From positions 1-53,180 of the forward strand of contig CALWMV010000006.1 of assembly GCA_944382125.1 (NCBI GenBank): DNA of 53,180 nt. The letters run 5' to 3'. Shown in pieces: positions 1 through 53,180 of the stretch. The first letter of the stretch is position 1, and each line of letters opens with the position of its first letter. Source of the stretch: an uncultured Lachnospiraceae bacterium (GTDB lineage: Bacteria > Bacillota > Clostridia > Lachnospirales > Lachnospiraceae). The translations under genes and the position numbers were made by a program. Under the pieces are notes generated by a model. The model was given only the letters and a program-made list of their open reading frames with translations, made no database searches and had not been told where the DNA came from.

Positions 1-55
1 TTTTCGGAGGAAATAAGTAATAGGATCGGGAGGCATATATCTGCTTGATCACAAG

Positions 56-101
56 AAAGTGCCGCAGTATCATCCAACCATGATAAGACTGCACTTTTTT
101 A
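56..101 (+). terminator. Probable intrinsic terminator of a gene left of the window
   Basis: An imperfect inverted repeat, AAAGTG.CGCAGT..ATCAT against ATGAT...ACTGCACTTT, is followed directly by a run of six T. It reads as a rho-independent terminator for a plus-strand gene that ends at or before the left edge. The first bases contain TAA stops in two frames close to the edge, so a coding end there is possible but cannot be shown. Confidence 0.55.
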
Positions 102-120
102 TTTCCGCATATCCTTATAG

Positions 121-350
121 TCACATATTATCAGTCTGCTTCTCAGCCAGTCCAAGCATCTCCTCTGCGTCTTTTCTGCTGGTCGTCTTATCCATGATGA
201 CAGCAAGGAGGATGATCGCGATCAGGTTAAGGCCTGCCCTTATAAGCGCAAATCTGCTTCCTTTCCAAGCTCTGGACTGATAACAAGCAGGCAGAGATTT
301 ATGGCTGCCATGATCAGGAAAAATCTGTATCTTTATGCAAAGCTCTTTAA
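121..350 (-). pseudogene. Decayed C-terminal half of a membrane permease
   Basis: Translation of the minus strand from about 270 to 121 gives a hydrophobic segment (FALIRAGLNLIAIILLAVIM) followed by a charged tail ending in a stop at 121-123. This resembles the last transmembrane helix and tail of the small DUF318/YraQ-type permeases that Firmicutes encode as two adjacent half genes. Upstream of about 270 the hydrophobic reading continues only in another frame (FLIMAAINLCLLVI), so at least one frameshift is needed, and no start codon or ribosome binding site fits. It lies just behind a second remnant of the same kind at 356-679. I infer a degraded permease pair; a short expressed membrane peptide is less likely. 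Confidence 0.45.
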
Positions 351-355
351 TTTAA

Positions 356-679
356 TCATCGCATTATCACTCCTATCACACAGGATGTAATGACCGCAAA
401 GATCAGCGACAGCACATTTCTTTTAACAGCAGTATTTCTTCCGAAATACTTTATCTCCAGAGGCAGAGTCGCAATACCGACCATCATCAGAGTTGATATA
501 AAGATAGCGATCTGAGCATATCCTGCTCCGGCATCCCGAAGGGAGGCTGCAAGGGGAAATGCGATAAAGCCCGGGATAAGAGTGATACAGCCTATGACAG
601 CTGCCGTCAGCATGCCAAGAGCCCCTGACTCCGCGCCAAGGATCCGGGAAATGGTCTCTTTCCTCAGCCATAAACAGTT
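356..679 (-). pseudogene. Truncated DUF318/YraQ-type permease remnant
   Basis: The open frame encodes about 107 residues containing ILGAESGALGMLTAAVIG, then ITLIPGFIAFPLAA, ISTLMMVGIATLPLEIKYFG and a final hydrophobic helix (SLIFAVITSCVIGVIMR). These blocks are typical of the C-terminal part of DUF318/YraQ-like permeases, where LIPGF and TLPLEIKYFG are conserved. An in-frame TGA at 680-682 cuts off the N-terminal helices, and no ATG precedes the conserved ILGAESG block in this frame. Family members of the half-gene type are about 160 residues. The gene is therefore truncated or was interrupted by a point mutation. Translation from the internal ATG at 613 (85 residues) is possible but would lack the first helices. 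Confidence 0.55.
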
Positions 680-771
680 TCATTGAAGCTATGGATATTG
701 TATCAGATATCAGGTCTGTTTATCTATGGAGTTTCCAATTTTTGATTTTTCAATATCAGCAAAATTAAGAA

Positions 772-800
772 TTGACTATAATCCCGCCTGTGGTTAGAAT
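772..800 (+). promoter_or_regulatory. Promoter of guaA
   Basis: TTGACT at 772-777 and TAGAAT at 795-800 are separated by 17 bp, a near-consensus sigma-A promoter 46 bp upstream of the guaA start. I saw no purine riboswitch fold in the short leader. The likely ribosome binding site is GGTGGAG at about 835-841. Confidence 0.75.
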
Positions 801-846
801 TTAAGATGAACTTAAAATAAATGAAAGGTGAGATGGTGGAGAAAAC

Positions 847-2385
847 ATGCAGGAAATGATCATAGTCATGGACTTCGGCGGACAGTATAATCAGCTGATC
901 GCGCGCCGTGTCCGTGAGTGCCACGTTTATTGCGAAGTACATCCGTCAACGCTTTCCATCGAGAAGATTAAGGAGATGAATCCCAAGGGGATCATCTTCA
1001 CCGGAGGACCCAATTCGGTATACCTCGAGGAGTCACAGCATGTGGATAAGGCCATATTTGACCTGGGCATACCGATACTCGGCATATGCTACGGCGCTCA
1101 GCTCATAGCCTATACCCTGGGAGGAAAAGTGGATACCGCTCCCACTTCCGAGTACGGAAGGACAGAGATAAGCTATGATAGGACTTCGGTACTGTTCAAG
1201 GATGTGCCTGAAAAGGGCATAGCCTGGATGAGCCATACAGACTACATTGCACAGGTGCCTGAGGGCTTTAAGGTAACGGCCAAGACCGCCGTATGCCCCG
1301 TGGCTGCAATGGAGTGCCCCGAGCGAAAGATATATGCCATCCAGCCCCATCCTGAGGTGAATCATACTGAGCATGGCTTTGATATGCTCAAAGCTTTTGT
1401 CATGGATGTCTGCGGCTGCAGAGGCGATTGGACCATGGGCTCCTTCATAGAGAGGAGCATAGCCGATATCAGAAACAGGGTAGGAAGCGGCAGAGTGCTT
1501 CTGGCTCTTTCCGGAGGAGTAGATTCCTCAGTCTGCGCAGTGCTTCTTTCCAAGGCCATCGGAAAGCAGCTTACCTGCGTATTCGTGGATCACGGTCTGC
1601 TCCGTAAAAATGAGGCTGCCGAGGTCGAATCCATATTTGGGCCTGAAGGAAACTATGACCTCAATTTTGTGCATGTGGATGCTTCAAAGAGATTCTATGA
1701 AAAGCTTGAAGGGGTCACGGATCCCGAGCAGAAGCGTAAGATCATCGGAGCTGAATTCATAAATGTATTCGAGGATGAGGCAAAGAAGATCGGAGCCGTT
1801 GATTTCCTGGCCCAGGGTACGATCTATCCGGACGTGATAGAGTCAGGACTTGGAAAGAGTGCAGTCATAAAGTCCCATCACAATGTAGGCGGACTTCCCG
1901 AGCATGTGGACTTCAAGGAGATCATCGAGCCTCTGAGGCTGCTCTTCAAGGATGAGGTAAGGGCCGCAGGCCTTGAGCTCGGACTGCCCGAATACCTGGT
2001 ATTCCGTCAGCCCTTCCCCGGACCCGGACTTGGAGTACGTATCATCGGAGAGATCACTCCTGAGAAGATAAGGATAGTTCAGGATGCAGACTATATCTAT
2101 CGTGAGGAGATAGCAAAGGCAGGCATGGATAAGCAGATCAGCCAGTACTTTGCAGCCCTTACCAATATGCGCTCCGTAGGTGTCATGGGAGACTTCAGGA
2201 CCTATGACTATGCAGTGGTGCTCCGTGCAGTGCTGACCTCAGATTTCATGACTGCAACTGCTGCAGACCTGCCCTATGAGCTGCTGCAGCGCATCATGAC
2301 CCGCATCGTCAATGAGGTAAAGGGAGTAAACCGCGTACTTTATGATGTGACCAGCAAGCCGCCGGGCACGATAGAGATGGAATAA
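847..2385 (+). CDS. guaA: GMP synthase (glutamine-hydrolysing)
   Basis: GuaA converts XMP, ATP and glutamine to GMP in the cytoplasm, the last step of guanine nucleotide synthesis. The 512 residues match the usual length. The N-terminal class I glutamine amidotransferase domain carries the nucleophile Cys81 in GICYGAQ and the HPE motif ([12 protein letters not shown]) near residue 167. The ATP pyrophosphatase domain has the P-loop [10 protein letters not shown] near residue 220, and the C-terminal dimerisation domain ends in the family signature [10 protein letters not shown]. It stands alone on the plus strand with its own promoter and terminator, convergent with the ABC transporter operon. 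The ATG at 847 is supported by the upstream purine-rich site and by N-terminal homology. Confidence 0.97.
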
Positions 2386-2455
2386 AGCTGTTCCCATCCC
2401 ATATGATCACCGTATCAGATATGTGATCACCTGAAAAAAGCTATATATAATATTT

Positions 2456-2488
2456 GAGCAGGAAAGCTAATCTTTCCTGCTCTTTTTT
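2456..2488 (+). terminator. Intrinsic terminator of guaA
   Basis: A perfect 11-bp stem (GAGCAGGAAAG / CTTTCCTGCTC) with a 5-nt loop is followed by TTTTTT. It lies 70 bp after the guaA stop. The opposite strand has only a mixed A/T tail, so it may serve the convergent ABC operon weakly. Confidence 0.9.
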
Positions 2489-2563
2489 CTGAGAAAATCA
2501 TAAGAGAATTTCGTATAATATTTTTTCTAAAGACCCTTCGCAGCCTGAATTATCTTCCTCTGA

Positions 2564-3316
2564 TCAGACCGCCGGTCCTTCCTTTCTGAATCTTGACAGG
2601 AAGTCCCTGGTCTCCTGCTTCTTGGGATCTCCGAAGATCTCCCCCGGAGTACCCTCCTCGCAGATGACTCCGTCGTTCATATATACCACGCGCTTGGATA
2701 CATCCCTGGCGAAGGCCATCTCATGGGTCACCACCAGCATGGTCATGCCCTCCTCCGCAAGTTTCTGCATGACGCTCAGAACCTCTCCAACCATTTCAGG
2801 ATCCAGTGCCGAGGTAGGCTCATCAAACAGCAGGATCTCAGGATCCATGGCAAGGGCCCTGGCTATGGCCACCCTCTGCTTCTGGCCTCCCGATATCTGT
2901 CGGGGTCTGGCATTGATATAGGGTGTCATGCCTACTCTGTCAAGATAGTAAAGGGCCTTTTCCCTGGCCTCAGCCTTGGTCTTTTTCAGCACCTTTACCT
3001 GACCGACCATACAGTTTTCAAGCACGGTCATGTTGTTGAAAAGATTGAAGGACTGAAATACCATGCCCACATGGGAGCGGTACTTTGCCGCATCTACTCC
3101 GGGGCCTGTGATGACCGAGCCATGATAGCGTATCTCACCGCTTGTAGGGGTCTCCAATAGATTTATGCAGCGGAGCAGTGTGGATTTTCCCGAGCCTGAG
3201 GCTCCGATGATGCTGGTCACATCCCCGGGGCTGACATTGAAATCTATATCCTTAAGCACGCTGTGGGAACCGAAGCTCTTGGACAGATGCTTTACCTCAA
3301 GTATGACCTCACTCAC
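2564..3316 (-). CDS. Amino acid ABC transporter ATP-binding protein
   Basis: This is the cytoplasmic ATPase of a polar amino acid uptake transporter (GlnQ/ArtP/HisP group, 250 residues, usual length). Visible motifs are Walker [10 protein letters not shown] (about 37-45), the Q-loop FQSFN, the signature ISGGQKQR near 142, Walker [13 protein letters not shown] and the switch histidine in VVTHEM. Its start overlaps the stop of the permease by 4 bp, so it is translationally coupled and is the last gene of the three-gene operon. The lysine-type riboswitch ahead of the operon points to lysine, or a lysine-related amino acid, as substrate. That assignment comes from regulation, not from the ATPase sequence. 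Confidence 0.94.
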
Positions 3317-4197
3317 AGCCTGTCACCTCCTCTGCCGAATCTCTTTTTCTTTCCCGGAGCCTTCTTAAGACTGCCGCCCTCTTTGTTATATTCATCAAAG
3401 GGAGAGCCCTTGTCAGGATGGGTATAGGTGCCTGCTGCCATGACGAGCTGATCCTCGCTTGCAAGCTCATAGCTGTCATCTCCGTCCATGCGTTTTTCCA
3501 TAAAGCGCAGTATCACTGAAGCTATCAGCGTCATCGACAGATATCCGATCATCTCTATCGCCGCCGACGGAAAATACATGTTGTTGACGCCGGTGATATA
3601 TCTGTGGAAGGCAAAGAACTCCGTAAATCCGATGATGAACATCACCGAGGTGTCCTTGACATTGATGATGAAGTTGTTGCCGATCTGAGGCATGATATTC
3701 CTCAAAGCCTGGGGCAGTATGACCGAGGTCATGGTCTGCACATGGGTCATACCGATGGCCTTGGCTCCCTCTGTCTGTCCCGGATCAATGGAAATGATGC
3801 CGCCCCTCACGGACTCCGCCATGTAGGCTCCGGTATTGATGGAGACTATGAGTATGGCAGCAGTCCAGAGATTATCGAACTGCATGGTATTGCCTGAAAA
3901 GTAGGGCAGTCCATAATATATGAATACCGCCTGCAGCACCATGGGGGTGCCTCTGAATACCTCCACGTATATCCTGACGATCACCCTGATGAGCTTGAGC
4001 AGGAAGCGTTTGGGCCTGGGAGTATATTCGTTATAGGGTATCGTATTGAGTATGCCGCAGATAAGGCCTATGATGCAGCCTATAAGTGTTGCGATCAATG
4101 CCAGGGCAAGGGTGCTCCCCATGCCGCTGATATATGCGCTGCCATAATTTTCCCAAAGCAGCGCCATATCGCTGCCAAGCTTCAAAAATTTGTCCAC
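3313..4197 (-). CDS. Amino acid ABC transporter permease
   Basis: This is the membrane subunit of the same transporter (HisM/GlnP/ArtQ family). Several hydrophobic helices are visible, and the cytoplasmic coupling region ([13 protein letters not shown] followed by [14 protein letters not shown]) is the EAA-like loop that contacts the ATPase. At 294 residues it is longer than the usual 220-250 because of a hydrophilic C-terminal tail of about 50 residues rich in Lys, Gly and charged residues. It sits between the binding protein (13 bp upstream) and the ATPase (4-bp overlap). A homodimeric permease is likely because only one permease gene is present. Confidence 0.93.
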
Positions 4198-4210
4198 GTC
4201 AAACTCCTTC

Positions 4211-5149
4211 TTATACCTCAGGCTGGACCGCTATGGCCTCTTCCATGAGAGCATTGAAATCATCCTCAGTCATGCCGCTTAAGACCTCATTCATTGCATC
4301 AAGGAGCTCTGTATTGCCCTTACGTACTGAGATGCCGATATTGACATTTTCAGCCCTCTCCTCCTCGGTGGCAAACTGGAAATCTCCATCTGTTCCGGAG
4401 AAATCAAGTATCACAAGGTCCTCGTTCTTCTCGGCTGCGGCCAGGGCCGTAGGCATATCCGTGCAGATGAAATCCACGGTACCTGTCTCAAGAGACATGA
4501 GCATGGCCGGAGCAGTCTCTGCAGGAGACGCAAGCTCTGCGCCCTCTATCTGGGGCAGGCAGGAATCATACCAGATGGTGCCTGACTGAGCCGTACATTT
4601 TCCTCCCGCAAGGTCAGCGATGGAGGCCGCTGAAGCATAGGGGCTGTCCTTTGTGGTCACGCATACGATGGTAGCATAGTAGTAAGGACCGGCCATATCC
4701 ACCTCAGCCATACGGTCAGCGGTCATGGACTGTCCTGCTATGCAGGCATCCAGGGTACCGGACTGTACTCCGGGCACCAGGGAATCCCAGGCACTGGAGA
4801 CTACCTCCAGCTCCCATCCGTTCTCCTCACATATCTTCTTTGCGATCATCACGTCATATCCGTTGGCATAGGAACCCGGAACATTTGATATCTCCACTGC
4901 TCCGTTTGAGTCATCCATCTGCATCCAGTTATAGGGTGCGTATGCACACTCCATGCCTACGGTAAGGACTCCGTCCTCCACTCCGCTGCCTGTTGCAGCC
5001 TCTGCGGCAGCTTCTCCGGCAGCCTCGGCTGCTGTCTCGCCCGCCTCAGCTGCTATGGACTCGATCTGCTCCTCTGCATTCTGAGAGCCGCAGGCCGTAA
5101 GTGCAGCCATAAGTCCCAGTGCCATACATAATCTCACAAGCTTTTTCAT
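4211..5149 (-). CDS. Amino acid ABC transporter substrate-binding lipoprotein
   Basis: This 312-residue protein belongs to the type 2 periplasmic binding protein family (SBP_bac_3). It starts with a lipoprotein signal peptide whose lipobox LTAC places the lipidated cysteine at residue 20, so it is anchored outside the membrane. Residues 31-56 form a linker made almost only of Ala, Glu and Gly. The mature domain has the usual ligand-binding pattern (LTVGMECAYAPYNWMQ, MTADRMAEVDMAGPYYY). The ribosome binding site GGAGGAG is 6 nt before the ATG. It is the first gene behind the riboswitch, so the transporter is inferred to take up lysine or a close analogue. Confidence 0.94.
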   Translation of the reverse strand: MKKLVRLCMALGLMAALTACGSQNAEEQIESIAAEAGETAAEAAGEAAAEAATGSGVEDGVLTVGMECAYAPYNWMQMDDSNGAVEISNVPGSYANGYDVMIAKKICEENGWELEVVSSAWDSLVPGVQSGTLDACIAGQSMTADRMAEVDMAGPYYYATIVCVTTKDSPYASAASIADLAGGKCTAQSGTIWYDSCLPQIEGAELASPAETAPAMLMSLETGTVDFICTDMPTALAAAEKNEDLVILDFSGTDGDFQFATEEERAENVNIGISVRKGNTELLDAMNEVLSGMTEDDFNALMEEAIAVQPEV

Positions 5150-5250
5150 ATTTCTCCTCCTACTTCTGATACCATAAAGCTAAACCATATGCTCCAAACA
5201 GGAATATCAGATCCTCTTTGTGACGGCGTATCTCAAAGCCTGCCGTCAAA

Positions 5251-5277
5251 CAAAAATGAACCGCTTTGTAAAGCGGT
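5251..5277 (-). terminator. Riboswitch-controlled intrinsic terminator
   Basis: On the minus strand ACCGCTTT-AC-AAAGCGGT forms a tight 8-bp stem followed by TCATTTTTGTTT. It lies 67 nt after the aptamer and 102 nt before the start of the binding-protein gene, the expected place for the expression platform. A second inverted repeat, TGACGGC / GCCGTCA-like, follows at 5221-5248 without a T-run. Confidence 0.82.
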
Positions 5278-5344
5278 CCATGAAAATACAAAATCAACGC
5301 CCATAGGGCTTTCGTATCGATCCAATAGCGCTCCACAAAAATTT

Positions 5345-5485
5345 GTGACAGTCCGCAGCGTATTCCCCTGCGGCCCAGCAGGCCAGGCTCAGGCAGCCTG
5401 TCAAGCTTCGGCGGTCTCCCCTTTCTTCCATGGCGGATGCCTGTCCTTGCCATGGTCTACTTTTGAAGCCCGCGCCTCTATCAAT
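5345..5485 (-). promoter_or_regulatory. Lysine riboswitch (L-box) aptamer
   Basis: Read on the minus strand, the leader contains in order the conserved L-box segments: TGATAGAGGCGCGG, AAAGTAG, AAGGGGA, GCCGAAGC, GCTGGGCC and GGACTGTCA. The 5' TGATAG and the 3' CTGTCA pair to close the P1 helix. The order and spacing of AGAGG.GCG, AGTAG, GCCGAAG and ACTGTCA are the known signature of the lysine riboswitch. It begins about 10 nt after the predicted transcription start and is followed by an intrinsic terminator, so lysine binding should stop transcription of the ABC transporter operon. This is recognised by eye; a covariance search with the Rfam lysine model would settle it. Confidence 0.88.
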
Positions 5486-5502
5486 GCGATCCTGTTTTTC
5501 GT

Positions 5503-5531
5503 ATAGTAGCAGAGCATTCCGCAAATGTCAA
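5503..5531 (-). promoter_or_regulatory. Promoter of the riboswitch-ABC transporter operon
   Basis: On the minus strand TTGACA (5526-5531) and TACTAT (5503-5508) are separated by exactly 17 bp, a strong sigma-A promoter. Transcription would start near 5496, just before the aptamer. Confidence 0.85.
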
Positions 5532-5582
5532 TGTTTTTGCGGAAACACTGCCGCCATTTGCCTGAGGAAGCCTTTTGTCTGC

Positions 5583-5624
5583 AGATAAAAACACCGGCAT
5601 ATGAGAGCCCCTCATATGCCGGTG
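5583..5624 (-). terminator. Intrinsic terminator of the amidohydrolase gene
   Basis: A perfect 14-bp inverted repeat (CACCGGCATATGAG with CTCATATGCCGGTG) with a 5-nt loop is followed on the minus strand by TTTTTATC. It lies 31 bp behind the stop of the amidohydrolase and just upstream of the next promoter. Confidence 0.9.
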
Positions 5625-5654
5625 ATGCCGGTGTACTCCGGCCTGCTTTTAAAT

Positions 5655-6830
5655 TTACATATCGGTATATACGATCTCTCCGCCAAGCACTGTCATGCGG
5701 CAATGAAGCATACCCTCCGCATCCTTGGTGGGATCATTGTCAAATACTGCCATGTTGGCCTTCTTTCCGACCTCGATGCTGCCGTGGGTCTTATCCACTC
5801 CGCACATCTCCGCAGCCACTATGGTTCCTGCCCTTAAGGCATCCCAGGGCTCCATGCCCGCATTTTCCATCAGGACTATCTCATAAGCCGTGAGATCATG
5901 GCGATTGAAGGGTGTGCCTGCATCTGTGCCGAGCACGATCTTGACTCCCGCCTTATAGGCCCTGCGGAAGGTGTCCAGGTGATCCTCGCAGGTGGCATTG
6001 ACCTTCCTTACCGCATACTCGGGTATGCCAGCCTCAACACCGTTTACCTTTATCCAGTGTACCGCTGCAAGGGTGGGCACATAGTAAACATTGTGCTCCT
6101 TCATCCAGTCAAAGCACCAGTCATCCATATAGAAGCCATGCTCTACCGAATCCACTCCGGCCCTGAGAGCATTTTTGATGCCTGTCATGCCCTGAGAATG
6201 GGTCGCCGACTTTGCTCCGACCTTATGTCCCTCTTCGATCGCAGCCCTGAGCTCGTCCTCGTTGAGCTGGGGCGATCCGGGCTCAACGCCTTCAGTCATG
6301 ACTCCGCCGGTGCCCATTATCTTTATCCAGTCCGCACCTGCACGAAGCTGTTCCCTGGCTGCCTTTCTGCAGTCATCGGGGCCATCAGCCTCTCTGCCCA
6401 TCTGCCATCCGTGTCCTCCGGTCATGCAGATGATCTTTCCGGACACCTGCATATCAGGCGCCTCCAGCTGTCCCTTCCTTGCGGCATTCCTGACATCTAT
6501 ATCCACATAGTTATTTCCGCCCACATCCCTTATGAAGGTGACTCCGGTCTTGAGATACATCTTAAGATTGTTGATGGCCAGGATCGTTATCTTTGCATCA
6601 TTGAGGCTGTAATCCGTTGCAGGATCCGGAGCCATGCAGAAATGGGTATGACAGTTGAAAAGTCCCGGCATGATATATTTGCCCTGAAGATCCGTCACTT
6701 CGGCCCCCTCGGCATTGACGGAAGTCCCAACCTCCGCTATCTTTCCATCCTCAACAAGGATCTCCCTGTCGAAGATCCTTCTCTCCATTACATCAACCAC
6801 CTTGCAGTTTTTAAAAACTTTTTTAGACAT
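5655..6830 (-). CDS. Metal-dependent amidohydrolase (imidazolonepropionase-like)
   Basis: A 391-residue cytoplasmic hydrolase of the amidohydrolase superfamily, resembling the imidazolonepropionase-related and Xaa-Pro/Xaa-Arg dipeptidase group. The N-terminal beta sandwich is followed by PGLFNCHTHFCM with the metal ligands His61 and His63, then WIKIMGTGG with a candidate bridging lysine, SATHSQG, SVEHG and LGTDAGTP holding the remaining ligands. The real substrate cannot be read from sequence. An ATG 54 bp further upstream would add 18 poorly conserved residues; the start at 6830 follows the strong site GGAGGG and matches family N-termini. It is monocistronic with a terminator at 5583-5624. 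Confidence 0.88.
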   Translation of the reverse strand: MSKKVFKNCKVVDVMERRIFDREILVEDGKIAEVGTSVNAEGAEVTDLQGKYIMPGLFNCHTHFCMAPDPATDYSLNDAKITILAINNLKMYLKTGVTFIRDVGGNNYVDIDVRNAARKGQLEAPDMQVSGKIICMTGGHGWQMGREADGPDDCRKAAREQLRAGADWIKIMGTGGVMTEGVEPGSPQLNEDELRAAIEEGHKVGAKSATHSQGMTGIKNALRAGVDSVEHGFYMDDWCFDWMKEHNVYYVPTLAAVHWIKVNGVEAGIPEYAVRKVNATCEDHLDTFRRAYKAGVKIVLGTDAGTPFNRHDLTAYEIVLMENAGMEPWDALRAGTIVAAEMCGVDKTHGSIEVGKKANMAVFDNDPTKDAEGMLHCRMTVLGGEIVYTDM

Positions 6831-7059
6831 TTTCCCTCCCTCTGAATTTTTGATCTCAGCGCTGCCCTGACAGGCTGCAGCCATCCCGGGTCCCTGCCCC
6901 GGATATTTACTATAAGATTATATTTAGCTCTTCCCAGACCTTTTGTAAATATGGAAATAAAAAAAGAGCAGAAACATTTATTAAGAATCTGTTTTCCGAT
7001 CCCTGTCAGAATCCTGGGTTATGGCTGTCATAAACCGAGGCCGGAAACACCCTCACCAT
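6831..7059 (-). promoter_or_regulatory. Intergenic region with possible amidohydrolase promoter
   Basis: This non-coding stretch separates the ppdK terminator from the amidohydrolase start. On the minus strand TATAAT occurs at 6917-6922, about 87 bp before the start codon, but no good -35 hexamer lies 16-18 bp upstream of it. I saw no conserved leader fold. Confidence 0.3.
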
Positions 7060-7095
7060 AAAAAAATCACCGCTCCGCAAAAGCGGAACGGTGAT
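7060..7095 (-). terminator. Intrinsic terminator of ppdK
   Basis: On the minus strand ATCACCGTTCCGC-TTTT-GCGGAGCGGTGAT folds into a long, nearly perfect hairpin followed by a run of seven T. It lies 80 bp after the ppdK stop codon. Confidence 0.92.
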
Positions 7096-7175
7096 CAGTA
7101 TCTCTTTAATATCTCCGATCTCGGATATCCTTCAGGAAACAGCTTTAAGCATGTTCCTTCAGCATGTCCTTAGGA

Positions 7176-9809
7176 TCAGGCCTTGCCCTCACGCTTGATA
7201 GCTGCCTGAGCTGCTGCAAGTCTTGCGATAGGCACACGGAAAGGTGAGCAGGATACATAGTTGAGACCTATGTTATCGCAGAACTCAACGGTGGAAGGAT
7301 CTCCGCCGTGCTCTCCGCAGATACCGCACTTGAGCTCGGGACGAGTAGCTCTTCCCTTCTCAACTGCCATCTTAACGAGCTGGCCTACGCCTGCCTGGTC
7401 AAGCTTAGCAAACGGATCTGACTCGTAGATCTTGGCCTTGTAGTAAGCATCAAGGAACTTACCTGCATCGTCTCTGGAGAATCCAAAGGTCATCTGAGTA
7501 AGGTCGTTGGTACCGAATGAGAAGAACTCAGCCTCCTCAGCGATCTCGTTTGCAAGAAGGGCTGCTCTGGGGATCTCGATCATGGTACCGATGTGGTACT
7601 GCATGTCGGAATTCTTCTCCTGCTTAACCTTCTCAGCTTCCTCAACGACTACATCCTTAACGTACTTGAGCTCCTTCTTCTCTCCTACGAGAGGGATCAT
7701 GATCTCAGGGATGATCTGCTTTCCGGTCTCTTCCTGAACCTCGATAGCAGCCTCCATAACGGCTCTGGTCTGCATCCTTGCGATCTCAGGATAAGTAACT
7801 GCCAGACGGCATCCTCTGTGACCCATCATGGGGTTGAACTCGTGCAGGCTGTCGCAGACTGCCTTTACGTGCTCGGGAGTAAGTCCCATATCCTTAGCAA
7901 GCTCGTCGATCTCTTCCTGAGTCTTGGGAACGAACTCGTGAAGAGGAGGATCGATGAATCTGATGGTCATGGGTCTTCCGTCAAGAGCCTTGTACATAGC
8001 CTTGAAGTCGCCCTTCTGATAAGGAAGGAGCTCTGCAAGGGCTGCCTCTCTGGCCTCTACGGTCTCGGAAAGGATCATCTTACGGATCTTGGGTATACGC
8101 TCTGCATCAAAGAACATGTGCTCTGTACGGCAAAGTCCGATGCCCTCAGCGCCAAGCTCTATAGCCTTCAGTGTATCTCTGGGTGTATCAGCGTTGGTAC
8201 GAACGCTCAGTCTCCTGTTAGCGTCTGCCCATGCCATGATACGTCCGAAATCTCCGCCTACGGTAGCATCCTGGGTCTCGATGTCGCCATCGTAGATCTT
8301 ACCTGTGCTTCCGTCAAGTGAGATGTAATCTCCCTCATGGTACTCCTTGCCATTGAGCTCGAACTTCTTGTTCTCCTCATCCATCTTGATGGCATCGCAT
8401 CCGGATACGCAGCAGGTTCCCATACCTCTTGCAACAACGGCTGCGTGAGAGGTCATTCCGCCTCTTACGGTAAGGATACCCTCTGAAGCCTGCATACCCT
8501 CGATGTCCTCGGGAGAGGTCTCAAGTCTTACAAGGATGACTCTCTCGCCCTTGGCGTGAGCAGCCTTAGCCTCCTCAGCTGTGAAGTAGATCTTACCTGC
8601 AGCAGCTCCGGGAGATGCGGGAAGTGCCTCGCCCATTACCTTGCCGGCCTTAAGAGCCTCGGGTACGAAGGTGGGATGCAGAAGCTGGTCAAGGGACTTA
8701 GCCTCGATACGGCATACAGCCTCCTCGGGAGTGATCTTGCCCTCATCAACGAGGTCACATGCGATCTTGATGGCAGCCTGTGCAGTTCTCTTACCATTTC
8801 TGGTCTGAAGGAAGAACAGCTTGCCCTCCTGGATGGTGAACTCCATATCCTGCATATCACGGTAGTGATCCTCAAGCTTCATGGCAAGCTCCATGAACTG
8901 CTTGTAGCACTCGGGAAGATCCTGCTCCAGCTTTGTGATGGGGCTGGGAGTACGAACGCCTGCAACGACGTCCTCACCCTGTGCATTGATGAGGTACTCA
9001 CCATAGATGCCCTTCTCACCGGTGGAAGGATTACGTGTAAATGCAACGCCGGTACCGGAAGTATTGCCCATGTTTCCGAATACCATGGTCTGTACGTTTA
9101 CGGCTGTGCCCCAGTCTCCGGGGATATCGTTCATACGGCGATAAACGATGGCACGAGGGTTGTTCCAGGAACGGAATACGGCCTTAACAGCCTCCATGAG
9201 CTGAACCATGGGATCCTGAGGGAACTCCTCACCCTTCTGCTCCTTGTAGTACTCCTTGAAGCGCTTGATAAGCTCCTTCATATCGTCAGCGTCAAGCTCG
9301 ATGTCGTACTTAACGCCCTTCTCTTCCTTTACAGCGTCGATGATCTTCTCGAAGGTAGACTTGGGGATCTCCATAACTACGTCTGAGAACATCTGGATGA
9401 ATCTTCTGTAGGAATCATAAGCGAATCTGGGGTTGCCTGTCTTAGCGGCAAAGCCCTCAACTGCCTGATCGTTAAGTCCAAGGTTAAGGATGGTATCCAT
9501 CATACCGGGCATGGAAGCACGGGCACCTGAACGAACTGATACAAGAAGGGGATCTGCATTGTCTCCGAACTTCTTGCCGTTGATCTCCTCTACCTTCTTG
9601 AGAGCCTCAAGGATCTGTCCATTGATCTCATCGGAGATCTTGCCTCCCTGTGTGTAGTAGTCGGTACATGCTTCGGTGGTAACGGTGAATCCCTGAGGGA
9701 TCGGAAGGCCCAAATTCGTCATCTCGGCGAGGTTGGCACCCTTACCGCCAAGAAGGTTACGCATGTCTGCATTACCCTCTTTGAACATATACACCCATTT
9801 GTGTGCCAT
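7176..9809 (-). CDS. ppdK: Pyruvate, phosphate dikinase
   Basis: PpdK interconverts pyruvate, ATP and phosphate with phosphoenolpyruvate, AMP and pyrophosphate. In anaerobic Firmicutes it often works in glycolysis or PEP regeneration. The 877 residues are the usual length. The N-terminal ATP-grasp domain includes LLGGKGANLAEMT and RSGARASMPGMMDT. The central swivelling domain has the phosphorylated histidine in GGMTSHAAVVARGMG, and the C-terminal PEP/pyruvate barrel has GTNDLTQM and the catalytic cysteine in CGICGEHGGDP. The start at 9809 follows AGGAGG by 8 nt; in-frame codons upstream look like leader sequence. It is a single-gene unit with its own terminator. Confidence 0.97.
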   Translation of the reverse strand: MAHKWVYMFKEGNADMRNLLGGKGANLAEMTNLGLPIPQGFTVTTEACTDYYTQGGKISDEINGQILEALKKVEEINGKKFGDNADPLLVSVRSGARASMPGMMDTILNLGLNDQAVEGFAAKTGNPRFAYDSYRRFIQMFSDVVMEIPKSTFEKIIDAVKEEKGVKYDIELDADDMKELIKRFKEYYKEQKGEEFPQDPMVQLMEAVKAVFRSWNNPRAIVYRRMNDIPGDWGTAVNVQTMVFGNMGNTSGTGVAFTRNPSTGEKGIYGEYLINAQGEDVVAGVRTPSPITKLEQDLPECYKQFMELAMKLEDHYRDMQDMEFTIQEGKLFFLQTRNGKRTAQAAIKIACDLVDEGKITPEEAVCRIEAKSLDQLLHPTFVPEALKAGKVMGEALPASPGAAAGKIYFTAEEAKAAHAKGERVILVRLETSPEDIEGMQASEGILTVRGGMTSHAAVVARGMGTCCVSGCDAIKMDEENKKFELNGKEYHEGDYISLDGSTGKIYDGDIETQDATVGGDFGRIMAWADANRRLSVRTNADTPRDTLKAIELGAEGIGLCRTEHMFFDAERIPKIRKMILSETVEAREAALAELLPYQKGDFKAMYKALDGRPMTIRFIDPPLHEFVPKTQEEIDELAKDMGLTPEHVKAVCDSLHEFNPMMGHRGCRLAVTYPEIARMQTRAVMEAAIEVQEETGKQIIPEIMIPLVGEKKELKYVKDVVVEEAEKVKQEKNSDMQYHIGTMIEIPRAALLANEIAEEAEFFSFGTNDLTQMTFGFSRDDAGKFLDAYYKAKIYESDPFAKLDQAGVGQLVKMAVEKGRATRPELKCGICGEHGGDPSTVEFCDNIGLNYVSCSPFRVPIARLAAAQAAIKREGKA

Positions 9810-10028
9810 GTTAATCATCCTCCTTAAAAATAATGCATAAATAATTATGTAAGGTATATCTCCTTTGGGGAGAAACACTCATATAACCGCACAAAAGGAA
9901 ATGCCAGAGGCCCTTTGGTCCTGTGCATTTCGCCGTATCGGTCATTTATGAGTTTATTCTAACACAACAAGACCCCCAATAAAAGTATTTTTAGAAAAAC
10001 CTTTGGCACTATTTCCCGGTTTCAGGCA

Positions 10029-10057
10029 TAAAAAGGGCTCCGGTCGTCCCGGAGCCG
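10029..10057 (-). terminator. Intrinsic terminator after the two-component genes
   Basis: On the minus strand GGCTCCGG-GACGA-CCGGAGCC is followed by CTTTTTATG. It lies just after the response regulator stop codon and marks the end of the long leftward cluster. Confidence 0.88.
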
Positions 10058-10065
10058 GTATAAAT

Positions 10066-10761
10066 TCATACCTTGAAGCGGTAGCCCACTCCCCATATGG
10101 TCTCTATGTACTGGGGCTTCGCCGTATTGTATTCGATCTTTTCCCTTATCTTCTTGATATGGACCGTGACCGTGGCGATATCGCCTATGGAATCCATATC
10201 CCAGATTTCCCTGAACAGCTCCTCCTTGGTAAATACATGATTGGGATGCTCAGCCAGGAAGGTAAGGAGATCGAATTCCTTGGTGGTGAACTGCTTCTCA
10301 GTCCCGTCCACCCATACGCGCCTTGCGGTCTTGTCTATCTTGAGTCCTCTGATCTCTATGATGTCGTTGTGGTTCTTCTCACTGCCTGTAAGTCTTTCAT
10401 AACGGCTCATATGGGCCTTGACCCTGGCCACCAGCTCTGAAGGCGAGAAGGGCTTTGTTATATAATCGTCCGCCCCCAGTCCCAGGCCCCGGATCTTGTC
10501 GATATCCTCTTTCTTTGCAGTGACCATAAGTATGGGCGTATCCTTCTGCTCTCTTACCCTGCGGCATATCTCAAAGCCGTCCGTGCCGGGCAGCATGATA
10601 TCAAGTATGATCAGGTCATAGTCCTTCTCCAGGGCAGTCTTGAGTCCGCTGTCTCCGTCTGCCTCCATATCCACGCTGAAGCCCGAAAGTTCAAGATAGT
10701 CCCTCTCCAGCTCAGCTATGCTTATCTCATCCTCAACTATAAGGATCTTTTTGCCTGCCAT
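10066..10761 (-). CDS. OmpR-family response regulator
   Basis: A 231-residue DNA-binding response regulator. The receiver domain (about 1-120) has the acidic pair in VEDE, the phosphoacceptor Asp54 in LIILDIMLPG, and the conserved lysine in ITKPFSP. The C-terminal winged-helix domain (about 130-231) ends in the usual TIWGVGYRFKV. It is preceded by a histidine kinase gene with a 13-bp gap, so the two form a pair. The target genes cannot be inferred. The pair sits at the end of the glyS-containing cluster, directly before a terminator. Confidence 0.93.
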   Translation of the reverse strand: MAGKKILIVEDEISIAELERDYLELSGFSVDMEADGDSGLKTALEKDYDLIILDIMLPGTDGFEICRRVREQKDTPILMVTAKKEDIDKIRGLGLGADDYITKPFSPSELVARVKAHMSRYERLTGSEKNHNDIIEIRGLKIDKTARRVWVDGTEKQFTTKEFDLLTFLAEHPNHVFTKEELFREIWDMDSIGDIATVTVHIKKIREKIEYNTAKPQYIETIWGVGYRFKV

Positions 10762-10774
10762 ATCTTCCTCCTGT

Positions 10775-11806
10775 CTACAGTCTGACTTCCATGTATTTCC
10801 TCAGCAGGAAATGTATGGTAAGTCCCTCACCCTCAACACTGGAGGCCCAGATCCTGCCTCCGTGATCCTCTATTATCTTCTTTACTATCGAGAGCCCTAT
10901 GCCCGATCCTCCCCGCAGGGAATTGCGGCTTGCATCGGTACGGAAGAAGCGCTCGAATATCCTGGTCAGATCCTGCTTTGCTACTCCGCAGCCGTTATCG
11001 CTTATATCGCACTGTATGAAGTCTCCGATATCGCTTACGTGTATGCTCACATGGCCCGGGGTCTTGTCCAGATATTTTACCGAGTTTCCGACTATGTTGT
11101 TTATGACCTTGCGAAGCTGCTCCGGATCCGCTATGACCAGCACATCCTCTGCCACGCTGTTCTGATAGGCAAATTCGATCCCCCGGGACTCCATATCCAG
11201 CCCAATCTCCTCGGCACAGTCATCAAAATATTCTCTTACATTCAGCTTTTTATAATTATAGGGTATCTTATTGGTATCTATCTTGGAATAGTAGGTCAGC
11301 TCATCTATGAGCCTGGACATGTCGTTGGCTTTATTATATATCGTCCTGATATACTTTTCCATCATCTCAGGGCTTGAGGCTACTCCGTCCAGTATGCCCT
11401 CGGCATATCCCTGGATGGCGGTGATGGGCGTCTTTAAGTCATGGGCTATGTTGCTTATCAGCTCCTTCGACTCATTTTCAGACTTCATCTTCTCCTCCTG
11501 GGACTCCTTGAGCCTGATCCTCATCTCCTCGAAGTCCTCAGTGAGCTGACCTATCTCATCGTCATTTTCACTTTCCAGGGTAAAGTCCAGATCACCGTCC
11601 TTTATCTTCTGAGTGGCGTGCCGAAGCTCATCAAGGGGCCTCAGTATGGACGAATAAATCCAAGAGAGCAGGACAAAGCCTGCTCCCACCAAGATGAATA
11701 TATCCGTATTGAAATCAGTCCTGCCGGTCAGTGTCAGATACATGAGCACTATGGGGAGCACGGTGCTTATGCAGAACATGACCGCAAGTCTGGTAAAAAG
11801 CTTCAT
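10775..11806 (-). CDS. Sensor histidine kinase
   Basis: A 343-residue membrane kinase paired with the downstream regulator. Two transmembrane helices (about 5-27 and 34-55) flank an external loop of only about 8 residues, so there is no room for an external sensor domain and the stimulus is probably sensed in or at the membrane. A HAMP segment follows, then HisKA with the phosphorylated histidine in ISNIAHDLKTPITAIQGY and a HATPase domain with the N box and GGSGIGLSIVKKI. The ATG at 11806 has AAGGAGC 5-7 nt upstream; an ATG-like start 39 bp earlier would overlap glyS. Confidence 0.9.
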   Translation of the reverse strand: MKLFTRLAVMFCISTVLPIVLMYLTLTGRTDFNTDIFILVGAGFVLLSWIYSSILRPLDELRHATQKIKDGDLDFTLESENDDEIGQLTEDFEEMRIRLKESQEEKMKSENESKELISNIAHDLKTPITAIQGYAEGILDGVASSPEMMEKYIRTIYNKANDMSRLIDELTYYSKIDTNKIPYNYKKLNVREYFDDCAEEIGLDMESRGIEFAYQNSVAEDVLVIADPEQLRKVINNIVGNSVKYLDKTPGHVSIHVSDIGDFIQCDISDNGCGVAKQDLTRIFERFFRTDASRNSLRGGSGIGLSIVKKIIEDHGGRIWASSVEGEGLTIHFLLRKYMEVRL

Positions 11807-11822
11807 TCCTGCTCCTTTATGA

Positions 11823-13223
11823 TCAGAAGTCGAACTTTCCGTCAAAGTAGGAAAGGAGGTCGTCTATCTTCACCCTCTCCTGCTCCATGCTGTCACGATG
11901 ACGTATGGTGACCGTTCCATCCTGCTCGGAATCAAAATCATAGGTTATGCAGAAGGGCGTTCCGATCTCATCCTGACGTCTGTAGCGCTTTCCGATGCTT
12001 CCTCTGTCATCGAACTCACAGTAATATTTATTGAGCAGCATGTCAAAGACCTTCTCTGCTCCCTCGTTGAGCTTCTTTGAAAGAGGCAGCACTGCTATCT
12101 TGACCGGGGCAAGGGCCGGATGGAAATGCATGACAGTCCTCTTGTCTCCGCCGGGAAGCTCCTCCTCATCATAGGCCGAGCAGAGGAAAGCAAGGGTCAC
12201 ACGATCAGCTCCCAGTGAAGGCTCTATGACATAGGGTATGTATTTCTCATTGGTCTCGTCATCCATATATGTGAGATCCTGCTTTGAGACCTCCATGTGA
12301 CGGCCAAGGTCGTAATCGGTCCTGTCAGCTATGCCCCAGAGCTCGCCCCATCCGAAGGGGAAGAGGAACTCGAGGTCCGTCGTAGCCTTGGAATAGAAGG
12401 ACAGCTCCTCAGGGCTGTGGTCCCTGGCACGAAGCTCCTCGTCCTTGAGGCCCAGATCCTTGAGCCACTTTATGCAGAATTCCTTCCAGTATGCGAACCA
12501 CTCAAGGTCAGTGTCGGGCTTGCAGAAGAACTCCAGCTCCATCTGCTCGAACTCCCTGGTCCTGAATGTAAAGTTGCCGGGGGTTATCTCGTTGCGGAAT
12601 GACTTTCCTATCTGGCCTATGCCGAAGGGAAGTTTCTTCCTTGAGGTCCTCTGGACATTCTTGAAATTGACGAAGATGCCCTGGGCAGTCTCAGGCCTCA
12701 GATATACGGTATTCTTCGCATCCTCGGTAACTCCCTGGAAGGTCTTGAACATCAGGTTGAAGCTCCTTATGGGGGTCCAGTCATGGCTTCCGCAGCTGGG
12801 GCAGGGTATGTTGTTATCAGAGATGAACTTCTCCATCTCCTCGTTCGTCATGCCGTCGGCAGAATCATTGGGAAGCTTTATGCCGTGCTCCTCGCAGTAA
12901 TCTTCGATAAGCTTGTCAGCCCTGAATCTCTCCTTGCACTTCTTGCAGTCCATAAGAGGATCAGAGAAGCTTGCCAGATGTCCTGAGGCTATCCAGGTCT
13001 GAGGATTCATGAGTATCGCACAGTCCACGCCTACATTGTATTTTGAGGCTTCAACGAATTTCTTCCACCAGGCCTTCTTGACATTATTCTTGAGCTCTAC
13101 TCCGAGATTGCCGTAATCCCAGGTATTTGCCAGGCCTCCGTAGATCTCAGAGCCGGGAAATATGAATCCCCTGTTCTTGCAGAGAGCTATGATATCTTCC
13201 ATCTTTATCTTTGTTCTGTCCAT
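11823..13223 (-). CDS. glyS: Glycine--tRNA ligase (homodimeric type)
   Basis: A class II aminoacyl-tRNA synthetase of the single-chain alpha2 type that charges tRNA-Gly in the cytoplasm. The N-terminus ([20 protein letters not shown]) and [34 protein letters not shown] (motif 2) and the anticodon-binding C-terminus are typical. Cysteines in CKKC and [11 protein letters not shown] suggest a zinc site. The 466 residues match the short bacterial form. It lies between recO and the two-component genes on the same strand; the gap to recO is 142 bp. Confidence 0.96.
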
Positions 13224-13365
13224 GTTCGTGATCTCCTGTTTACCTTACCGCAGCTTAAAGTCCCTGCGGCCTTCTGGTATGACGTCTGGTACTTGGGCTT
13301 CTTCCCTTTGTACCGGCATTTATTCAGTATACTCCAAGGCTTCCCCTTACGCAAGAGCGAGCTTC

Positions 13366-14013
13366 CTACAGCAGGCGCCTTGACCTGAATTCATGTCTGC
13401 ACAGCTCCTTTGACATGGCTATGGCCTCATCGGAAAAGAGACTGCAGAGCTCACTGTCCTCATAATGCTCCCGGTCAAAAAGCTTTGAAAGGGGAGAAGA
13501 CACCACATGTCTCCAGAGCTCATGGAGCTCCTTTGGTCCCCTTTTGGGGGCCTCGGTATATTCACCCTCCGTCACCAGGAGCCGAAGCTCATATACTGCT
13601 CTTATGAGCCTTCTGTCAAGCTGCCCCTTCCGCAGAGCATCCAGGCTCAGAAAAAGCAGGTTCAGCATGCTTTTAGCCTCTTCCTCCACCATGCCCTCCT
13701 GGGCAAAGTAATCCGCCATCTCCAGAAAATAGGTCCCGTAAAATGAGTCCTCTGGATCCCGGCTCAGCTCAAGGAAGGGGTCTATCAGCTCCGCCCCATG
13801 GATATTGTAGGCCGAGCGTCCCTTTGATATCCGGAAGACCGCTGCGGTCATGGGTCTGAGCTTTCCTATGAGTCTGGAATTTATCTTTGCGGCCCCCTGG
13901 GCGAAAGCTGTTATCTTTCCGAGTTTGTCAGAAAGTATCGTCACTCTTTTGCTGTATTCAGATTGTGGTGCTATAAAAAGGACTATTCCTTTTACCGTTA
14001 ACTCTTCAGCCAC
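13366..14013 (-). CDS. recO: DNA repair protein RecO
   Basis: RecO helps load RecA on SSB-coated DNA in the RecF pathway. The N-terminal OB-fold segment reads VKGIVL...EYSKRVTILSDKLGKITAFAQGA, followed by the RecO C-terminal helices. I chose the GTG at 14013 (215 residues): it follows AAGGAAG by 6 nt and puts VKGIVL close to the start as in other RecO proteins. An ATG at 14118 would add 35 residues encoded by the 13-bp repeat tract, which is unlikely to be protein. The C-terminal CxxC zinc finger seen in some RecO proteins is absent. Era lies upstream, a common recO neighbour. Confidence 0.88.
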   Translation of the reverse strand: MAEELTVKGIVLFIAPQSEYSKRVTILSDKLGKITAFAQGAAKINSRLIGKLRPMTAAVFRISKGRSAYNIHGAELIDPFLELSRDPEDSFYGTYFLEMADYFAQEGMVEEEAKSMLNLLFLSLDALRKGQLDRRLIRAVYELRLLVTEGEYTEAPKRGPKELHELWRHVVSSPLSKLFDREHYEDSELCSLFSDEAIAMSKELCRHEFRSRRLL

Positions 14014-14073
14014 TTTGATCTTCCTTATGTGAAGGTACCAGGACCCTATTTCAGCAGTACCTGCCCTTCCGGC

Positions 14074-14190
14074 GGTCATTTCCAGAAATATTTCCCGGAG
14101 GTCATTCCTGAAGCTCATTCCCGAAGTCTGCCATCAAAGGTCATTCCGGAAGGTCGTTTCCTAAGGTCATTTCCTGAGGTCATATCCAAA
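14074..14190. repeat. 13-bp tandem repeat across the era/recO junction
   Basis: On the plus strand GGTCATTTCC-like cores start at 14074, 14100, 14113, 14139, 14152, 14165 and 14178. Every spacing is 13 or 26 bp, so the tract is about nine 13-bp units, two of them strongly degenerate. It covers the last codons and stop of era and most of the gap to recO. A 13-bp period does not keep a reading frame, so it is not a protein repeat. Confidence 0.8.
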
Positions 14191-15066
14191 GCTCCTTATG
14201 AAGCCCTGGTTATCCCTCCAGCCCTTCCTTACCTTTACGAAAAGCCTCAGGTTGACCTTTGCCTCCACCTGCTCCTCTATATCCTTTCTCGCGGCCATGC
14301 CTATCTTTTTAAGCATCTGTCCGCCCTTTCCTATGATCATGCCCTTATGGCTGTCCCGCTCACAGATTATGTCCGCGGCAATATCATAGGAACCGTCCCG
14401 TCTTTCCTTAAAGCTCTCCACCACCACGGCTATGCCGTGGGGCACCTCATCGGAAAGCATGCGGAGGGCCTTCTCCCTGATTATCTCCTCCGCTATGGTA
14501 CGGAGGGGTATCATGGTCACCGTATCCTCATCATAATAGAGAGGTCCCTCAGGCATCAGCTCAAAAAGCATATCCCTGAGCCTGTCCACATTGTCTCCCT
14601 TAAGGGCAGATACGGCTATCACTTCCCTGGGCTCCACCCTTGCCTTATAAAGGGCTGCCGTATCAGAAAGCTCTTTTTCATTTTTGAAGCGGTCGGCCTT
14701 GTTGACCGCAAGGATCAGAGGCTTTCTGCCGCTGTTTTTCTCATTGATGAGCCTTGCGATCCTCTCCTCCTCTTCGCCGAGTTCATCCCTGGGCTCCACG
14801 ACCCAGACTATGACATCGGCCTCTGAAAAGGTGCGCTCCGCCACATCGTCCATATATTCCCCGAGCTTGTTTTTTGCCTTATGTATTCCGGGTGTATCCA
14901 GGAGGACTATCTGCCCCCTTTCATCCGTATATACGGTCTCTATCCTGCTGCGGGTAGTCTGGGGCTTGGGCGAGGTGATGGCTATCTTCTGGCCTATCAG
15001 CTCATTCATGAGGGTGGATTTGCCTACGTTGGGCTTTCCTATAAATGCTGCATATCCCGATCTCAT
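14167..15066 (-). CDS. era: GTPase Era
   Basis: Era binds the 3' end of 16S rRNA and is needed for 30S subunit maturation. The G domain has G1 GKPNVGKST, G3 DTPGI and G4 NKAD, and the C-terminal KH domain includes GMIIGKGGQMLKKIG. The 299 residues match the family. The ATG overlaps the stop of the M16C peptidase gene by 4 bp, indicating translational coupling. Its final codons and stop lie inside the 13-bp repeat tract. Confidence 0.97.
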   Translation of the reverse strand: MRSGYAAFIGKPNVGKSTLMNELIGQKIAITSPKPQTTRSRIETVYTDERGQIVLLDTPGIHKAKNKLGEYMDDVAERTFSEADVIVWVVEPRDELGEEEERIARLINEKNSGRKPLILAVNKADRFKNEKELSDTAALYKARVEPREVIAVSALKGDNVDRLRDMLFELMPEGPLYYDEDTVTMIPLRTIAEEIIREKALRMLSDEVPHGIAVVVESFKERRDGSYDIAADIICERDSHKGMIIGKGGQMLKKIGMAARKDIEEQVEAKVNLRLFVKVRKGWRDNQGFIRSFGYDLRK

Positions 15067-18014
15067 ATGTAAAGCTCCCTGGTACGTCCGAATTCAGCAC
15101 TGTCCCTGTCTATCATGCCCGCATTTCCTATAGCGCAGATATAGTCTCCGGAAAGCAGCCTCTCAACATAGTCCGCAAGCTCCCTGAGCTTTTCATTGGT
15201 GCAGCCGAGGATCTCTGCCCTCTCTTTATCCCTGTCCTCATTGCTCACGCCGGAAAGGTAGGCTGAAAGCCCATCCCTTGTCTTCATGGAAGGGGTCAGG
15301 GGCCTGTCGAAATCTGACATGGCACCTATTATGTATTTATTGACGTCCCGCTCATTGAGGCTGAGGCTTCGCAGATATTCCGGGAGTCCCTTATATACTG
15401 CATTGGTCTTCGCTACCTCGGGATCCCTGTAGGATACCAGATAGGCCTTTCCCGAGCGCCCGAAGCCTGACATGCAGCCATAGGCTCCTCCCTTGACCCT
15501 CAGATTCTGCCAGAGGTATTCATAATTAAGGAGCACCCTGAGCACATCCAGGGCTCCTGTAAAGCCATGCTCCCCATCCCTTATGATGCCGGCCCTGGCC
15601 ACATAATTGACCATGGATGTGGTCTTTATACCCTCATTGAGCCTTCCAAGAGGCAGGAGCCTGCGTCCCTCCGGGACTTCATGGCCCTTGTTTACATCCA
15701 TTTCTGATCCGGAAGCCTTTTTATCAAGCCTTTCTCTGAGTTCTGCAGCCCTCAGTCCTGCCTGCTTAAGGCCCTCGTCGGACCCTGCCGCATATATGAG
15801 CACATTTTCAGTCCTGAAAAGCTTTTCGCTCACATCCTTAAGGGATGCGATGAAGTCCTTCCTTTTCTCCCCGCAGGCACATTCCTTTGAAGCGGAATTA
15901 AGGAAATCATAGAAGGCTATGCCCTCTGTCAGGTCATCGAATCTGGAGGTCCTGTCAAAATAGGAGCAGGCCCTTGTCACGGCTGCGCTATGGGAAGCGC
16001 CGTCTATCCTTGCCTGCATGCGGCTCTTTGCCTCATTGAGCTTCTCCATGACCCTGTCTTCATCATCAAGGAGAGTCCTGCTTATGATCTCAAATCCCGT
16101 ATCAAAGCCAAAGTCCAGCTTTTCCTCCAGCACACGGAAATCAAGGTACAAAAATCCCCTCATATCTCCGCTTCCGTCAGCCCTGGGATAGGCTGCGGTG
16201 TCAAAGTCCAGTCCTCCGGAATTGAGCATTATCTCATCACTGAGCTGGGCGTAGGTGTGATCCGCAGTGTCCATCTCACCCAGTATATATGACAGGAAGG
16301 CTGCCTTCTGTATCTCGTCCTCGCTGAGCTTTTCCGTATCAAAAAGCACCCTTACATATACTATGCCATTTGAATCCATGGATGTCCCGACCAGACCTCC
16401 CAGGTCCCTGGTATTTATCCGGTTTGCCTCCGGAGTCACTGCGGGTATGTCGCTCAGCTTAAGAAGGGGTATGCGGGCCAGATCCTCTTCACTGTTCTTT
16501 TCATCCTGATAGGCCTTTAGCTCAAAGGCCTCCGCTGCGGCCTTTTCAAGCTCTTCTTTTTTAAGGCTGTCTCTGTATGCCCGAAGCTCCGCTGCGGTCC
16601 TGGCCTCATTTTCTGCAAGCAGTCCCTTCCTGGGAACTATATCCACGGAGGCTGAAAAGCTGTTATCAAGAAGGTACTTCTCTATCAGCTCCTCAAAATA
16701 TCTGCCCTCTGCCTTTTTCCTGAGCTCTGAAAGAATGCTGAGGCTCCGAAGATGAAGCATCGGGTCCTCATCATAAAGCCAGGAATCAAAGGCATTAAGT
16801 CCGTAGACGAGACCTGCAGGAGTCCTTCCGAAATCCGCCTCCCTGGTCTTGAATTCGGAATAATTGATGGCGGCATAGAGGCTCTGCTTCTTGATACCCT
16901 CCTTCACCAGGCCTTTAAGGGTATCGGCTATTATCTCCTCAAAGCGAGCCTTGTCCTTCAGGTCGGCATTTTTCGCCACGACTGAGAAATAGGGCTGCCT
17001 TATACCGTTCTGATAGCCGCCAAGTATATCCTCTCCTATGCCTGCCTTTATCAGGGCCTCGGAAAGGGGAGCTCCCGGTGCATCCAGCAGCAGGAAGCTC
17101 AGTATCTGAAAGGCGTTATTGAGCACCGGATCCAGAGCTCCGCCCACCACAAAGTTCTTTGAAAGATAAGTATGTCTCTCCTCGCTCTCTTCGTCTCCTA
17201 TCGGATAATACCAGGTCTCGCTGACAGGCTCACTGAAGGCCTGCTGCATAGTCACCGCAGAGTCCACCGTTCTTCTTTCATATGCACTCAGATAATTTTC
17301 ATCTATCCATCTGAGCTTCTCCTCCATATCCATATCTCCGTAAAGATAGATATATGAATTGGAGGGATGATAATAAGCCCTGTGGAAATCCAAAAAAGCC
17401 TCATAGCTGAGCTTCGGGATATCCTCCGGGTCTCCTCCTGACTCAAAGCCGTAGGTGGTATCCGGGAACAGAGCATGGAGGGTCCTGCGCTCCAATACGG
17501 CCTCGGGGCTTGAAAAGGCGCCCTTCATCTCGTTATAGACCACGCCGTTATATATCAGCTCTCCCTGCTCATTGAGCTCGTAGTGCCAGCCCTCCTGCTC
17601 AAAGATCTTCCTTTCCCGATAGATATTGGGATGGAGTACCGCATCCAGATATACATCCATCAGATTCTGAAAATCCCTGTCATTGCAGGATGCCACGGGA
17701 TACACGGTCTTGTCCGGATAGGTCATGGCATTGAGGAAGGTGTTGAGGGAACCCTTCACCAGTTCCACGAAGGGATCCTTCAGAGGGAATTTTTCCGATC
17801 CGCAGAGCACGCTGTGCTCCATGATGTGGGGAACTCCGGTGCTGTCTTTCGGAGTGGTCCTGAAGCCTATATAAAATACCTTATTGATGTCTTTGTTTTT
17901 TACGGTAAATACCCTGGCACCGGTCCCTATATGTTCATATACGGTGCCGGTCCCCATGCTTTCCTCCAGCTGCTGCTCATCTATCTTTCTGTATATCTCT
18001 TCAAAACTCTTCAA
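15063..18014 (-). CDS. M16C (insulinase/presequence protease-like) metallopeptidase
   Basis: A 983-residue zinc peptidase related to eukaryotic presequence protease and Clostridial M16C enzymes, which cut peptides in a closed chamber formed by four homologous domains. The inverted zinc motif HIMEH (HxxEH) lies near residue 67, and the distal glutamate is expected about 75 residues later. The C-terminal part has the M16C-associated fold. No signal peptide is visible, so it is probably cytoplasmic. The most likely start is TTG at 18014, 8 nt after GGAG; an alternative GTG at 18098 would overlap the upstream gene by 55 bp. It is coupled to era. Confidence 0.9.
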   Translation of the reverse strand: MKSFEEIYRKIDEQQLEESMGTGTVYEHIGTGARVFTVKNKDINKVFYIGFRTTPKDSTGVPHIMEHSVLCGSEKFPLKDPFVELVKGSLNTFLNAMTYPDKTVYPVASCNDRDFQNLMDVYLDAVLHPNIYRERKIFEQEGWHYELNEQGELIYNGVVYNEMKGAFSSPEAVLERRTLHALFPDTTYGFESGGDPEDIPKLSYEAFLDFHRAYYHPSNSYIYLYGDMDMEEKLRWIDENYLSAYERRTVDSAVTMQQAFSEPVSETWYYPIGDEESEERHTYLSKNFVVGGALDPVLNNAFQILSFLLLDAPGAPLSEALIKAGIGEDILGGYQNGIRQPYFSVVAKNADLKDKARFEEIIADTLKGLVKEGIKKQSLYAAINYSEFKTREADFGRTPAGLVYGLNAFDSWLYDEDPMLHLRSLSILSELRKKAEGRYFEELIEKYLLDNSFSASVDIVPRKGLLAENEARTAAELRAYRDSLKKEELEKAAAEAFELKAYQDEKNSEEDLARIPLLKLSDIPAVTPEANRINTRDLGGLVGTSMDSNGIVYVRVLFDTEKLSEDEIQKAAFLSYILGEMDTADHTYAQLSDEIMLNSGGLDFDTAAYPRADGSGDMRGFLYLDFRVLEEKLDFGFDTGFEIISRTLLDDEDRVMEKLNEAKSRMQARIDGASHSAAVTRACSYFDRTSRFDDLTEGIAFYDFLNSASKECACGEKRKDFIASLKDVSEKLFRTENVLIYAAGSDEGLKQAGLRAAELRERLDKKASGSEMDVNKGHEVPEGRRLLPLGRLNEGIKTTSMVNYVARAGIIRDGEHGFTGALDVLRVLLNYEYLWQNLRVKGGAYGCMSGFGRSGKAYLVSYRDPEVAKTNAVYKGLPEYLRSLSLNERDVNKYIIGAMSDFDRPLTPSMKTRDGLSAYLSGVSNEDRDKERAEILGCTNEKLRELADYVERLLSGDYICAIGNAGMIDRDSAEFGRTRELYI

Positions 18015-18043
18015 TGCTGTTCTCCTTATATCCTTACTGTTTC

Positions 18044-18820
18044 TTAAAGCTCTCCCATCAGGTATCCCGCAACTATGGCGCAGGATTCCCTGACACATTC
18101 ATGAGGGAACATCACCATGTCAGTCCTGGTGCCTATGCCTCCCGGATCTATGTAGCCCGCTCTTCCGGCATATCTCAGAGAGCGATACATGTTGAAGTCA
18201 CTGGTCAGTATGGCCGTGCTGATATCCTCGTTCCATTCCCGCCCGTGCCTTTTTAAATCCCTTTCTATCACTCTGTGAGAAAAATAAATATTTTCCCTGG
18301 TATTGGTGGAGGACATCTCCATGAGCATGTTTTTTTCCGGGACGCCCTTGAGGAAAAGGTAATTATACATGGCCAGGGCCTCCGGCACCGGGTCTCCTTC
18401 TTTCTGTCCTCCCGACAATATAAATACCGTATCGGGATTCTGGGTATAATACTCATAGGCCCGGTCAAGCCTGAGCCTCAGGGAATTGGATATGCCGTCC
18501 TCAAATATCCTTTCCCCTATCACCACCACATAATCCGCCCTCTCCGCAGGCTTCCTTCTGGCATCTGCAGTGACCAGATACATGGTCAGGGCAAATATGA
18601 ACATGGACATGAAGAAGGTCGTATATATGAACACCGGCAGCATCCTCGGCATGCCCTCTCTTTTTCTTTCTCTTTTTCTTCCGAAAAAGCCCATAAGAAT
18701 AAAGACCGCAGCCAGACACAGCCAGATCCCTATGTACGAAGTAGAGATCCCGCTGTAAGCCGCGATCAGCATAAAATACAATATACAGGCTCCCGCCATG
18801 GAGAAAAAGATCAGTTCCAA
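18044..18820 (-). CDS. YdcF-like (DUF218) membrane protein
   Basis: A 258-residue protein with three predicted transmembrane segments in the first 105 residues (two at the N-terminus, one near 82-103) and a DUF218 domain outside or at the membrane (DYVVVIGERI...RLDRAYEYY...ILSGGQ...E...STNTRENI). DUF218 proteins include YdcF, SanA and ElyC, linked to envelope processes, but the reaction is not established. The start is TTG at 18820, 7 nt after AAGGAG, right behind the stop of the U32 gene. It probably belongs to the same transcript as trhP and the M16C peptidase. Confidence 0.82.
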   Translation of the reverse strand: MELIFFSMAGACILYFMLIAAYSGISTSYIGIWLCLAAVFILMGFFGRKRERKREGMPRMLPVFIYTTFFMSMFIFALTMYLVTADARRKPAERADYVVVIGERIFEDGISNSLRLRLDRAYEYYTQNPDTVFILSGGQKEGDPVPEALAMYNYLFLKGVPEKNMLMEMSSTNTRENIYFSHRVIERDLKRHGREWNEDISTAILTSDFNMYRSLRYAGRAGYIDPGGIGTRTDMVMFPHECVRESCAIVAGYLMGEL

Positions 18821-18823
18821 ATT

Positions 18824-20113
18824 TTACTCCTTCAAAGTTTCAGTCCTGAGTATCTCTCCCTGCCCCGGCATGGCTTCAAGCTTCACATAAAGCCTCTGCT
18901 TTGCATGGGGACAGCTGTCCATGGATGCCCCGCTTACGGCATCCCTGATCTCAAGGACCCTTGCCCTTTCATTGGTGAGATCCGCATGCATTATCTCGAT
19001 CTCATCTCCGACGGAAAACTTATTCTTCTGCACCAGTCCGAAAAATCCCTCCGGGCAGGAAGCTCCCGGAAGCTCCTCCTCTTCTGCATCCGAGAACAGC
19101 TCCTCTTTTGTGACCACGGTCCCGAGATAAGTGTATTCCTTCACATAGGTGCTGCTGTCGTAGATCATCGCCTCGGCACCGGCCCTTCCGAAGAAAAATC
19201 CGGTGGTGTATTCCCTGTGAGTGCATTTTCTTATCTCTTCCCGGTAAAGAGGCAGGTTCTCCCTGTAGAGTTCCTCGGACTCAAAATAGTCATCTATGGC
19301 CCTGCGGTAGCATCTGGCCACACTGGCCACATAGAGCTCCGTCTTCATCCTTCCTTCTACCTTGAAGCTGTCTATCCCGGCCCCGCAGAGCTCCGGGATA
19401 TGCTCTATCATGCAGAGATCCCTGGAATTAAAGATATATGTGCCCCTCTCATCCTCTTCTATGGGGAAATACTGACCCTCCCTTTTTTCCTCGCAGAGGG
19501 CGTATTTCCATCTGCAGGGGTGTGTGCAGGCTCCCCTGTTGGAATCCCTCCCTGTAAGGAAGGAAGAGAGCAGGCATCTTCCGGAATAGGCCATGCACAT
19601 GGCTCCGTGGACAAAGGTCTCTATCTCCATGTCCTCCGGGATACTGGCCCTTATCTCCGAAAGCTCGGAAAGGGACAGCTCCCTGGCGCTCACGACCCTC
19701 TTTGCCCCCAGTCCATGCCAGAAAAGATAATCTCCGTAATTGGTATTGTTCATCTGAGTGGAGATATGTATCTCCATGTCCGGTGCAAGCCTCTTTGCCG
19801 TCATGAATACTCCGGGATCGGATATGATCAGAGCATCGGGCCCCACATCCTTAAGCTCCAGGATATAATCATCCATCCTCTTAAGGTCGGCATTGTGTGC
19901 AAATATATTGACAGTAACATAGACCCTGACCCCATGCTCATGAGCATAGGCCACGGCCTCTGACATCTTTTCCTTATCAAAATTATCCGCCTTTGCCCTC
20001 AGGGAAAATGCCTCTCCCCCTATATAGACCGCATCCGCGCCGTAGCGTATGGCGGTCCTGAGAGTCTCCAGATTCCCTGCCGGAAGCAAAAGCTCAGGTT
20101 TTTTTCTTTTCAT
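18824..20113 (-). CDS. trhP: U32 family protein, tRNA uridine-34 hydroxylation (TrhP-like)
   Basis: A 429-residue U32 'peptidase' family protein. Members YegQ (E. coli) and YrrN/YrrO (B. subtilis) act with prephenate in forming 5-hydroxyuridine at the tRNA wobble base. The sequence starts with the typical KPELLLPAGNLETLRTAIRYGADAVYIGG segment (shown in part) and has the family signature MCMAYSGRCLLSSFLTGRDS followed by GACTHPCRWKY with conserved cysteines that may hold an iron-sulfur cluster. It lies 9 bp behind trmR, the matching methyltransferase. B. subtilis has two U32 genes here; this locus has one. A protease role is less likely. Confidence 0.85.
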   Translation of the reverse strand: MKRKKPELLLPAGNLETLRTAIRYGADAVYIGGEAFSLRAKADNFDKEKMSEAVAYAHEHGVRVYVTVNIFAHNADLKRMDDYILELKDVGPDALIISDPGVFMTAKRLAPDMEIHISTQMNNTNYGDYLFWHGLGAKRVVSARELSLSELSEIRASIPEDMEIETFVHGAMCMAYSGRCLLSSFLTGRDSNRGACTHPCRWKYALCEEKREGQYFPIEEDERGTYIFNSRDLCMIEHIPELCGAGIDSFKVEGRMKTELYVASVARCYRRAIDDYFESEELYRENLPLYREEIRKCTHREYTTGFFFGRAGAEAMIYDSSTYVKEYTYLGTVVTKEELFSDAEEEELPGASCPEGFFGLVQKNKFSVGDEIEIMHADLTNERARVLEIRDAVSGASMDSCPHAKQRLYVKLEAMPGQGEILRTETLKE

Positions 20114-20122
20114 CTCTGTCCT

Positions 20123-20785
20123 TCAGATCTTCACGGAAAGGCTTACTCCGTCTCCTATGGGTATCACGGAGCTGGAAAGTTCGGGATCATGCTTTATGGC
20201 ATAGAGGAAATCCCTCATGCGCTTATGGGTGGTCCGCTCCCTTCGCTCCACGGTAAATCTGGATTCCATGACCGTCATATCCTGGAGCACGTTGTCTGCT
20301 ATAAGGAGAGACCCTCTGTTCATGAGCCGCTTTATATCAGGGAGCCAGTTTATATACTGGCCCTTGGCAGCATCAAGGAATATAAGGTCAAATCCGGATC
20401 CATATCCGGCCTCCTCCGGAAGCTTCCGAAGGAGCTCTCCCGCATCTCCCTCCATGAGCCTTATCCTGTCCGAAAGCCCGGAGTGCATTATATTGTCCCG
20501 GGCCCTTTCGATCCTTTTCTGGTAATTTTCCATGGTCACGATACCGGCATCGCAGGATCGTGCCATGACTATGGTACTGTAGGCTATGGCAGTGCCGATC
20601 TCAAGCACAAGGGAAGGTGCCTTAAGCTTTATGAGAGTCTTAAGAAACTCCTCGGTCTCCTCCCTTATGATGGGCACCCTGTCCCTTTCAGCCTCAGCCC
20701 GAAGCTGCGAAAGGAAGCTGTCCCTTTCAGATGAAAGTGAAAGGATGTAGTCCTTTATCCTTACCGGATCCATGGCTGTCATCAC
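20123..20785 (-). CDS. trmR: O-methyltransferase, tRNA 5-hydroxyuridine methyltransferase (TrmR)
   Basis: A 220-residue SAM-dependent O-methyltransferase of the COMT-like family. B. subtilis YrrM (TrmR) methylates 5-hydroxyuridine-34 to 5-methoxyuridine. The SAM motif VLEIGTAIAYSTIVMA (near 65), the acidic loop GSGFDLIFLDAAKGQY and the metal-binding region LLIADNVLQD are present. The order mltG-like, trmR, U32 is the same as in B. subtilis, which supports the tRNA function over a small-molecule methyltransferase. Its start overlaps the mltG-like stop by 4 bp (GTG at 20785 or ATG at 20782). Confidence 0.86.
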   Translation of the reverse strand: MMTAMDPVRIKDYILSLSSERDSFLSQLRAEAERDRVPIIREETEEFLKTLIKLKAPSLVLEIGTAIAYSTIVMARSCDAGIVTMENYQKRIERARDNIMHSGLSDRIRLMEGDAGELLRKLPEEAGYGSGFDLIFLDAAKGQYINWLPDIKRLMNRGSLLIADNVLQDMTVMESRFTVERRERTTHKRMRDFLYAIKHDPELSSSVIPIGDGVSLSVKI

Positions 20786-21381
20786 TCTCCCGCGGCCTCA
20801 GCTCCGGCCTCTCCATCAGCCTCCAGGGAAGCCCCGGCTCCAGCCTCAGCCTCTCCTCCGGCTGTTTCTGCCGCCGCATCCCCCGCCGTCATGGCAGCGG
20901 CCTCCTCAGGGGTGATTATGTCCGCCTCATCTCCGCCTCCGATAACGTCAGAGGTCTCCATCTCCTGGGCCTTCTCAGACTCTGCCAGTCTTGCCTGGTA
21001 TTCTTCCTCTGATATGTTGATCTCTTCGATCAGCTCCTTGGTGGTCATGGAGGTGTTGAGCTTATATTCTCCGGGATAAATGTTGACCTCATAAAGCATC
21101 TCCTGAATGGAAAATGCATCAGCATCCCTGATAAGCCCGTTCTGCTCAAGTATATCGGCAGCATCCTCACGGGTGCAGCCCTCTTCAAACACCACCGTCA
21201 CATCCGTTCCGGGAGCCGTCTCCATCGGATCCTGATAAAAGATGGACCTTCCGAAGCTGTAGCACAGCTGTCCCAGCTCAAAGGCGATCAATATCAAAAG
21301 CGCCGCAATGATTATCCTTCCTGCGGCGCCACCCAGAAGATCAGCAAGCCTGCCTATGGTTGATCCTTTATTTTCCTGCAT
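20782..21381 (-). CDS. Short MltG/YceG-like membrane protein
   Basis: A 199-residue protein at the position of yrrL (mltG). After a short cytoplasmic segment and one transmembrane helix (about 18-38) comes a region like the LysM-like N-terminal domain of MltG (VTVVFEEGCTREDAADILEQ, then NIYPGEYKLNTSMTTKELIE). The large catalytic lytic transglycosylase domain of full MltG (about 340-400 residues) is missing. The last 60 residues are mostly Ala, Glu and Gly. It may be a regulatory or cell-wall binding relative. The ATG overlaps the rnj stop by 1 bp, so the genes are coupled. Confidence 0.78.
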   Translation of the reverse strand: MQENKGSTIGRLADLLGGAAGRIIIAALLILIAFELGQLCYSFGRSIFYQDPMETAPGTDVTVVFEEGCTREDAADILEQNGLIRDADAFSIQEMLYEVNIYPGEYKLNTSMTTKELIEEINISEEEYQARLAESEKAQEMETSDVIGGGDEADIITPEEAAAMTAGDAAAETAGGEAEAGAGASLEADGEAGAEAAGE

Positions 21382-23420
21382 CAGACCTCCGAAATTATAG
21401 GTAATATCATGGGATTGCGCTTCATCTTCTTCCAGATGAAGTCACTCAGGGTATCCCTGATGACATTCTTTATCTTTGCCCAGTCGCTGACATGATGTAT
21501 GAGGCAGTCATCCACGGCGTCCGCCACGGTAAGCCTTGCATCCTCCATCAGGTTCTCATGCTCCCGGACATATACAAAGCCTCTGCTTACTATATCCGGT
21601 CCGGATATCAGCCTTCCCGAATACTTCTCCAGAGTCATAACGACTATTATAATACCATTCTGTGCCAGATTTTGTCTATCTCTCATGACGATATTGCCCA
21701 CATCGCCTATGCCGAGTCCGTCCACCATGACAGGGCCCGCCTGCACATGTCCGGATATCCTGCAGCTGTCCTCTGAAAGCTCTATCACGTCACCGGAGGA
21801 GGCGATCACGACATTGTCGGGAGACACGCAGACATCCTCTGCTATGGTCTTCTGGGCAAGCCTGTGCCTGTATTCTCCGTGTACCGGGATGGCAAACTTG
21901 GGACGTACCAGAGCATATATCAGCTTAAGCTCCTCCTGGCAGGCATGTCCTGATACATGGGTGTCCTGATTTATGACCTCCGCATGCTTCTGAGCAAGCT
22001 CATTTATGACCTTCGCCACGGCCTTTTCATTGCCGGGAATGGGGTTGGAGCTCAGTACCACCAGATCCTTGGGACCTATAGTCAACTTTCTATGCTGTCC
22101 GCTGGCCATCCTTGAGAGAGCCGCCATGGACTCTCCCTGGCTTCCGGTGGTCACCAGTACCATCTTTTCATCGGGATAATCCTTGATATGATCTATGTCC
22201 ACCAGGGTGCCCTGCTGTATCCTGATATATCCGAGTTCTGCGGCGGTGCCTATGACATTGACCATGGAACGGCCGTCTATCACCACCTTCCTGCCGTATT
22301 TCTCGGCATCATTTATTATCTGCTGCACCCTGTCCACATTGGACGCAAAGGTGGCAACTATGATCCTCTTGTCGGGATGAGCTGCAAATATGGCGTCAAA
22401 GGTCCTTCCCACGGTACGCTCCGACATGGTAAAACCAGGCCTCAGGGCATTGGTGGAATCTGCCATAAGGGCGAGCACGCCCTGCTTTCCAAGCTCTGCA
22501 AATCTCTGAAGATCTATGGGGTCTCCGTATACGGGGGTATAGTCCACCTTGAAGTCTCCCGTATGGAGCACTACTCCGGCAGGGCTCTTTATGGCAAGGG
22601 CCGAGGCATCCTGTATGGAGTGGTTGGTCTTTATGAATTCCACCTCAAAGGCTCCCGCCTTTATCACATCTCCGTGCTGTACCACATTGAGCTTTGCGCT
22701 CTCAAGAAGTCCTGCCTCCTTGAGTTTATTGGATATAAGAGCTATGGTCAGTCTGGTGCTGTATACGGGGAGATTGAGGGATCTGAGCACATAGGGAAGG
22801 GCCCCTATATGGTCCTCATGTCCATGGGTTATGAAAAAGCCCCTGACCCTGGACTCATTGTCCTTCAGATAGCTTATATCCGGTATAACGAGGTCTATGC
22901 CCAGCATGTCATTTTCAGGGAAAGACATGCCGCAGTCCACCACGATTATATCTTCACCATACTCAAAGGCGGTGATGTTCATGCCTATCTCCTCGAGTCC
23001 TCCGAGGGGTATGATCTTTACCGTCTCAGGAGCCTTGCCCCTGCCCTTTCTGGTATAGGTCCTGCGCTTCCTTACGGGAGCAGCGCTTCCCTCCTTCAGT
23101 GCTTCCGTCTTTTTCTGTGAACGTCCTCTGCCTTTGGTCTCTGTTTTTGCTTCAGCGGAGACTATCATCTTTCCGTCTGCCACCTGAGTCTTATCTATCT
23201 TTCTCGGCGCAGGCGTCCTTCTCTTTCTTGCCGCAGTCTTTGCGGCTCCGGTATTCATATCCATATTTGCCATTTCTTTGTTCATTTCCGTCTTTGTCCC
23301 TGAAGCCCCTGTCCTGGCAGCGGTCCTGCGCCTCCCTGCCTCGGGCTTCCTTCCGGAGGCTGCTGCCTTTCCGGTCCTTCTTCCTGTCGTCTTTTTCTGT
23401 TCCTTCTTCTGTTCTTCCAT
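21381..23420 (-). CDS. rnj: Ribonuclease J with basic N-terminal extension
   Basis: RNase J is a metallo-beta-lactamase/beta-CASP nuclease with 5'-3' exo and endo activity used in mRNA turnover and rRNA maturation. From residue 135 on the protein follows the family: KIIPLGGLEEIGMNITAFEY, the metal motif THGHEDHIGALPY, the beta-CASP region with ATFASNVDRVQ, and HVSGHACQEELK. Ahead of this are about 130 residues rich in Lys, Arg, Ala and Thr, apparently disordered, which RNase J of B. subtilis lacks (it is about 555 residues). The ATG at 23420 follows AAGGAC; a TTG at 23441 is an alternative overlapping the upstream gene. Confidence 0.94.
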   Translation of the reverse strand: MEEQKKEQKKTTGRRTGKAAASGRKPEAGRRRTAARTGASGTKTEMNKEMANMDMNTGAAKTAARKRRTPAPRKIDKTQVADGKMIVSAEAKTETKGRGRSQKKTEALKEGSAAPVRKRRTYTRKGRGKAPETVKIIPLGGLEEIGMNITAFEYGEDIIVVDCGMSFPENDMLGIDLVIPDISYLKDNESRVRGFFITHGHEDHIGALPYVLRSLNLPVYSTRLTIALISNKLKEAGLLESAKLNVVQHGDVIKAGAFEVEFIKTNHSIQDASALAIKSPAGVVLHTGDFKVDYTPVYGDPIDLQRFAELGKQGVLALMADSTNALRPGFTMSERTVGRTFDAIFAAHPDKRIIVATFASNVDRVQQIINDAEKYGRKVVIDGRSMVNVIGTAAELGYIRIQQGTLVDIDHIKDYPDEKMVLVTTGSQGESMAALSRMASGQHRKLTIGPKDLVVLSSNPIPGNEKAVAKVINELAQKHAEVINQDTHVSGHACQEELKLIYALVRPKFAIPVHGEYRHRLAQKTIAEDVCVSPDNVVIASSGDVIELSEDSCRISGHVQAGPVMVDGLGIGDVGNIVMRDRQNLAQNGIIIVVMTLEKYSGRLISGPDIVSRGFVYVREHENLMEDARLTVADAVDDCLIHHVSDWAKIKNVIRDTLSDFIWKKMKRNPMILPIISEV

Positions 23421-23427
23421 CTTGTCC

Positions 23428-23700
23428 TTACTGCTTCTCAATACTTATCTCGTCCTTCAGCATCTCTTCAAATATGCCCATCACAGTTTCTCTCTCGTTT
23501 TCGTCCTCCACATCCACGTAGAGGGCCTCCTCATCCTCGGGGTCTGACATATCCTTCATCAGATAGCACTCTCCGTCCTCTCCGTCCGGTGCATCCGTTA
23601 CAAGTATATAATCCACTCCTCCCAGGGTAGTGGTCTCCAGCACTGTAAATTCGGTTTCAGTGCCGTCATCCATTATCATAACTATCTTATCATCCATCAT
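23428..23700 (-). CDS. DUF1292 family protein
   Basis: A 90-residue acidic protein of the DUF1292 family (B. subtilis YrzB). The pattern MDDGTETEFTVLETTTLGGVDYILV followed by an acidic C-terminal half is typical (quoted in part as IMDDGTETEFTVLE). Function is unknown. It overlaps the ruvX stop by 4 bp and lies directly before rnj. The order ireB-ruvX-DUF1292 is conserved in many Firmicutes and supports the assignment. Confidence 0.85.
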   Translation of the reverse strand: MMDDKIVMIMDDGTETEFTVLETTTLGGVDYILVTDAPDGEDGECYLMKDMSDPEDEEALYVDVEDENERETVMGIFEEMLKDEISIEKQ

Positions 23701-24137
23701 CTTTCTCCATTCTTCATATAATCTTCAAGTATAAGCGCTGCCGCGATCCTGTCCACATAGGTCTTCCAGTCTTCCCTGGCTATGCCGCTTTCCGAAAGCA
23801 CCTCTTCCGCATTAAGGGTGGAAAGTCTTTCATCCCAAAGCACTATATCCGTCTTCAGTCCGCCCTCCGAAAGTCTCAACTCCAGCAGCCTTTTGAATTC
23901 AAGGGTCTTTTCCGTCCGCTCTCCCTCGCTGTCGTTCATGTTCAGGGGGTAGCCGAGGACTATCCTCTCCACGTCCTCTTTTTCACACAGCTCAACTATG
24001 CGCCTTAATGTCGGGCGCAGCTTGCCTTCCTTTTCTCTTGTGATGGTCTCATACGGAGACGCAATGACACCGAGAGCATCGCTGAGCGCCACTCCCACTG
24101 TCCTGGAGCCGTAGTCCAGTCCCATTATCCTTCCCAT
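23697..24137 (-). CDS. ruvX: YqgF/RuvX family nuclease (Holliday junction resolvase-like)
   Basis: A 146-residue RNase H-fold protein. YqgF family members have been linked to pre-16S rRNA 5'-end processing and are annotated as putative Holliday junction resolvases. The metal-site pattern is visible: GLDYGSRTVGVALSD at the N-terminus, IVLGYPLNMNDSEGERT in the middle, WDERLST and the final acidic residue in YVDRIAAALIL. The start at 24137 (MGRIMGLDYG) fits the family; a start at 24173 would run through the terminator hairpin upstream. No strong ribosome binding site is visible. Confidence 0.9.
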   Translation of the reverse strand: MGRIMGLDYGSRTVGVALSDALGVIASPYETITREKEGKLRPTLRRIVELCEKEDVERIVLGYPLNMNDSEGERTEKTLEFKRLLELRLSEGGLKTDIVLWDERLSTLNAEEVLSESGIAREDWKTYVDRIAAALILEDYMKNGER

Positions 24138-24144
24138 AAAACAC

Positions 24145-24175
24145 AAAAACGACATGCCGATGGATATCGGCATGT
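24145..24175 (-). terminator. Intrinsic terminator between ireB and ruvX
   Basis: On the minus strand ACATGCCGA-TATCCA-TCGGCATGT is followed by CGTTTTTGTGTTTT. It lies 54 bp after the ireB stop and ends just before the ruvX start. It may limit read-through from ireB into the ruvX-rnj genes, since no separate ruvX promoter is apparent. Confidence 0.8.
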
Positions 24176-24228
24176 TGAAAAAAATGTCCTACCTTATCAG
24201 ATTATACTGCAACTCTGCTCAGGTGCAG

Positions 24229-24492
24229 TCAAGAAAGCCTGCTCTCCACATAAGCTGCCATCAGCTCTTCAAGGATCTCGTCACGCTCAACTTTCATTAT
24301 GAGGCTCCTTGCGTTCTTGTGGCTGGTGATATAAGTAGGGTCTCCCGACATGATATATCCCACGATCTGATTGATAGGATTATAGCCTTTTTCCACCAAC
24401 GCACCATAAACCTGCGCAAGTACATCACTTACGTTGGGCTTGGCAACTTCCTTTATCTGTCCTATGATCTGTGTATTCTGAATATCGTTCAT
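24229..24492 (-). CDS. ireB: IreB family regulatory phosphoprotein
   Basis: An 87-residue protein of the DUF965/IreB family (B. subtilis YrzL). In Enterococcus faecalis IreB is a substrate of the Ser/Thr kinase IreK and affects cephalosporin resistance. The sequence [21 protein letters not shown] is characteristic (quoted in part as [18 protein letters not shown]). The N-terminus is [10 protein letters not shown]; in IreB the phosphorylated threonines are N-terminal, and Thr7 here is a possible site. AAGGACG precedes the ATG by about 8 nt. It is the first gene of the cluster behind the promoter at 24521-24550. Confidence 0.92.
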
Positions 24493-24520
24493 GTCATCAC
24501 GTCCTTTTTCAACTTAACTT

Positions 24521-24550
24521 ATTTTAAACTACATGGCCACGAAAAGTCAA
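24521..24550 (-). promoter_or_regulatory. Promoter of ireB
   Basis: On the minus strand TTGACT (24545-24550) and TAAAAT (24521-24526) are separated by 18 bp and lie 29 bp before the ireB start codon. It is the only clear promoter for the cluster that follows. Confidence 0.7.
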
Positions 24551-24608
24551 CGTCATAAATATATACAAATATTTACGATTTCTTCCGAACATTTTAAACA
24601 ATCCAGTG

Positions 24609-24669
24609 TCTGAAAAGCTTCCTCCCAGAACTGCTGCTTCACGATGTCCGGGGCCGGAAGTTTTTCAGA
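24609..24669. repeat. Structured intergenic element, copy A
   Basis: A 61-bp inverted-repeat element: outer arms TCTGAAAAgCTTCC and GGAAGtTTTTCAGA, with an inner TCCG/CGGA pair and the sequence ACTGCTGCTTC.ACGATGTCC inside. A second copy with the same core and changed but still paired arms is at 52726-52790. It lies between the mtaB stop and the ireB promoter, so it belongs to neither coding region. Orientation is unknown and there is no T-run, so it is not an ordinary terminator. Confidence 0.65.
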
Positions 24670-24727
24670 TCCCAAAGCCTGGTTTTTTTAAAGCTGCGCA
24701 GATTCCGGTTTTGCTTTGACTTTAAAA

Positions 24728-26095
24728 TCAGCCCAGAAGTATGTATTCGCCCGTGCCTGCTTCCCTGAGTATCTTCTCTGCAGTCCCCCGGATTAGACGG
24801 TTCCTCTCAAACTCCGGGGTCTTTGCAAGGCATCTCACATACTCCCTGGTGTAGCCCGTGACATATTCCTCTCCGTCTATGGTCTTTCGTTCCTCGCAGA
24901 GCATCTCAAGCTCCTTCCCGAGGAAGCTCCTGCGGTAGTCCTCCGACAGTTTTTCACAGAGTTCTATCAGCCTTTCGCTCCTTTCGGACTTAAGCTGCTC
25001 GGGTACCTGTCCCTCCATCCTGTCGGCCACGGTCCCGGCCCTTCTTGAGTATTTGAATATATTGGCCTCATAAAAGCCGATCCTCTCCGCAAAGCCCAGG
25101 GTCTCCAGGAACTCCTCCTCCGTCTCCTGCGGGAATCCCACTATCATATCAGTAGTTATGGAGGGATCCTGAAAATACTTCCTTATCAGCCTGCAGCTTT
25201 CTGCATATTCTTCAGTGGTATAGTGACGGTTCATCCTCCTGAGCACCGTATCAGATCCGGACTGAAGGGCCAGATGGAAGGAAGGGCAAAGCTTCTCTAT
25301 CGATGAAAGCTCCCTTGCAAAATCCTCCGTGATCAGCCTCGGCTCCAGGGACCCAAGCCTGATGCGCTTTATCCCCTCTATGAGACTCAGCTTTCTGATA
25401 AGCTCTATAAGGGGGAAAGCACTCTCATCCCTGTCCCTTCGGTCCCTGCCGTAGGAGCTCAGGTGTATGCCTGAAAGCACCAGCTCGCTGATACCATTTT
25501 CAGAAAGGCTCCTGGCCTCCCGGATCACATCCTCCTCATCCCTTGATCTGATCCTCCCCCGCACATAGGGTATGATGCAGTAGGAACAGAACTGATTGCA
25601 GCCATCCTGTATCTTTATGAAGGCCCTGGTATGTCCGCTGAGACTGTGAAGGCCTCCGTGCTCCGAAGTCTCCCCGGCGGTCTCCCTGCAGGACAGGTCC
25701 TTGTCAAAGAGCTCCATGCCCTCCCCGTCTCTTTCAGAAAGTCTTTCTTCTATCATGCGAAGGAGCTCAGACTTATCCTTATTTGCTGCAAATATATCCA
25801 CGGTCCTGTCCGAGAGGAGCTGCCTCATGCTTTCATTTTTCATGGCAGCATCCACATAGCAGCCTGCCGCTGCCACTATGGCATCGGGATTCTGTTTTCT
25901 GGCCCGGTGAAGCATCTGCCTGGATTTTTTATCTGCAATATTAGTCACGGTACAGGTATTTATTATGTATATATCGGCCCTTTCGGAAAAGTTTACCTCC
26001 TCAAAGCCCCTTTCCTTCAGGCTCTGTGAGATCGCATCCGACTCATAGGTATTGACCTTGCAGCCGAGAGTATGTATGGCAAATGTATATTTCAT
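24728..26095 (-). CDS. mtaB: tRNA t6A37 methylthiotransferase MtaB
   Basis: A radical SAM methylthiotransferase that converts t6A to ms2t6A at position 37 of tRNAs reading ANN codons. The N-terminal MTTase domain has its three cluster cysteines in HTLGCKVN, INTCTVTN and AAGCYVD. The radical SAM cluster motif is CNQFCSYCIIPYVRGRIRSR, and a TRAM-like C-terminal domain follows. The form HTLGCKVN and RGRIRSR fit MtaB rather than MiaB or RimO. I prefer the ATG at 26095 (455 residues) because it matches family N-termini; an ATG at 26116 is also open. No clear ribosome binding site is visible for either. The gene diverges from the HPr-like gene. Confidence 0.93.
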   Translation of the reverse strand: MKYTFAIHTLGCKVNTYESDAISQSLKERGFEEVNFSERADIYIINTCTVTNIADKKSRQMLHRARKQNPDAIVAAAGCYVDAAMKNESMRQLLSDRTVDIFAANKDKSELLRMIEERLSERDGEGMELFDKDLSCRETAGETSEHGGLHSLSGHTRAFIKIQDGCNQFCSYCIIPYVRGRIRSRDEEDVIREARSLSENGISELVLSGIHLSSYGRDRRDRDESAFPLIELIRKLSLIEGIKRIRLGSLEPRLITEDFARELSSIEKLCPSFHLALQSGSDTVLRRMNRHYTTEEYAESCRLIRKYFQDPSITTDMIVGFPQETEEEFLETLGFAERIGFYEANIFKYSRRAGTVADRMEGQVPEQLKSERSERLIELCEKLSEDYRRSFLGKELEMLCEERKTIDGEEYVTGYTREYVRCLAKTPEFERNRLIRGTAEKILREAGTGEYILLG

Positions 26096-26125
26096 AGATT
26101 TTACGTGTTTTTGCATAAAATAATG

Positions 26126-26153
26126 TTGACTTTACCACTTGAAATGGTAGAAT
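26126..26153 (+). promoter_or_regulatory. Promoter with embedded palindrome for the HPr-like gene
   Basis: TTGACT at 26126-26131 and TAGAAT at 26148-26153 are 16 bp apart. The spacer holds a 17-bp palindrome, TACCACTTGAAATGGTA (26133-26149), with one mismatched pair, which overlaps the start of the -10 box. Two further TGGTA half sites follow near 26168 and 26179. This placement is typical of a repressor operator. The regulator is unknown. Confidence 0.65.
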
Positions 26154-26199
26154 TTATACATAAAGTCTGGTAAAAAAGTGGTATTTATGGAGGTAAATC

Positions 26200-26433
26200 A
26201 TGAAAACCGTTAAGATCTCTCTCAACTCCATCGACAGGGTAAAGTGCTTTGTCAACGATATAAACCGTTATGACTGCGACTTTGACCTGGTGAGCGGACG
26301 TTATATAATCGACGCCAAGTCCATCATGGGCATCTTCTCACTGGATCTGTCCAAGCCTATCTCGCTCAACATACATGCCGATAAGAACCTGGACGAGATA
26401 CTCGAGGTGCTCAAGCCCTACATAATCGAATGA
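26200..26433 (+). CDS. HPr-like protein lacking the active-site histidine (Crh-like)
   Basis: A 77-residue PTS HPr-family protein. HPr passes phosphate from enzyme I through His15; here the aligned position is Ser10 and the flanking HARPA sequence is replaced by SIDRVKCF. The regulatory serine region is kept (AKSIMGIFSLDLS, Ser41). This is the same combination as B. subtilis Crh, which cannot transfer phosphate but is phosphorylated on Ser46 to act with CcpA. I infer a regulatory role; similarity outside the KSIMG block is moderate. ATGGAGGT precedes the start by 7 nt. It is one of two plus-strand genes here, with its own promoter and terminator. Confidence 0.82.
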   Translation: MKTVKISLNSIDRVKCFVNDINRYDCDFDLVSGRYIIDAKSIMGIFSLDLSKPISLNIHADKNLDEILEVLKPYIIE

Positions 26434-26450
26434 TGAGATAAAAGGTTTCA

Positions 26451-26478
26451 AAAGCCCGACAGCAGTCGGGCTTTTTTT
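26451..26478. terminator. Bidirectional intrinsic terminator
   Basis: AAAAGCCCGAC-AGCA-GTCGGGCTTTTTTT has T-runs on both strands (seven T on plus, TTTTGAAA on minus). It ends the HPr-like gene on the plus strand and thiI on the minus strand; the thiI stop codon is inside its flank. Confidence 0.9.
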
Positions 26479-27661
26479 ATTTATCACACCAGATGATCTC
26501 GTCGGTCTCTATGGCCCTTGCCACAAGCTCATCTATATTTTCCTCAAGATGCCTTTCCGAACGGACTATGGACTTGAGGTTCGGCTTGGTCACGGGATGC
26601 TTTGCCACGAATATGGTGCAGCAGTCCTCATATGGCAGGATACTGGTCTCAAAGGTGCCTATCTTCTCGGCAAGATCCACTATCTCCTGCTTATCAAAGC
26701 CTATGACGGGCCTGTATACCGGAAGCTCGCAGACCTCATCCGTCACCCTCAGGGAGAACATGGTCTGGGAAGCCACCTGGCCTATGGATTCTCCGGTTAT
26801 CAGACCTATGCAGTCATCCTTCTCCGCCAGCTTTTCAGCTATGCGCATCATGTATCTGCGCATGATGATGGTAAGCTCATCATGGGGACATTTCTCGTAT
26901 ATATAAAGCTGGATATCCGTAAAGTTTATGACATGAAGCTTGATAGGCCCTGAATATCTTGATACGAGCCTTGCCAGCTCCACCACCTTTTCCTTGGCCC
27001 TCTCCGAGGTATAGGGCGGTGCGTGGAAATATACCGCCTCTATCCTGACTCCCCTCTTGGCTATCATGTATCCGGCCACGGGGCTGTCTATGCCTCCGGA
27101 AAGGAGCAGCATGGCCTTGCCGTTCGTGCCCATGGGCATGCCCCCGGCTCCGGGGATCACTCTGGTATAGACATTTATCTTCTGTCTTACCTCGATATAT
27201 ACTATGAAATCAGGGTGATGCACATCCACCCTTGCCTCCGGATATGCACAGAGTACATCATAGCCCACATCCGCATTTATGACATCTGAATTGACAGGGT
27301 AATGCTTGTCCGCCCTTCTTGCATGTACCTTGAAGCTGAAGCTCTGCTCCGGATGCTCCTCCTTGACGAATTCCAGGACCTGCTTCCTCAGCTCCTCATA
27401 TCCGCATTTTTCTATCTGGAGCATGGGGCATATCGAGGTTATGCCGAATACCCGCTTAAGGGCGTCTATCACATCCTCATATTCGTACTCCGATTTTGCA
27501 TTGACATAGATCCTGCCCTGCTCCTTCTGGATGGCAAACTCTCCGTCCACCTTTTCCAGCTTGTGCTTTATGTCATGCATCAGGGCATCCTCAAAAACAT
27601 ATCTGTTCTTGCCCTTGGTGCCTATCTCGGCATATTTGATCAGAAAGCTATGGTAAAACAT
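26477..27661 (-). CDS. thiI: tRNA 4-thiouridine sulfurtransferase ThiI
   Basis: ThiI adenylates U8 of tRNA and transfers sulfur to give 4-thiouridine. The 394 residues contain a THUMP-containing N-terminal part (about 60-165) and the PP-loop LLSGGIDSPVAGYM near 186, ending in a pyrophosphatase domain. The rhodanese domain found in E. coli ThiI is absent, as in B. subtilis, where a dedicated desulfurase (NifZ) donates sulfur directly. The next upstream gene, 11 bp away, is such a desulfurase, which fits. AAGGGAG precedes the ATG. Confidence 0.95.
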   Translation of the reverse strand: MFYHSFLIKYAEIGTKGKNRYVFEDALMHDIKHKLEKVDGEFAIQKEQGRIYVNAKSEYEYEDVIDALKRVFGITSICPMLQIEKCGYEELRKQVLEFVKEEHPEQSFSFKVHARRADKHYPVNSDVINADVGYDVLCAYPEARVDVHHPDFIVYIEVRQKINVYTRVIPGAGGMPMGTNGKAMLLLSGGIDSPVAGYMIAKRGVRIEAVYFHAPPYTSERAKEKVVELARLVSRYSGPIKLHVINFTDIQLYIYEKCPHDELTIIMRRYMMRIAEKLAEKDDCIGLITGESIGQVASQTMFSLRVTDEVCELPVYRPVIGFDKQEIVDLAEKIGTFETSILPYEDCCTIFVAKHPVTKPNLKSIVRSERHLEENIDELVARAIETDEIIWCDK

Positions 27662-27672
27662 CTGTTACTCCC

Positions 27673-28830
27673 TTATCTTCTTGTGAACTTTCTCAGCATG
27701 GGAAGGAGTTCCTCTATGGCATCAGCGCACTCGTCCGCTTCGGAAAGCTCACTGTATATCCCGAAGGAGAATCTGAGGGTGCTGTCCAGCAGCTCCTTTT
27801 CCACGCCTATGGATCTGAGGGTCCCGCTTATGGACGGATGATTTGAGGAGCAGGCAGAGCCCGAGGATACGTATATACCCTTTTCCTCCAGAGCATGAAG
27901 GAGCACCTCTGCCCTTACTCCCTGGAAGGAGGCGCTCACTATATGAGGAGCAAAGCCCTCATCCTTTCCGGTGTTGACGGTCACTCCCTCGATCTCTGAA
28001 AGCCTGTCTATCAGCCTGTCCCTTATGGCCTTTATCCTTCCGTCTATCTCCTCCTGCTGCTCATAATAAAGCTTTGCAGCCAGTCCCAGGCCTGCTATGC
28101 CGGGTACGTTTTCAGTTCCGGAACGCATATCGCTTTCCTGGCCTCCGCCCATGATCAGCGGATGGAGACGGACCTTTTTATCTATGTATATGAAGCCTGC
28201 GCCCTTGGGTCCATGGATCTTATGGGCACTTACCGAGAGCATGTCTATATGCTCATTTCTGGGCCTTATCCTCAGCTTCCCATAGGCCTGTATGGTGTCA
28301 GTATGGAAGAGACAGTCAGGATTTTTCTCCTTTATGATCCTTCCGGCTTCGGCTATGGGCTCTATGCTGCCGATCTCATTGTTGACATACATAAGGCTCA
28401 CCAGTATGGTATCCGGCCTTATGGCCTTTTCAAGCTCGGAAAGGGAGATATGTCCCATCCTGTCCACCGGCAGTACGGTGACTTCAAAGCCCCTTTCCCT
28501 CAGGAAATCCAGAGGCTTATATACCGCCGCATGCTCTATGCCGGTGCTTATGATATGACGTCCCCTCTTTCCCCTTGAAAGGGCAGTGCCGATCAGGGCC
28601 AGGTTGTTGGATTCCGTACCTCCGGAGGTAAAATATATCTCTCCGGGATCCACTCTCAGGGTCTTTGCTATGTCCTCCCTGGCGGTCTTGATATATCTTT
28701 CAGCCCTGACGCCCATTATATGTCTTGATGAAGGATTGCCGTAGTCCTCCGTCATGATCTTCTGCATAAGCTCTGCCACCTCGGGCCTCACCCTGGTGGT
28801 GGCGGCATTATCAAAATAGATCTCTCTCAT
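27673..28830 (-). CDS. Cysteine desulfurase (NifS/IscS family), ThiI partner
   Basis: A 385-residue PLP enzyme that removes sulfur from cysteine. The start MREIYFDNAATTRVRPEV is typical. The PLP lysine is in SVSAHKIHGPKGAGFIY and the persulfide cysteine in GSACSSNHP with a long loop as in class I NifS enzymes. Its position directly before thiI, like nifZ-thiI in B. subtilis, suggests that it donates sulfur for tRNA thiolation. A housekeeping role in iron-sulfur assembly cannot be excluded. The gap to glyA is 2 bp. Confidence 0.92.
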   Translation of the reverse strand: MREIYFDNAATTRVRPEVAELMQKIMTEDYGNPSSRHIMGVRAERYIKTAREDIAKTLRVDPGEIYFTSGGTESNNLALIGTALSRGKRGRHIISTGIEHAAVYKPLDFLRERGFEVTVLPVDRMGHISLSELEKAIRPDTILVSLMYVNNEIGSIEPIAEAGRIIKEKNPDCLFHTDTIQAYGKLRIRPRNEHIDMLSVSAHKIHGPKGAGFIYIDKKVRLHPLIMGGGQESDMRSGTENVPGIAGLGLAAKLYYEQQEEIDGRIKAIRDRLIDRLSEIEGVTVNTGKDEGFAPHIVSASFQGVRAEVLLHALEEKGIYVSSGSACSSNHPSISGTLRSIGVEKELLDSTLRFSFGIYSELSEADECADAIEELLPMLRKFTRR

Positions 28831-28832
28831 CT

Positions 28833-30086
28833 TCAGTCCTCATAAAGGGGATACTTCGAGCAGAGGGCTTCCACTCTGCGGATTATCTCATCCTTTTTGT
28901 CAAAGTCAGTTATGACCATGCGCATGCATCTGGCTATCTCAGGCATATCCTCCTCGGTAAATCCCCTGGAGGTGACTGCCGCAGTCCCGACTCTCACACC
29001 GCTGGTAACGAAAGGAGATCTGGGCTCATTGGGGATGGAGTTCTTGTTGAGCGTTATATGCACCTCATCGCATCTGGCCTGCATCTCCTTTCCGGATATG
29101 TCAAAATTGGTCAGATCCACCAATATAAGATGATTATCCGTGCCTCCTGATACGAGCCTGAAGCCCTCATCGAGAAGGGCCTTTGCAAGGGCCTTGCAGT
29201 TTGAAAGGAGCTTTTTCTGGTATTCTTTGAATTCAGGCTTTAAGGCCTCTCCGAAGCAGACTGCCTTTGCAGCGATTATATTTTCCAGGGGCCCGCCCTG
29301 TATGCCGGGAAATACGGCCTTGTTGAAATTATATTTTTCATTGGTCTCAGCGTCCGAAAGTATGAAGCCTCCCCTGGGGCCCCTTAAGGTCTTGTGGGTC
29401 GTACTTGTCACCACATGGGCATAGGGTACCGGAGAGGGATGAAGGCCTGCTGCCACTGGTCCGGCTATATGGGCCATGTCTACCCAGAGCACTGCACCGC
29501 ATTTATCCGCTATCTCCCGGAAGCGTCTGAAATCTATGATCCTGGGGTAGGCTGAGGCACCGGCGCAGATAAGCTTCGGCTTTTCCTTTATGGCTATACG
29601 TTCTACCTCATCATAGTCTATATATCCGTTTTCATCGGTTCCATAGGGAATTATCTCAAAATATTTTCCGGAGATATTGACCGGTGAGCCATGGGTCAGA
29701 TGGCCTCCGCAGTCAAGGCTCATGCCCATCATCCTGTCTCCGGGCGAAAGGATCGCAAATTCCACCGCAAGATTGGCCTGAGCTCCCGAATGGGGCTGCA
29801 CATTGGCATATTCGCAGCCGAAAAGCTTTTTCAGCCTTTCTATGGCCAGAGTCTCTATCTCGTCGATATACTCACATCCGCCATAATATCTTTTCCCGCT
29901 GTAGCCCTCTGCATATTTGTTGGTGGGTACAGTAGCCATGGCAAGCATCACAGCCTGTGAAACGATATTCTCCGAGGCTATGAGCTCTATGTTCTGTCTC
30001 TGTCTCCTGCACTCCCTTTCCACCGAAGCACCAAGCTCCGGATCACAGGAGCTTATATAGCTCATTATGTCATCTATCCTGGACAT
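28833..30086 (-). CDS. glyA: Serine hydroxymethyltransferase
   Basis: GlyA converts serine and tetrahydrofolate to glycine and 5,10-methylene-THF with PLP in the cytoplasm. The 417 residues match the family. Visible landmarks are [31 protein letters not shown] and the PLP-lysine segment [16 protein letters not shown]. It sits in one run of minus-strand genes with serC and serA upstream, so serine made by the pathway can be converted to glycine and one-carbon units by the same transcript. Confidence 0.97.
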
Positions 30087-30097
30087 CTGCTCCTCCT

Positions 30098-30865
30098 TTA
30101 TCCTTCTTCCGAAAATACTCCTTCGGATATCTCCAGTCTTATCATAACCATGGAAAGCATGGCTATGGCTGCCGTTTCTGTCCTCAGTATCCTTTTCCCA
30201 AGGGATACCGGCAGCACTCCCCTGGACTTTGCATATCTTACCTCCAGAGGATCAAATCCTCCCTCCGGGCCTATGATGACTCCTATACGCCTTCCGGGTA
30301 TGAAGCCGACTATGGCTTCACAGAGGCTTTCTATACCATGCTCATCTTCATAGGGTATAACTGATACCTCGAACTCTCCGGCAAGCTCTGCCGCTCTTCT
30401 GAAGCTCATAGGCTCATGGACCTTCGGTATCCTGGATCTCTTGGACTGCTTTGCCGCAGCTTCAGCTATGGCCTGCCATCTGCGCAGCTTCCGGGCTGCC
30501 TTTTTTTCATCCAGCTGGACCACCGTGTTTTTCGTGCTCACCGGCACGATATGACTTACTCCCAGTTCCGTGGCCTTCTGGATTATGAGCTCCATCTTGT
30601 CCGATTTGGGGAGGCCCTGAAAAAGCCATACCTCCGACGGAAGCTCATGGTCCGATTCAAGCCTCTCCGATATCTCAAATATCAGGCTTTCCTCATCCGA
30701 TGAAGCGAGGCTGCACCGATAGTCCCTTCCGTCCTCGTCGCTTATCAGCACCTCTTCTCCGATCCTCAGTCTGAGCACATCTTCAGCATGGTGTCTGTCC
30801 GGGCCTGAAAGCCTTATGCTTTCTCCTTCTATGTCATTGTTCTTAACAAAAAAATGATGCATCAA
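30098..30865 (-). CDS. rsmE: 16S rRNA m3U1498 methyltransferase RsmE
   Basis: RsmE methylates N3 of U1498 in 16S rRNA. The 255 residues show an N-terminal PUA-like domain ([27 protein letters not shown]) and a C-terminal SPOUT knot with [15 protein letters not shown] and [11 protein letters not shown]. Two adjacent ATG codons begin the frame; either fits. It lies 11 bp before glyA and 17 bp after the DUF1015 gene. Confidence 0.94.
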
Positions 30866-30882
30866 AAGCTCTCCCGGATCCC

Positions 30883-32190
30883 TCAGAATTCGTGTATCAG
30901 AAAACCGCTCCGAAGCTTCGGCTCAAACCAGGTGGACTTGGGCGGCATGAGGAGACCTGCATCTGCCACGGAAAACAGCTCCTCCATGGAGGTGGGGTAC
31001 ATGGCGAAGGCGACCGCCTCCGTATCCTTTTTTTCTTCTGCAATACGGTCCACTGTCCTTACAAGCTCGGAAAGTCCTCTTATCCCACCTACAAAGCTTA
31101 TGCGCCCATCCGTACGGGGGTCCTCTATGCCAAGCACCGGAGCCAGCAGAAATTCCTGCAGCACGGATACATCCAGCCTGCGCTGCGGATCATCCCTGAC
31201 CTCGGCTATCCTTTCTTCTTTGAGCCTGAGCTTATAAAAGCTGCCGCAAAGATACATACCGATCTCATATTTTCTTTCCGGTCTCATGAGCCTGTCAAGC
31301 TCAGCCTCGGATAGCTCTTCCTCCTGCTCTCTGCTTCCGGATACGGATACCTCAAAATCCTCAGCTGCCCTGCGGAGGAACTCCTCCCTCGTATATCCGT
31401 TCAGGTCCCTCACTATCCTGTTGTAGTCATAGATACGAAGCTCAGTATCGGGGAAGAGCACACTGAGGAAACCGTCATACTCATGGAAGCCTCTGCCTTC
31501 TGACTTATCTCCTTTCCTTCTCTTAAGAGCGACCTTTACTGCAGAGGCTGCCCTGTGATGACCGTCAGCTATATACGTGCAGGGGAGCTCGGAAAAATAG
31601 GCACAGAGCTTCCCGATCCTGTCCTCATCACTTATCCTCCAGAGCCTGTGTCCTATCCCGTCCTCAGATATGACCTCATACATGGGCTGCTCCTGCTTTA
31701 CTGCGGCAACTATCCTGTCTATGCGTTCATCATCATGATAGCTCAGAAAGATGGGGCCGGTTTGGGCAGAAAGTCTGTCCACATGCCTTATCCTGTCCCG
31801 CTCCTTCGCCTCTACGGTATTTTCATGCTTCCTGCATACGCCATTGAGATAATCATCAACAGAGGAAAGAGCAGCTATACCGGTCTGGGTCCTTTCTCCC
31901 ATGCGAAGCTCATAGACATAATAGCAGGGCTCCTCATCCTGGATGAAGATCCCCTTTTCCTTCCAGTCCTGATAAAGCTTTTCCGCATGCTCATACACAG
32001 CCTCTGCATACATATCCTGGTCCTCGGGAAATGCTGTCTCCGGCCTGTCTATATTAAGGAAGCTATAGGGCCTTTCCTTTACGAATTCCGCAGCTTCCTT
32101 TCTTGAATATACGTCATAAGGCAGGGCAGCCACCTTGCCGGCCATATCTGCCCTTGGTCTGACTGCCCTGAATGGTCTTATATCTGCCAT
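30883..32190 (-). CDS. DUF1015 family protein
   Basis: A 435-residue DUF1015 protein. The conserved start IRPFRAVRP, AALPYDVYSRKEA and the central YIADGHHRAASA motif are family marks. The function is not established, but in many Clostridia the gene lies next to serA and serC, as here, which suggests a link with serine metabolism. No transmembrane segment or signal peptide is visible. It is flanked by serA (17 bp) and rsmE (17 bp). Confidence 0.88.
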   Translation of the reverse strand: MADIRPFRAVRPRADMAGKVAALPYDVYSRKEAAEFVKERPYSFLNIDRPETAFPEDQDMYAEAVYEHAEKLYQDWKEKGIFIQDEEPCYYVYELRMGERTQTGIAALSSVDDYLNGVCRKHENTVEAKERDRIRHVDRLSAQTGPIFLSYHDDERIDRIVAAVKQEQPMYEVISEDGIGHRLWRISDEDRIGKLCAYFSELPCTYIADGHHRAASAVKVALKRRKGDKSEGRGFHEYDGFLSVLFPDTELRIYDYNRIVRDLNGYTREEFLRRAAEDFEVSVSGSREQEEELSEAELDRLMRPERKYEIGMYLCGSFYKLRLKEERIAEVRDDPQRRLDVSVLQEFLLAPVLGIEDPRTDGRISFVGGIRGLSELVRTVDRIAEEKKDTEAVAFAMYPTSMEELFSVADAGLLMPPKSTWFEPKLRSGFLIHEF

Positions 32191-32207
32191 CTGTGATCCT
32201 TTCGGTC

Positions 32208-33377
32208 TTACTTCACTATGCGGACCCTCAGCATGCCCTTGCAGGCCCTGAGCCTGTCCAGCGCCTCATCAGTGATCCTGTTTTCTATATCCATAAGAGT
32301 ATAGGCATATTTATCACGGCTCTTATTATAAAGCGTCGCTATATTGATATCCTCATCACCCATGACCGCTGTTATCTGTCCCAGCATATTAGGCACATTG
32401 CGGTGCAGGCAGGCGATCCTGGATTCGGTCTGACATACCCCTGCATCCAGCTCCGGGAAATTGACTGAGTGGCTTATGTTGCCGTTATCAAGATAGTCCT
32501 GAAGCTCCCTGACTGCCATTATCGCACAGTTATCCTCTGACTCCTCCGTAGAAGCACCCAGATGGGGGATGACCACTGCATTCTTCATATGTACGCTGGC
32601 AGGGTTGGGAAAATCGGTAATGTATCTTGCTACCTTTCCGCTTTCAAGGGCCTCTGCCATATCTGCATCATTGACCAGCACATCCCTTGCAAAATTCAGT
32701 ATGCTTACTCCATCCTTCATCTTTGCAAAGGCCTGGGCTCCGATCATGCCCTTTGTATCTGCCGTGGCAGGTACATGCAGCGTTATGAAATCACAGCACT
32801 CAAAAAGCTCATCCAGCTTTTCAGAATGCCTTACCTCCCTCTTCAGGTTCCATGCCGAACCGATGGAGATGTAAGGGTCATAGCCGTATACCTCCATGCC
32901 AAGGGAAACTGCGGTATTGGCCACAAGCACGCCTATGGCACCCAGACCTATGACGCCCAGCCTTTTTCCCTTTATCTCAAAGCCTGCAAATTGCTTCTTG
33001 GCCTTTTCCACGGACTTTGCGATATCCGGATCCTCTGCATTCTCCTCTACCCATTTCATGCCGCCTCTGATATCTCTGGCCGCAAGCATAAGGGCCGCCA
33101 CTACCAGTTCCTTTACCGCGTTGGCATTGGCTCCGGGAGTATTGAATACGACCACGCCCTTTTCAGAGCACTGGTCTATGGGTATGTTGTTGACTCCTGC
33201 CCCGGCCCTGGCTATGGCCCTCAGGCTGTCGGGAAATTCCGTCTCAAAAAGATTGGCGGAACGTACGAGCACTCCATGAGCGCTCTTAAGATCCTCCGTA
33301 AGGCTGTATCCCTCTCTGAAAAGATCCGTGCCTACGGGGCTGATCTTATTAAAGCAATATATGTTTCTGTCCTTCAT
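32208..33377 (-). CDS. serA: D-3-phosphoglycerate dehydrogenase
   Basis: SerA oxidises 3-phosphoglycerate with NAD+ in the first step of serine synthesis. The 389-residue form has the NAD motif LGVIGLGAIGVLVAN with YGYDPY, the catalytic-region pattern NFARDVLVND, and the histidine in VVIPHLGASTEES. A C-terminal ACT domain (from about 315, IACLHRNVPNMLGQI) may bind serine for feedback control. The ATG at 33377 has AAGGAC 5 nt upstream; a start at 33494 would add 39 residues encoded by a repetitive leader. serC lies upstream. Confidence 0.93.
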   Translation of the reverse strand: MKDRNIYCFNKISPVGTDLFREGYSLTEDLKSAHGVLVRSANLFETEFPDSLRAIARAGAGVNNIPIDQCSEKGVVVFNTPGANANAVKELVVAALMLAARDIRGGMKWVEENAEDPDIAKSVEKAKKQFAGFEIKGKRLGVIGLGAIGVLVANTAVSLGMEVYGYDPYISIGSAWNLKREVRHSEKLDELFECCDFITLHVPATADTKGMIGAQAFAKMKDGVSILNFARDVLVNDADMAEALESGKVARYITDFPNPASVHMKNAVVIPHLGASTEESEDNCAIMAVRELQDYLDNGNISHSVNFPELDAGVCQTESRIACLHRNVPNMLGQITAVMGDEDINIATLYNKSRDKYAYTLMDIENRITDEALDRLRACKGMLRVRIVK

Positions 33378-33477
33378 GATATGTCCTTCGTATACTTTCT
33401 CTGATTTATGGATGCGATCCGGTGTCCGATCCCGATCCATGGCATTGCTGCCGATCCGGTGCTTCGGATGCTTCAGA

Positions 33478-34557
33478 TCAGTGTCTGGCCTCAAAATCCT
33501 TCATGAAATCCACAAGGGCCTTCACTCCCTCATAGGGCATCGCATTATATATGGAAGCTCTCATGCCTCCTACGGTCCTGTGCCCCTTGAGATTCTTGAA
33601 GCCTGCCTTAGTGGATTCCGCTATGAACTCCTTATCCAGAGCCTCATCTCCCGTTATGAATGGAACATTCATAAGTGAGCGGCTTTCCTTTTCGACCGTG
33701 CCCTTAAAGAGCTCTGAGTGATCCAGGAAATCATAAAGAAGGGCAGCCTTCTTTTCATTGTGCTCCTTCATGGCCGTAAGTCCGCCCATGTCCTTTACCC
33801 AATGGAATACCTTTCCGCAGATATAGATCGCATAGCAGTTGGGTGTATTGTAAAGAGAATCTGCGTCCGCCTGGGTCTTCCACTTAAGCATGGTGGGAGT
33901 TCCCGGAAGCACCTCATCCGTGATCAGATCTTCCCTGATTATGGAAACCACCAGTCCTGCAGGACCGGCATTCTTCTGGACTCCGGCATAGATCACGCCG
34001 TACTTCTCAACGGGTATGGGCTCCGAAAGGAACATGGATGACACATCTGCCACCAGAAGCTTACCTTTGGTGTTCGGAAGCTCCGGGAATCTGGTGCCGT
34101 ATATGGTATTGTTCTGGCAGATATATACATAATCCGCATCCTCTGATACGGGCAGATCACTGCAGTCAGGTATATATGAAAATGTCTTGTCTGCGGAGGA
34201 TGCGATACGGTTCACCTTTCCGTAGATCTCAGCCTCTGCGGCAGCCTTCTTTGCCCACTGTCCGGTGATGATATAATCAGCCACTCTGTTTTTCATGAGG
34301 TTCATCGGAACTGCAGCAAACTGCTGTGATGCACCTCCCTGAAGGAAAAGGACTTTATAATTGTCAGGTATGGACATAAGCTCCCGGAGGGTAGACTCTG
34401 CATCATGGAGTATGTCTTCAAAATCCTTTGATCTGTGGCTCATCTCCATAACGCTCATACCGCATCCGCGGTAATCCAGCATCTCCTCTGCAGCTTCCCT
34501 GAGCACCTTCTCGGGAAGCACCGCAGGTCCCGCACTGAAATTATATACTTTGCTCAT
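33478..34557 (-). CDS. serC: Phosphoserine aminotransferase
   Basis: SerC transaminates 3-phosphohydroxypyruvate to phosphoserine with PLP. The 359 residues start with the typical VYNFSAGPAVLPEKVL and GMSVMEMSHRS, and the PLP lysine lies in YGVIYAGVQKNAGPAG. It is the first gene of the serine/glycine group, behind a promoter at 34613-34642, and is separated from serA by 100 bp. Confidence 0.97.
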   Translation of the reverse strand: MSKVYNFSAGPAVLPEKVLREAAEEMLDYRGCGMSVMEMSHRSKDFEDILHDAESTLRELMSIPDNYKVLFLQGGASQQFAAVPMNLMKNRVADYIITGQWAKKAAAEAEIYGKVNRIASSADKTFSYIPDCSDLPVSEDADYVYICQNNTIYGTRFPELPNTKGKLLVADVSSMFLSEPIPVEKYGVIYAGVQKNAGPAGLVVSIIREDLITDEVLPGTPTMLKWKTQADADSLYNTPNCYAIYICGKVFHWVKDMGGLTAMKEHNEKKAALLYDFLDHSELFKGTVEKESRSLMNVPFITGDEALDKEFIAESTKAGFKNLKGHRTVGGMRASIYNAMPYEGVKALVDFMKDFEARH

Positions 34558-34612
34558 AATGCTCTCCTTTGTCTTCGGTCCCCTTATGACCTGTCGAAAT
34601 TATATGTGGTCT

Positions 34613-34642
34613 ATTATATAACTATTTTAGCTCCTGCCACAA
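34613..34642 (-). promoter_or_regulatory. Probable promoter of serC
   Basis: On the minus strand TTGTGG (34637-34642) and a perfect TATAAT (34613-34618) are separated by 18 bp, 55 bp before the serC start. Confidence 0.6.
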
Positions 34643-34776
34643 TACCAATTTTTCTCTTTGGACCATCTTGCAGGCAGCTCCCAGGCAGCTTTACTCCCAT
34701 CACCTCATGACTCTGGCTGCCGGCATATCCTTCAGGCATCCTACAGGCCGGTCTGAAATAAGCCCAGGCTCATGAC

Positions 34777-36378
34777 TCAGAGACTTCCCATCACCTTCGG
34801 GATGGAGTCTGCCACTTCTCTCGCCAGCACCCCATGCTCTGAGTCCTGCCCTGCTGCCGCAGCTCCCGCCATGCCGTGGATATAAACAGCTATCGGAAGG
34901 GAATCCTCAAGCCTTCCTCCCAAAACTGCGCTGATGCCTGCGACGGTTCCGCTGAGCACATCGCCCGAGCCTGCCTTGGCAAGGGCGGCGGAGCCCTTTA
35001 TATTGAGGCTGAGGCTGCCGTCCGCGCAGGCTGCGGCAGTAACTGCATCCTTAAGTATGACATTGACTCCCTCTGAATGAGCCAGTTTTTCCGCCGCTCC
35101 CAGAAGGTCAGATTTTATGTCGGATATGCTGCTTCCCGTGAGTCTTGCCATCTCTCCCACATGGGGAGTTATGACCGTTTTTTCGGAAAACAGCAGCTTT
35201 CTGAGTTCAGGAGCTCCCGCAAGTATATTGAGCCCATCCGCATCTATGATCAGGAAAGACTTATCCTCTCTTTTTTCCTGCCAAAGCCTTGCAAAGGCTC
35301 TTACGAGCTCTTCCGACTCTTTGGAAACGGAAAGCCCCGGTCCCAGCAGATAACAGTCCGCCCAGGAAAAAGCAGCCTTAAGCCCCTCAAACTGAAGTTC
35401 CTTTCCGAAGCTCTCATACATGGCCTCTGGAAGCAGGGTCTGAAGAATGATCCTGTTCTCCTCCGGCCCGAAGTACCTTACCATGCCTATGCCGCTTCGC
35501 AGAGCTGCGAGGCCCGACAGATAGGCGGCTCCTGCCATACCCCTGGAGCCTGCCAGAAGGAGCAGCTTTTTGTAAGTGGATTTATTGGCGTTAGGCCCTC
35601 TGTGCTTCAGTCTGTATCTGAATCTATCTATCTTTTCGTCAGTTATTTCTATTATGTCGGTATTATTGTGCGGTATATATTCCGTTATCCCTTCGGGATA
35701 TCCTATATCTGCCGTGATGACACGTCCGCTTACTGCCTGACCGCAGCCCAGGAAAAGACCGGTCTTTGCAAAGCCGAAGGTCACTGTCAGATCTGCCTTT
35801 ACCGGAGGCCTGTCACCGCACATATTAAGGCCTCTGTCTGAATCCAGGCCGGAGGGCACATCCGCTGATATTATCCTGCTTCCCCAGGACACCTTAAGCT
35901 CATTTATAAAGTCTATGGTCTCAAGAAAAGCTCCCCTCACCTCTCTTTTGAGTCCTATGCCGAACAGAGCATCTACGGCCATATCCGGAGCATATTCATC
36001 CGGGTCATACTCAGTAAGTATTCCGCTCTCTTCGTAATAATTTATATCTATCCCCGCGGCCTTCAGCCTTCCCTCATGAAAGATGAATTCTTCGGTACGC
36101 TTATCCCTTTTTCCTGTCACGGTGATATCTATATCCTGATATCCCCTCTCAAGAAGCATGAAGGCGCAGCAAAGCCCATCGGCTCCGTTATTGCCGGTCC
36201 CGCAGAAAAAGCTGATATGAGGCTCCCTGGCCTTTCCAAGCTCTCCGAGAATCCGCTCAGCCTCATCTGCCAGTGCGCGGGATGCCCTCTCCATGAGACG
36301 CAGGGAAGGGATGCCCAGCCTGTCTATGGCATATCTGTCTATCTCCTTTGCAAATGTACCGCTTACGAGTAATGACAT
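34777..36378 (-). CDS. nnrDE: Bifunctional NAD(P)HX epimerase/dehydratase
   Basis: This 533-residue fusion repairs hydrated NAD(P)H. The N-terminal YjeF_N epimerase domain has the SGTFAKEIDRYAIDRLGIPS region and the loop GTGNNGADGLCCAF. The C-terminal ADP-dependent dehydratase domain (from about 240) has the ribokinase-like ending GSAALAKAGSGDVLSG with the catalytic aspartate. Fusion of both activities is the usual bacterial arrangement. It is followed leftward by the serC promoter region and preceded by prmA with a 30-bp gap. Confidence 0.95.
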   Translation of the reverse strand: MSLLVSGTFAKEIDRYAIDRLGIPSLRLMERASRALADEAERILGELGKAREPHISFFCGTGNNGADGLCCAFMLLERGYQDIDITVTGKRDKRTEEFIFHEGRLKAAGIDINYYEESGILTEYDPDEYAPDMAVDALFGIGLKREVRGAFLETIDFINELKVSWGSRIISADVPSGLDSDRGLNMCGDRPPVKADLTVTFGFAKTGLFLGCGQAVSGRVITADIGYPEGITEYIPHNNTDIIEITDEKIDRFRYRLKHRGPNANKSTYKKLLLLAGSRGMAGAAYLSGLAALRSGIGMVRYFGPEENRIILQTLLPEAMYESFGKELQFEGLKAAFSWADCYLLGPGLSVSKESEELVRAFARLWQEKREDKSFLIIDADGLNILAGAPELRKLLFSEKTVITPHVGEMARLTGSSISDIKSDLLGAAEKLAHSEGVNVILKDAVTAAACADGSLSLNIKGSAALAKAGSGDVLSGTVAGISAVLGGRLEDSLPIAVYIHGMAGAAAAGQDSEHGVLAREVADSIPKVMGSL

Positions 36379-36408
36379 GGTTCACCTCATGTTAATATAT
36401 CTCTATTT

Positions 36409-37491
36409 TCAGAGCTTCATGGCTGTTATATTCACCCACTCGCCCATATGATTTACTTCTATGATCTCCCAGCATCTGTTTTTGCTGAAGGCCTCCAGCA
36501 CCTCCTCTTCCTTTGTATCTATGATGCCGGAGGTGATGAACAGTCCCCCATGCTTCAGGAAGCGGTCCGCAGCCCCCGGAGCTGCCAGACTCTCTATGAC
36601 CGGAGCCAGGATATTTGCTATCACGATATCATAGCATTCATATCCCAGGCTTTCACTGAGCTCCTCATCCTCCAGTACATTGCCTATGATGAGCCTGAAG
36701 TCATCCTCCCAGATGTCATTGAGCCCCAGATTTTCTTCCACTGCAGCCACGCAGTTATCATCCACATCCGTGGCGGTCACCTTGCCTGCTCCCATCCTGA
36801 GGGCGGCTATACCGAGTATGCCGGTCCCGGTCCCCAGGTCCAGCACCCGTTCTGCTCCTGTGATATAGCGGCAGAGCTCACTTATGCAAAGCTTTGTGGT
36901 CTCATGGGTGCCCGTGCCGAAGGCAGTCCCGGGATTGATGTTTATCATCCTTATCTCCCCTGACTCCACCTGCTCTCGGTACTCCTCAGGTATCTCTTCC
37001 CACTGGGGTTTTATGAGCACATCCTCCACAAGGAAGGGTTTAAAATAGTCCTTCCACTTATTCATCCAGTCTGCATCCTCAGTCTCGGAGGCAATGATGG
37101 TGCCTTCACCTATGTCCGTATAGGCACGCATATCCTCAAGCTCCCTCTTTATGTCCGTAAGGAGCCTTTCGAGCTCTTCCTTCGTCCAGAGCCTGTCAGC
37201 CATGGAGTAGGAATTGTCCTCCGTCGAAGTGACACCGGAGACTGCGGGGGCTCCGGATCCGGGCACCTCTCCCTCATCTCCCTCAAGCCTTATGAAAAAG
37301 CTGACCCTGGAACTTCCGTCATCGGGAGGAAGCTCGGGGAGAACGTCGATAAACATCCCCTTCGTATCTGACTCTGAAAGAGGTACATTGTCCTCTATCA
37401 GCACTCCCTCCACGCCCAGTTCATCCAGCATGGCACTTACGATATCCTCGGCCTCTGTTGTCGTATTTATGGTAAATTTTTTCCACTTCAT
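36409..37491 (-). CDS. prmA: Ribosomal protein L11 methyltransferase
   Basis: PrmA trimethylates ribosomal protein L11 using SAM. The N-terminal substrate domain begins MKWKKFTINTTTEAEDIVSAM. The catalytic domain has GTAFGTGTHETTKLC, SAM motif VLDLGTGTGILGIAALRMGA and the DIVIANILAPVI motif. At 360 residues it is longer than the usual 290-315; a Gly/Ser/Pro-rich insert at about residues 74-95 in the N-terminal domain accounts for part of this. Confidence 0.95.
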   Translation of the reverse strand: MKWKKFTINTTTEAEDIVSAMLDELGVEGVLIEDNVPLSESDTKGMFIDVLPELPPDDGSSRVSFFIRLEGDEGEVPGSGAPAVSGVTSTEDNSYSMADRLWTKEELERLLTDIKRELEDMRAYTDIGEGTIIASETEDADWMNKWKDYFKPFLVEDVLIKPQWEEIPEEYREQVESGEIRMININPGTAFGTGTHETTKLCISELCRYITGAERVLDLGTGTGILGIAALRMGAGKVTATDVDDNCVAAVEENLGLNDIWEDDFRLIIGNVLEDEELSESLGYECYDIVIANILAPVIESLAAPGAADRFLKHGGLFITSGIIDTKEEEVLEAFSKNRCWEIIEVNHMGEWVNITAMKL

Positions 37492-37521
37492 ATTTTTCTC
37501 CTCACATCGAAAGTTCTCAGA

Positions 37522-38094
37522 TCAGCAGTCCCAGGGCAGCTCCACTATGGCGGGAACATGTCCCACATATTTCAGGAATACGTCCATTATATCCTTGGTC
37601 CTTATCCTGAGACTTGAGGTGTTGACGCAGGGATGACAGCCTATATACTCATCCTTAAGTACATCCTCATCTATAAGCAGCCTTACTCTTTTATCCCTGT
37701 CATTCATGAGCCCCAGCACCGAAGCAGAGCCAGGCGCAAGTCCGAGGTATTCCTTCATATGCCCCTCATCTGCAAAGGAAAGTCTGGAAGAACCTATCTG
37801 TTTTGAAAGGAACTTCGTCTTGAATATCTTCTTTCCTGGCATCATCAGCAGGTAAAAATCCGTTTTCTGGGCATTGCAGAGGAACAGATTTTTGCACATC
37901 TCAACTCCCAGGATCCTGTCTATATCTTCACAGGCCTCCATGGTGAAGGCGGCCTCATGATCCAACCTTTCATAAGCTATGCCAAGCTCATCAAGCAGAT
38001 CATAGGTCCGAAGCTCCTCAGGCTTCCTGCCTTCCGCATCCTTCGGCCTTCCCTTTTCCGGTTTCCCTGTCTGCTTTTCGATCTCCGTATCCAT
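37522..38094 (-). CDS. YbaK/ProX-type prolyl-tRNA editing protein
   Basis: A protein of the YbaK/aa-tRNA deacylase family that removes mischarged amino acids from tRNA-Pro. The domain starts at TYDLLDELGIAYERLDHEAAFTME (quoted in part as LDELGIAYERLDHEA) and contains LFLCNAQKTDFYLLMMPG, SFADEGHMKEYLGLAPGS and YIGCHPCVNTSSLRI. I placed the start at the ATG at 38094 (190 residues), which follows AAGGAG; further in-frame starts up to 38169 would overlap the DNA glycosylase gene. The first 25 residues from this start are polar and not conserved in the family. Confidence 0.85.
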   Translation of the reverse strand: MDTEIEKQTGKPEKGRPKDAEGRKPEELRTYDLLDELGIAYERLDHEAAFTMEACEDIDRILGVEMCKNLFLCNAQKTDFYLLMMPGKKIFKTKFLSKQIGSSRLSFADEGHMKEYLGLAPGSASVLGLMNDRDKRVRLLIDEDVLKDEYIGCHPCVNTSSLRIRTKDIMDVFLKYVGHVPAIVELPWDC

Positions 38095-38149
38095 ATCCGG
38101 TCTCTCCTTATCGCACATTATCCATATGGCTCCTCTTATCCGCAGAGGC

Positions 38150-38641
38150 TCATATGATGATCCTTTCATAGGCCCTTACAAGTTCAGCGTCACTCACAGC
38201 GCAGTTTGCCGGGGATGTGGAGGGCAGTCTTTCCGATCTAAGCCCGGTACTCTGATATACAAGCTTCATATAGAGTCTGTCGGCCTTTTCTCCCGTTGTG
38301 AATATCCTGCTTATCTCCGTTTTCCCCATCAGCCCCCTTATGTCATTGGGCACCGGGTCCTTGATGCTCCCGTCAGAAGCTCCGCGTATATAACAGCTCT
38401 GGAGCACATCCCAGAGGGCAAGCCTGTGCTTCAGCATAAGTGCCTTTTTTTCTTCTATGGTCTCAGGCACTGCTTCTCCAAAAACCGCTGCCACTGTTTT
38501 CCAGAATCTGTTTCTGGGATGCCCATAATAAAAGCCCGTCTCCCTGGATCGGGGAGACGGTATGGAGCCCAATATAAGTACCCTTGAGTCCGGAGCCCAC
38601 AGAGGCGGGATCTCATGGTACACAAGTCCAAGCTCAGCCAC
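38150..38641 (-). CDS. Uracil-DNA glycosylase superfamily DNA-deoxyinosine glycosylase
   Basis: A 163-residue base-excision glycosylase of the UDG superfamily, in the group annotated as DNA-deoxyinosine or mismatch-specific glycosylase. Motif 1 is ILGSIPSPRSRETGFYYGHPRN and motif 2 is LPSTSPAN with the downstream helix (quoted in part: GSIPSPRSRETGFYYGHP). The Ser-Pro-Ser of motif 1 replaces the GQDPY of classic Ung. Exact base specificity cannot be read. It is separated from the DUF6382 gene by 49 bp. Confidence 0.88.
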   Translation of the reverse strand: MAELGLVYHEIPPLWAPDSRVLILGSIPSPRSRETGFYYGHPRNRFWKTVAAVFGEAVPETIEEKKALMLKHRLALWDVLQSCYIRGASDGSIKDPVPNDIRGLMGKTEISRIFTTGEKADRLYMKLVYQSTGLRSERLPSTSPANCAVSDAELVRAYERIII

Positions 38642-38690
38642 CGTTCATCCTCCCTTGTATCTGTGATTATAGCAGAACAAACGGTTTTTT

Positions 38691-39728
38691 TCAGTTTTTT
38701 CTTTTGGCGGCCTTCTTCTCAAGACGGCCCAATAATATGAAAGAGGCGATCAGCACGCAAAGTATCACATAGATCGGAAGCAGCCTCAGGAAGGCCTCTG
38801 CTCCCCTTAAGCCTATAACGATAACTGCAGCAAGGAGCATGATGCCCATGGCCATGAGGAGCCTTATGATCGTATCGCCCTTCTTGTCAGTGACATCGCC
38901 CGGGGGATCCGGCATTGAATCTGTTCTAAGAGCACGGGCCTTGGTCTTTTTCTCCTGAAGCTTTATCATCTCACGGGGTGTTCCTTCCGCTGCCGATATT
39001 CGCATCACACCTTCGGCAGGCCTTTCCGGTCCTGCATCGGTCCCGTACATCTCTTCCGGGACTGCATAGGGGCTTACCTTTGAGTCATTTTCCCCTGCCG
39101 CAGCTCTTATGGTTTCTTTCCTGTCCTCATATCTCCATGGGTCTTTTTCTGTATCTCCTTCGGAATCTCCCCTCCGTCCGATCTCAAGTACGCTGCACAG
39201 CTTGGCTGCACAGAAGTCCGTTTCTCCTGAAGCCTTATAGATGAGACACAGCAATCTGAGTCCCTCCGCATCCTCAGGGCCCGCCTGCCTGAAAAGAAAT
39301 TCCGTAAGCTTCCTTATCCCGGATCTGAAATGCTCCCCGTCTCTGTCAGGGGACATACATGGAACCGGCAGAAAACCAAGCTCATTTTTTCTTTCTCCCG
39401 CGTATATCCTCTCCTCATCAAGGCAAAGGTTGTCCTCGAGGAGCATATATCTGCTCATCTCAGAGGCCGCCTCATAAATTGCTGTAAAGAGCCTGAATAT
39501 ATATCTCCCGTCGAAGCTTCCATCCCTCAGCATCCTTTCAAGGGATCTTCGGCCTCCGGTATCATAGCTCAGGCATCTTCCCTCCTGGTCATATATCAGC
39601 CTCGGTGTGATAAAATACGGTCCCCTTACCTCAGGAAGCATCCTTTCCTCCATCCTGGATGAAAATGCCGCATTCCTAAGCAGAGTTACCTCCTGCCCCG
39701 CTTCTTTCCTTGTAATAAAATCATTCAT
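38691..39728 (-). CDS. DUF6382-like protein of the Tad locus
   Basis: A 345-residue protein. The first 170 residues resemble the DUF6382 domain found beside Firmicute Tad loci (ITPRLIYDQEGRCLSYD, LLEDNLCLDEERIYAG, and an acidic LTEFLFRQAGPEDAEGLRL). A disordered, charged linker of about 110 residues follows, then two transmembrane helices near the C-terminus (about 287-308 and 313-334). Relatives often carry a C-terminal FHA domain, which is absent here. Function is unknown; position at the end of the pilus genes suggests a role in pilus control. No enzyme motif is visible. Confidence 0.65.
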   Translation of the reverse strand: MNDFITRKEAGQEVTLLRNAAFSSRMEERMLPEVRGPYFITPRLIYDQEGRCLSYDTGGRRSLERMLRDGSFDGRYIFRLFTAIYEAASEMSRYMLLEDNLCLDEERIYAGERKNELGFLPVPCMSPDRDGEHFRSGIRKLTEFLFRQAGPEDAEGLRLLCLIYKASGETDFCAAKLCSVLEIGRRGDSEGDTEKDPWRYEDRKETIRAAAGENDSKVSPYAVPEEMYGTDAGPERPAEGVMRISAAEGTPREMIKLQEKKTKARALRTDSMPDPPGDVTDKKGDTIIRLLMAMGIMLLAAVIVIGLRGAEAFLRLLPIYVILCVLIASFILLGRLEKKAAKRKN

Positions 39729-39820
39729 TTAGAACCTCTTCTGACGATCGCTCCTTCTCCATACAGCCCATGGTGATCCTCACCGATCTCTCAATGAAGT
39801 TACCCGGGTCACTATGACTT

Positions 39821-40219
39821 CTATTCTGTTCCCTTATCGAGCTGTCCCGCTATCCCCTCTATAAGGGTCATCTGCCTCATGATCTTCTGAGGCTTAAAGC
39901 CCTTATCACTCAGTACAAACTCGTACCCGTTCATGGCTATACTTCCTCTGCTTCCATCCCTGTATTCCGTGATGCTTATCTCTGCCTCCCTTTGCGACAG
40001 AAGTCCGGACAAACGCTCCTTTGCATACCTGTGAAGTCTCTCTGTGTCCTTTTCATCCTCATGTCCATACAGCTCCACGGCCTCATTTATGACGGCATTA
40101 GCAAGAGCTCTGTCATGATTTATGAACGCCAGCCTTATCCAGACTCCAAGTATCAGAAGCACCAGGGATACCGTATAGGCCGCCTCTATCGTGAGGCCTG
40201 CCTTAAGATAAAGCTTCAT
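39821..40219 (-). CDS. TadE-like pseudopilin (small)
   Basis: A 132-residue protein starting MKLYLKAGLTIEAAY, followed by one transmembrane helix. The KAGLTIEAA segment is also present in the larger TadE-like protein at 40667 and resembles the TadE/TadF prepilin cleavage region. The start at 40219 overlaps the stop of the second prepilin peptidase gene by 4 bp (ATGA), so the two are coupled; frames that begin further upstream run inside that gene. The soluble part of about 95 residues has no recognised domain. I infer a minor pilin processed by the coupled peptidase. Confidence 0.75.
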   Translation of the reverse strand: MKLYLKAGLTIEAAYTVSLVLLILGVWIRLAFINHDRALANAVINEAVELYGHEDEKDTERLHRYAKERLSGLLSQREAEISITEYRDGSRGSIAMNGYEFVLSDKGFKPQKIMRQMTLIEGIAGQLDKGTE

Positions 40220-40653
40220 AACAGCAAGGCTGCGACCGGGGGAAATGCAAGGAAGGCCGTAAATGGAAGCTCTATCCTTTTCATCTTTCTCAGGTCCGCC
40301 CTGTACCGAAGAGCCAGTCCGAACACCGCCAGCATGCATAGAAAGCAGGCAGCAAAAAGTATGATCATCAGATCCCTCAGATCGGCGAAGGCTGCTGCGG
40401 TTATAAGCCATAGCGCATCACCAAGGCCGATCGCCTCTCTGCTTAAAACGGAAGCTGCCAAAAACAGCATGCCCGGTAAAAGAGCCAGAGCCATGTCTCC
40501 CGGTGATCGTCCGTCAAGAAAACTGCACAGGAGCCCTGCTGTTCCGAATGCTGCAAATATCCCTGCATGTATCCTTCTTGTCCTCAGATCCTGCCATGCG
40601 CACACCAGACTGAACACGGCAAAGATCACACCGTTTCTTATTTCCCTATCCAT
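40216..40653 (-). CDS. Second prepilin peptidase (A24 family)
   Basis: A 145-residue integral membrane aspartic protease of the TadV/CpaA type. The two catalytic aspartates fit WQDLRTRRI near residue 20 and GLGDALWL near residue 75; the remainder is five or six hydrophobic helices. It differs from TadV at 48500, which has GISDMYLRKVRN and GAADIKL. The ATG at 40653 follows GAGGT. It sits between two TadE-like genes and overlaps both neighbours closely, so it may be specific for them. Confidence 0.8.
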   Translation of the reverse strand: MDREIRNGVIFAVFSLVCAWQDLRTRRIHAGIFAAFGTAGLLCSFLDGRSPGDMALALLPGMLFLAASVLSREAIGLGDALWLITAAAFADLRDLMIILFAACFLCMLAVFGLALRYRADLRKMKRIELPFTAFLAFPPVAALLL

Positions 40654-40666
40654 ATTTTCTACCTCT

Positions 40667-41758
40667 TCATTCTCTGCTGCAGTAGGAACAGGGTCCCAGA
40701 TGCTCGACCTCTGACAGCCTGCAGGCACTGACATAGGCATTTATCGCCTTACACTCCTTGCTGCTGTGATATGCCGTACCATCCTCAAAGATATATACTG
40801 TCCCCTCCGCAGCCGCATCGCAGGACGGGCAGGGGTGATATCTCCCTCCGGAGGTATTCCTTAGCTCCTCCACCGTGTCTCCTGCCACTGCAGTCATGAC
40901 ATTATCTATATAATGGCAGTGCCTGTCCTTATGATATCTTGTGGATCCCTTGCCCACATACACTATCCTGTTTCCCTCATCATCAGTTTCAAATCCATCC
41001 TCCGTCTCCCCATCTCCGTATCGGCTCCTTCCTCTTCCTCCCTCAGAGCCCGTCCATTTTCTCCTGCTGACTACGGAGCTCATCCTTCGTGCATCAAGCC
41101 TGAGTGGTCCCAGCGGAAGAGCCGCCTCATATTCCAGGACACATACAAACATCTCATCATCAGATGGCTCCTGCCCAGCTGATCCGTCAGCAGCTTCATC
41201 AGCCCCTTCTCCGTCATCAGAAGCCTCTGCCTCCTTCCCTGTCCCGGGATCCTCTGAGCCTTTCTCCTCAGTATCTGCTATGCCTGTAAGCTCTGTGATC
41301 TCCATATCCCTTATAACGCTCTCATCAGTACCGGCAAGGATACCTAAAAGGCCCGCAGCCCCTATCCCCGTATCCAGGATATCCCACAGGGCTTCGTTAT
41401 AGCCTTCATCAATATTCAGAAGTTCCCCGGACAGCCCTTCCAGATAGGCGGAGATGCTTATATCCTTTCCAATGGCTTCAAGCCTGTTCTGCAGCTTTCT
41501 CTGTTCCTCCATCAGCCGCAGCGGCGAGGCTATGACAGCCAGGAAAAAGAGGAGCAGCGGAAAGGCCAGGGCTGCCTCTATGGTCAGGCCAGCCTTTACA
41601 TGCACACAGAAAGCGGAGCGTGTCCGGAAGAAATGAGAAAGAAATGCTTTTTTTAAGCATTGTAAGAAGTGTCTGCAGCTGTCGGTCATCATAGAAGCGT
41701 CCGGTATATATCCTTTCGATTTATTGAGCCTGCGATAAAGCCCTTTCATGACGGACAC
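40667..41758 (-). CDS. TadE-like pseudopilin with tandem cysteine motifs
   Basis: A protein of up to 363 residues. A basic N-terminus leads to KAGLTIEAALAFPLLLFFLA, a prepilin-like cleavage and transmembrane segment. The middle is acidic and disordered (about 155-205). The C-terminus has two related cysteine segments: VYVGKGSTRYHKDRHC...YHPCPSC and VYIFEDGTAYHSSKEC...LGPCSYC, each with Y-H-x4-C and a final P-C-x2-C, likely small metal-binding ribbons like the Ada-type binding fold. Start is uncertain: GTG at 41758 with AAAGGG upstream, or later ATGs. No known TadE member I can name has this tail. Confidence 0.72.
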   Translation of the reverse strand: MSVMKGLYRRLNKSKGYIPDASMMTDSCRHFLQCLKKAFLSHFFRTRSAFCVHVKAGLTIEAALAFPLLLFFLAVIASPLRLMEEQRKLQNRLEAIGKDISISAYLEGLSGELLNIDEGYNEALWDILDTGIGAAGLLGILAGTDESVIRDMEITELTGIADTEEKGSEDPGTGKEAEASDDGEGADEAADGSAGQEPSDDEMFVCVLEYEAALPLGPLRLDARRMSSVVSRRKWTGSEGGRGRSRYGDGETEDGFETDDEGNRIVYVGKGSTRYHKDRHCHYIDNVMTAVAGDTVEELRNTSGGRYHPCPSCDAAAEGTVYIFEDGTAYHSSKECKAINAYVSACRLSEVEHLGPCSYCSRE

Positions 41759-41785
41759 GCCGCCCTTTCCATGTGCATGTAAATA

Positions 41786-43741
41786 TCAATAAGCGTAAAA
41801 TACAGCCGTGCTGATCTCATATATCTTATCAGGAGGATCTGCTTTCAGTGCTCCGAATACACCGGTCCCTGTAAATACATGTCCAGCCGATGCCACGGCC
41901 TCAAGCTCCATACCGACAGCACAGCGATCCAGTCTGAAGTCTGTCTGTTCAGCTGACAATGCCAGCTGTATCATGTCCATGCATCTGTAGTCCTGCTCGG
42001 ACCCCTGGCCTGCTATGAGGAAGAGCCTGAGATAATCCGCATATGACAGCCCCTCATCATCAGAGCCTTCACCTTCCACCGTTCCATCTGAAAATGTGAG
42101 CAGTCTCCCCAAACTCAGACTGAAGCTTTCCCTAGTATGCATGAGTCTGACTTTTTCGCCTCGAAGCAATGCCTTCACATCGCACAGGGCCTGTCCCAGG
42201 GCCCATACGCTCATGATAAAGAAGGTCATGATGCCTGCAATGGGAGTAAATCCCAGGGCTCCCGTTATCATGATGGCAAGCTGCTCCGCCTCACTCCGTT
42301 TTTCAGCATCTGAAAGTATATGTATAAGATTAAGTCCTGTCCGAAGAAGGACCAGATCCTTTACTGCAGATGACAGATTGGCATGATCGCTCTCTCCTCC
42401 ATAAAGGATATATTCAAGCTCAAGGGCCCCGCTGCCTTTTAAAGACTCTCCGTCTCCAAAATGCCCCCTCCCATAATAGTTCATTATCTCAGTCATGTAT
42501 TCCGCAATGAATATCCTGTCAATGATCCCCCTTCGGCTTTCATTTATTCCGGAAAAGGCCGTTTCCGAGGGAGGATCCTTAAGATCATGGGAAGATCGTA
42601 AGGGCTCCATGCCATCAGGGAGCAGAAGAGCAAGAAGGTCAGCATTGATAAGCTCAGATATCCTTTCTAGGCGTCCCTCAGTCTCCTTATCCTCAACACC
42701 CTTTTTTATGCTTAGCTGAAGAGGTTCATAAGCCGAAAGAGCAGATATTACCGGAGCCCAGAACACTCCGGGATCAACTTCCTCTCCTTCCTCAGGTATA
42801 TATTCATCCATCCTGCGCTCTGCTTCCTCTGACAAAAGGATGAGTTCATCTATATAAGCCATGTTATCAGAAGCCCTTCCCGGCATCTCCTCGATCTCAA
42901 GTCTTCTTTCACCGTCAGCTGCAACATAGGCATCATACTTTTCTATCTCCGAAAGCAATGCCTTTGCCGTACTTTCACTCAGCTCTCCGGACTTTTTCTG
43001 AAGCTCATATTTCTCCCTGGTTTCCGCAAGTTCCTTTCTCAGGGACTCTGCCCTGCCCCTGTAATCCTCCGTAAGTCCCGGTATCTCAGAAAGTTCCTTT
43101 TTAAGTTCAGAGAGCTTCTTTCTGAATCCAGGCCCATCATAATTTTCGGCTGCTCTTTGAGCTTCACCAAGGAGCCGTTCCTGCTCATCCACCGATAAGC
43201 CTATGGCCTCCAGGACCTCCTCAAGCCTCATGGCAGATCTCGTATGGACCCCATAATCCTCCTGAAGACCGGAAAGGGCTTCTCCATCCTTTACTCCCGA
43301 AAGCATGTCCTCCACAAATACCTGATCCCATACAGTCACTGCTATCCCATAACGCATGTAATCCAGGATCTCATCCTCGAATACCTCTCCCTCACTGTCA
43401 GTAATAAGTGCCTTTTCACTGATCTCTATATCTCCAAGCTCCAGAGCATAATAGTTTTCAGCCTCAAGATAGGGACCGGCAAAGCCGCGGAACTCATCCT
43501 TCAGCTGCTCATCACTGTAATGCTCAAGTCCCAGGAGCCTGTAATCCTCCCAGAGGGGTCTGTGATATTGAGAAAAAAGAGAATCCATGGCGGAATTGCA
43601 CAGCAGGGTAAAATAAAGCCTTGTCCCCTGTGTACGCACCGACTCCACTGCGGACAAAAAAAGTGCTGTTATAAGTACTGCGGTCATGGCAAAGAGTACG
43701 GTGACTGAGGCTCTTAACTCTTTTCTCCGATCAGTAAACAT
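41786..43741 (-). CDS. DUF5702 domain protein of the Tad locus
   Basis: A large (651-residue) protein with an N-terminal transmembrane helix (SVTVLFAMTAVLITALFLSA) like TadG/TadE proteins, and a long extracytoplasmic part with coiled-coil-rich segments around 200-290 and a hydrophobic stretch near 500-530. DUF5702 proteins are found in Firmicute Tad loci; their exact role is not known. The ATG at 43741 overlaps the end of the pilin gene by 11 bp, which suggests translational coupling; an ATG at 43777 would lie deeper in the pilin gene. The C-terminus has no enzymatic motif. Confidence 0.78.
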   Translation of the reverse strand: MFTDRRKELRASVTVLFAMTAVLITALFLSAVESVRTQGTRLYFTLLCNSAMDSLFSQYHRPLWEDYRLLGLEHYSDEQLKDEFRGFAGPYLEAENYYALELGDIEISEKALITDSEGEVFEDEILDYMRYGIAVTVWDQVFVEDMLSGVKDGEALSGLQEDYGVHTRSAMRLEEVLEAIGLSVDEQERLLGEAQRAAENYDGPGFRKKLSELKKELSEIPGLTEDYRGRAESLRKELAETREKYELQKKSGELSESTAKALLSEIEKYDAYVAADGERRLEIEEMPGRASDNMAYIDELILLSEEAERRMDEYIPEEGEEVDPGVFWAPVISALSAYEPLQLSIKKGVEDKETEGRLERISELINADLLALLLPDGMEPLRSSHDLKDPPSETAFSGINESRRGIIDRIFIAEYMTEIMNYYGRGHFGDGESLKGSGALELEYILYGGESDHANLSSAVKDLVLLRTGLNLIHILSDAEKRSEAEQLAIMITGALGFTPIAGIMTFFIMSVWALGQALCDVKALLRGEKVRLMHTRESFSLSLGRLLTFSDGTVEGEGSDDEGLSYADYLRLFLIAGQGSEQDYRCMDMIQLALSAEQTDFRLDRCAVGMELEAVASAGHVFTGTGVFGALKADPPDKIYEISTAVFYAY

Positions 43742-43922
43742 CTTCTGAAAGTGAATTGATCTCCTTGAATATGCCATTCAGGAGCGTATTGATGGAATCT
43801 TTAAAAATAATGACAAGTCCTATGAGCACCACCAGTATCAGTACCACCTCGATCACTCCCACACCGCTTTCATCCGCCATGAAAGCCAAAGCTTCATCCT
43901 TTATATTTTTCATCCTCTCCAT
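43731..43922 (-). CDS. Flp-type pilin subunit
   Basis: A 63-residue prepilin. The leader (about 20 residues, ending in DESG) is followed by VGVIEVVLILVVLIGLVIIF, so cleavage after Gly would leave Glu at position 5 of the mature protein, as in type IV pilins. The hydrophobic N-terminal helix makes up most of the mature chain, with a short charged C-terminus (KDSINTLLNGIFKEINSLSE). It lacks the Tyr of classical Flp but matches the Firmicute Flp-like pilins. AAAGGAAC precedes the ATG. This is the likely main shaft subunit. Confidence 0.88.
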   Translation of the reverse strand: MERMKNIKDEALAFMADESGVGVIEVVLILVVLIGLVIIFKDSINTLLNGIFKEINSLSEDVY

Positions 43923-44048
43923 GTTCCTTTACTCCTTTTATTTTTTATCCCTTATCTCAGCAGGGCTTTCGGTATCTGTATTCCCTGTCTTAATCTCACG
44001 TGTGCCTGTCCATGTCCCGTATATGCTTTTGTCCCGGCTTCAGCTTTC

Positions 44049-45311
44049 TTACATAAGGGATATGAGCGATGGTGCCATGACTATAAGCATGATCGCGGCA
44101 AATGAAATAAACAGCGGCAGCATAAGCCTGGTGGAGGCCTCCTGGCCCGTCCTGAGAGCTCTGTTTTTTCTTTCTTCATAGGCTTCATCCATTTCAAAGC
44201 GCAGTCTCTCCCGCAGATTTCTGTCTCCGTTCTTCCTTCCCTGCTCCAGGATTGCTGCCAGTCTCTGATAGCATCTCAGTCCGCAGCGTCTCCCAAACTC
44301 AGGAAAGGCCCTGGATTCCGGCACTCCCTTCTCCATATCATTGACCGTCCTTCTCAGCTCCCCTGTCAGCGGCCGGGTCAGCCCATCTCCGTCGATCTCC
44401 TCCATATCCCCGCATATGCTTATCCATGCATTCTTTATGGTAAGTCCTGCTCCTGTATATAAAAGCAGTCTGGTGACCAGCTCCGGATAATCTCTCCTCA
44501 GGCTTTCCTTTCTTTCCCGCTGCTTCTTTCGTTCTTCCTCTGCCGGTCTCAGCCATAAAAGGAGGGCTGCAGTTATGCTCAATGTCATGATAAGCATGGG
44601 TGTCATATCCCCTGCAGGACTATAGCTTACCTTTCTTCCCGAGACTTCCGTGGGAAGCTCCAGAAATTCCCCCTCCCTGTTCCTTTTGTCAGCCTTTTCT
44701 ATGCTGCTTATAAGCTCTCTCCTTAACTGCTCATCCTCTGTATAAACAGCGGGTATCAGCCTGATTCTGTAAAAATATTCCTCGCTTATATCTCCGCCCT
44801 TCATCACCAGGCTCAGGCCCGTCTCCTCGGGCCCCGTTATCTCGGCTTTCAGCTCTCCTTTGTAGGATATGAGATCCAGATCCTCCGGATACCAGCTGAG
44901 TCTGATGCCCTCAAAGCCATCCACACTGTCAGGAAGATAAAGATCCCTGTCCACATTATCCAGATCCTTATTATCTCCCGCCATGATCACTGGCAGCTGC
45001 TCGGCCAGCTCTGAAAACAGCACCTGGAGTTCCTGGTCCGTATACTTTCTTTCAGATACGGTCAGACTGATCATTTCCTCCTCATCTCCCAGTCCCGAGA
45101 CCTTAAGCTCGTACTCCTCCTCACCCTCTCCATAGGAGCCGCGCAGTATATATCTTCCATCTCTCAGGAAGCTCCCCTGAGCTCCGGCAAATATATATGC
45201 TGCAGAAAGAAATGATCCGGCCAAAAGGCAGAGTATCTGAGCCCTTCCGATCCCTGATGATACCAGTCTTTTTATGATGGCTTTTCCAAGTGATCTGATC
45301 CTCTGACGCAC
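44049..45311 (-). CDS. TadC-like inner-membrane platform protein with large external insert
   Basis: A 420-residue protein. The C-terminal half (about 265-420) has the T2SSF-type pattern with RRDYPELVTRLLLYTGAGLT, then a helical region ending in a transmembrane segment (LPLFISFAAIMLIVMAP). The N-terminal half has a transmembrane helix at about 23-43 and then about 190 residues with no hydrophobic helix before the next one at about 238-256, suggesting a domain outside the membrane. Typical TadC proteins of about 300 residues lack this. It works with TadB as the platform that the TadA ATPase drives. Confidence 0.82.
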   Translation of the reverse strand: MRQRIRSLGKAIIKRLVSSGIGRAQILCLLAGSFLSAAYIFAGAQGSFLRDGRYILRGSYGEGEEEYELKVSGLGDEEEMISLTVSERKYTDQELQVLFSELAEQLPVIMAGDNKDLDNVDRDLYLPDSVDGFEGIRLSWYPEDLDLISYKGELKAEITGPEETGLSLVMKGGDISEEYFYRIRLIPAVYTEDEQLRRELISSIEKADKRNREGEFLELPTEVSGRKVSYSPAGDMTPMLIMTLSITAALLLWLRPAEEERKKQRERKESLRRDYPELVTRLLLYTGAGLTIKNAWISICGDMEEIDGDGLTRPLTGELRRTVNDMEKGVPESRAFPEFGRRCGLRCYQRLAAILEQGRKNGDRNLRERLRFEMDEAYEERKNRALRTGQEASTRLMLPLFISFAAIMLIVMAPSLISLM

Positions 45312-45347
45312 CTTTCTGACATTCTCCTCTCCCTTTGATTTATCTCC

Positions 45348-46046
45348 TCAGACATCTATCCTCACCAGTTTTTCAGACAGAAGGAAGGATGCTCCTGTCA
45401 TGATCAGGGCTGCTGTCATCACGCCTCTTCCGATAACTCCCTTATAGAGAGGCTCCAGAAAACTTCCTGAGCTCACATTGATATAGAAGATCATGAAGAA
45501 GGGTATGGCCGTCATCACCATCTGCTCATATCTGACGCCCCTTGTGGCAGTCCTTATGTCCTCCGTCACCGCCGCCTTATCCCTTATTATGCTTACGGTC
45601 CTCGCAATCACTTCCCTCATATCGCCTCCGTTTCTTTTTGTAATTGCAAATATAAAGGCAAAGCTCTTGATATCCTCATTGGAACTTCTTGATGCAAAGT
45701 CACGAAGCAGCTCTTCGATATTTTTATTGAGGCTTATGCCCTTTATGATCACGGCAAGCTCCCTGAGCATCCTGTCGCCTCTGTCTCCCGCGGAGCATCT
45801 CTCCCTGTAGACTTCTGAAAAGGCATTTTCCATGGAATAACCTGCACTCAGATAGGTGCTGAGGGCTGATATCGTATCTCTGAAGTCTGAAGAAAGCCTT
45901 GCTTCCCTCCGCTCTCTGAACCTCTCTTTCAGATATATGAAGGAAAAAAAGATCGCCGGAGGCAGCAGCAGGAAAAAGGCCGCAAGACTTCTGTAAAATG
46001 TATATGCCGTAAGCACCGCAAGTCCGATCCCCGTGATAAGGATCAT
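45348..46046 (-). CDS. TadB-like inner-membrane platform protein
   Basis: A T2SSF-type membrane protein (232 residues from this start). Two N-terminal helices precede the cytoplasmic part RLSSDFRDTISALSTYLSAGYSMENAF (quoted in part: TISALSTYLSAGYSMENAF) with the family feature KRNGGDMREVI, then two C-terminal helices. The ATG at 46046 follows AGGAG by 6 nt and avoids the tadA gene; an ATG at 46178 would add 44 residues and overlap tadA by 98 bp without a good ribosome binding site. With TadC it forms the secretion platform. Confidence 0.82.
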   Translation of the reverse strand: MILITGIGLAVLTAYTFYRSLAAFFLLLPPAIFFSFIYLKERFRERREARLSSDFRDTISALSTYLSAGYSMENAFSEVYRERCSAGDRGDRMLRELAVIIKGISLNKNIEELLRDFASRSSNEDIKSFAFIFAITKRNGGDMREVIARTVSIIRDKAAVTEDIRTATRGVRYEQMVMTAIPFFMIFYINVSSGSFLEPLYKGVIGRGVMTAALIMTGASFLLSEKLVRIDV

Positions 46047-46080
46047 GCAGAGCTCCTGAAGGAACTCCCCGGGCTCGCAG

Positions 46081-47304
46081 CTATATCCCTGGGGCCTTAA
46101 GGCCCCTGATCTCAAGCTTACCGGTCCTTTTGAGCCTGCCCTTTTTCTCCAGTTTTCCCTTTTCATTGTTGTACCCATATAATCTGTTAAGCCTTATCCT
46201 TCCTTCCATATAGCCCTCCATCTCGGATATCTCCACTACCCGTCTTGACCCGTCAGGCAGACGCTGAAGATGGACGAAGATATCTATGGCAGAAGCTATC
46301 CTGCTTCGTATGGAATCCATGGGGATGTCCATACCCATGAGGACCATGGACTCGAATCTGCCGATCATATCCTCCGTGGAATTGGCATGACCTGTGGAAA
46401 GGGAACCGTCATGACCCGTATTCTGGGCCGTGAGCATGTCCGCAGCCTCGGCACCCCTCACCTCTCCCACGATGATCCTGGACGGCCTCATGCGGAGGGC
46501 TGCCTTTATCAGCATGGACATGTCTATCTCCCCTTCACCCTCACTGTTTTTATTTCTTGTCTCAAGTCTTACTATGTTCGGGATATTTCTGATCTGAAGC
46601 TCAGCTGAGTCTTCTATGGTTATGATCCTTTCGCCCCTTGGTATGTATTCACAGAGGGCATTGAGAAATGTAGACTTTCCGGAGGCTGTGCCGCCGGATA
46701 TGAAGATGTTGTAGCCTCCCCTTACAAGGAGTCCGAGAAATTCTGCCGCCTCCCTCGTTATGGTGCCACCCTTTATCATCCGCTCCATGCCTATGTGCTC
46801 AGGAAATTTTCTGATGGTCACCACCGGGCCATTGAGGGCTATCGGCGGCAGCACTATATGCACCCTTGATCCATCATCCCTGAGCATGGCATCCACTATA
46901 GGGCTTGCAGTATTGACCGTACGATTTATGCGGCTGACTATCTGCTGTATTATATCCTCCAGCTTCTCCCGGCTCCGGAAGCTTCCTTCAAGACGTTCTA
47001 TCCTTCCTCTCCTTTCCACGAAAATATCATCCGGGCCGTTGATCATGATCTCCGTAACGTCCTGATCATCCAGAAGCTCCTGCAGTATATCCAGTCTCCT
47101 GAAGCTGTTGAACAGGGAGCCCCGAAGCCTGAGACGAAGCTGTATGGGTATATGGTAAAGGCCTGAGCATTCGGAAAGCTCTCTGTCTATAAGCTCATAA
47201 AGTCCGGCATCATCTATATCATCCATATCAGCCAGTCTTCTGCTTATCCTCCTGCGGAGCGTCAGCTCAGCCTTATCATATCCTTCATTCAAGCTTTCTT
47301 GCAT
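46081..47304 (-). CDS. tadA: TadA/CpaF secretion ATPase
   Basis: A 407-residue hexameric ATPase that powers Flp pilus assembly. The N-terminal domain (DVTEIMINGPDDIFVERRGR) is followed by the core with Walker A ISGGTASGKSTFLNAL, the Asp box ITIEDSAELQI, Walker B RPSRIIVGEVRGAEA and the His box TGHDGSLSTGHANS. All four catalytic motifs are intact. Its start overlaps the tadZ stop by 20 bp. The C-terminus has a basic tail (KLEKKGRLKRTGKLEIRG) beyond the normal core. Confidence 0.93.
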   Translation of the reverse strand: MQESLNEGYDKAELTLRRRISRRLADMDDIDDAGLYELIDRELSECSGLYHIPIQLRLRLRGSLFNSFRRLDILQELLDDQDVTEIMINGPDDIFVERRGRIERLEGSFRSREKLEDIIQQIVSRINRTVNTASPIVDAMLRDDGSRVHIVLPPIALNGPVVTIRKFPEHIGMERMIKGGTITREAAEFLGLLVRGGYNIFISGGTASGKSTFLNALCEYIPRGERIITIEDSAELQIRNIPNIVRLETRNKNSEGEGEIDMSMLIKAALRMRPSRIIVGEVRGAEAADMLTAQNTGHDGSLSTGHANSTEDMIGRFESMVLMGMDIPMDSIRSRIASAIDIFVHLQRLPDGSRRVVEISEMEGYMEGRIRLNRLYGYNNEKGKLEKKGRLKRTGKLEIRGLKAPGI

Positions 47305-48325
47305 ATTCTCTTACCATATCTCCGAGCTCACCATATACGAGCTCATCTATGTGTGATGACATGGAGCGGAAGGGCTCAGTCTCGGGCAGTCTGACCCTGT
47401 GCAGCTTTGCCTTGAGCTTCAGCTTCTTGCACAGATCCAGATATTCCTCCAGCTCATCTCCCCGGGCTTCGGATATGGGATCCCCGTTCTCCGGAACATA
47501 GACCTCATCGCAGAGGTCCATCATATCCTCCGCCATATTGAAGGAGCCCGGCAGGTCTATGACCATGGCCTCATAATTGCTCTGGCTCATGATCGAAGAT
47601 ATGAGGCCTGCACAGTCATCTCCCGTTATGCCCTTCATATCACCGGCAAACTGTACCGGAGGGATATACTCTATACCGCAGTAGGTATATATCAGGGAGC
47701 TAATCTTCTCCGGGTCCAGACTTCCCTGCTTATATGCCAGCATCGCATCCGAAAGCCCCGGTCCATAGGTCTCCCCCGTCAGCTTTTCAAATCCGGAAAA
47801 CTCCGCAAAGCTCAGGTAAAGCGTTCTTTTCTTAGTAGCATAAACCTTGGCCAGGGTAAGTCCGAAGGCTCTTCCGGGACTCCTTCCTCCCGGAGAATAT
47901 ACTCCTGCGATATGCGAGCTTCTAAGCTGATTCTTCCTGTTGATATGACAGCCTATGGTACTGCAGCAGCTCATCACGCTCCTCATTATCTTCTCTGCAG
48001 ACTGATACTTGGGTATGAGGGTATAGGTATCTATACCCGGCCCCTCGGTATGATTGAAGATGCTCTCCTCATCCCTTTCATCAAAGAGCCCTATGATCAT
48101 GCCCTCTCCCAGAGGACCGGACTCACAGAAGCCGGACTGCTTCTTTTCCACATGTCCGTCGGTGAGAAGCACTCCTATCCTGTGCTTCCTGGCAAACTTT
48201 TCATATGCCGCCGCCGAATCAAAAGATACGGCGGTAAAGGGCATATTGCGCTTGTAGTTCGCATATGCGCAGAGCCTTTCTCCATAGGCCCTCTCTCCCG
48301 TCAATACGGCCATTATCTGTTCCAC
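47285..48325 (-). CDS. tadZ: TadZ/CpaE-like localisation protein
   Basis: A 346-residue protein at the position of tadZ. An N-terminal receiver-like part (IGVLLTDGHVEKK) precedes a MinD/ParA-like fold with GVYSPGGRSPGRAFGLTLAKVYATK. The deviant Walker A loop has Arg where the usual Lys is, so ATP binding may be altered. Later, YEAMVIDLPGSF resembles the switch II strand. TadZ places the pilus machine at the cell pole in other bacteria. The start is GTG at 48325, 6 nt behind AGGAGGT; the ATG one base earlier is out of frame. Confidence 0.8.
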   Translation of the reverse strand: MEQIMAVLTGERAYGERLCAYANYKRNMPFTAVSFDSAAAYEKFARKHRIGVLLTDGHVEKKQSGFCESGPLGEGMIIGLFDERDEESIFNHTEGPGIDTYTLIPKYQSAEKIMRSVMSCCSTIGCHINRKNQLRSSHIAGVYSPGGRSPGRAFGLTLAKVYATKKRTLYLSFAEFSGFEKLTGETYGPGLSDAMLAYKQGSLDPEKISSLIYTYCGIEYIPPVQFAGDMKGITGDDCAGLISSIMSQSNYEAMVIDLPGSFNMAEDMMDLCDEVYVPENGDPISEARGDELEEYLDLCKKLKLKAKLHRVRLPETEPFRSMSSHIDELVYGELGDMVREYARKLE

Positions 48326-48374
48326 ATTTTTACCTCCTGTTTTTTGGAATTCGGATCATGACAAGATCTGTTGG

Positions 48375-48490
48375 AAATTATTTTGAAATGCTTCAAATAT
48401 TCGTGAATTATTTTGAACTGCTACAGATATCTGTAAATTTATATGAAATGCTTCAGATATCTGAGGATCATTTTGAAGTGCTTTTTGCTG
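48375..48490. repeat. Four 30-bp direct repeats with CAGATATCTG cores
   Basis: Units begin at 48375, 48405, 48435 and 48465, each 30 bp, with sequence like AAATTATTTTGAAATGCTTC then AGATATCTGT. In units two and three the core CAGATATCTG is a perfect palindrome; units one and four are degenerate. They fill the 174-bp gap between tadV and tadZ, which is A/T rich. Being 10 codons long, the repeat also reads as decapeptides (NYFEMLQIFV-like) on the plus strand, but no ribosome binding site supports that. Confidence 0.8.
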
Positions 48491-48499
48491 AGAAAACAT

Positions 48500-48961
48500 T
48501 CAGATCAGGAAACGAAATATCGCTCCGAAGAATATGAATGGAGTAAGAGGAAATTGGCTGAATCTTCTGAGTCCCGGGATCAGGTCCCCCCTCTTTTCAT
48601 TAAAGGAAAGTATATATGCCGTTACCCTTACAGCAGTAAAAATAAGGGCAAGCACCATGCCTGCAAACAGTATCTCCAGACTGAATATGGAGGGAAAGAT
48701 ATAAACCATGAGCCCAATCAGCTTTATGTCAGCTGCGCCCAGCATGTGCCTTTTATAAAAAGGAAACAAAAGAAGCATGATAAGAAATGTGGGAAGCAGG
48801 GGAGCAAAGATCTCCTCACCCCAGAGCAGGCTCAGTATCATGCTTAAAAGGAAGAAAAACACGATCATGCGATTCCTCACCTTCCTCAGATACATGTCAC
48901 TTATGCCTGCGGCAAAAAGAAATGAGCATAACAGAAGCTCTCTGACAAACAGCTTATCCAT
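48500..48961 (-). CDS. tadV: Prepilin peptidase TadV/CpaA
   Basis: A 153-residue membrane aspartic protease (A24) of the Tad type. Catalytic aspartates fit GISDMYLRKVRN (near residue 22) and GAADIKLIGLM (near residue 77). About five hydrophobic helices are visible. It should cleave the Flp pilin and pseudopilins after Gly. It is the first gene of the Tad locus behind the promoter at 49101-49129; GAGAGG precedes the ATG by 6 nt. A second enzyme of this family lies at 40216. Confidence 0.88.
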   Translation of the reverse strand: MDKLFVRELLLCSFLFAAGISDMYLRKVRNRMIVFFFLLSMILSLLWGEEIFAPLLPTFLIMLLLFPFYKRHMLGAADIKLIGLMVYIFPSIFSLEILFAGMVLALIFTAVRVTAYILSFNEKRGDLIPGLRRFSQFPLTPFIFFGAIFRFLI

Positions 48962-49100
48962 TAGATACCTCTCGCAAAAAAAGGGAAAAATAAGATCTGA
49001 CTTAAGATAGAAAGGGCAAGGCCCAAATATGAAAGATCCTTATACTTACTCTCTCCTTTGGAACGCCCGAATATGTCCCGGATAAGGAGCTGTGAATAAA

Positions 49101-49129
49101 ATTGTAAAGGCTCATCATAAAATAGTCAA
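49101..49129 (-). promoter_or_regulatory. Promoter of the Tad locus
   Basis: On the minus strand TTGACT (49124-49129) and TACAAT (49101-49106) are exactly 17 bp apart. Transcription would start near 49094, giving a leader of about 130 nt before tadV. The leader contains AAAGGAG near 49058 but no open frame with a normal start codon. Confidence 0.75.
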
Positions 49130-49204
49130 TAGCCGAAGCATCGTGATTTTCCACAAAAAAACAGCCCTGATTTTCTACACCCGGACCAGGACTGTATCCC
49201 AAAA

Positions 49205-49246
49205 TAAACAAGGCCCTGAGTCTTATGACTCAGAGCCCCTTTTTAA
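49205..49246. terminator. Intrinsic terminator of the YitT-like gene
   Basis: GGCCCTGAGTC-TTAT-GACTCAGAGCC folds with one mismatch. On the minus strand it is followed by TTGTTTATTTT, which fits termination of the YitT-like gene 12 bp upstream; the plus strand has CCTTTTT. It separates that gene from the Tad promoter. Confidence 0.85.
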
Positions 49247-49257
49247 AGCTTACTGTT

Positions 49258-49902
49258 TTATGCCCTTTCAGCACCAATGTCCTTATTTTGTCCCTTTTCT
49301 CCTGCGCAGCTCAGCTTTCCCTGTATGATATCTATCAGGAATGAAGATATGGATACGGTGATCAGCGAGAAGACTATCCTTGTCACCGGGATGTAGCTCA
49401 GTGACAGAAGGAGCACGGTGACATCCGTGAGCAGATAGGACCTTGAAAGCCTCCATCCCGTGAGCCTTGAGATACTCAGGGCCAGGGCATCATCGCCTCC
49501 GCTGGAGCCTCCCATCCGGACTATTATGCCCACACCTGCTCCGACAAATATTCCTCCCAGTATCGCAGCTATCAGAGGCGAGGCTGAGAGATCGGGGATC
49601 ATGTAAGGGAGTCTCTCCCATACCTTGTAAAATCCCGATACGAAGATGGTGGACACCACCGACCACTTGATAAATGAAAATCCCAGATATCTGAGTGCCA
49701 GTCCGTAACAGATGATATCTATCACGGGAGTGACATAAGCCGGAGATATCCCCAGCCACTCATTGATCAGCAGCATGAGTCCCAGGACTCCGCCCTCGGT
49801 GATATCCGTCCTCTCATGGATATTGTGTATGCCAAAACTGAGTATGGCAGCTCCCAATGCTATAAACAGTATCTTTATCAGTATTCTTTTTTTATCACGC
49901 AT
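49258..49902 (-). CDS. YitT family membrane protein without DUF2179 domain
   Basis: A 214-residue protein with five or six hydrophobic helices of the YitT (DUF161) family: ALGAAILSFGIHNIHERTDITEGGVLGLMLL and GGIFVGAGVGIIVRMGGSSGGDDALAL (quoted in part: VRMGGSSGGDDALALSIS). Most YitT proteins are about 280 residues with a cytoplasmic DUF2179 domain; here the chain ends with a short polar tail (CAGEKGQNKDIGAERA). The transported compound is unknown. It is probably a monocistronic unit with a terminator at 49205-49246. Confidence 0.82.
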   Translation of the reverse strand: MRDKKRILIKILFIALGAAILSFGIHNIHERTDITEGGVLGLMLLINEWLGISPAYVTPVIDIICYGLALRYLGFSFIKWSVVSTIFVSGFYKVWERLPYMIPDLSASPLIAAILGGIFVGAGVGIIVRMGGSSGGDDALALSISRLTGWRLSRSYLLTDVTVLLLSLSYIPVTRIVFSLITVSISSFLIDIIQGKLSCAGEKGQNKDIGAERA

Positions 49903-49970
49903 TTAAAAAAATTTTTAAGCAGAACAGAGGGATCAGTGCCCGACCCCGGGCCCGTTCCTGCCCCTTTTCA

Positions 49971-50501
49971 TCATCCTATCTTAAAGACTCTGCCTGCTTT
50001 TCTCTCCGAGGCCTCCGGCACATCCTTGGGGTAGCCTACGATGCAGTTTCCTATACCTTCGTATTCTCCCTCTATGCCGAGGCTCTTAAGCAACTCCTTT
50101 CCTTCGGGGCTCTCAAATTCTTCCTTTGCTCTGTGTATCCAGCAGCTTCCAAGTCCCAGGGAATGGGCCGCAAGCATCATGTTCTCCATGGCAAGGGTCC
50201 CGTCATAAATATATGTGGGGCAGCCTTCCTTTTTAGCCAGTACCACGAGGACTGCCGGAGCTCCGTAGAAGGGATCCGTATCAGTGCCCATGATGGAGGC
50301 ATTGAGCTTTGAAAGCCTGTCCCTGACATCCTTCCTGGTGATGGCCAGGATGATGACAGGCTGCCTGTTCATCCCTGAGGGGGCGTAAAGCCCTGCTTCT
50401 ATTATCTTATCTATCATCTCATCCGGCACCTTATCCGGCTTATAGGATCTGACGCTCCTTCTCTCCCTGATAGTCTTCAAAACCTGATCTTCCTGCTGCA
50501 T
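49971..50501 (-). CDS. Nitroreductase family protein
   Basis: A 176-residue FMN-dependent oxidoreductase. The FMN-binding pattern is at the start (TIRERRSVRSYKPDKVPDEM), with LYAPSGMNRQPVIILAI, LAAHSLGLGSCWIHRA and the closing IVGYPKD. Such proteins reduce nitro compounds or quinones with NAD(P)H; the physiological substrate is unknown. The length is typical of the short group. AAAGGAGC precedes the ATG. Confidence 0.92.
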   Translation of the reverse strand: MQQEDQVLKTIRERRSVRSYKPDKVPDEMIDKIIEAGLYAPSGMNRQPVIILAITRKDVRDRLSKLNASIMGTDTDPFYGAPAVLVVLAKKEGCPTYIYDGTLAMENMMLAAHSLGLGSCWIHRAKEEFESPEGKELLKSLGIEGEYEGIGNCIVGYPKDVPEASERKAGRVFKIG

Positions 50502-50639
50502 AAAAGCTCCTTTCCGGGTACAGACTCTTCGGATCCCGCTCCGGGATCCAGCCTTATCAATGTCAGCTGCGGTAAGCCTTATTATGATCAGTGGATCACT
50601 GCTGCCTGCCCTGCGCCGACCTTGGTCCAGCTGCTTCCC

Positions 50640-52694
50640 CTAATTTCTTTCAACCCAGGTTACGTTATGTTCATCCGTGGCCCAGTTTATATATATCTTT
50701 GCTGAATACGGCATCATCCTGCAGCGCAGCCAGCCGTTCTTTGAGCCTCTGTGATGATAGCCCACATTGTACTGGTTCTGATTCGTGGCCAGGACCCTGG
50801 TTATCGTCATGTCGTCCGTTATGCCAAGCTCCCATACCGGTATATCCACCTCCATGGAGCATTCGCCTGCATTGACCACTATAAGGGCAGCATGCCCCTT
50901 ATACATACGTCCGTAAGCTATCAGAGGTCCCTGCACGCAGAGCTCCTTCATGGAGCCATATCTGAATACGTCATTTTTATGTATGGATATCATGTATGTA
51001 TGGAAGTCCAGTACATGATGGTTCTCCCTTCCCCAGGGATAGGTCCTTCTGGAGTCAGGATCGGTCCAGCCGCAGACTCCTGCCTCGTCCCCGTAATATA
51101 TGGTGGGAGCTCCGGGCCAGGTCATCTGCATGGCCACGGCGGCACTAAAAAGCCCGAAGTTGAGATTTTCTTCTGCTGCCGCAGCACCGTTTTTATCAAG
51201 CCTTCCAACCGTCTTATTGGTCCTTGTAAGAAAACGGGAATGGTCATGGTTGCTGAGCTCATTCATGGCCGAAAGTATGGAACCATGCTGCATATTGCAC
51301 CATTTGTACCTCATGGTGTCAAAGAAGCTCCGTCCGTCTCCGCAGAGCTCCGGCTTTTCCCAGTCGCTGTGCTTTTCCATGCCGGTAAGGTACCAGGTGA
51401 CCGGTTCCATGAAGGCATCATAGTTCATGACTGTATCCCATTCATCCCCCTTAAGCCAGGAGGAGGGATCTCCGTAATGCTCCGCAAATATCACGGCATC
51501 GGGATTGGCCTTCTTTACTGTCTTTCTGAATTCCTTCCAGAAGCTGTGATTGAATTTCTCACTGTGTCCAAGATCGGCGGCCACATCCAGTCTCCATCCG
51601 TCCGCATTGAAGGGAGGGCTGACCCATTTGGCTCCTATGCCGAGGATATAGTCCATGAGCTCCCCGGAGCCCTCATAGTTCAGCTTCGGGAGGGTGTCAT
51701 TCTTCCACCATTTCTCATAGCTTTTATTTTCCGGCCAGGCCTCAGGCCTGTCATCCTCGAAGCGGAAATAGTCATGATATATGCTGTCCCTTGTATGGAA
51801 AGCTCCAACCTCATACCCAGGCATATCCTTATATATGCCCTCGGCATCCATCATCTTGTTGAAGGAGCCGCAGTGATTGAAGACGCCGTCCACTATGACC
51901 CTTATCCCCGCCTCATGGCATTTCTTTACAAAAGAGGCAAAGTATTCATCCGAGGCCCGGAGATTTTCCTTTAAGGCTGAGCGGGTGCTGTAGTCACCGT
52001 CCCTCACTATGACCCCATAATGGGGATCTATGTGTCCGTAATCCTGACAGTCATACTTATGATTGGAAGGGCTTACAAAGAGGGGATTGAAATATATGGC
52101 TTCGATCCCGAGTTCCTTAAGGTACTCCAGCTTCTGTTCAACGCCCTGAAGGTCCCCTCCGTAGAACCTTCCCACATCGAGGGGCTCTATGCCGGCCTCC
52201 CAGTCCTTTATCTGAACAGAGCTGCTGTCCAGATAGCCGTATTCACCGGTGCGCACATCATTATCAAAGGACCCGTTATAGAACCTGTCCACGAATATCT
52301 GATACATCACGCAGCCCTTCATCCAGTCCGGGATATGGAATCCCGGAGTTATGCTGAAATAGAAGCGGCTTCCGACGGCTCCATCAGCCCCGAGCCTGGT
52401 ATAGAGGCACTTTTCCTCTCCTTTTGTGATCTCAAAATAATACTGTATCGGGCTGTCCTCCACAGTGATGCTTATCTCAAAACAATCAAACAGCTCATCA
52501 GAGGAGACCCGCCTCATCTCAAGCTCCTCGTCGCTGTCCTCTCCCACAGTTATGAACAGCACGCTGTCTATGTCATCTTTCAGGGTCCTGAACCTTATCC
52601 TTACGGTATCCCCGCTGTCACACTCCGAGGGGATAACATAGTCATCGGTCCCATCCGTAAATAATGCTCTTTTATTTATACTGCCTTCTGCCAT
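50640..52694 (-). CDS. GH13 alpha-amylase family glycosidase (neopullulanase/cyclomaltodextrinase type)
   Basis: A 684-residue cytoplasmic enzyme acting on alpha-1,4-glucans or cyclodextrins. An N-terminal beta-sandwich domain (about 1-130) resembles the CBM34 domain of neopullulanases. The TIM barrel shows region I VDGVFNHCG, region II GWRLDVAADLG with the nucleophile Asp, region III FAEHYGDP with the acid Glu, and region IV LSNHDHSRFL with the third acidic residue. A C-terminal beta domain ends at GWLRCRMMPYSAKIYINW. No signal peptide is present. Starch-derived oligosaccharides are the likely substrate; cleavage specificity cannot be read. Confidence 0.92.
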   Translation of the reverse strand: MAEGSINKRALFTDGTDDYVIPSECDSGDTVRIRFRTLKDDIDSVLFITVGEDSDEELEMRRVSSDELFDCFEISITVEDSPIQYYFEITKGEEKCLYTRLGADGAVGSRFYFSITPGFHIPDWMKGCVMYQIFVDRFYNGSFDNDVRTGEYGYLDSSSVQIKDWEAGIEPLDVGRFYGGDLQGVEQKLEYLKELGIEAIYFNPLFVSPSNHKYDCQDYGHIDPHYGVIVRDGDYSTRSALKENLRASDEYFASFVKKCHEAGIRVIVDGVFNHCGSFNKMMDAEGIYKDMPGYEVGAFHTRDSIYHDYFRFEDDRPEAWPENKSYEKWWKNDTLPKLNYEGSGELMDYILGIGAKWVSPPFNADGWRLDVAADLGHSEKFNHSFWKEFRKTVKKANPDAVIFAEHYGDPSSWLKGDEWDTVMNYDAFMEPVTWYLTGMEKHSDWEKPELCGDGRSFFDTMRYKWCNMQHGSILSAMNELSNHDHSRFLTRTNKTVGRLDKNGAAAAEENLNFGLFSAAVAMQMTWPGAPTIYYGDEAGVCGWTDPDSRRTYPWGRENHHVLDFHTYMISIHKNDVFRYGSMKELCVQGPLIAYGRMYKGHAALIVVNAGECSMEVDIPVWELGITDDMTITRVLATNQNQYNVGYHHRGSKNGWLRCRMMPYSAKIYINWATDEHNVTWVERN

Positions 52695-52725
52695 CTTGTC
52701 CTACCAGATCCATGCATTTTCATGT

Positions 52726-52790
52726 GCCTGAAAAACTGTCGTCTCGGACTGCCGCTTCTGCGATGTCCTTCGCCGGCAGTTTTATCAGGC
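52726..52790. repeat. Structured intergenic element, copy B
   Basis: A 65-bp inverted repeat: outer arms GCCTGAaAAACTG and CAGTTTtaTCAGGC, with inner GACTGCCGCTTCTGCGATGTCC. The core matches copy A at 24609-24669 (ACTGCyGCTTC..CGATGTCC) while the arms differ and still pair. It lies 32 bp before the GH13 start. No T-run follows on either strand. Confidence 0.65.
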
Positions 52791-52875
52791 ATTTTATCAG
52801 CTTTAATTATCTCGAAAACTTTTAAACAAATCGGCATTTCTAAAACTATGATCCTGGATCACCGCTATATATTAG

Positions 52876-53180
52876 TATACCATGTCCGTAAGGGAAGGAA
52901 GCGACGCCGCAGGCGGCATTTACTTCCCGGGGCTGGTATGAGCAATCTCCGATTGCGAATAGTATAACCGGCAGCTATGCTGCCGTAGGCTGCAATGCAG
53001 CCTTGTTCGCATTTGCGGACATTATACCGTGTCCGTAAGGGAAGGAAGCGGCGCCGCAGGCGGCATTTACTTCCCGGGACCGGTATGAGCAAGCTTTGCT
53101 TGTGAATAGTATAATCTCCGTCTTATGACGGAGAAAGCCGTACAGCGGCTTTAAATTTCGCTTTGCGAAATTTATTATAC
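52876..53180. repeat. Hairpin-rich repeat array, about 150-bp units, running off the right edge
   Basis: Two full units begin at TATAC at 52876 and 53023, and a third TATAC ends the window at 53176-53180, giving periods of 147 and 153 bp. Each unit has a conserved block of about 65 bp (GTCCGTAAGGGAAGGAAGCG, a GCCGC/CGGC hairpin, TTTACTTCCCGGG, GGTATGAGCAA), one variable hairpin, the spacer GAATAGTATAA, then three variable hairpins with 3-5 nt loops, for example CGGCAGC-TAT-GCTGCCG or AAATTTCGC-TTT-GCGAAATTT. Open frames through it are repetitive and not protein-like. No known element is recognised. Confidence 0.8.

Follow-up and report, generated by a model that had tools for sequence, protein, structure and literature searches.

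Hairpin arrays in Lachnospiraceae most likely belong to a superfamily of small non-autonomous elements that may settle at promoter -10 boxes

How can adjoining repeat units keep one and the same layout of hairpins when the hairpins themselves look unrelated? The question is raised by two head-to-tail hairpin units at positions 52876-53180 of a 53,180-nucleotide stretch of DNA from an uncultured Lachnospiraceae bacterium, referred to here as the window: it is contig C6 of a 1.56 Mb genome in 89 contigs, and position 53180 is the contig end. The units repeat with a period of 147 and carry five hairpins each (HP1-HP5), in the order HP1, HP2, GTATAA, HP3, HP4, HP5, TTATAC, with TTATACC being common to adjoining units. 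HP1 is a long interrupted hairpin, and the conserved block GTCCGTAAGGGAAGGAAGCG forms its 5' arm and core; the first-pass annotation of this DNA had counted four hairpins between the conserved blocks, but the block is itself a part of HP1 and the number is five per unit. The same annotation described the block as recurring every 147-153 bp: the two copies are there, starting at 52884 and 53031 with a spacing of 147, and the period range comes down to this one interval. No further exact copy of the 20-mer was found in the genome itself, and none in a wider collection of genome contigs. The features are listed below; R1 is a covariance model built from 18 units (alignment A1), and as both window units were in this alignment their R1 scores are not independent.

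50640-52694, minus strand: alpha-amylase family gene, 684 aa (Pfam PF00128, E 1.4e-49; coordinates from the ORF list), start codon 181 nt left of unit 1
52874-52879, minus strand: -10-like hexamer TATACT, reading left toward the alpha-amylase gene (from the sequence; putative promoter function)
52875-53028, plus strand: unit 1, complete HP1-HP5, TTATACC common with unit 2 (R1 164.4 bits, E 4.1e-42)
52876-52939, plus strand: HP1 of unit 1, with outer stem, inner stem and AAGC...ATTT core (sequence, fold, HP1 covariation)
52942-52956, plus strand: HP2 of unit 1, GCAATC-TCC-GATTGC (sequence, fold)
52962-52967, plus strand: GTATAA, proposed 5' strand of a helix that encloses HP3-HP5 with TTATAC at 53022-53027 (alignment prediction)
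52969-52985, plus strand: HP3 of unit 1 (sequence, fold)
52987-53003, plus strand: HP4 of unit 1 (sequence, fold)
53005-53020, plus strand: HP5 of unit 1 (sequence, fold)
53022-53180, plus strand: unit 2, complete to TTATAC, then contig end (R1 141.3 bits, E 8.7e-36)
53023-53086, plus strand: HP1 of unit 2 (sequence, fold)
53089-53103, plus strand: HP2 of unit 2 (sequence, fold)
53115-53134, plus strand: HP3 of unit 2 (sequence, fold)
53135-53151, plus strand: HP4 of unit 2 (sequence, fold)
53153-53173, plus strand: HP5 of unit 2 (sequence, fold)

All hairpins named in the first-pass annotation were found in the sequence, and the 305 nt fold better than shuffled sequences both as DNA (-82.8 kcal/mol vs -45.7 +/- 3.6, z -10.4, 0/100 shuffles as good) and as RNA (-145.4 kcal/mol vs -97.7 +/- 5.2, z -9.1, 0/100 as good). 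The helix of GTATAA and TTATAC around HP3-HP5 was predicted on the 18-unit alignment A1 and is absent on a 38-unit alignment (A5); in a joint fold of both units, GTATAA of unit 1 pairs with the end of unit 2 instead.

In the window, a dispersed repeat has locally expanded into an array. A search of the genome and its relatives, as the first-pass annotation had proposed, turned up diverged copies of the block-bearing unit in the own genome and in congeners. The own genome has 12 R1 rows at E<=0.1, and the eight at E<1e-10 are the two window units and six others. Of the 25 genomes of the genus, 5 (the own genome among them) have an R1 match at E<=0.01, which in G017 is weak and partial, and 20 have none. 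The richest, G009, has 63 R1 rows, 48 of them at E<1e-10 by our own count, with antisense echoes among the weaker rows. Full-length units for A1 (18) and A5 (38, three of them from G132 and G076) were picked by eye from the matches, truncated units being excluded; a further alignment (A2, 51 rows) holds three antisense echoes and was as a whole kept out of the pair counts.

Congeners carry the repeat at different sites. The interval between fba and pgi (gene names from Pfam) holds an array in G009 but not in G000 or G003, whereas the region upstream of pgi carries a copy in both of these genomes and is empty in G009. A third site is occupied to different extents: by an additional HP5 and then a full unit in G000, by HP3-HP5 alone in G003 and by HP5 alone in G007. 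Among the G009 copies that reach contig ends, at least two (L135 and L136) are identical over 128 nt, and several further contig ends of this genome fall inside copies. The near-identical contig-end copies fit recent amplification, and amplified copies may account for the window contig ending inside a unit. That the repeat is present patchily, at sites that differ between congeners, and in near-identical copies speaks for its movement.

The dispersed copies also bear on the dissimilar stems. The HP2-5 half of unit 1 is identical at 86 of 88 positions to a copy at C1:119931, its HP1 half at 63 of 66 to a copy on contig C51, and the HP2-5 half of unit 2 at 87 of 94 to a copy on contig C7. As the pieces of unit 1 match different copies, the seemingly unrelated stems derive from a pool that is common to the dispersed copies; from these sequence matches, hairpin replacement is best described as mosaic recombination between them. 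The variable parts are palindromes that are found again in other copies and not unique unpaired spacers, which rejects a CRISPR array, in agreement with the first-pass annotation.

Pairing is nevertheless kept. RNAalifold predicts 39 pairs on the 38 full units, 28 of which show changes on both sides with pairing kept. For 37 HP1s and 21 pairs, 89.5% of the cells pair, compared with 72.1% after shuffling, and 142 cells are changed on both sides with pairing kept, compared with 46.6 +/- 5.1 (0/500 shuffles as high); when the HP1 alignment was slid by 1-3 columns, 8-35 such cells remained. One measure gives a counter-signal: the number of further pair types, 24, is below the 29.0 of the shuffles. 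Of the earlier description of stems that are unlike and yet paired, the pairing is therefore borne out by covariation, while the stems are not unique, with near-identical halves in the copies on C1, C7 and C51.

Related hairpins are found well beyond the genus. In the family, 37 of 299 genomes (own included) have an R1 match at E<=0.001; those of other genera are mostly weak and hold an HP1 that can be aligned to the HP1 of the window. These HP1s share AAGC...ATTT, an invariant G.U next to a C x A mismatch, an internal loop and, often, tandem G.A. A model of HP1 only (R2; cut-off E<=1e-4 in order and phylum searches) matched 38 of 392 genomes (own included) from 24 of 174 genera and the families f1, f11, f17 and f22 of the order, which we take to be Lachnospirales; in the phylum sample, it matched 3 of 398 genomes, which are the own genome and two others of family f1. 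Copy numbers are lower bounds, as no more than 9 candidates were scored per genome in the family search and no more than 12 in the searches of the order and the phylum. Used on 12 chosen genomes, R1 gave up to 28 rows in one genome (G205), and arrays with periods near 98-125; within the G205 arrays, the borders between units fall close to the expected start site, and the arrays often end in a truncated unit. Sequence alignment thus shows one HP1 to be homologous across genera, and the family of interspersed hairpin repeats is real and apparently undescribed.

Most copies share a second property, a -10 box at the edge of HP1. In type ii copies, found in most of the other genera looked at, the box faces into the element; in type i copies, the kind in the window, it faces away. 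The first units of G205-like arrays begin with TATAATGTAACYTATC, followed by HP1, HP2, more hairpins and a same-strand gene downstream. We analysed 52 array-first units from 51 of 58 loci, chosen among high-scoring matches in 22 genomes outside the window's genus; 16 of these units are from G205 (13 with a box) and 9 from its two sister species. Exact TATAAT facing in was found within a 21-nt window at the HP1 edge in 32/52 units, compared with 39/2548 control windows 60-400 nt upstream; ATTATA, which is TATAAT on the other strand, was found in 11/52, compared with 42/2548. Either box is present in 39/52 units, and 13/52 have no exact TATAAT on either strand. Of the 32 inward-facing boxes, 24 are at offset -27 relative to AAGC. 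At least one exact box is present in 18 of the 22 genomes, the exceptions being G650, G051, G343 and G375.

An earlier set of 47 units had a stem criterion of 6 matched bases, which was raised to 7 for the 52-unit set, with ten loci added. There, a -10 match of at least 5/6 was present in 40/47 units on the plus strand but also in 37/47 on the minus strand; because 5-of-6 matches are nearly as common on the minus as on the plus strand, only exact boxes are informative. A -35 box with at least 4/6 matches at 16-18 nt spacing was present in 18 of those 40 plus-strand cases, compared with 183/1200 control positions (p 1.2e-5). For the 38 full type i units, the minus strand has a 6/6 match to the -10 box in 23 and a 5/6 match in 8 at the left edge, and in 28 and 8, respectively, at the right edge. 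At several loci, for example L254, L255, L256 and L260, the HP1 outer stem takes in TAAT of the -10 box (TAAT...ATTA); if transcription starts downstream, this part of the stem could pair as DNA only. To our knowledge, it is unusual for a repeat family to be seated at a nearly fixed base relative to a -10 box.

Does the box belong to the element or to the host? A 20-kb syntenic stretch was compared between three species of the genus of G205 (G205, G1048 and G1049) for two G205 arrays. At site 2, G1048 and G1049 have ...ATAGTATATAAT, then a short leader and the start codon, and in G205 the identical ...ATAGTATATAAT precedes an array of two units plus a partial one, with a leader behind it. At site 1, a leader follows GTGCACTCTATATTATAATG in G1048; in G205, four complete units and a partial unit come immediately after GTGCACTATATTATAATG, and G1049 has neither the array nor that promoter. 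At both loci a sister species thus keeps the host promoter without the array, and the array begins right after TATAAT. As the promoter is present without the array, the -10 box at these two type ii loci belongs to the host, with the array immediately behind it; a type ii element that carries its own promoter was dropped as an explanation. Judged from the sequences, the array would lie at the expected transcription start at both loci, and the difference between the species may be either a gain or a loss. As for a target-site duplication, ATTATACC is present at both ends of type i elements and none is visible in type ii; a base-exact empty counterpart was looked for at type i sites and none was found. 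Other hairpin modules, unlike HP1-HP5 and bordered by ATTATACC, lie about 100 nt left of the L137 unit, in the left flanks of L224 and L142 and in the right flank of L242, and these are perhaps further module families with the same border.

Genes next to the elements were called with a simple ORF script, errors included. A same-strand ORF follows in 34 of 36 type ii loci by a weak criterion (at least 60 aa within 400 nt). Twenty of these 34 were tested and 19 had a Pfam match, nearly all to different families (MatE twice), among them MreB, peptide deformylase, HPr kinase, citrate synthase and Asp23; ten genes beside type i copies had equally mixed functions. With these mixed functions a riboswitch-like regulon was rejected. 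At 48 type i places (including those of G132 and G076), the right neighbour is on the minus strand in 28, on the plus strand in 14 and uncalled in 6, and 13 of the 28 minus-strand neighbours are within 30 nt of the element end; the left neighbour is on the minus strand in 23, on the plus strand in 16 and uncalled in 9. From the orientation of the neighbours and the direction of the box it follows that, in gene sense, both types tend to have a -10 box at their start and to stop short of the next gene, often with a truncated end. Riboswitches were seen at two places: a lysine riboswitch at 5318-5488 of the window (minus strand, 104 bits) and a THF riboswitch at L034:286-465, close to one repeat copy.

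Type ii arrays, which lie in sense orientation behind a -10 box and ahead of a start codon (by the weak criterion, a same-strand ORF follows at 34 of 36 loci), could act as a structured 5'-leader RNA: HP1 at the 5' end of the transcript would guard the mRNA from decay or regulate it, and copies would be kept for that reason. The strong covariation and the invariant AAGC...ATTT core with its constant G.U are consistent with this, and so is the finding that RNA folding favours the plus over the minus strand in 28 of the 38 type i units and all 12 units of other genera, an advantage that we would ascribe to G.A and G.U in HP1. Type i copies are mostly antisense to the right-hand gene, though, the downstream genes are functionally unrelated, and no Rfam family matches near its gathering score, which also rejected a known RNA family.

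The types of mismatches speak against selection on RNA too, on the premise that such selection makes G.U far commoner than A.C. HP2-HP5 of the 38 type i units have 844 Watson-Crick pairs, 18 G.U, 18 A.C and 25 others, and 47 type ii units (HP1 inner, HP1 outer and HP2) have 16 G.U and 17 A.C. Pooled, these helices, which were compared first, have a G.U:A.C ratio of 34:35, compared with 35:3 in 29 distinct tRNAs of the same genome (30 tRNA loci; p 5e-6), with the reservation that mismatch cells are not independent and that neutral decay of resident copies also gives equal G.U and A.C. In HP1 of type i the ratio is 3:3 for the inner and 20:13 for the outer stem, with 3:1 for HP2; in type i-like copies of other genera it is 12:11 for the outer stem and 1:0 for HP2. 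All classes together give 55:45 (p 2e-5 vs tRNAs), and the outer stem of type i, the most uneven of the large classes, is by itself still under the tRNA ratio (p 0.002). With G.U and A.C about equal, unlike in tRNAs, the pairing looks DNA-level. The first-pass annotation had read the fixed frame with changing stems as selection on RNA or cruciform structure, or as replacement of hairpins: conserved structure and replacement both stand, the latter as mosaic recombination between dispersed copies, and selection on RNA finds no support in the mismatch types. We consider a leader RNA unlikely; G.U has no clear preference over A.C.

Pairing at the DNA level could also mean a cruciform switch, in which negative supercoiling extrudes HP1 together with the -10 box and tunes the promoter. 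Mismatches are about symmetric between the strands, and loci such as those with TAAT...ATTA do hold a part of the -10 box in the HP1 outer stem; but the stem begins only behind the hexamer in TATAATGTAACYTATC, the most frequent type ii form, and the neighbour genes have no common function. This makes a switch improbable.

Small hairpin repeats are common in bacteria. Among them, the intergenic hairpin repeats REP/BIME are read as folded single strands by a Y1 transposase (RAYT), and Correia elements are of the MITE type with terminal inverted repeats. No match to the Y1 transposase (PF01797) was found in the four clear carriers of the window's genus (G000, G003, G007 and G009; genomes 83-91% complete, which makes the absence provisional), and units of the window family are longer than REP/BIME and have multiple hairpins; a repeat derived from REP/RAYT or IS200/IS605 was rejected for lack of a PF01797 match in these carriers. 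Across the genus, the pattern of Y1 is the inverse of that of the repeat, as 15 of 25 genomes are positive and the four clear carriers are all negative, and this may be chance or genome reduction. By eye there are no terminal inverted repeats: ATTATACC has the same direction at both ends and the inverted repeats are the internal hairpins. Unlike Correia elements, the window family shows no terminal inverted repeats by eye, and its -10 box is the host's at the two loci tested.

The Correia elements (NEMIS) of Neisseria carry promoters and are found upstream of genes, one of them directly downstream of the mtrCDE promoter (PMC10969869), a position similar to that of the elements here. The BOX elements of Streptococcus pneumoniae are small modular interspersed repeats with one module in variable tandem copies, with predicted stem-loops and effects on neighbour genes, and are judged parasitic (PMC3049150); the small size, modules, tandem copies and stem-loops are alike. 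BOX is boxA-(boxB)n-boxC and lives in streptococci, whereas here each unit is a full set of hairpins, with the AAGC...ATTT HP1, in another order and often at a -10 edge; this comparison uses the description of BOX only. In the Bacillus cereus group, the portions of the sources at hand describe bcr1 as about 150 bp long with a predicted common structure, as in the units of the window family, and some of the bcr families (bcr1-bcr18) as MITE-like and often within UTRs (PMC3446304, PMC2267715). The host group is a different one and a promoter-edge seat is not described in those portions; as with BOX, the bcr families are set apart by description and not by sequence.

Size, intergenic place, hairpins and modular arrays thus resemble BOX and bcr1 (PMC3049150, PMC2267715), and the repeat could be a small family that has already been described (MITE, REP, BOX or bcr) or its decayed remains. 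The first-pass annotation had counted a match to a described element against its own reading; none was found in Rfam or among the literature matches listed. In Rfam 15, no family matches the window element at its gathering score; by E-value, there is only osmY over one copy (21.1 bits vs 46.9 needed), and 10 loci of other genera have no match. The literature matches listed contain no such family in Lachnospiraceae, from searches with subscription journals largely outside their coverage. The element has no match in 50,697 phage records; among 72,556 plasmid records there is none for the type ii query and, for the window query, only one of 43 bases at 86% inside a Burkholderia TrbI gene, which we take as chance, and a phage or plasmid origin was rejected. 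Viral contigs gave a single pattern match, in coding-like sequence and without the rest of HP1. With no Y1 match in carriers, no terminal inverted repeats by eye and HP1 matches confined to one order in our samples at E<=1e-4, a described family is very unlikely.

Least probable of all is retroposition, by which RNA from the promoter would be copied back into units that begin at the start site, with truncated units closing the arrays: internal unit borders near the expected start site and often truncated last units in G205 are in line with it, as are left-truncated type i copies, which by eye are commoner than right-truncated ones. On the other hand, it is the opposite end that is truncated in type i, and such arrays also arise by ordinary tandem duplication; no reverse transcriptase (PF00078) was found in the four clear carriers (83-91% complete, so again a provisional absence; 5 of 25 genomes of the genus are positive), which rejected a retroelement.

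The window units thus most likely belong to a superfamily of non-autonomous elements of about 100-160 bp that consist of serial hairpins. With little more than even confidence, we favour the reading that these elements are mobile DNA that settles at promoter -10 boxes and start sites. Such an element would insert in either orientation where an active promoter is melted, at the -10/start-site region or adjacent to it, and would be moved in trans by a putative enzyme that reads folded single-stranded or cruciform DNA; no transposase, integrase or donor form was found, the enzyme search covering PF01797 and PF00078 in the four clear carriers of the genus. Because the mobiliser would read folded DNA, pairing would be kept while the sequence drifts. 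Tandem duplication would afterwards build the arrays, and recombination between copies would swap hairpins and result in the fixed frame with changing stems seen in the window. Effects on the host are likely side effects: a hairpin leader at the 5' end for type ii and portable extended -10 boxes (TGGTATAAT) for type i. The kind of element, small mobile repeats, is already known; this family is set apart by its seat at the -10 box and its DNA-type pairing.

A narrower version of mobile DNA at promoters is possible, and we put it forward tentatively: the element may insert into the melted bubble of the active promoter as a folded single strand that is joined at the -10 edge in either orientation, so that each insertion would create a hairpin-led promoter, and the arms would be kept complementary by a DNA-level process and not by an RNA function.

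The comparison of mismatch types with tRNAs is a simple control that can be used on other candidate RNAs. If copies do insert at the start-site bubble of promoters, they would serve as natural probes of open complexes and supply gut bacteria with new leaders and promoters, and covariation, the usual sign of a functional RNA, would here reflect structure at the DNA level.
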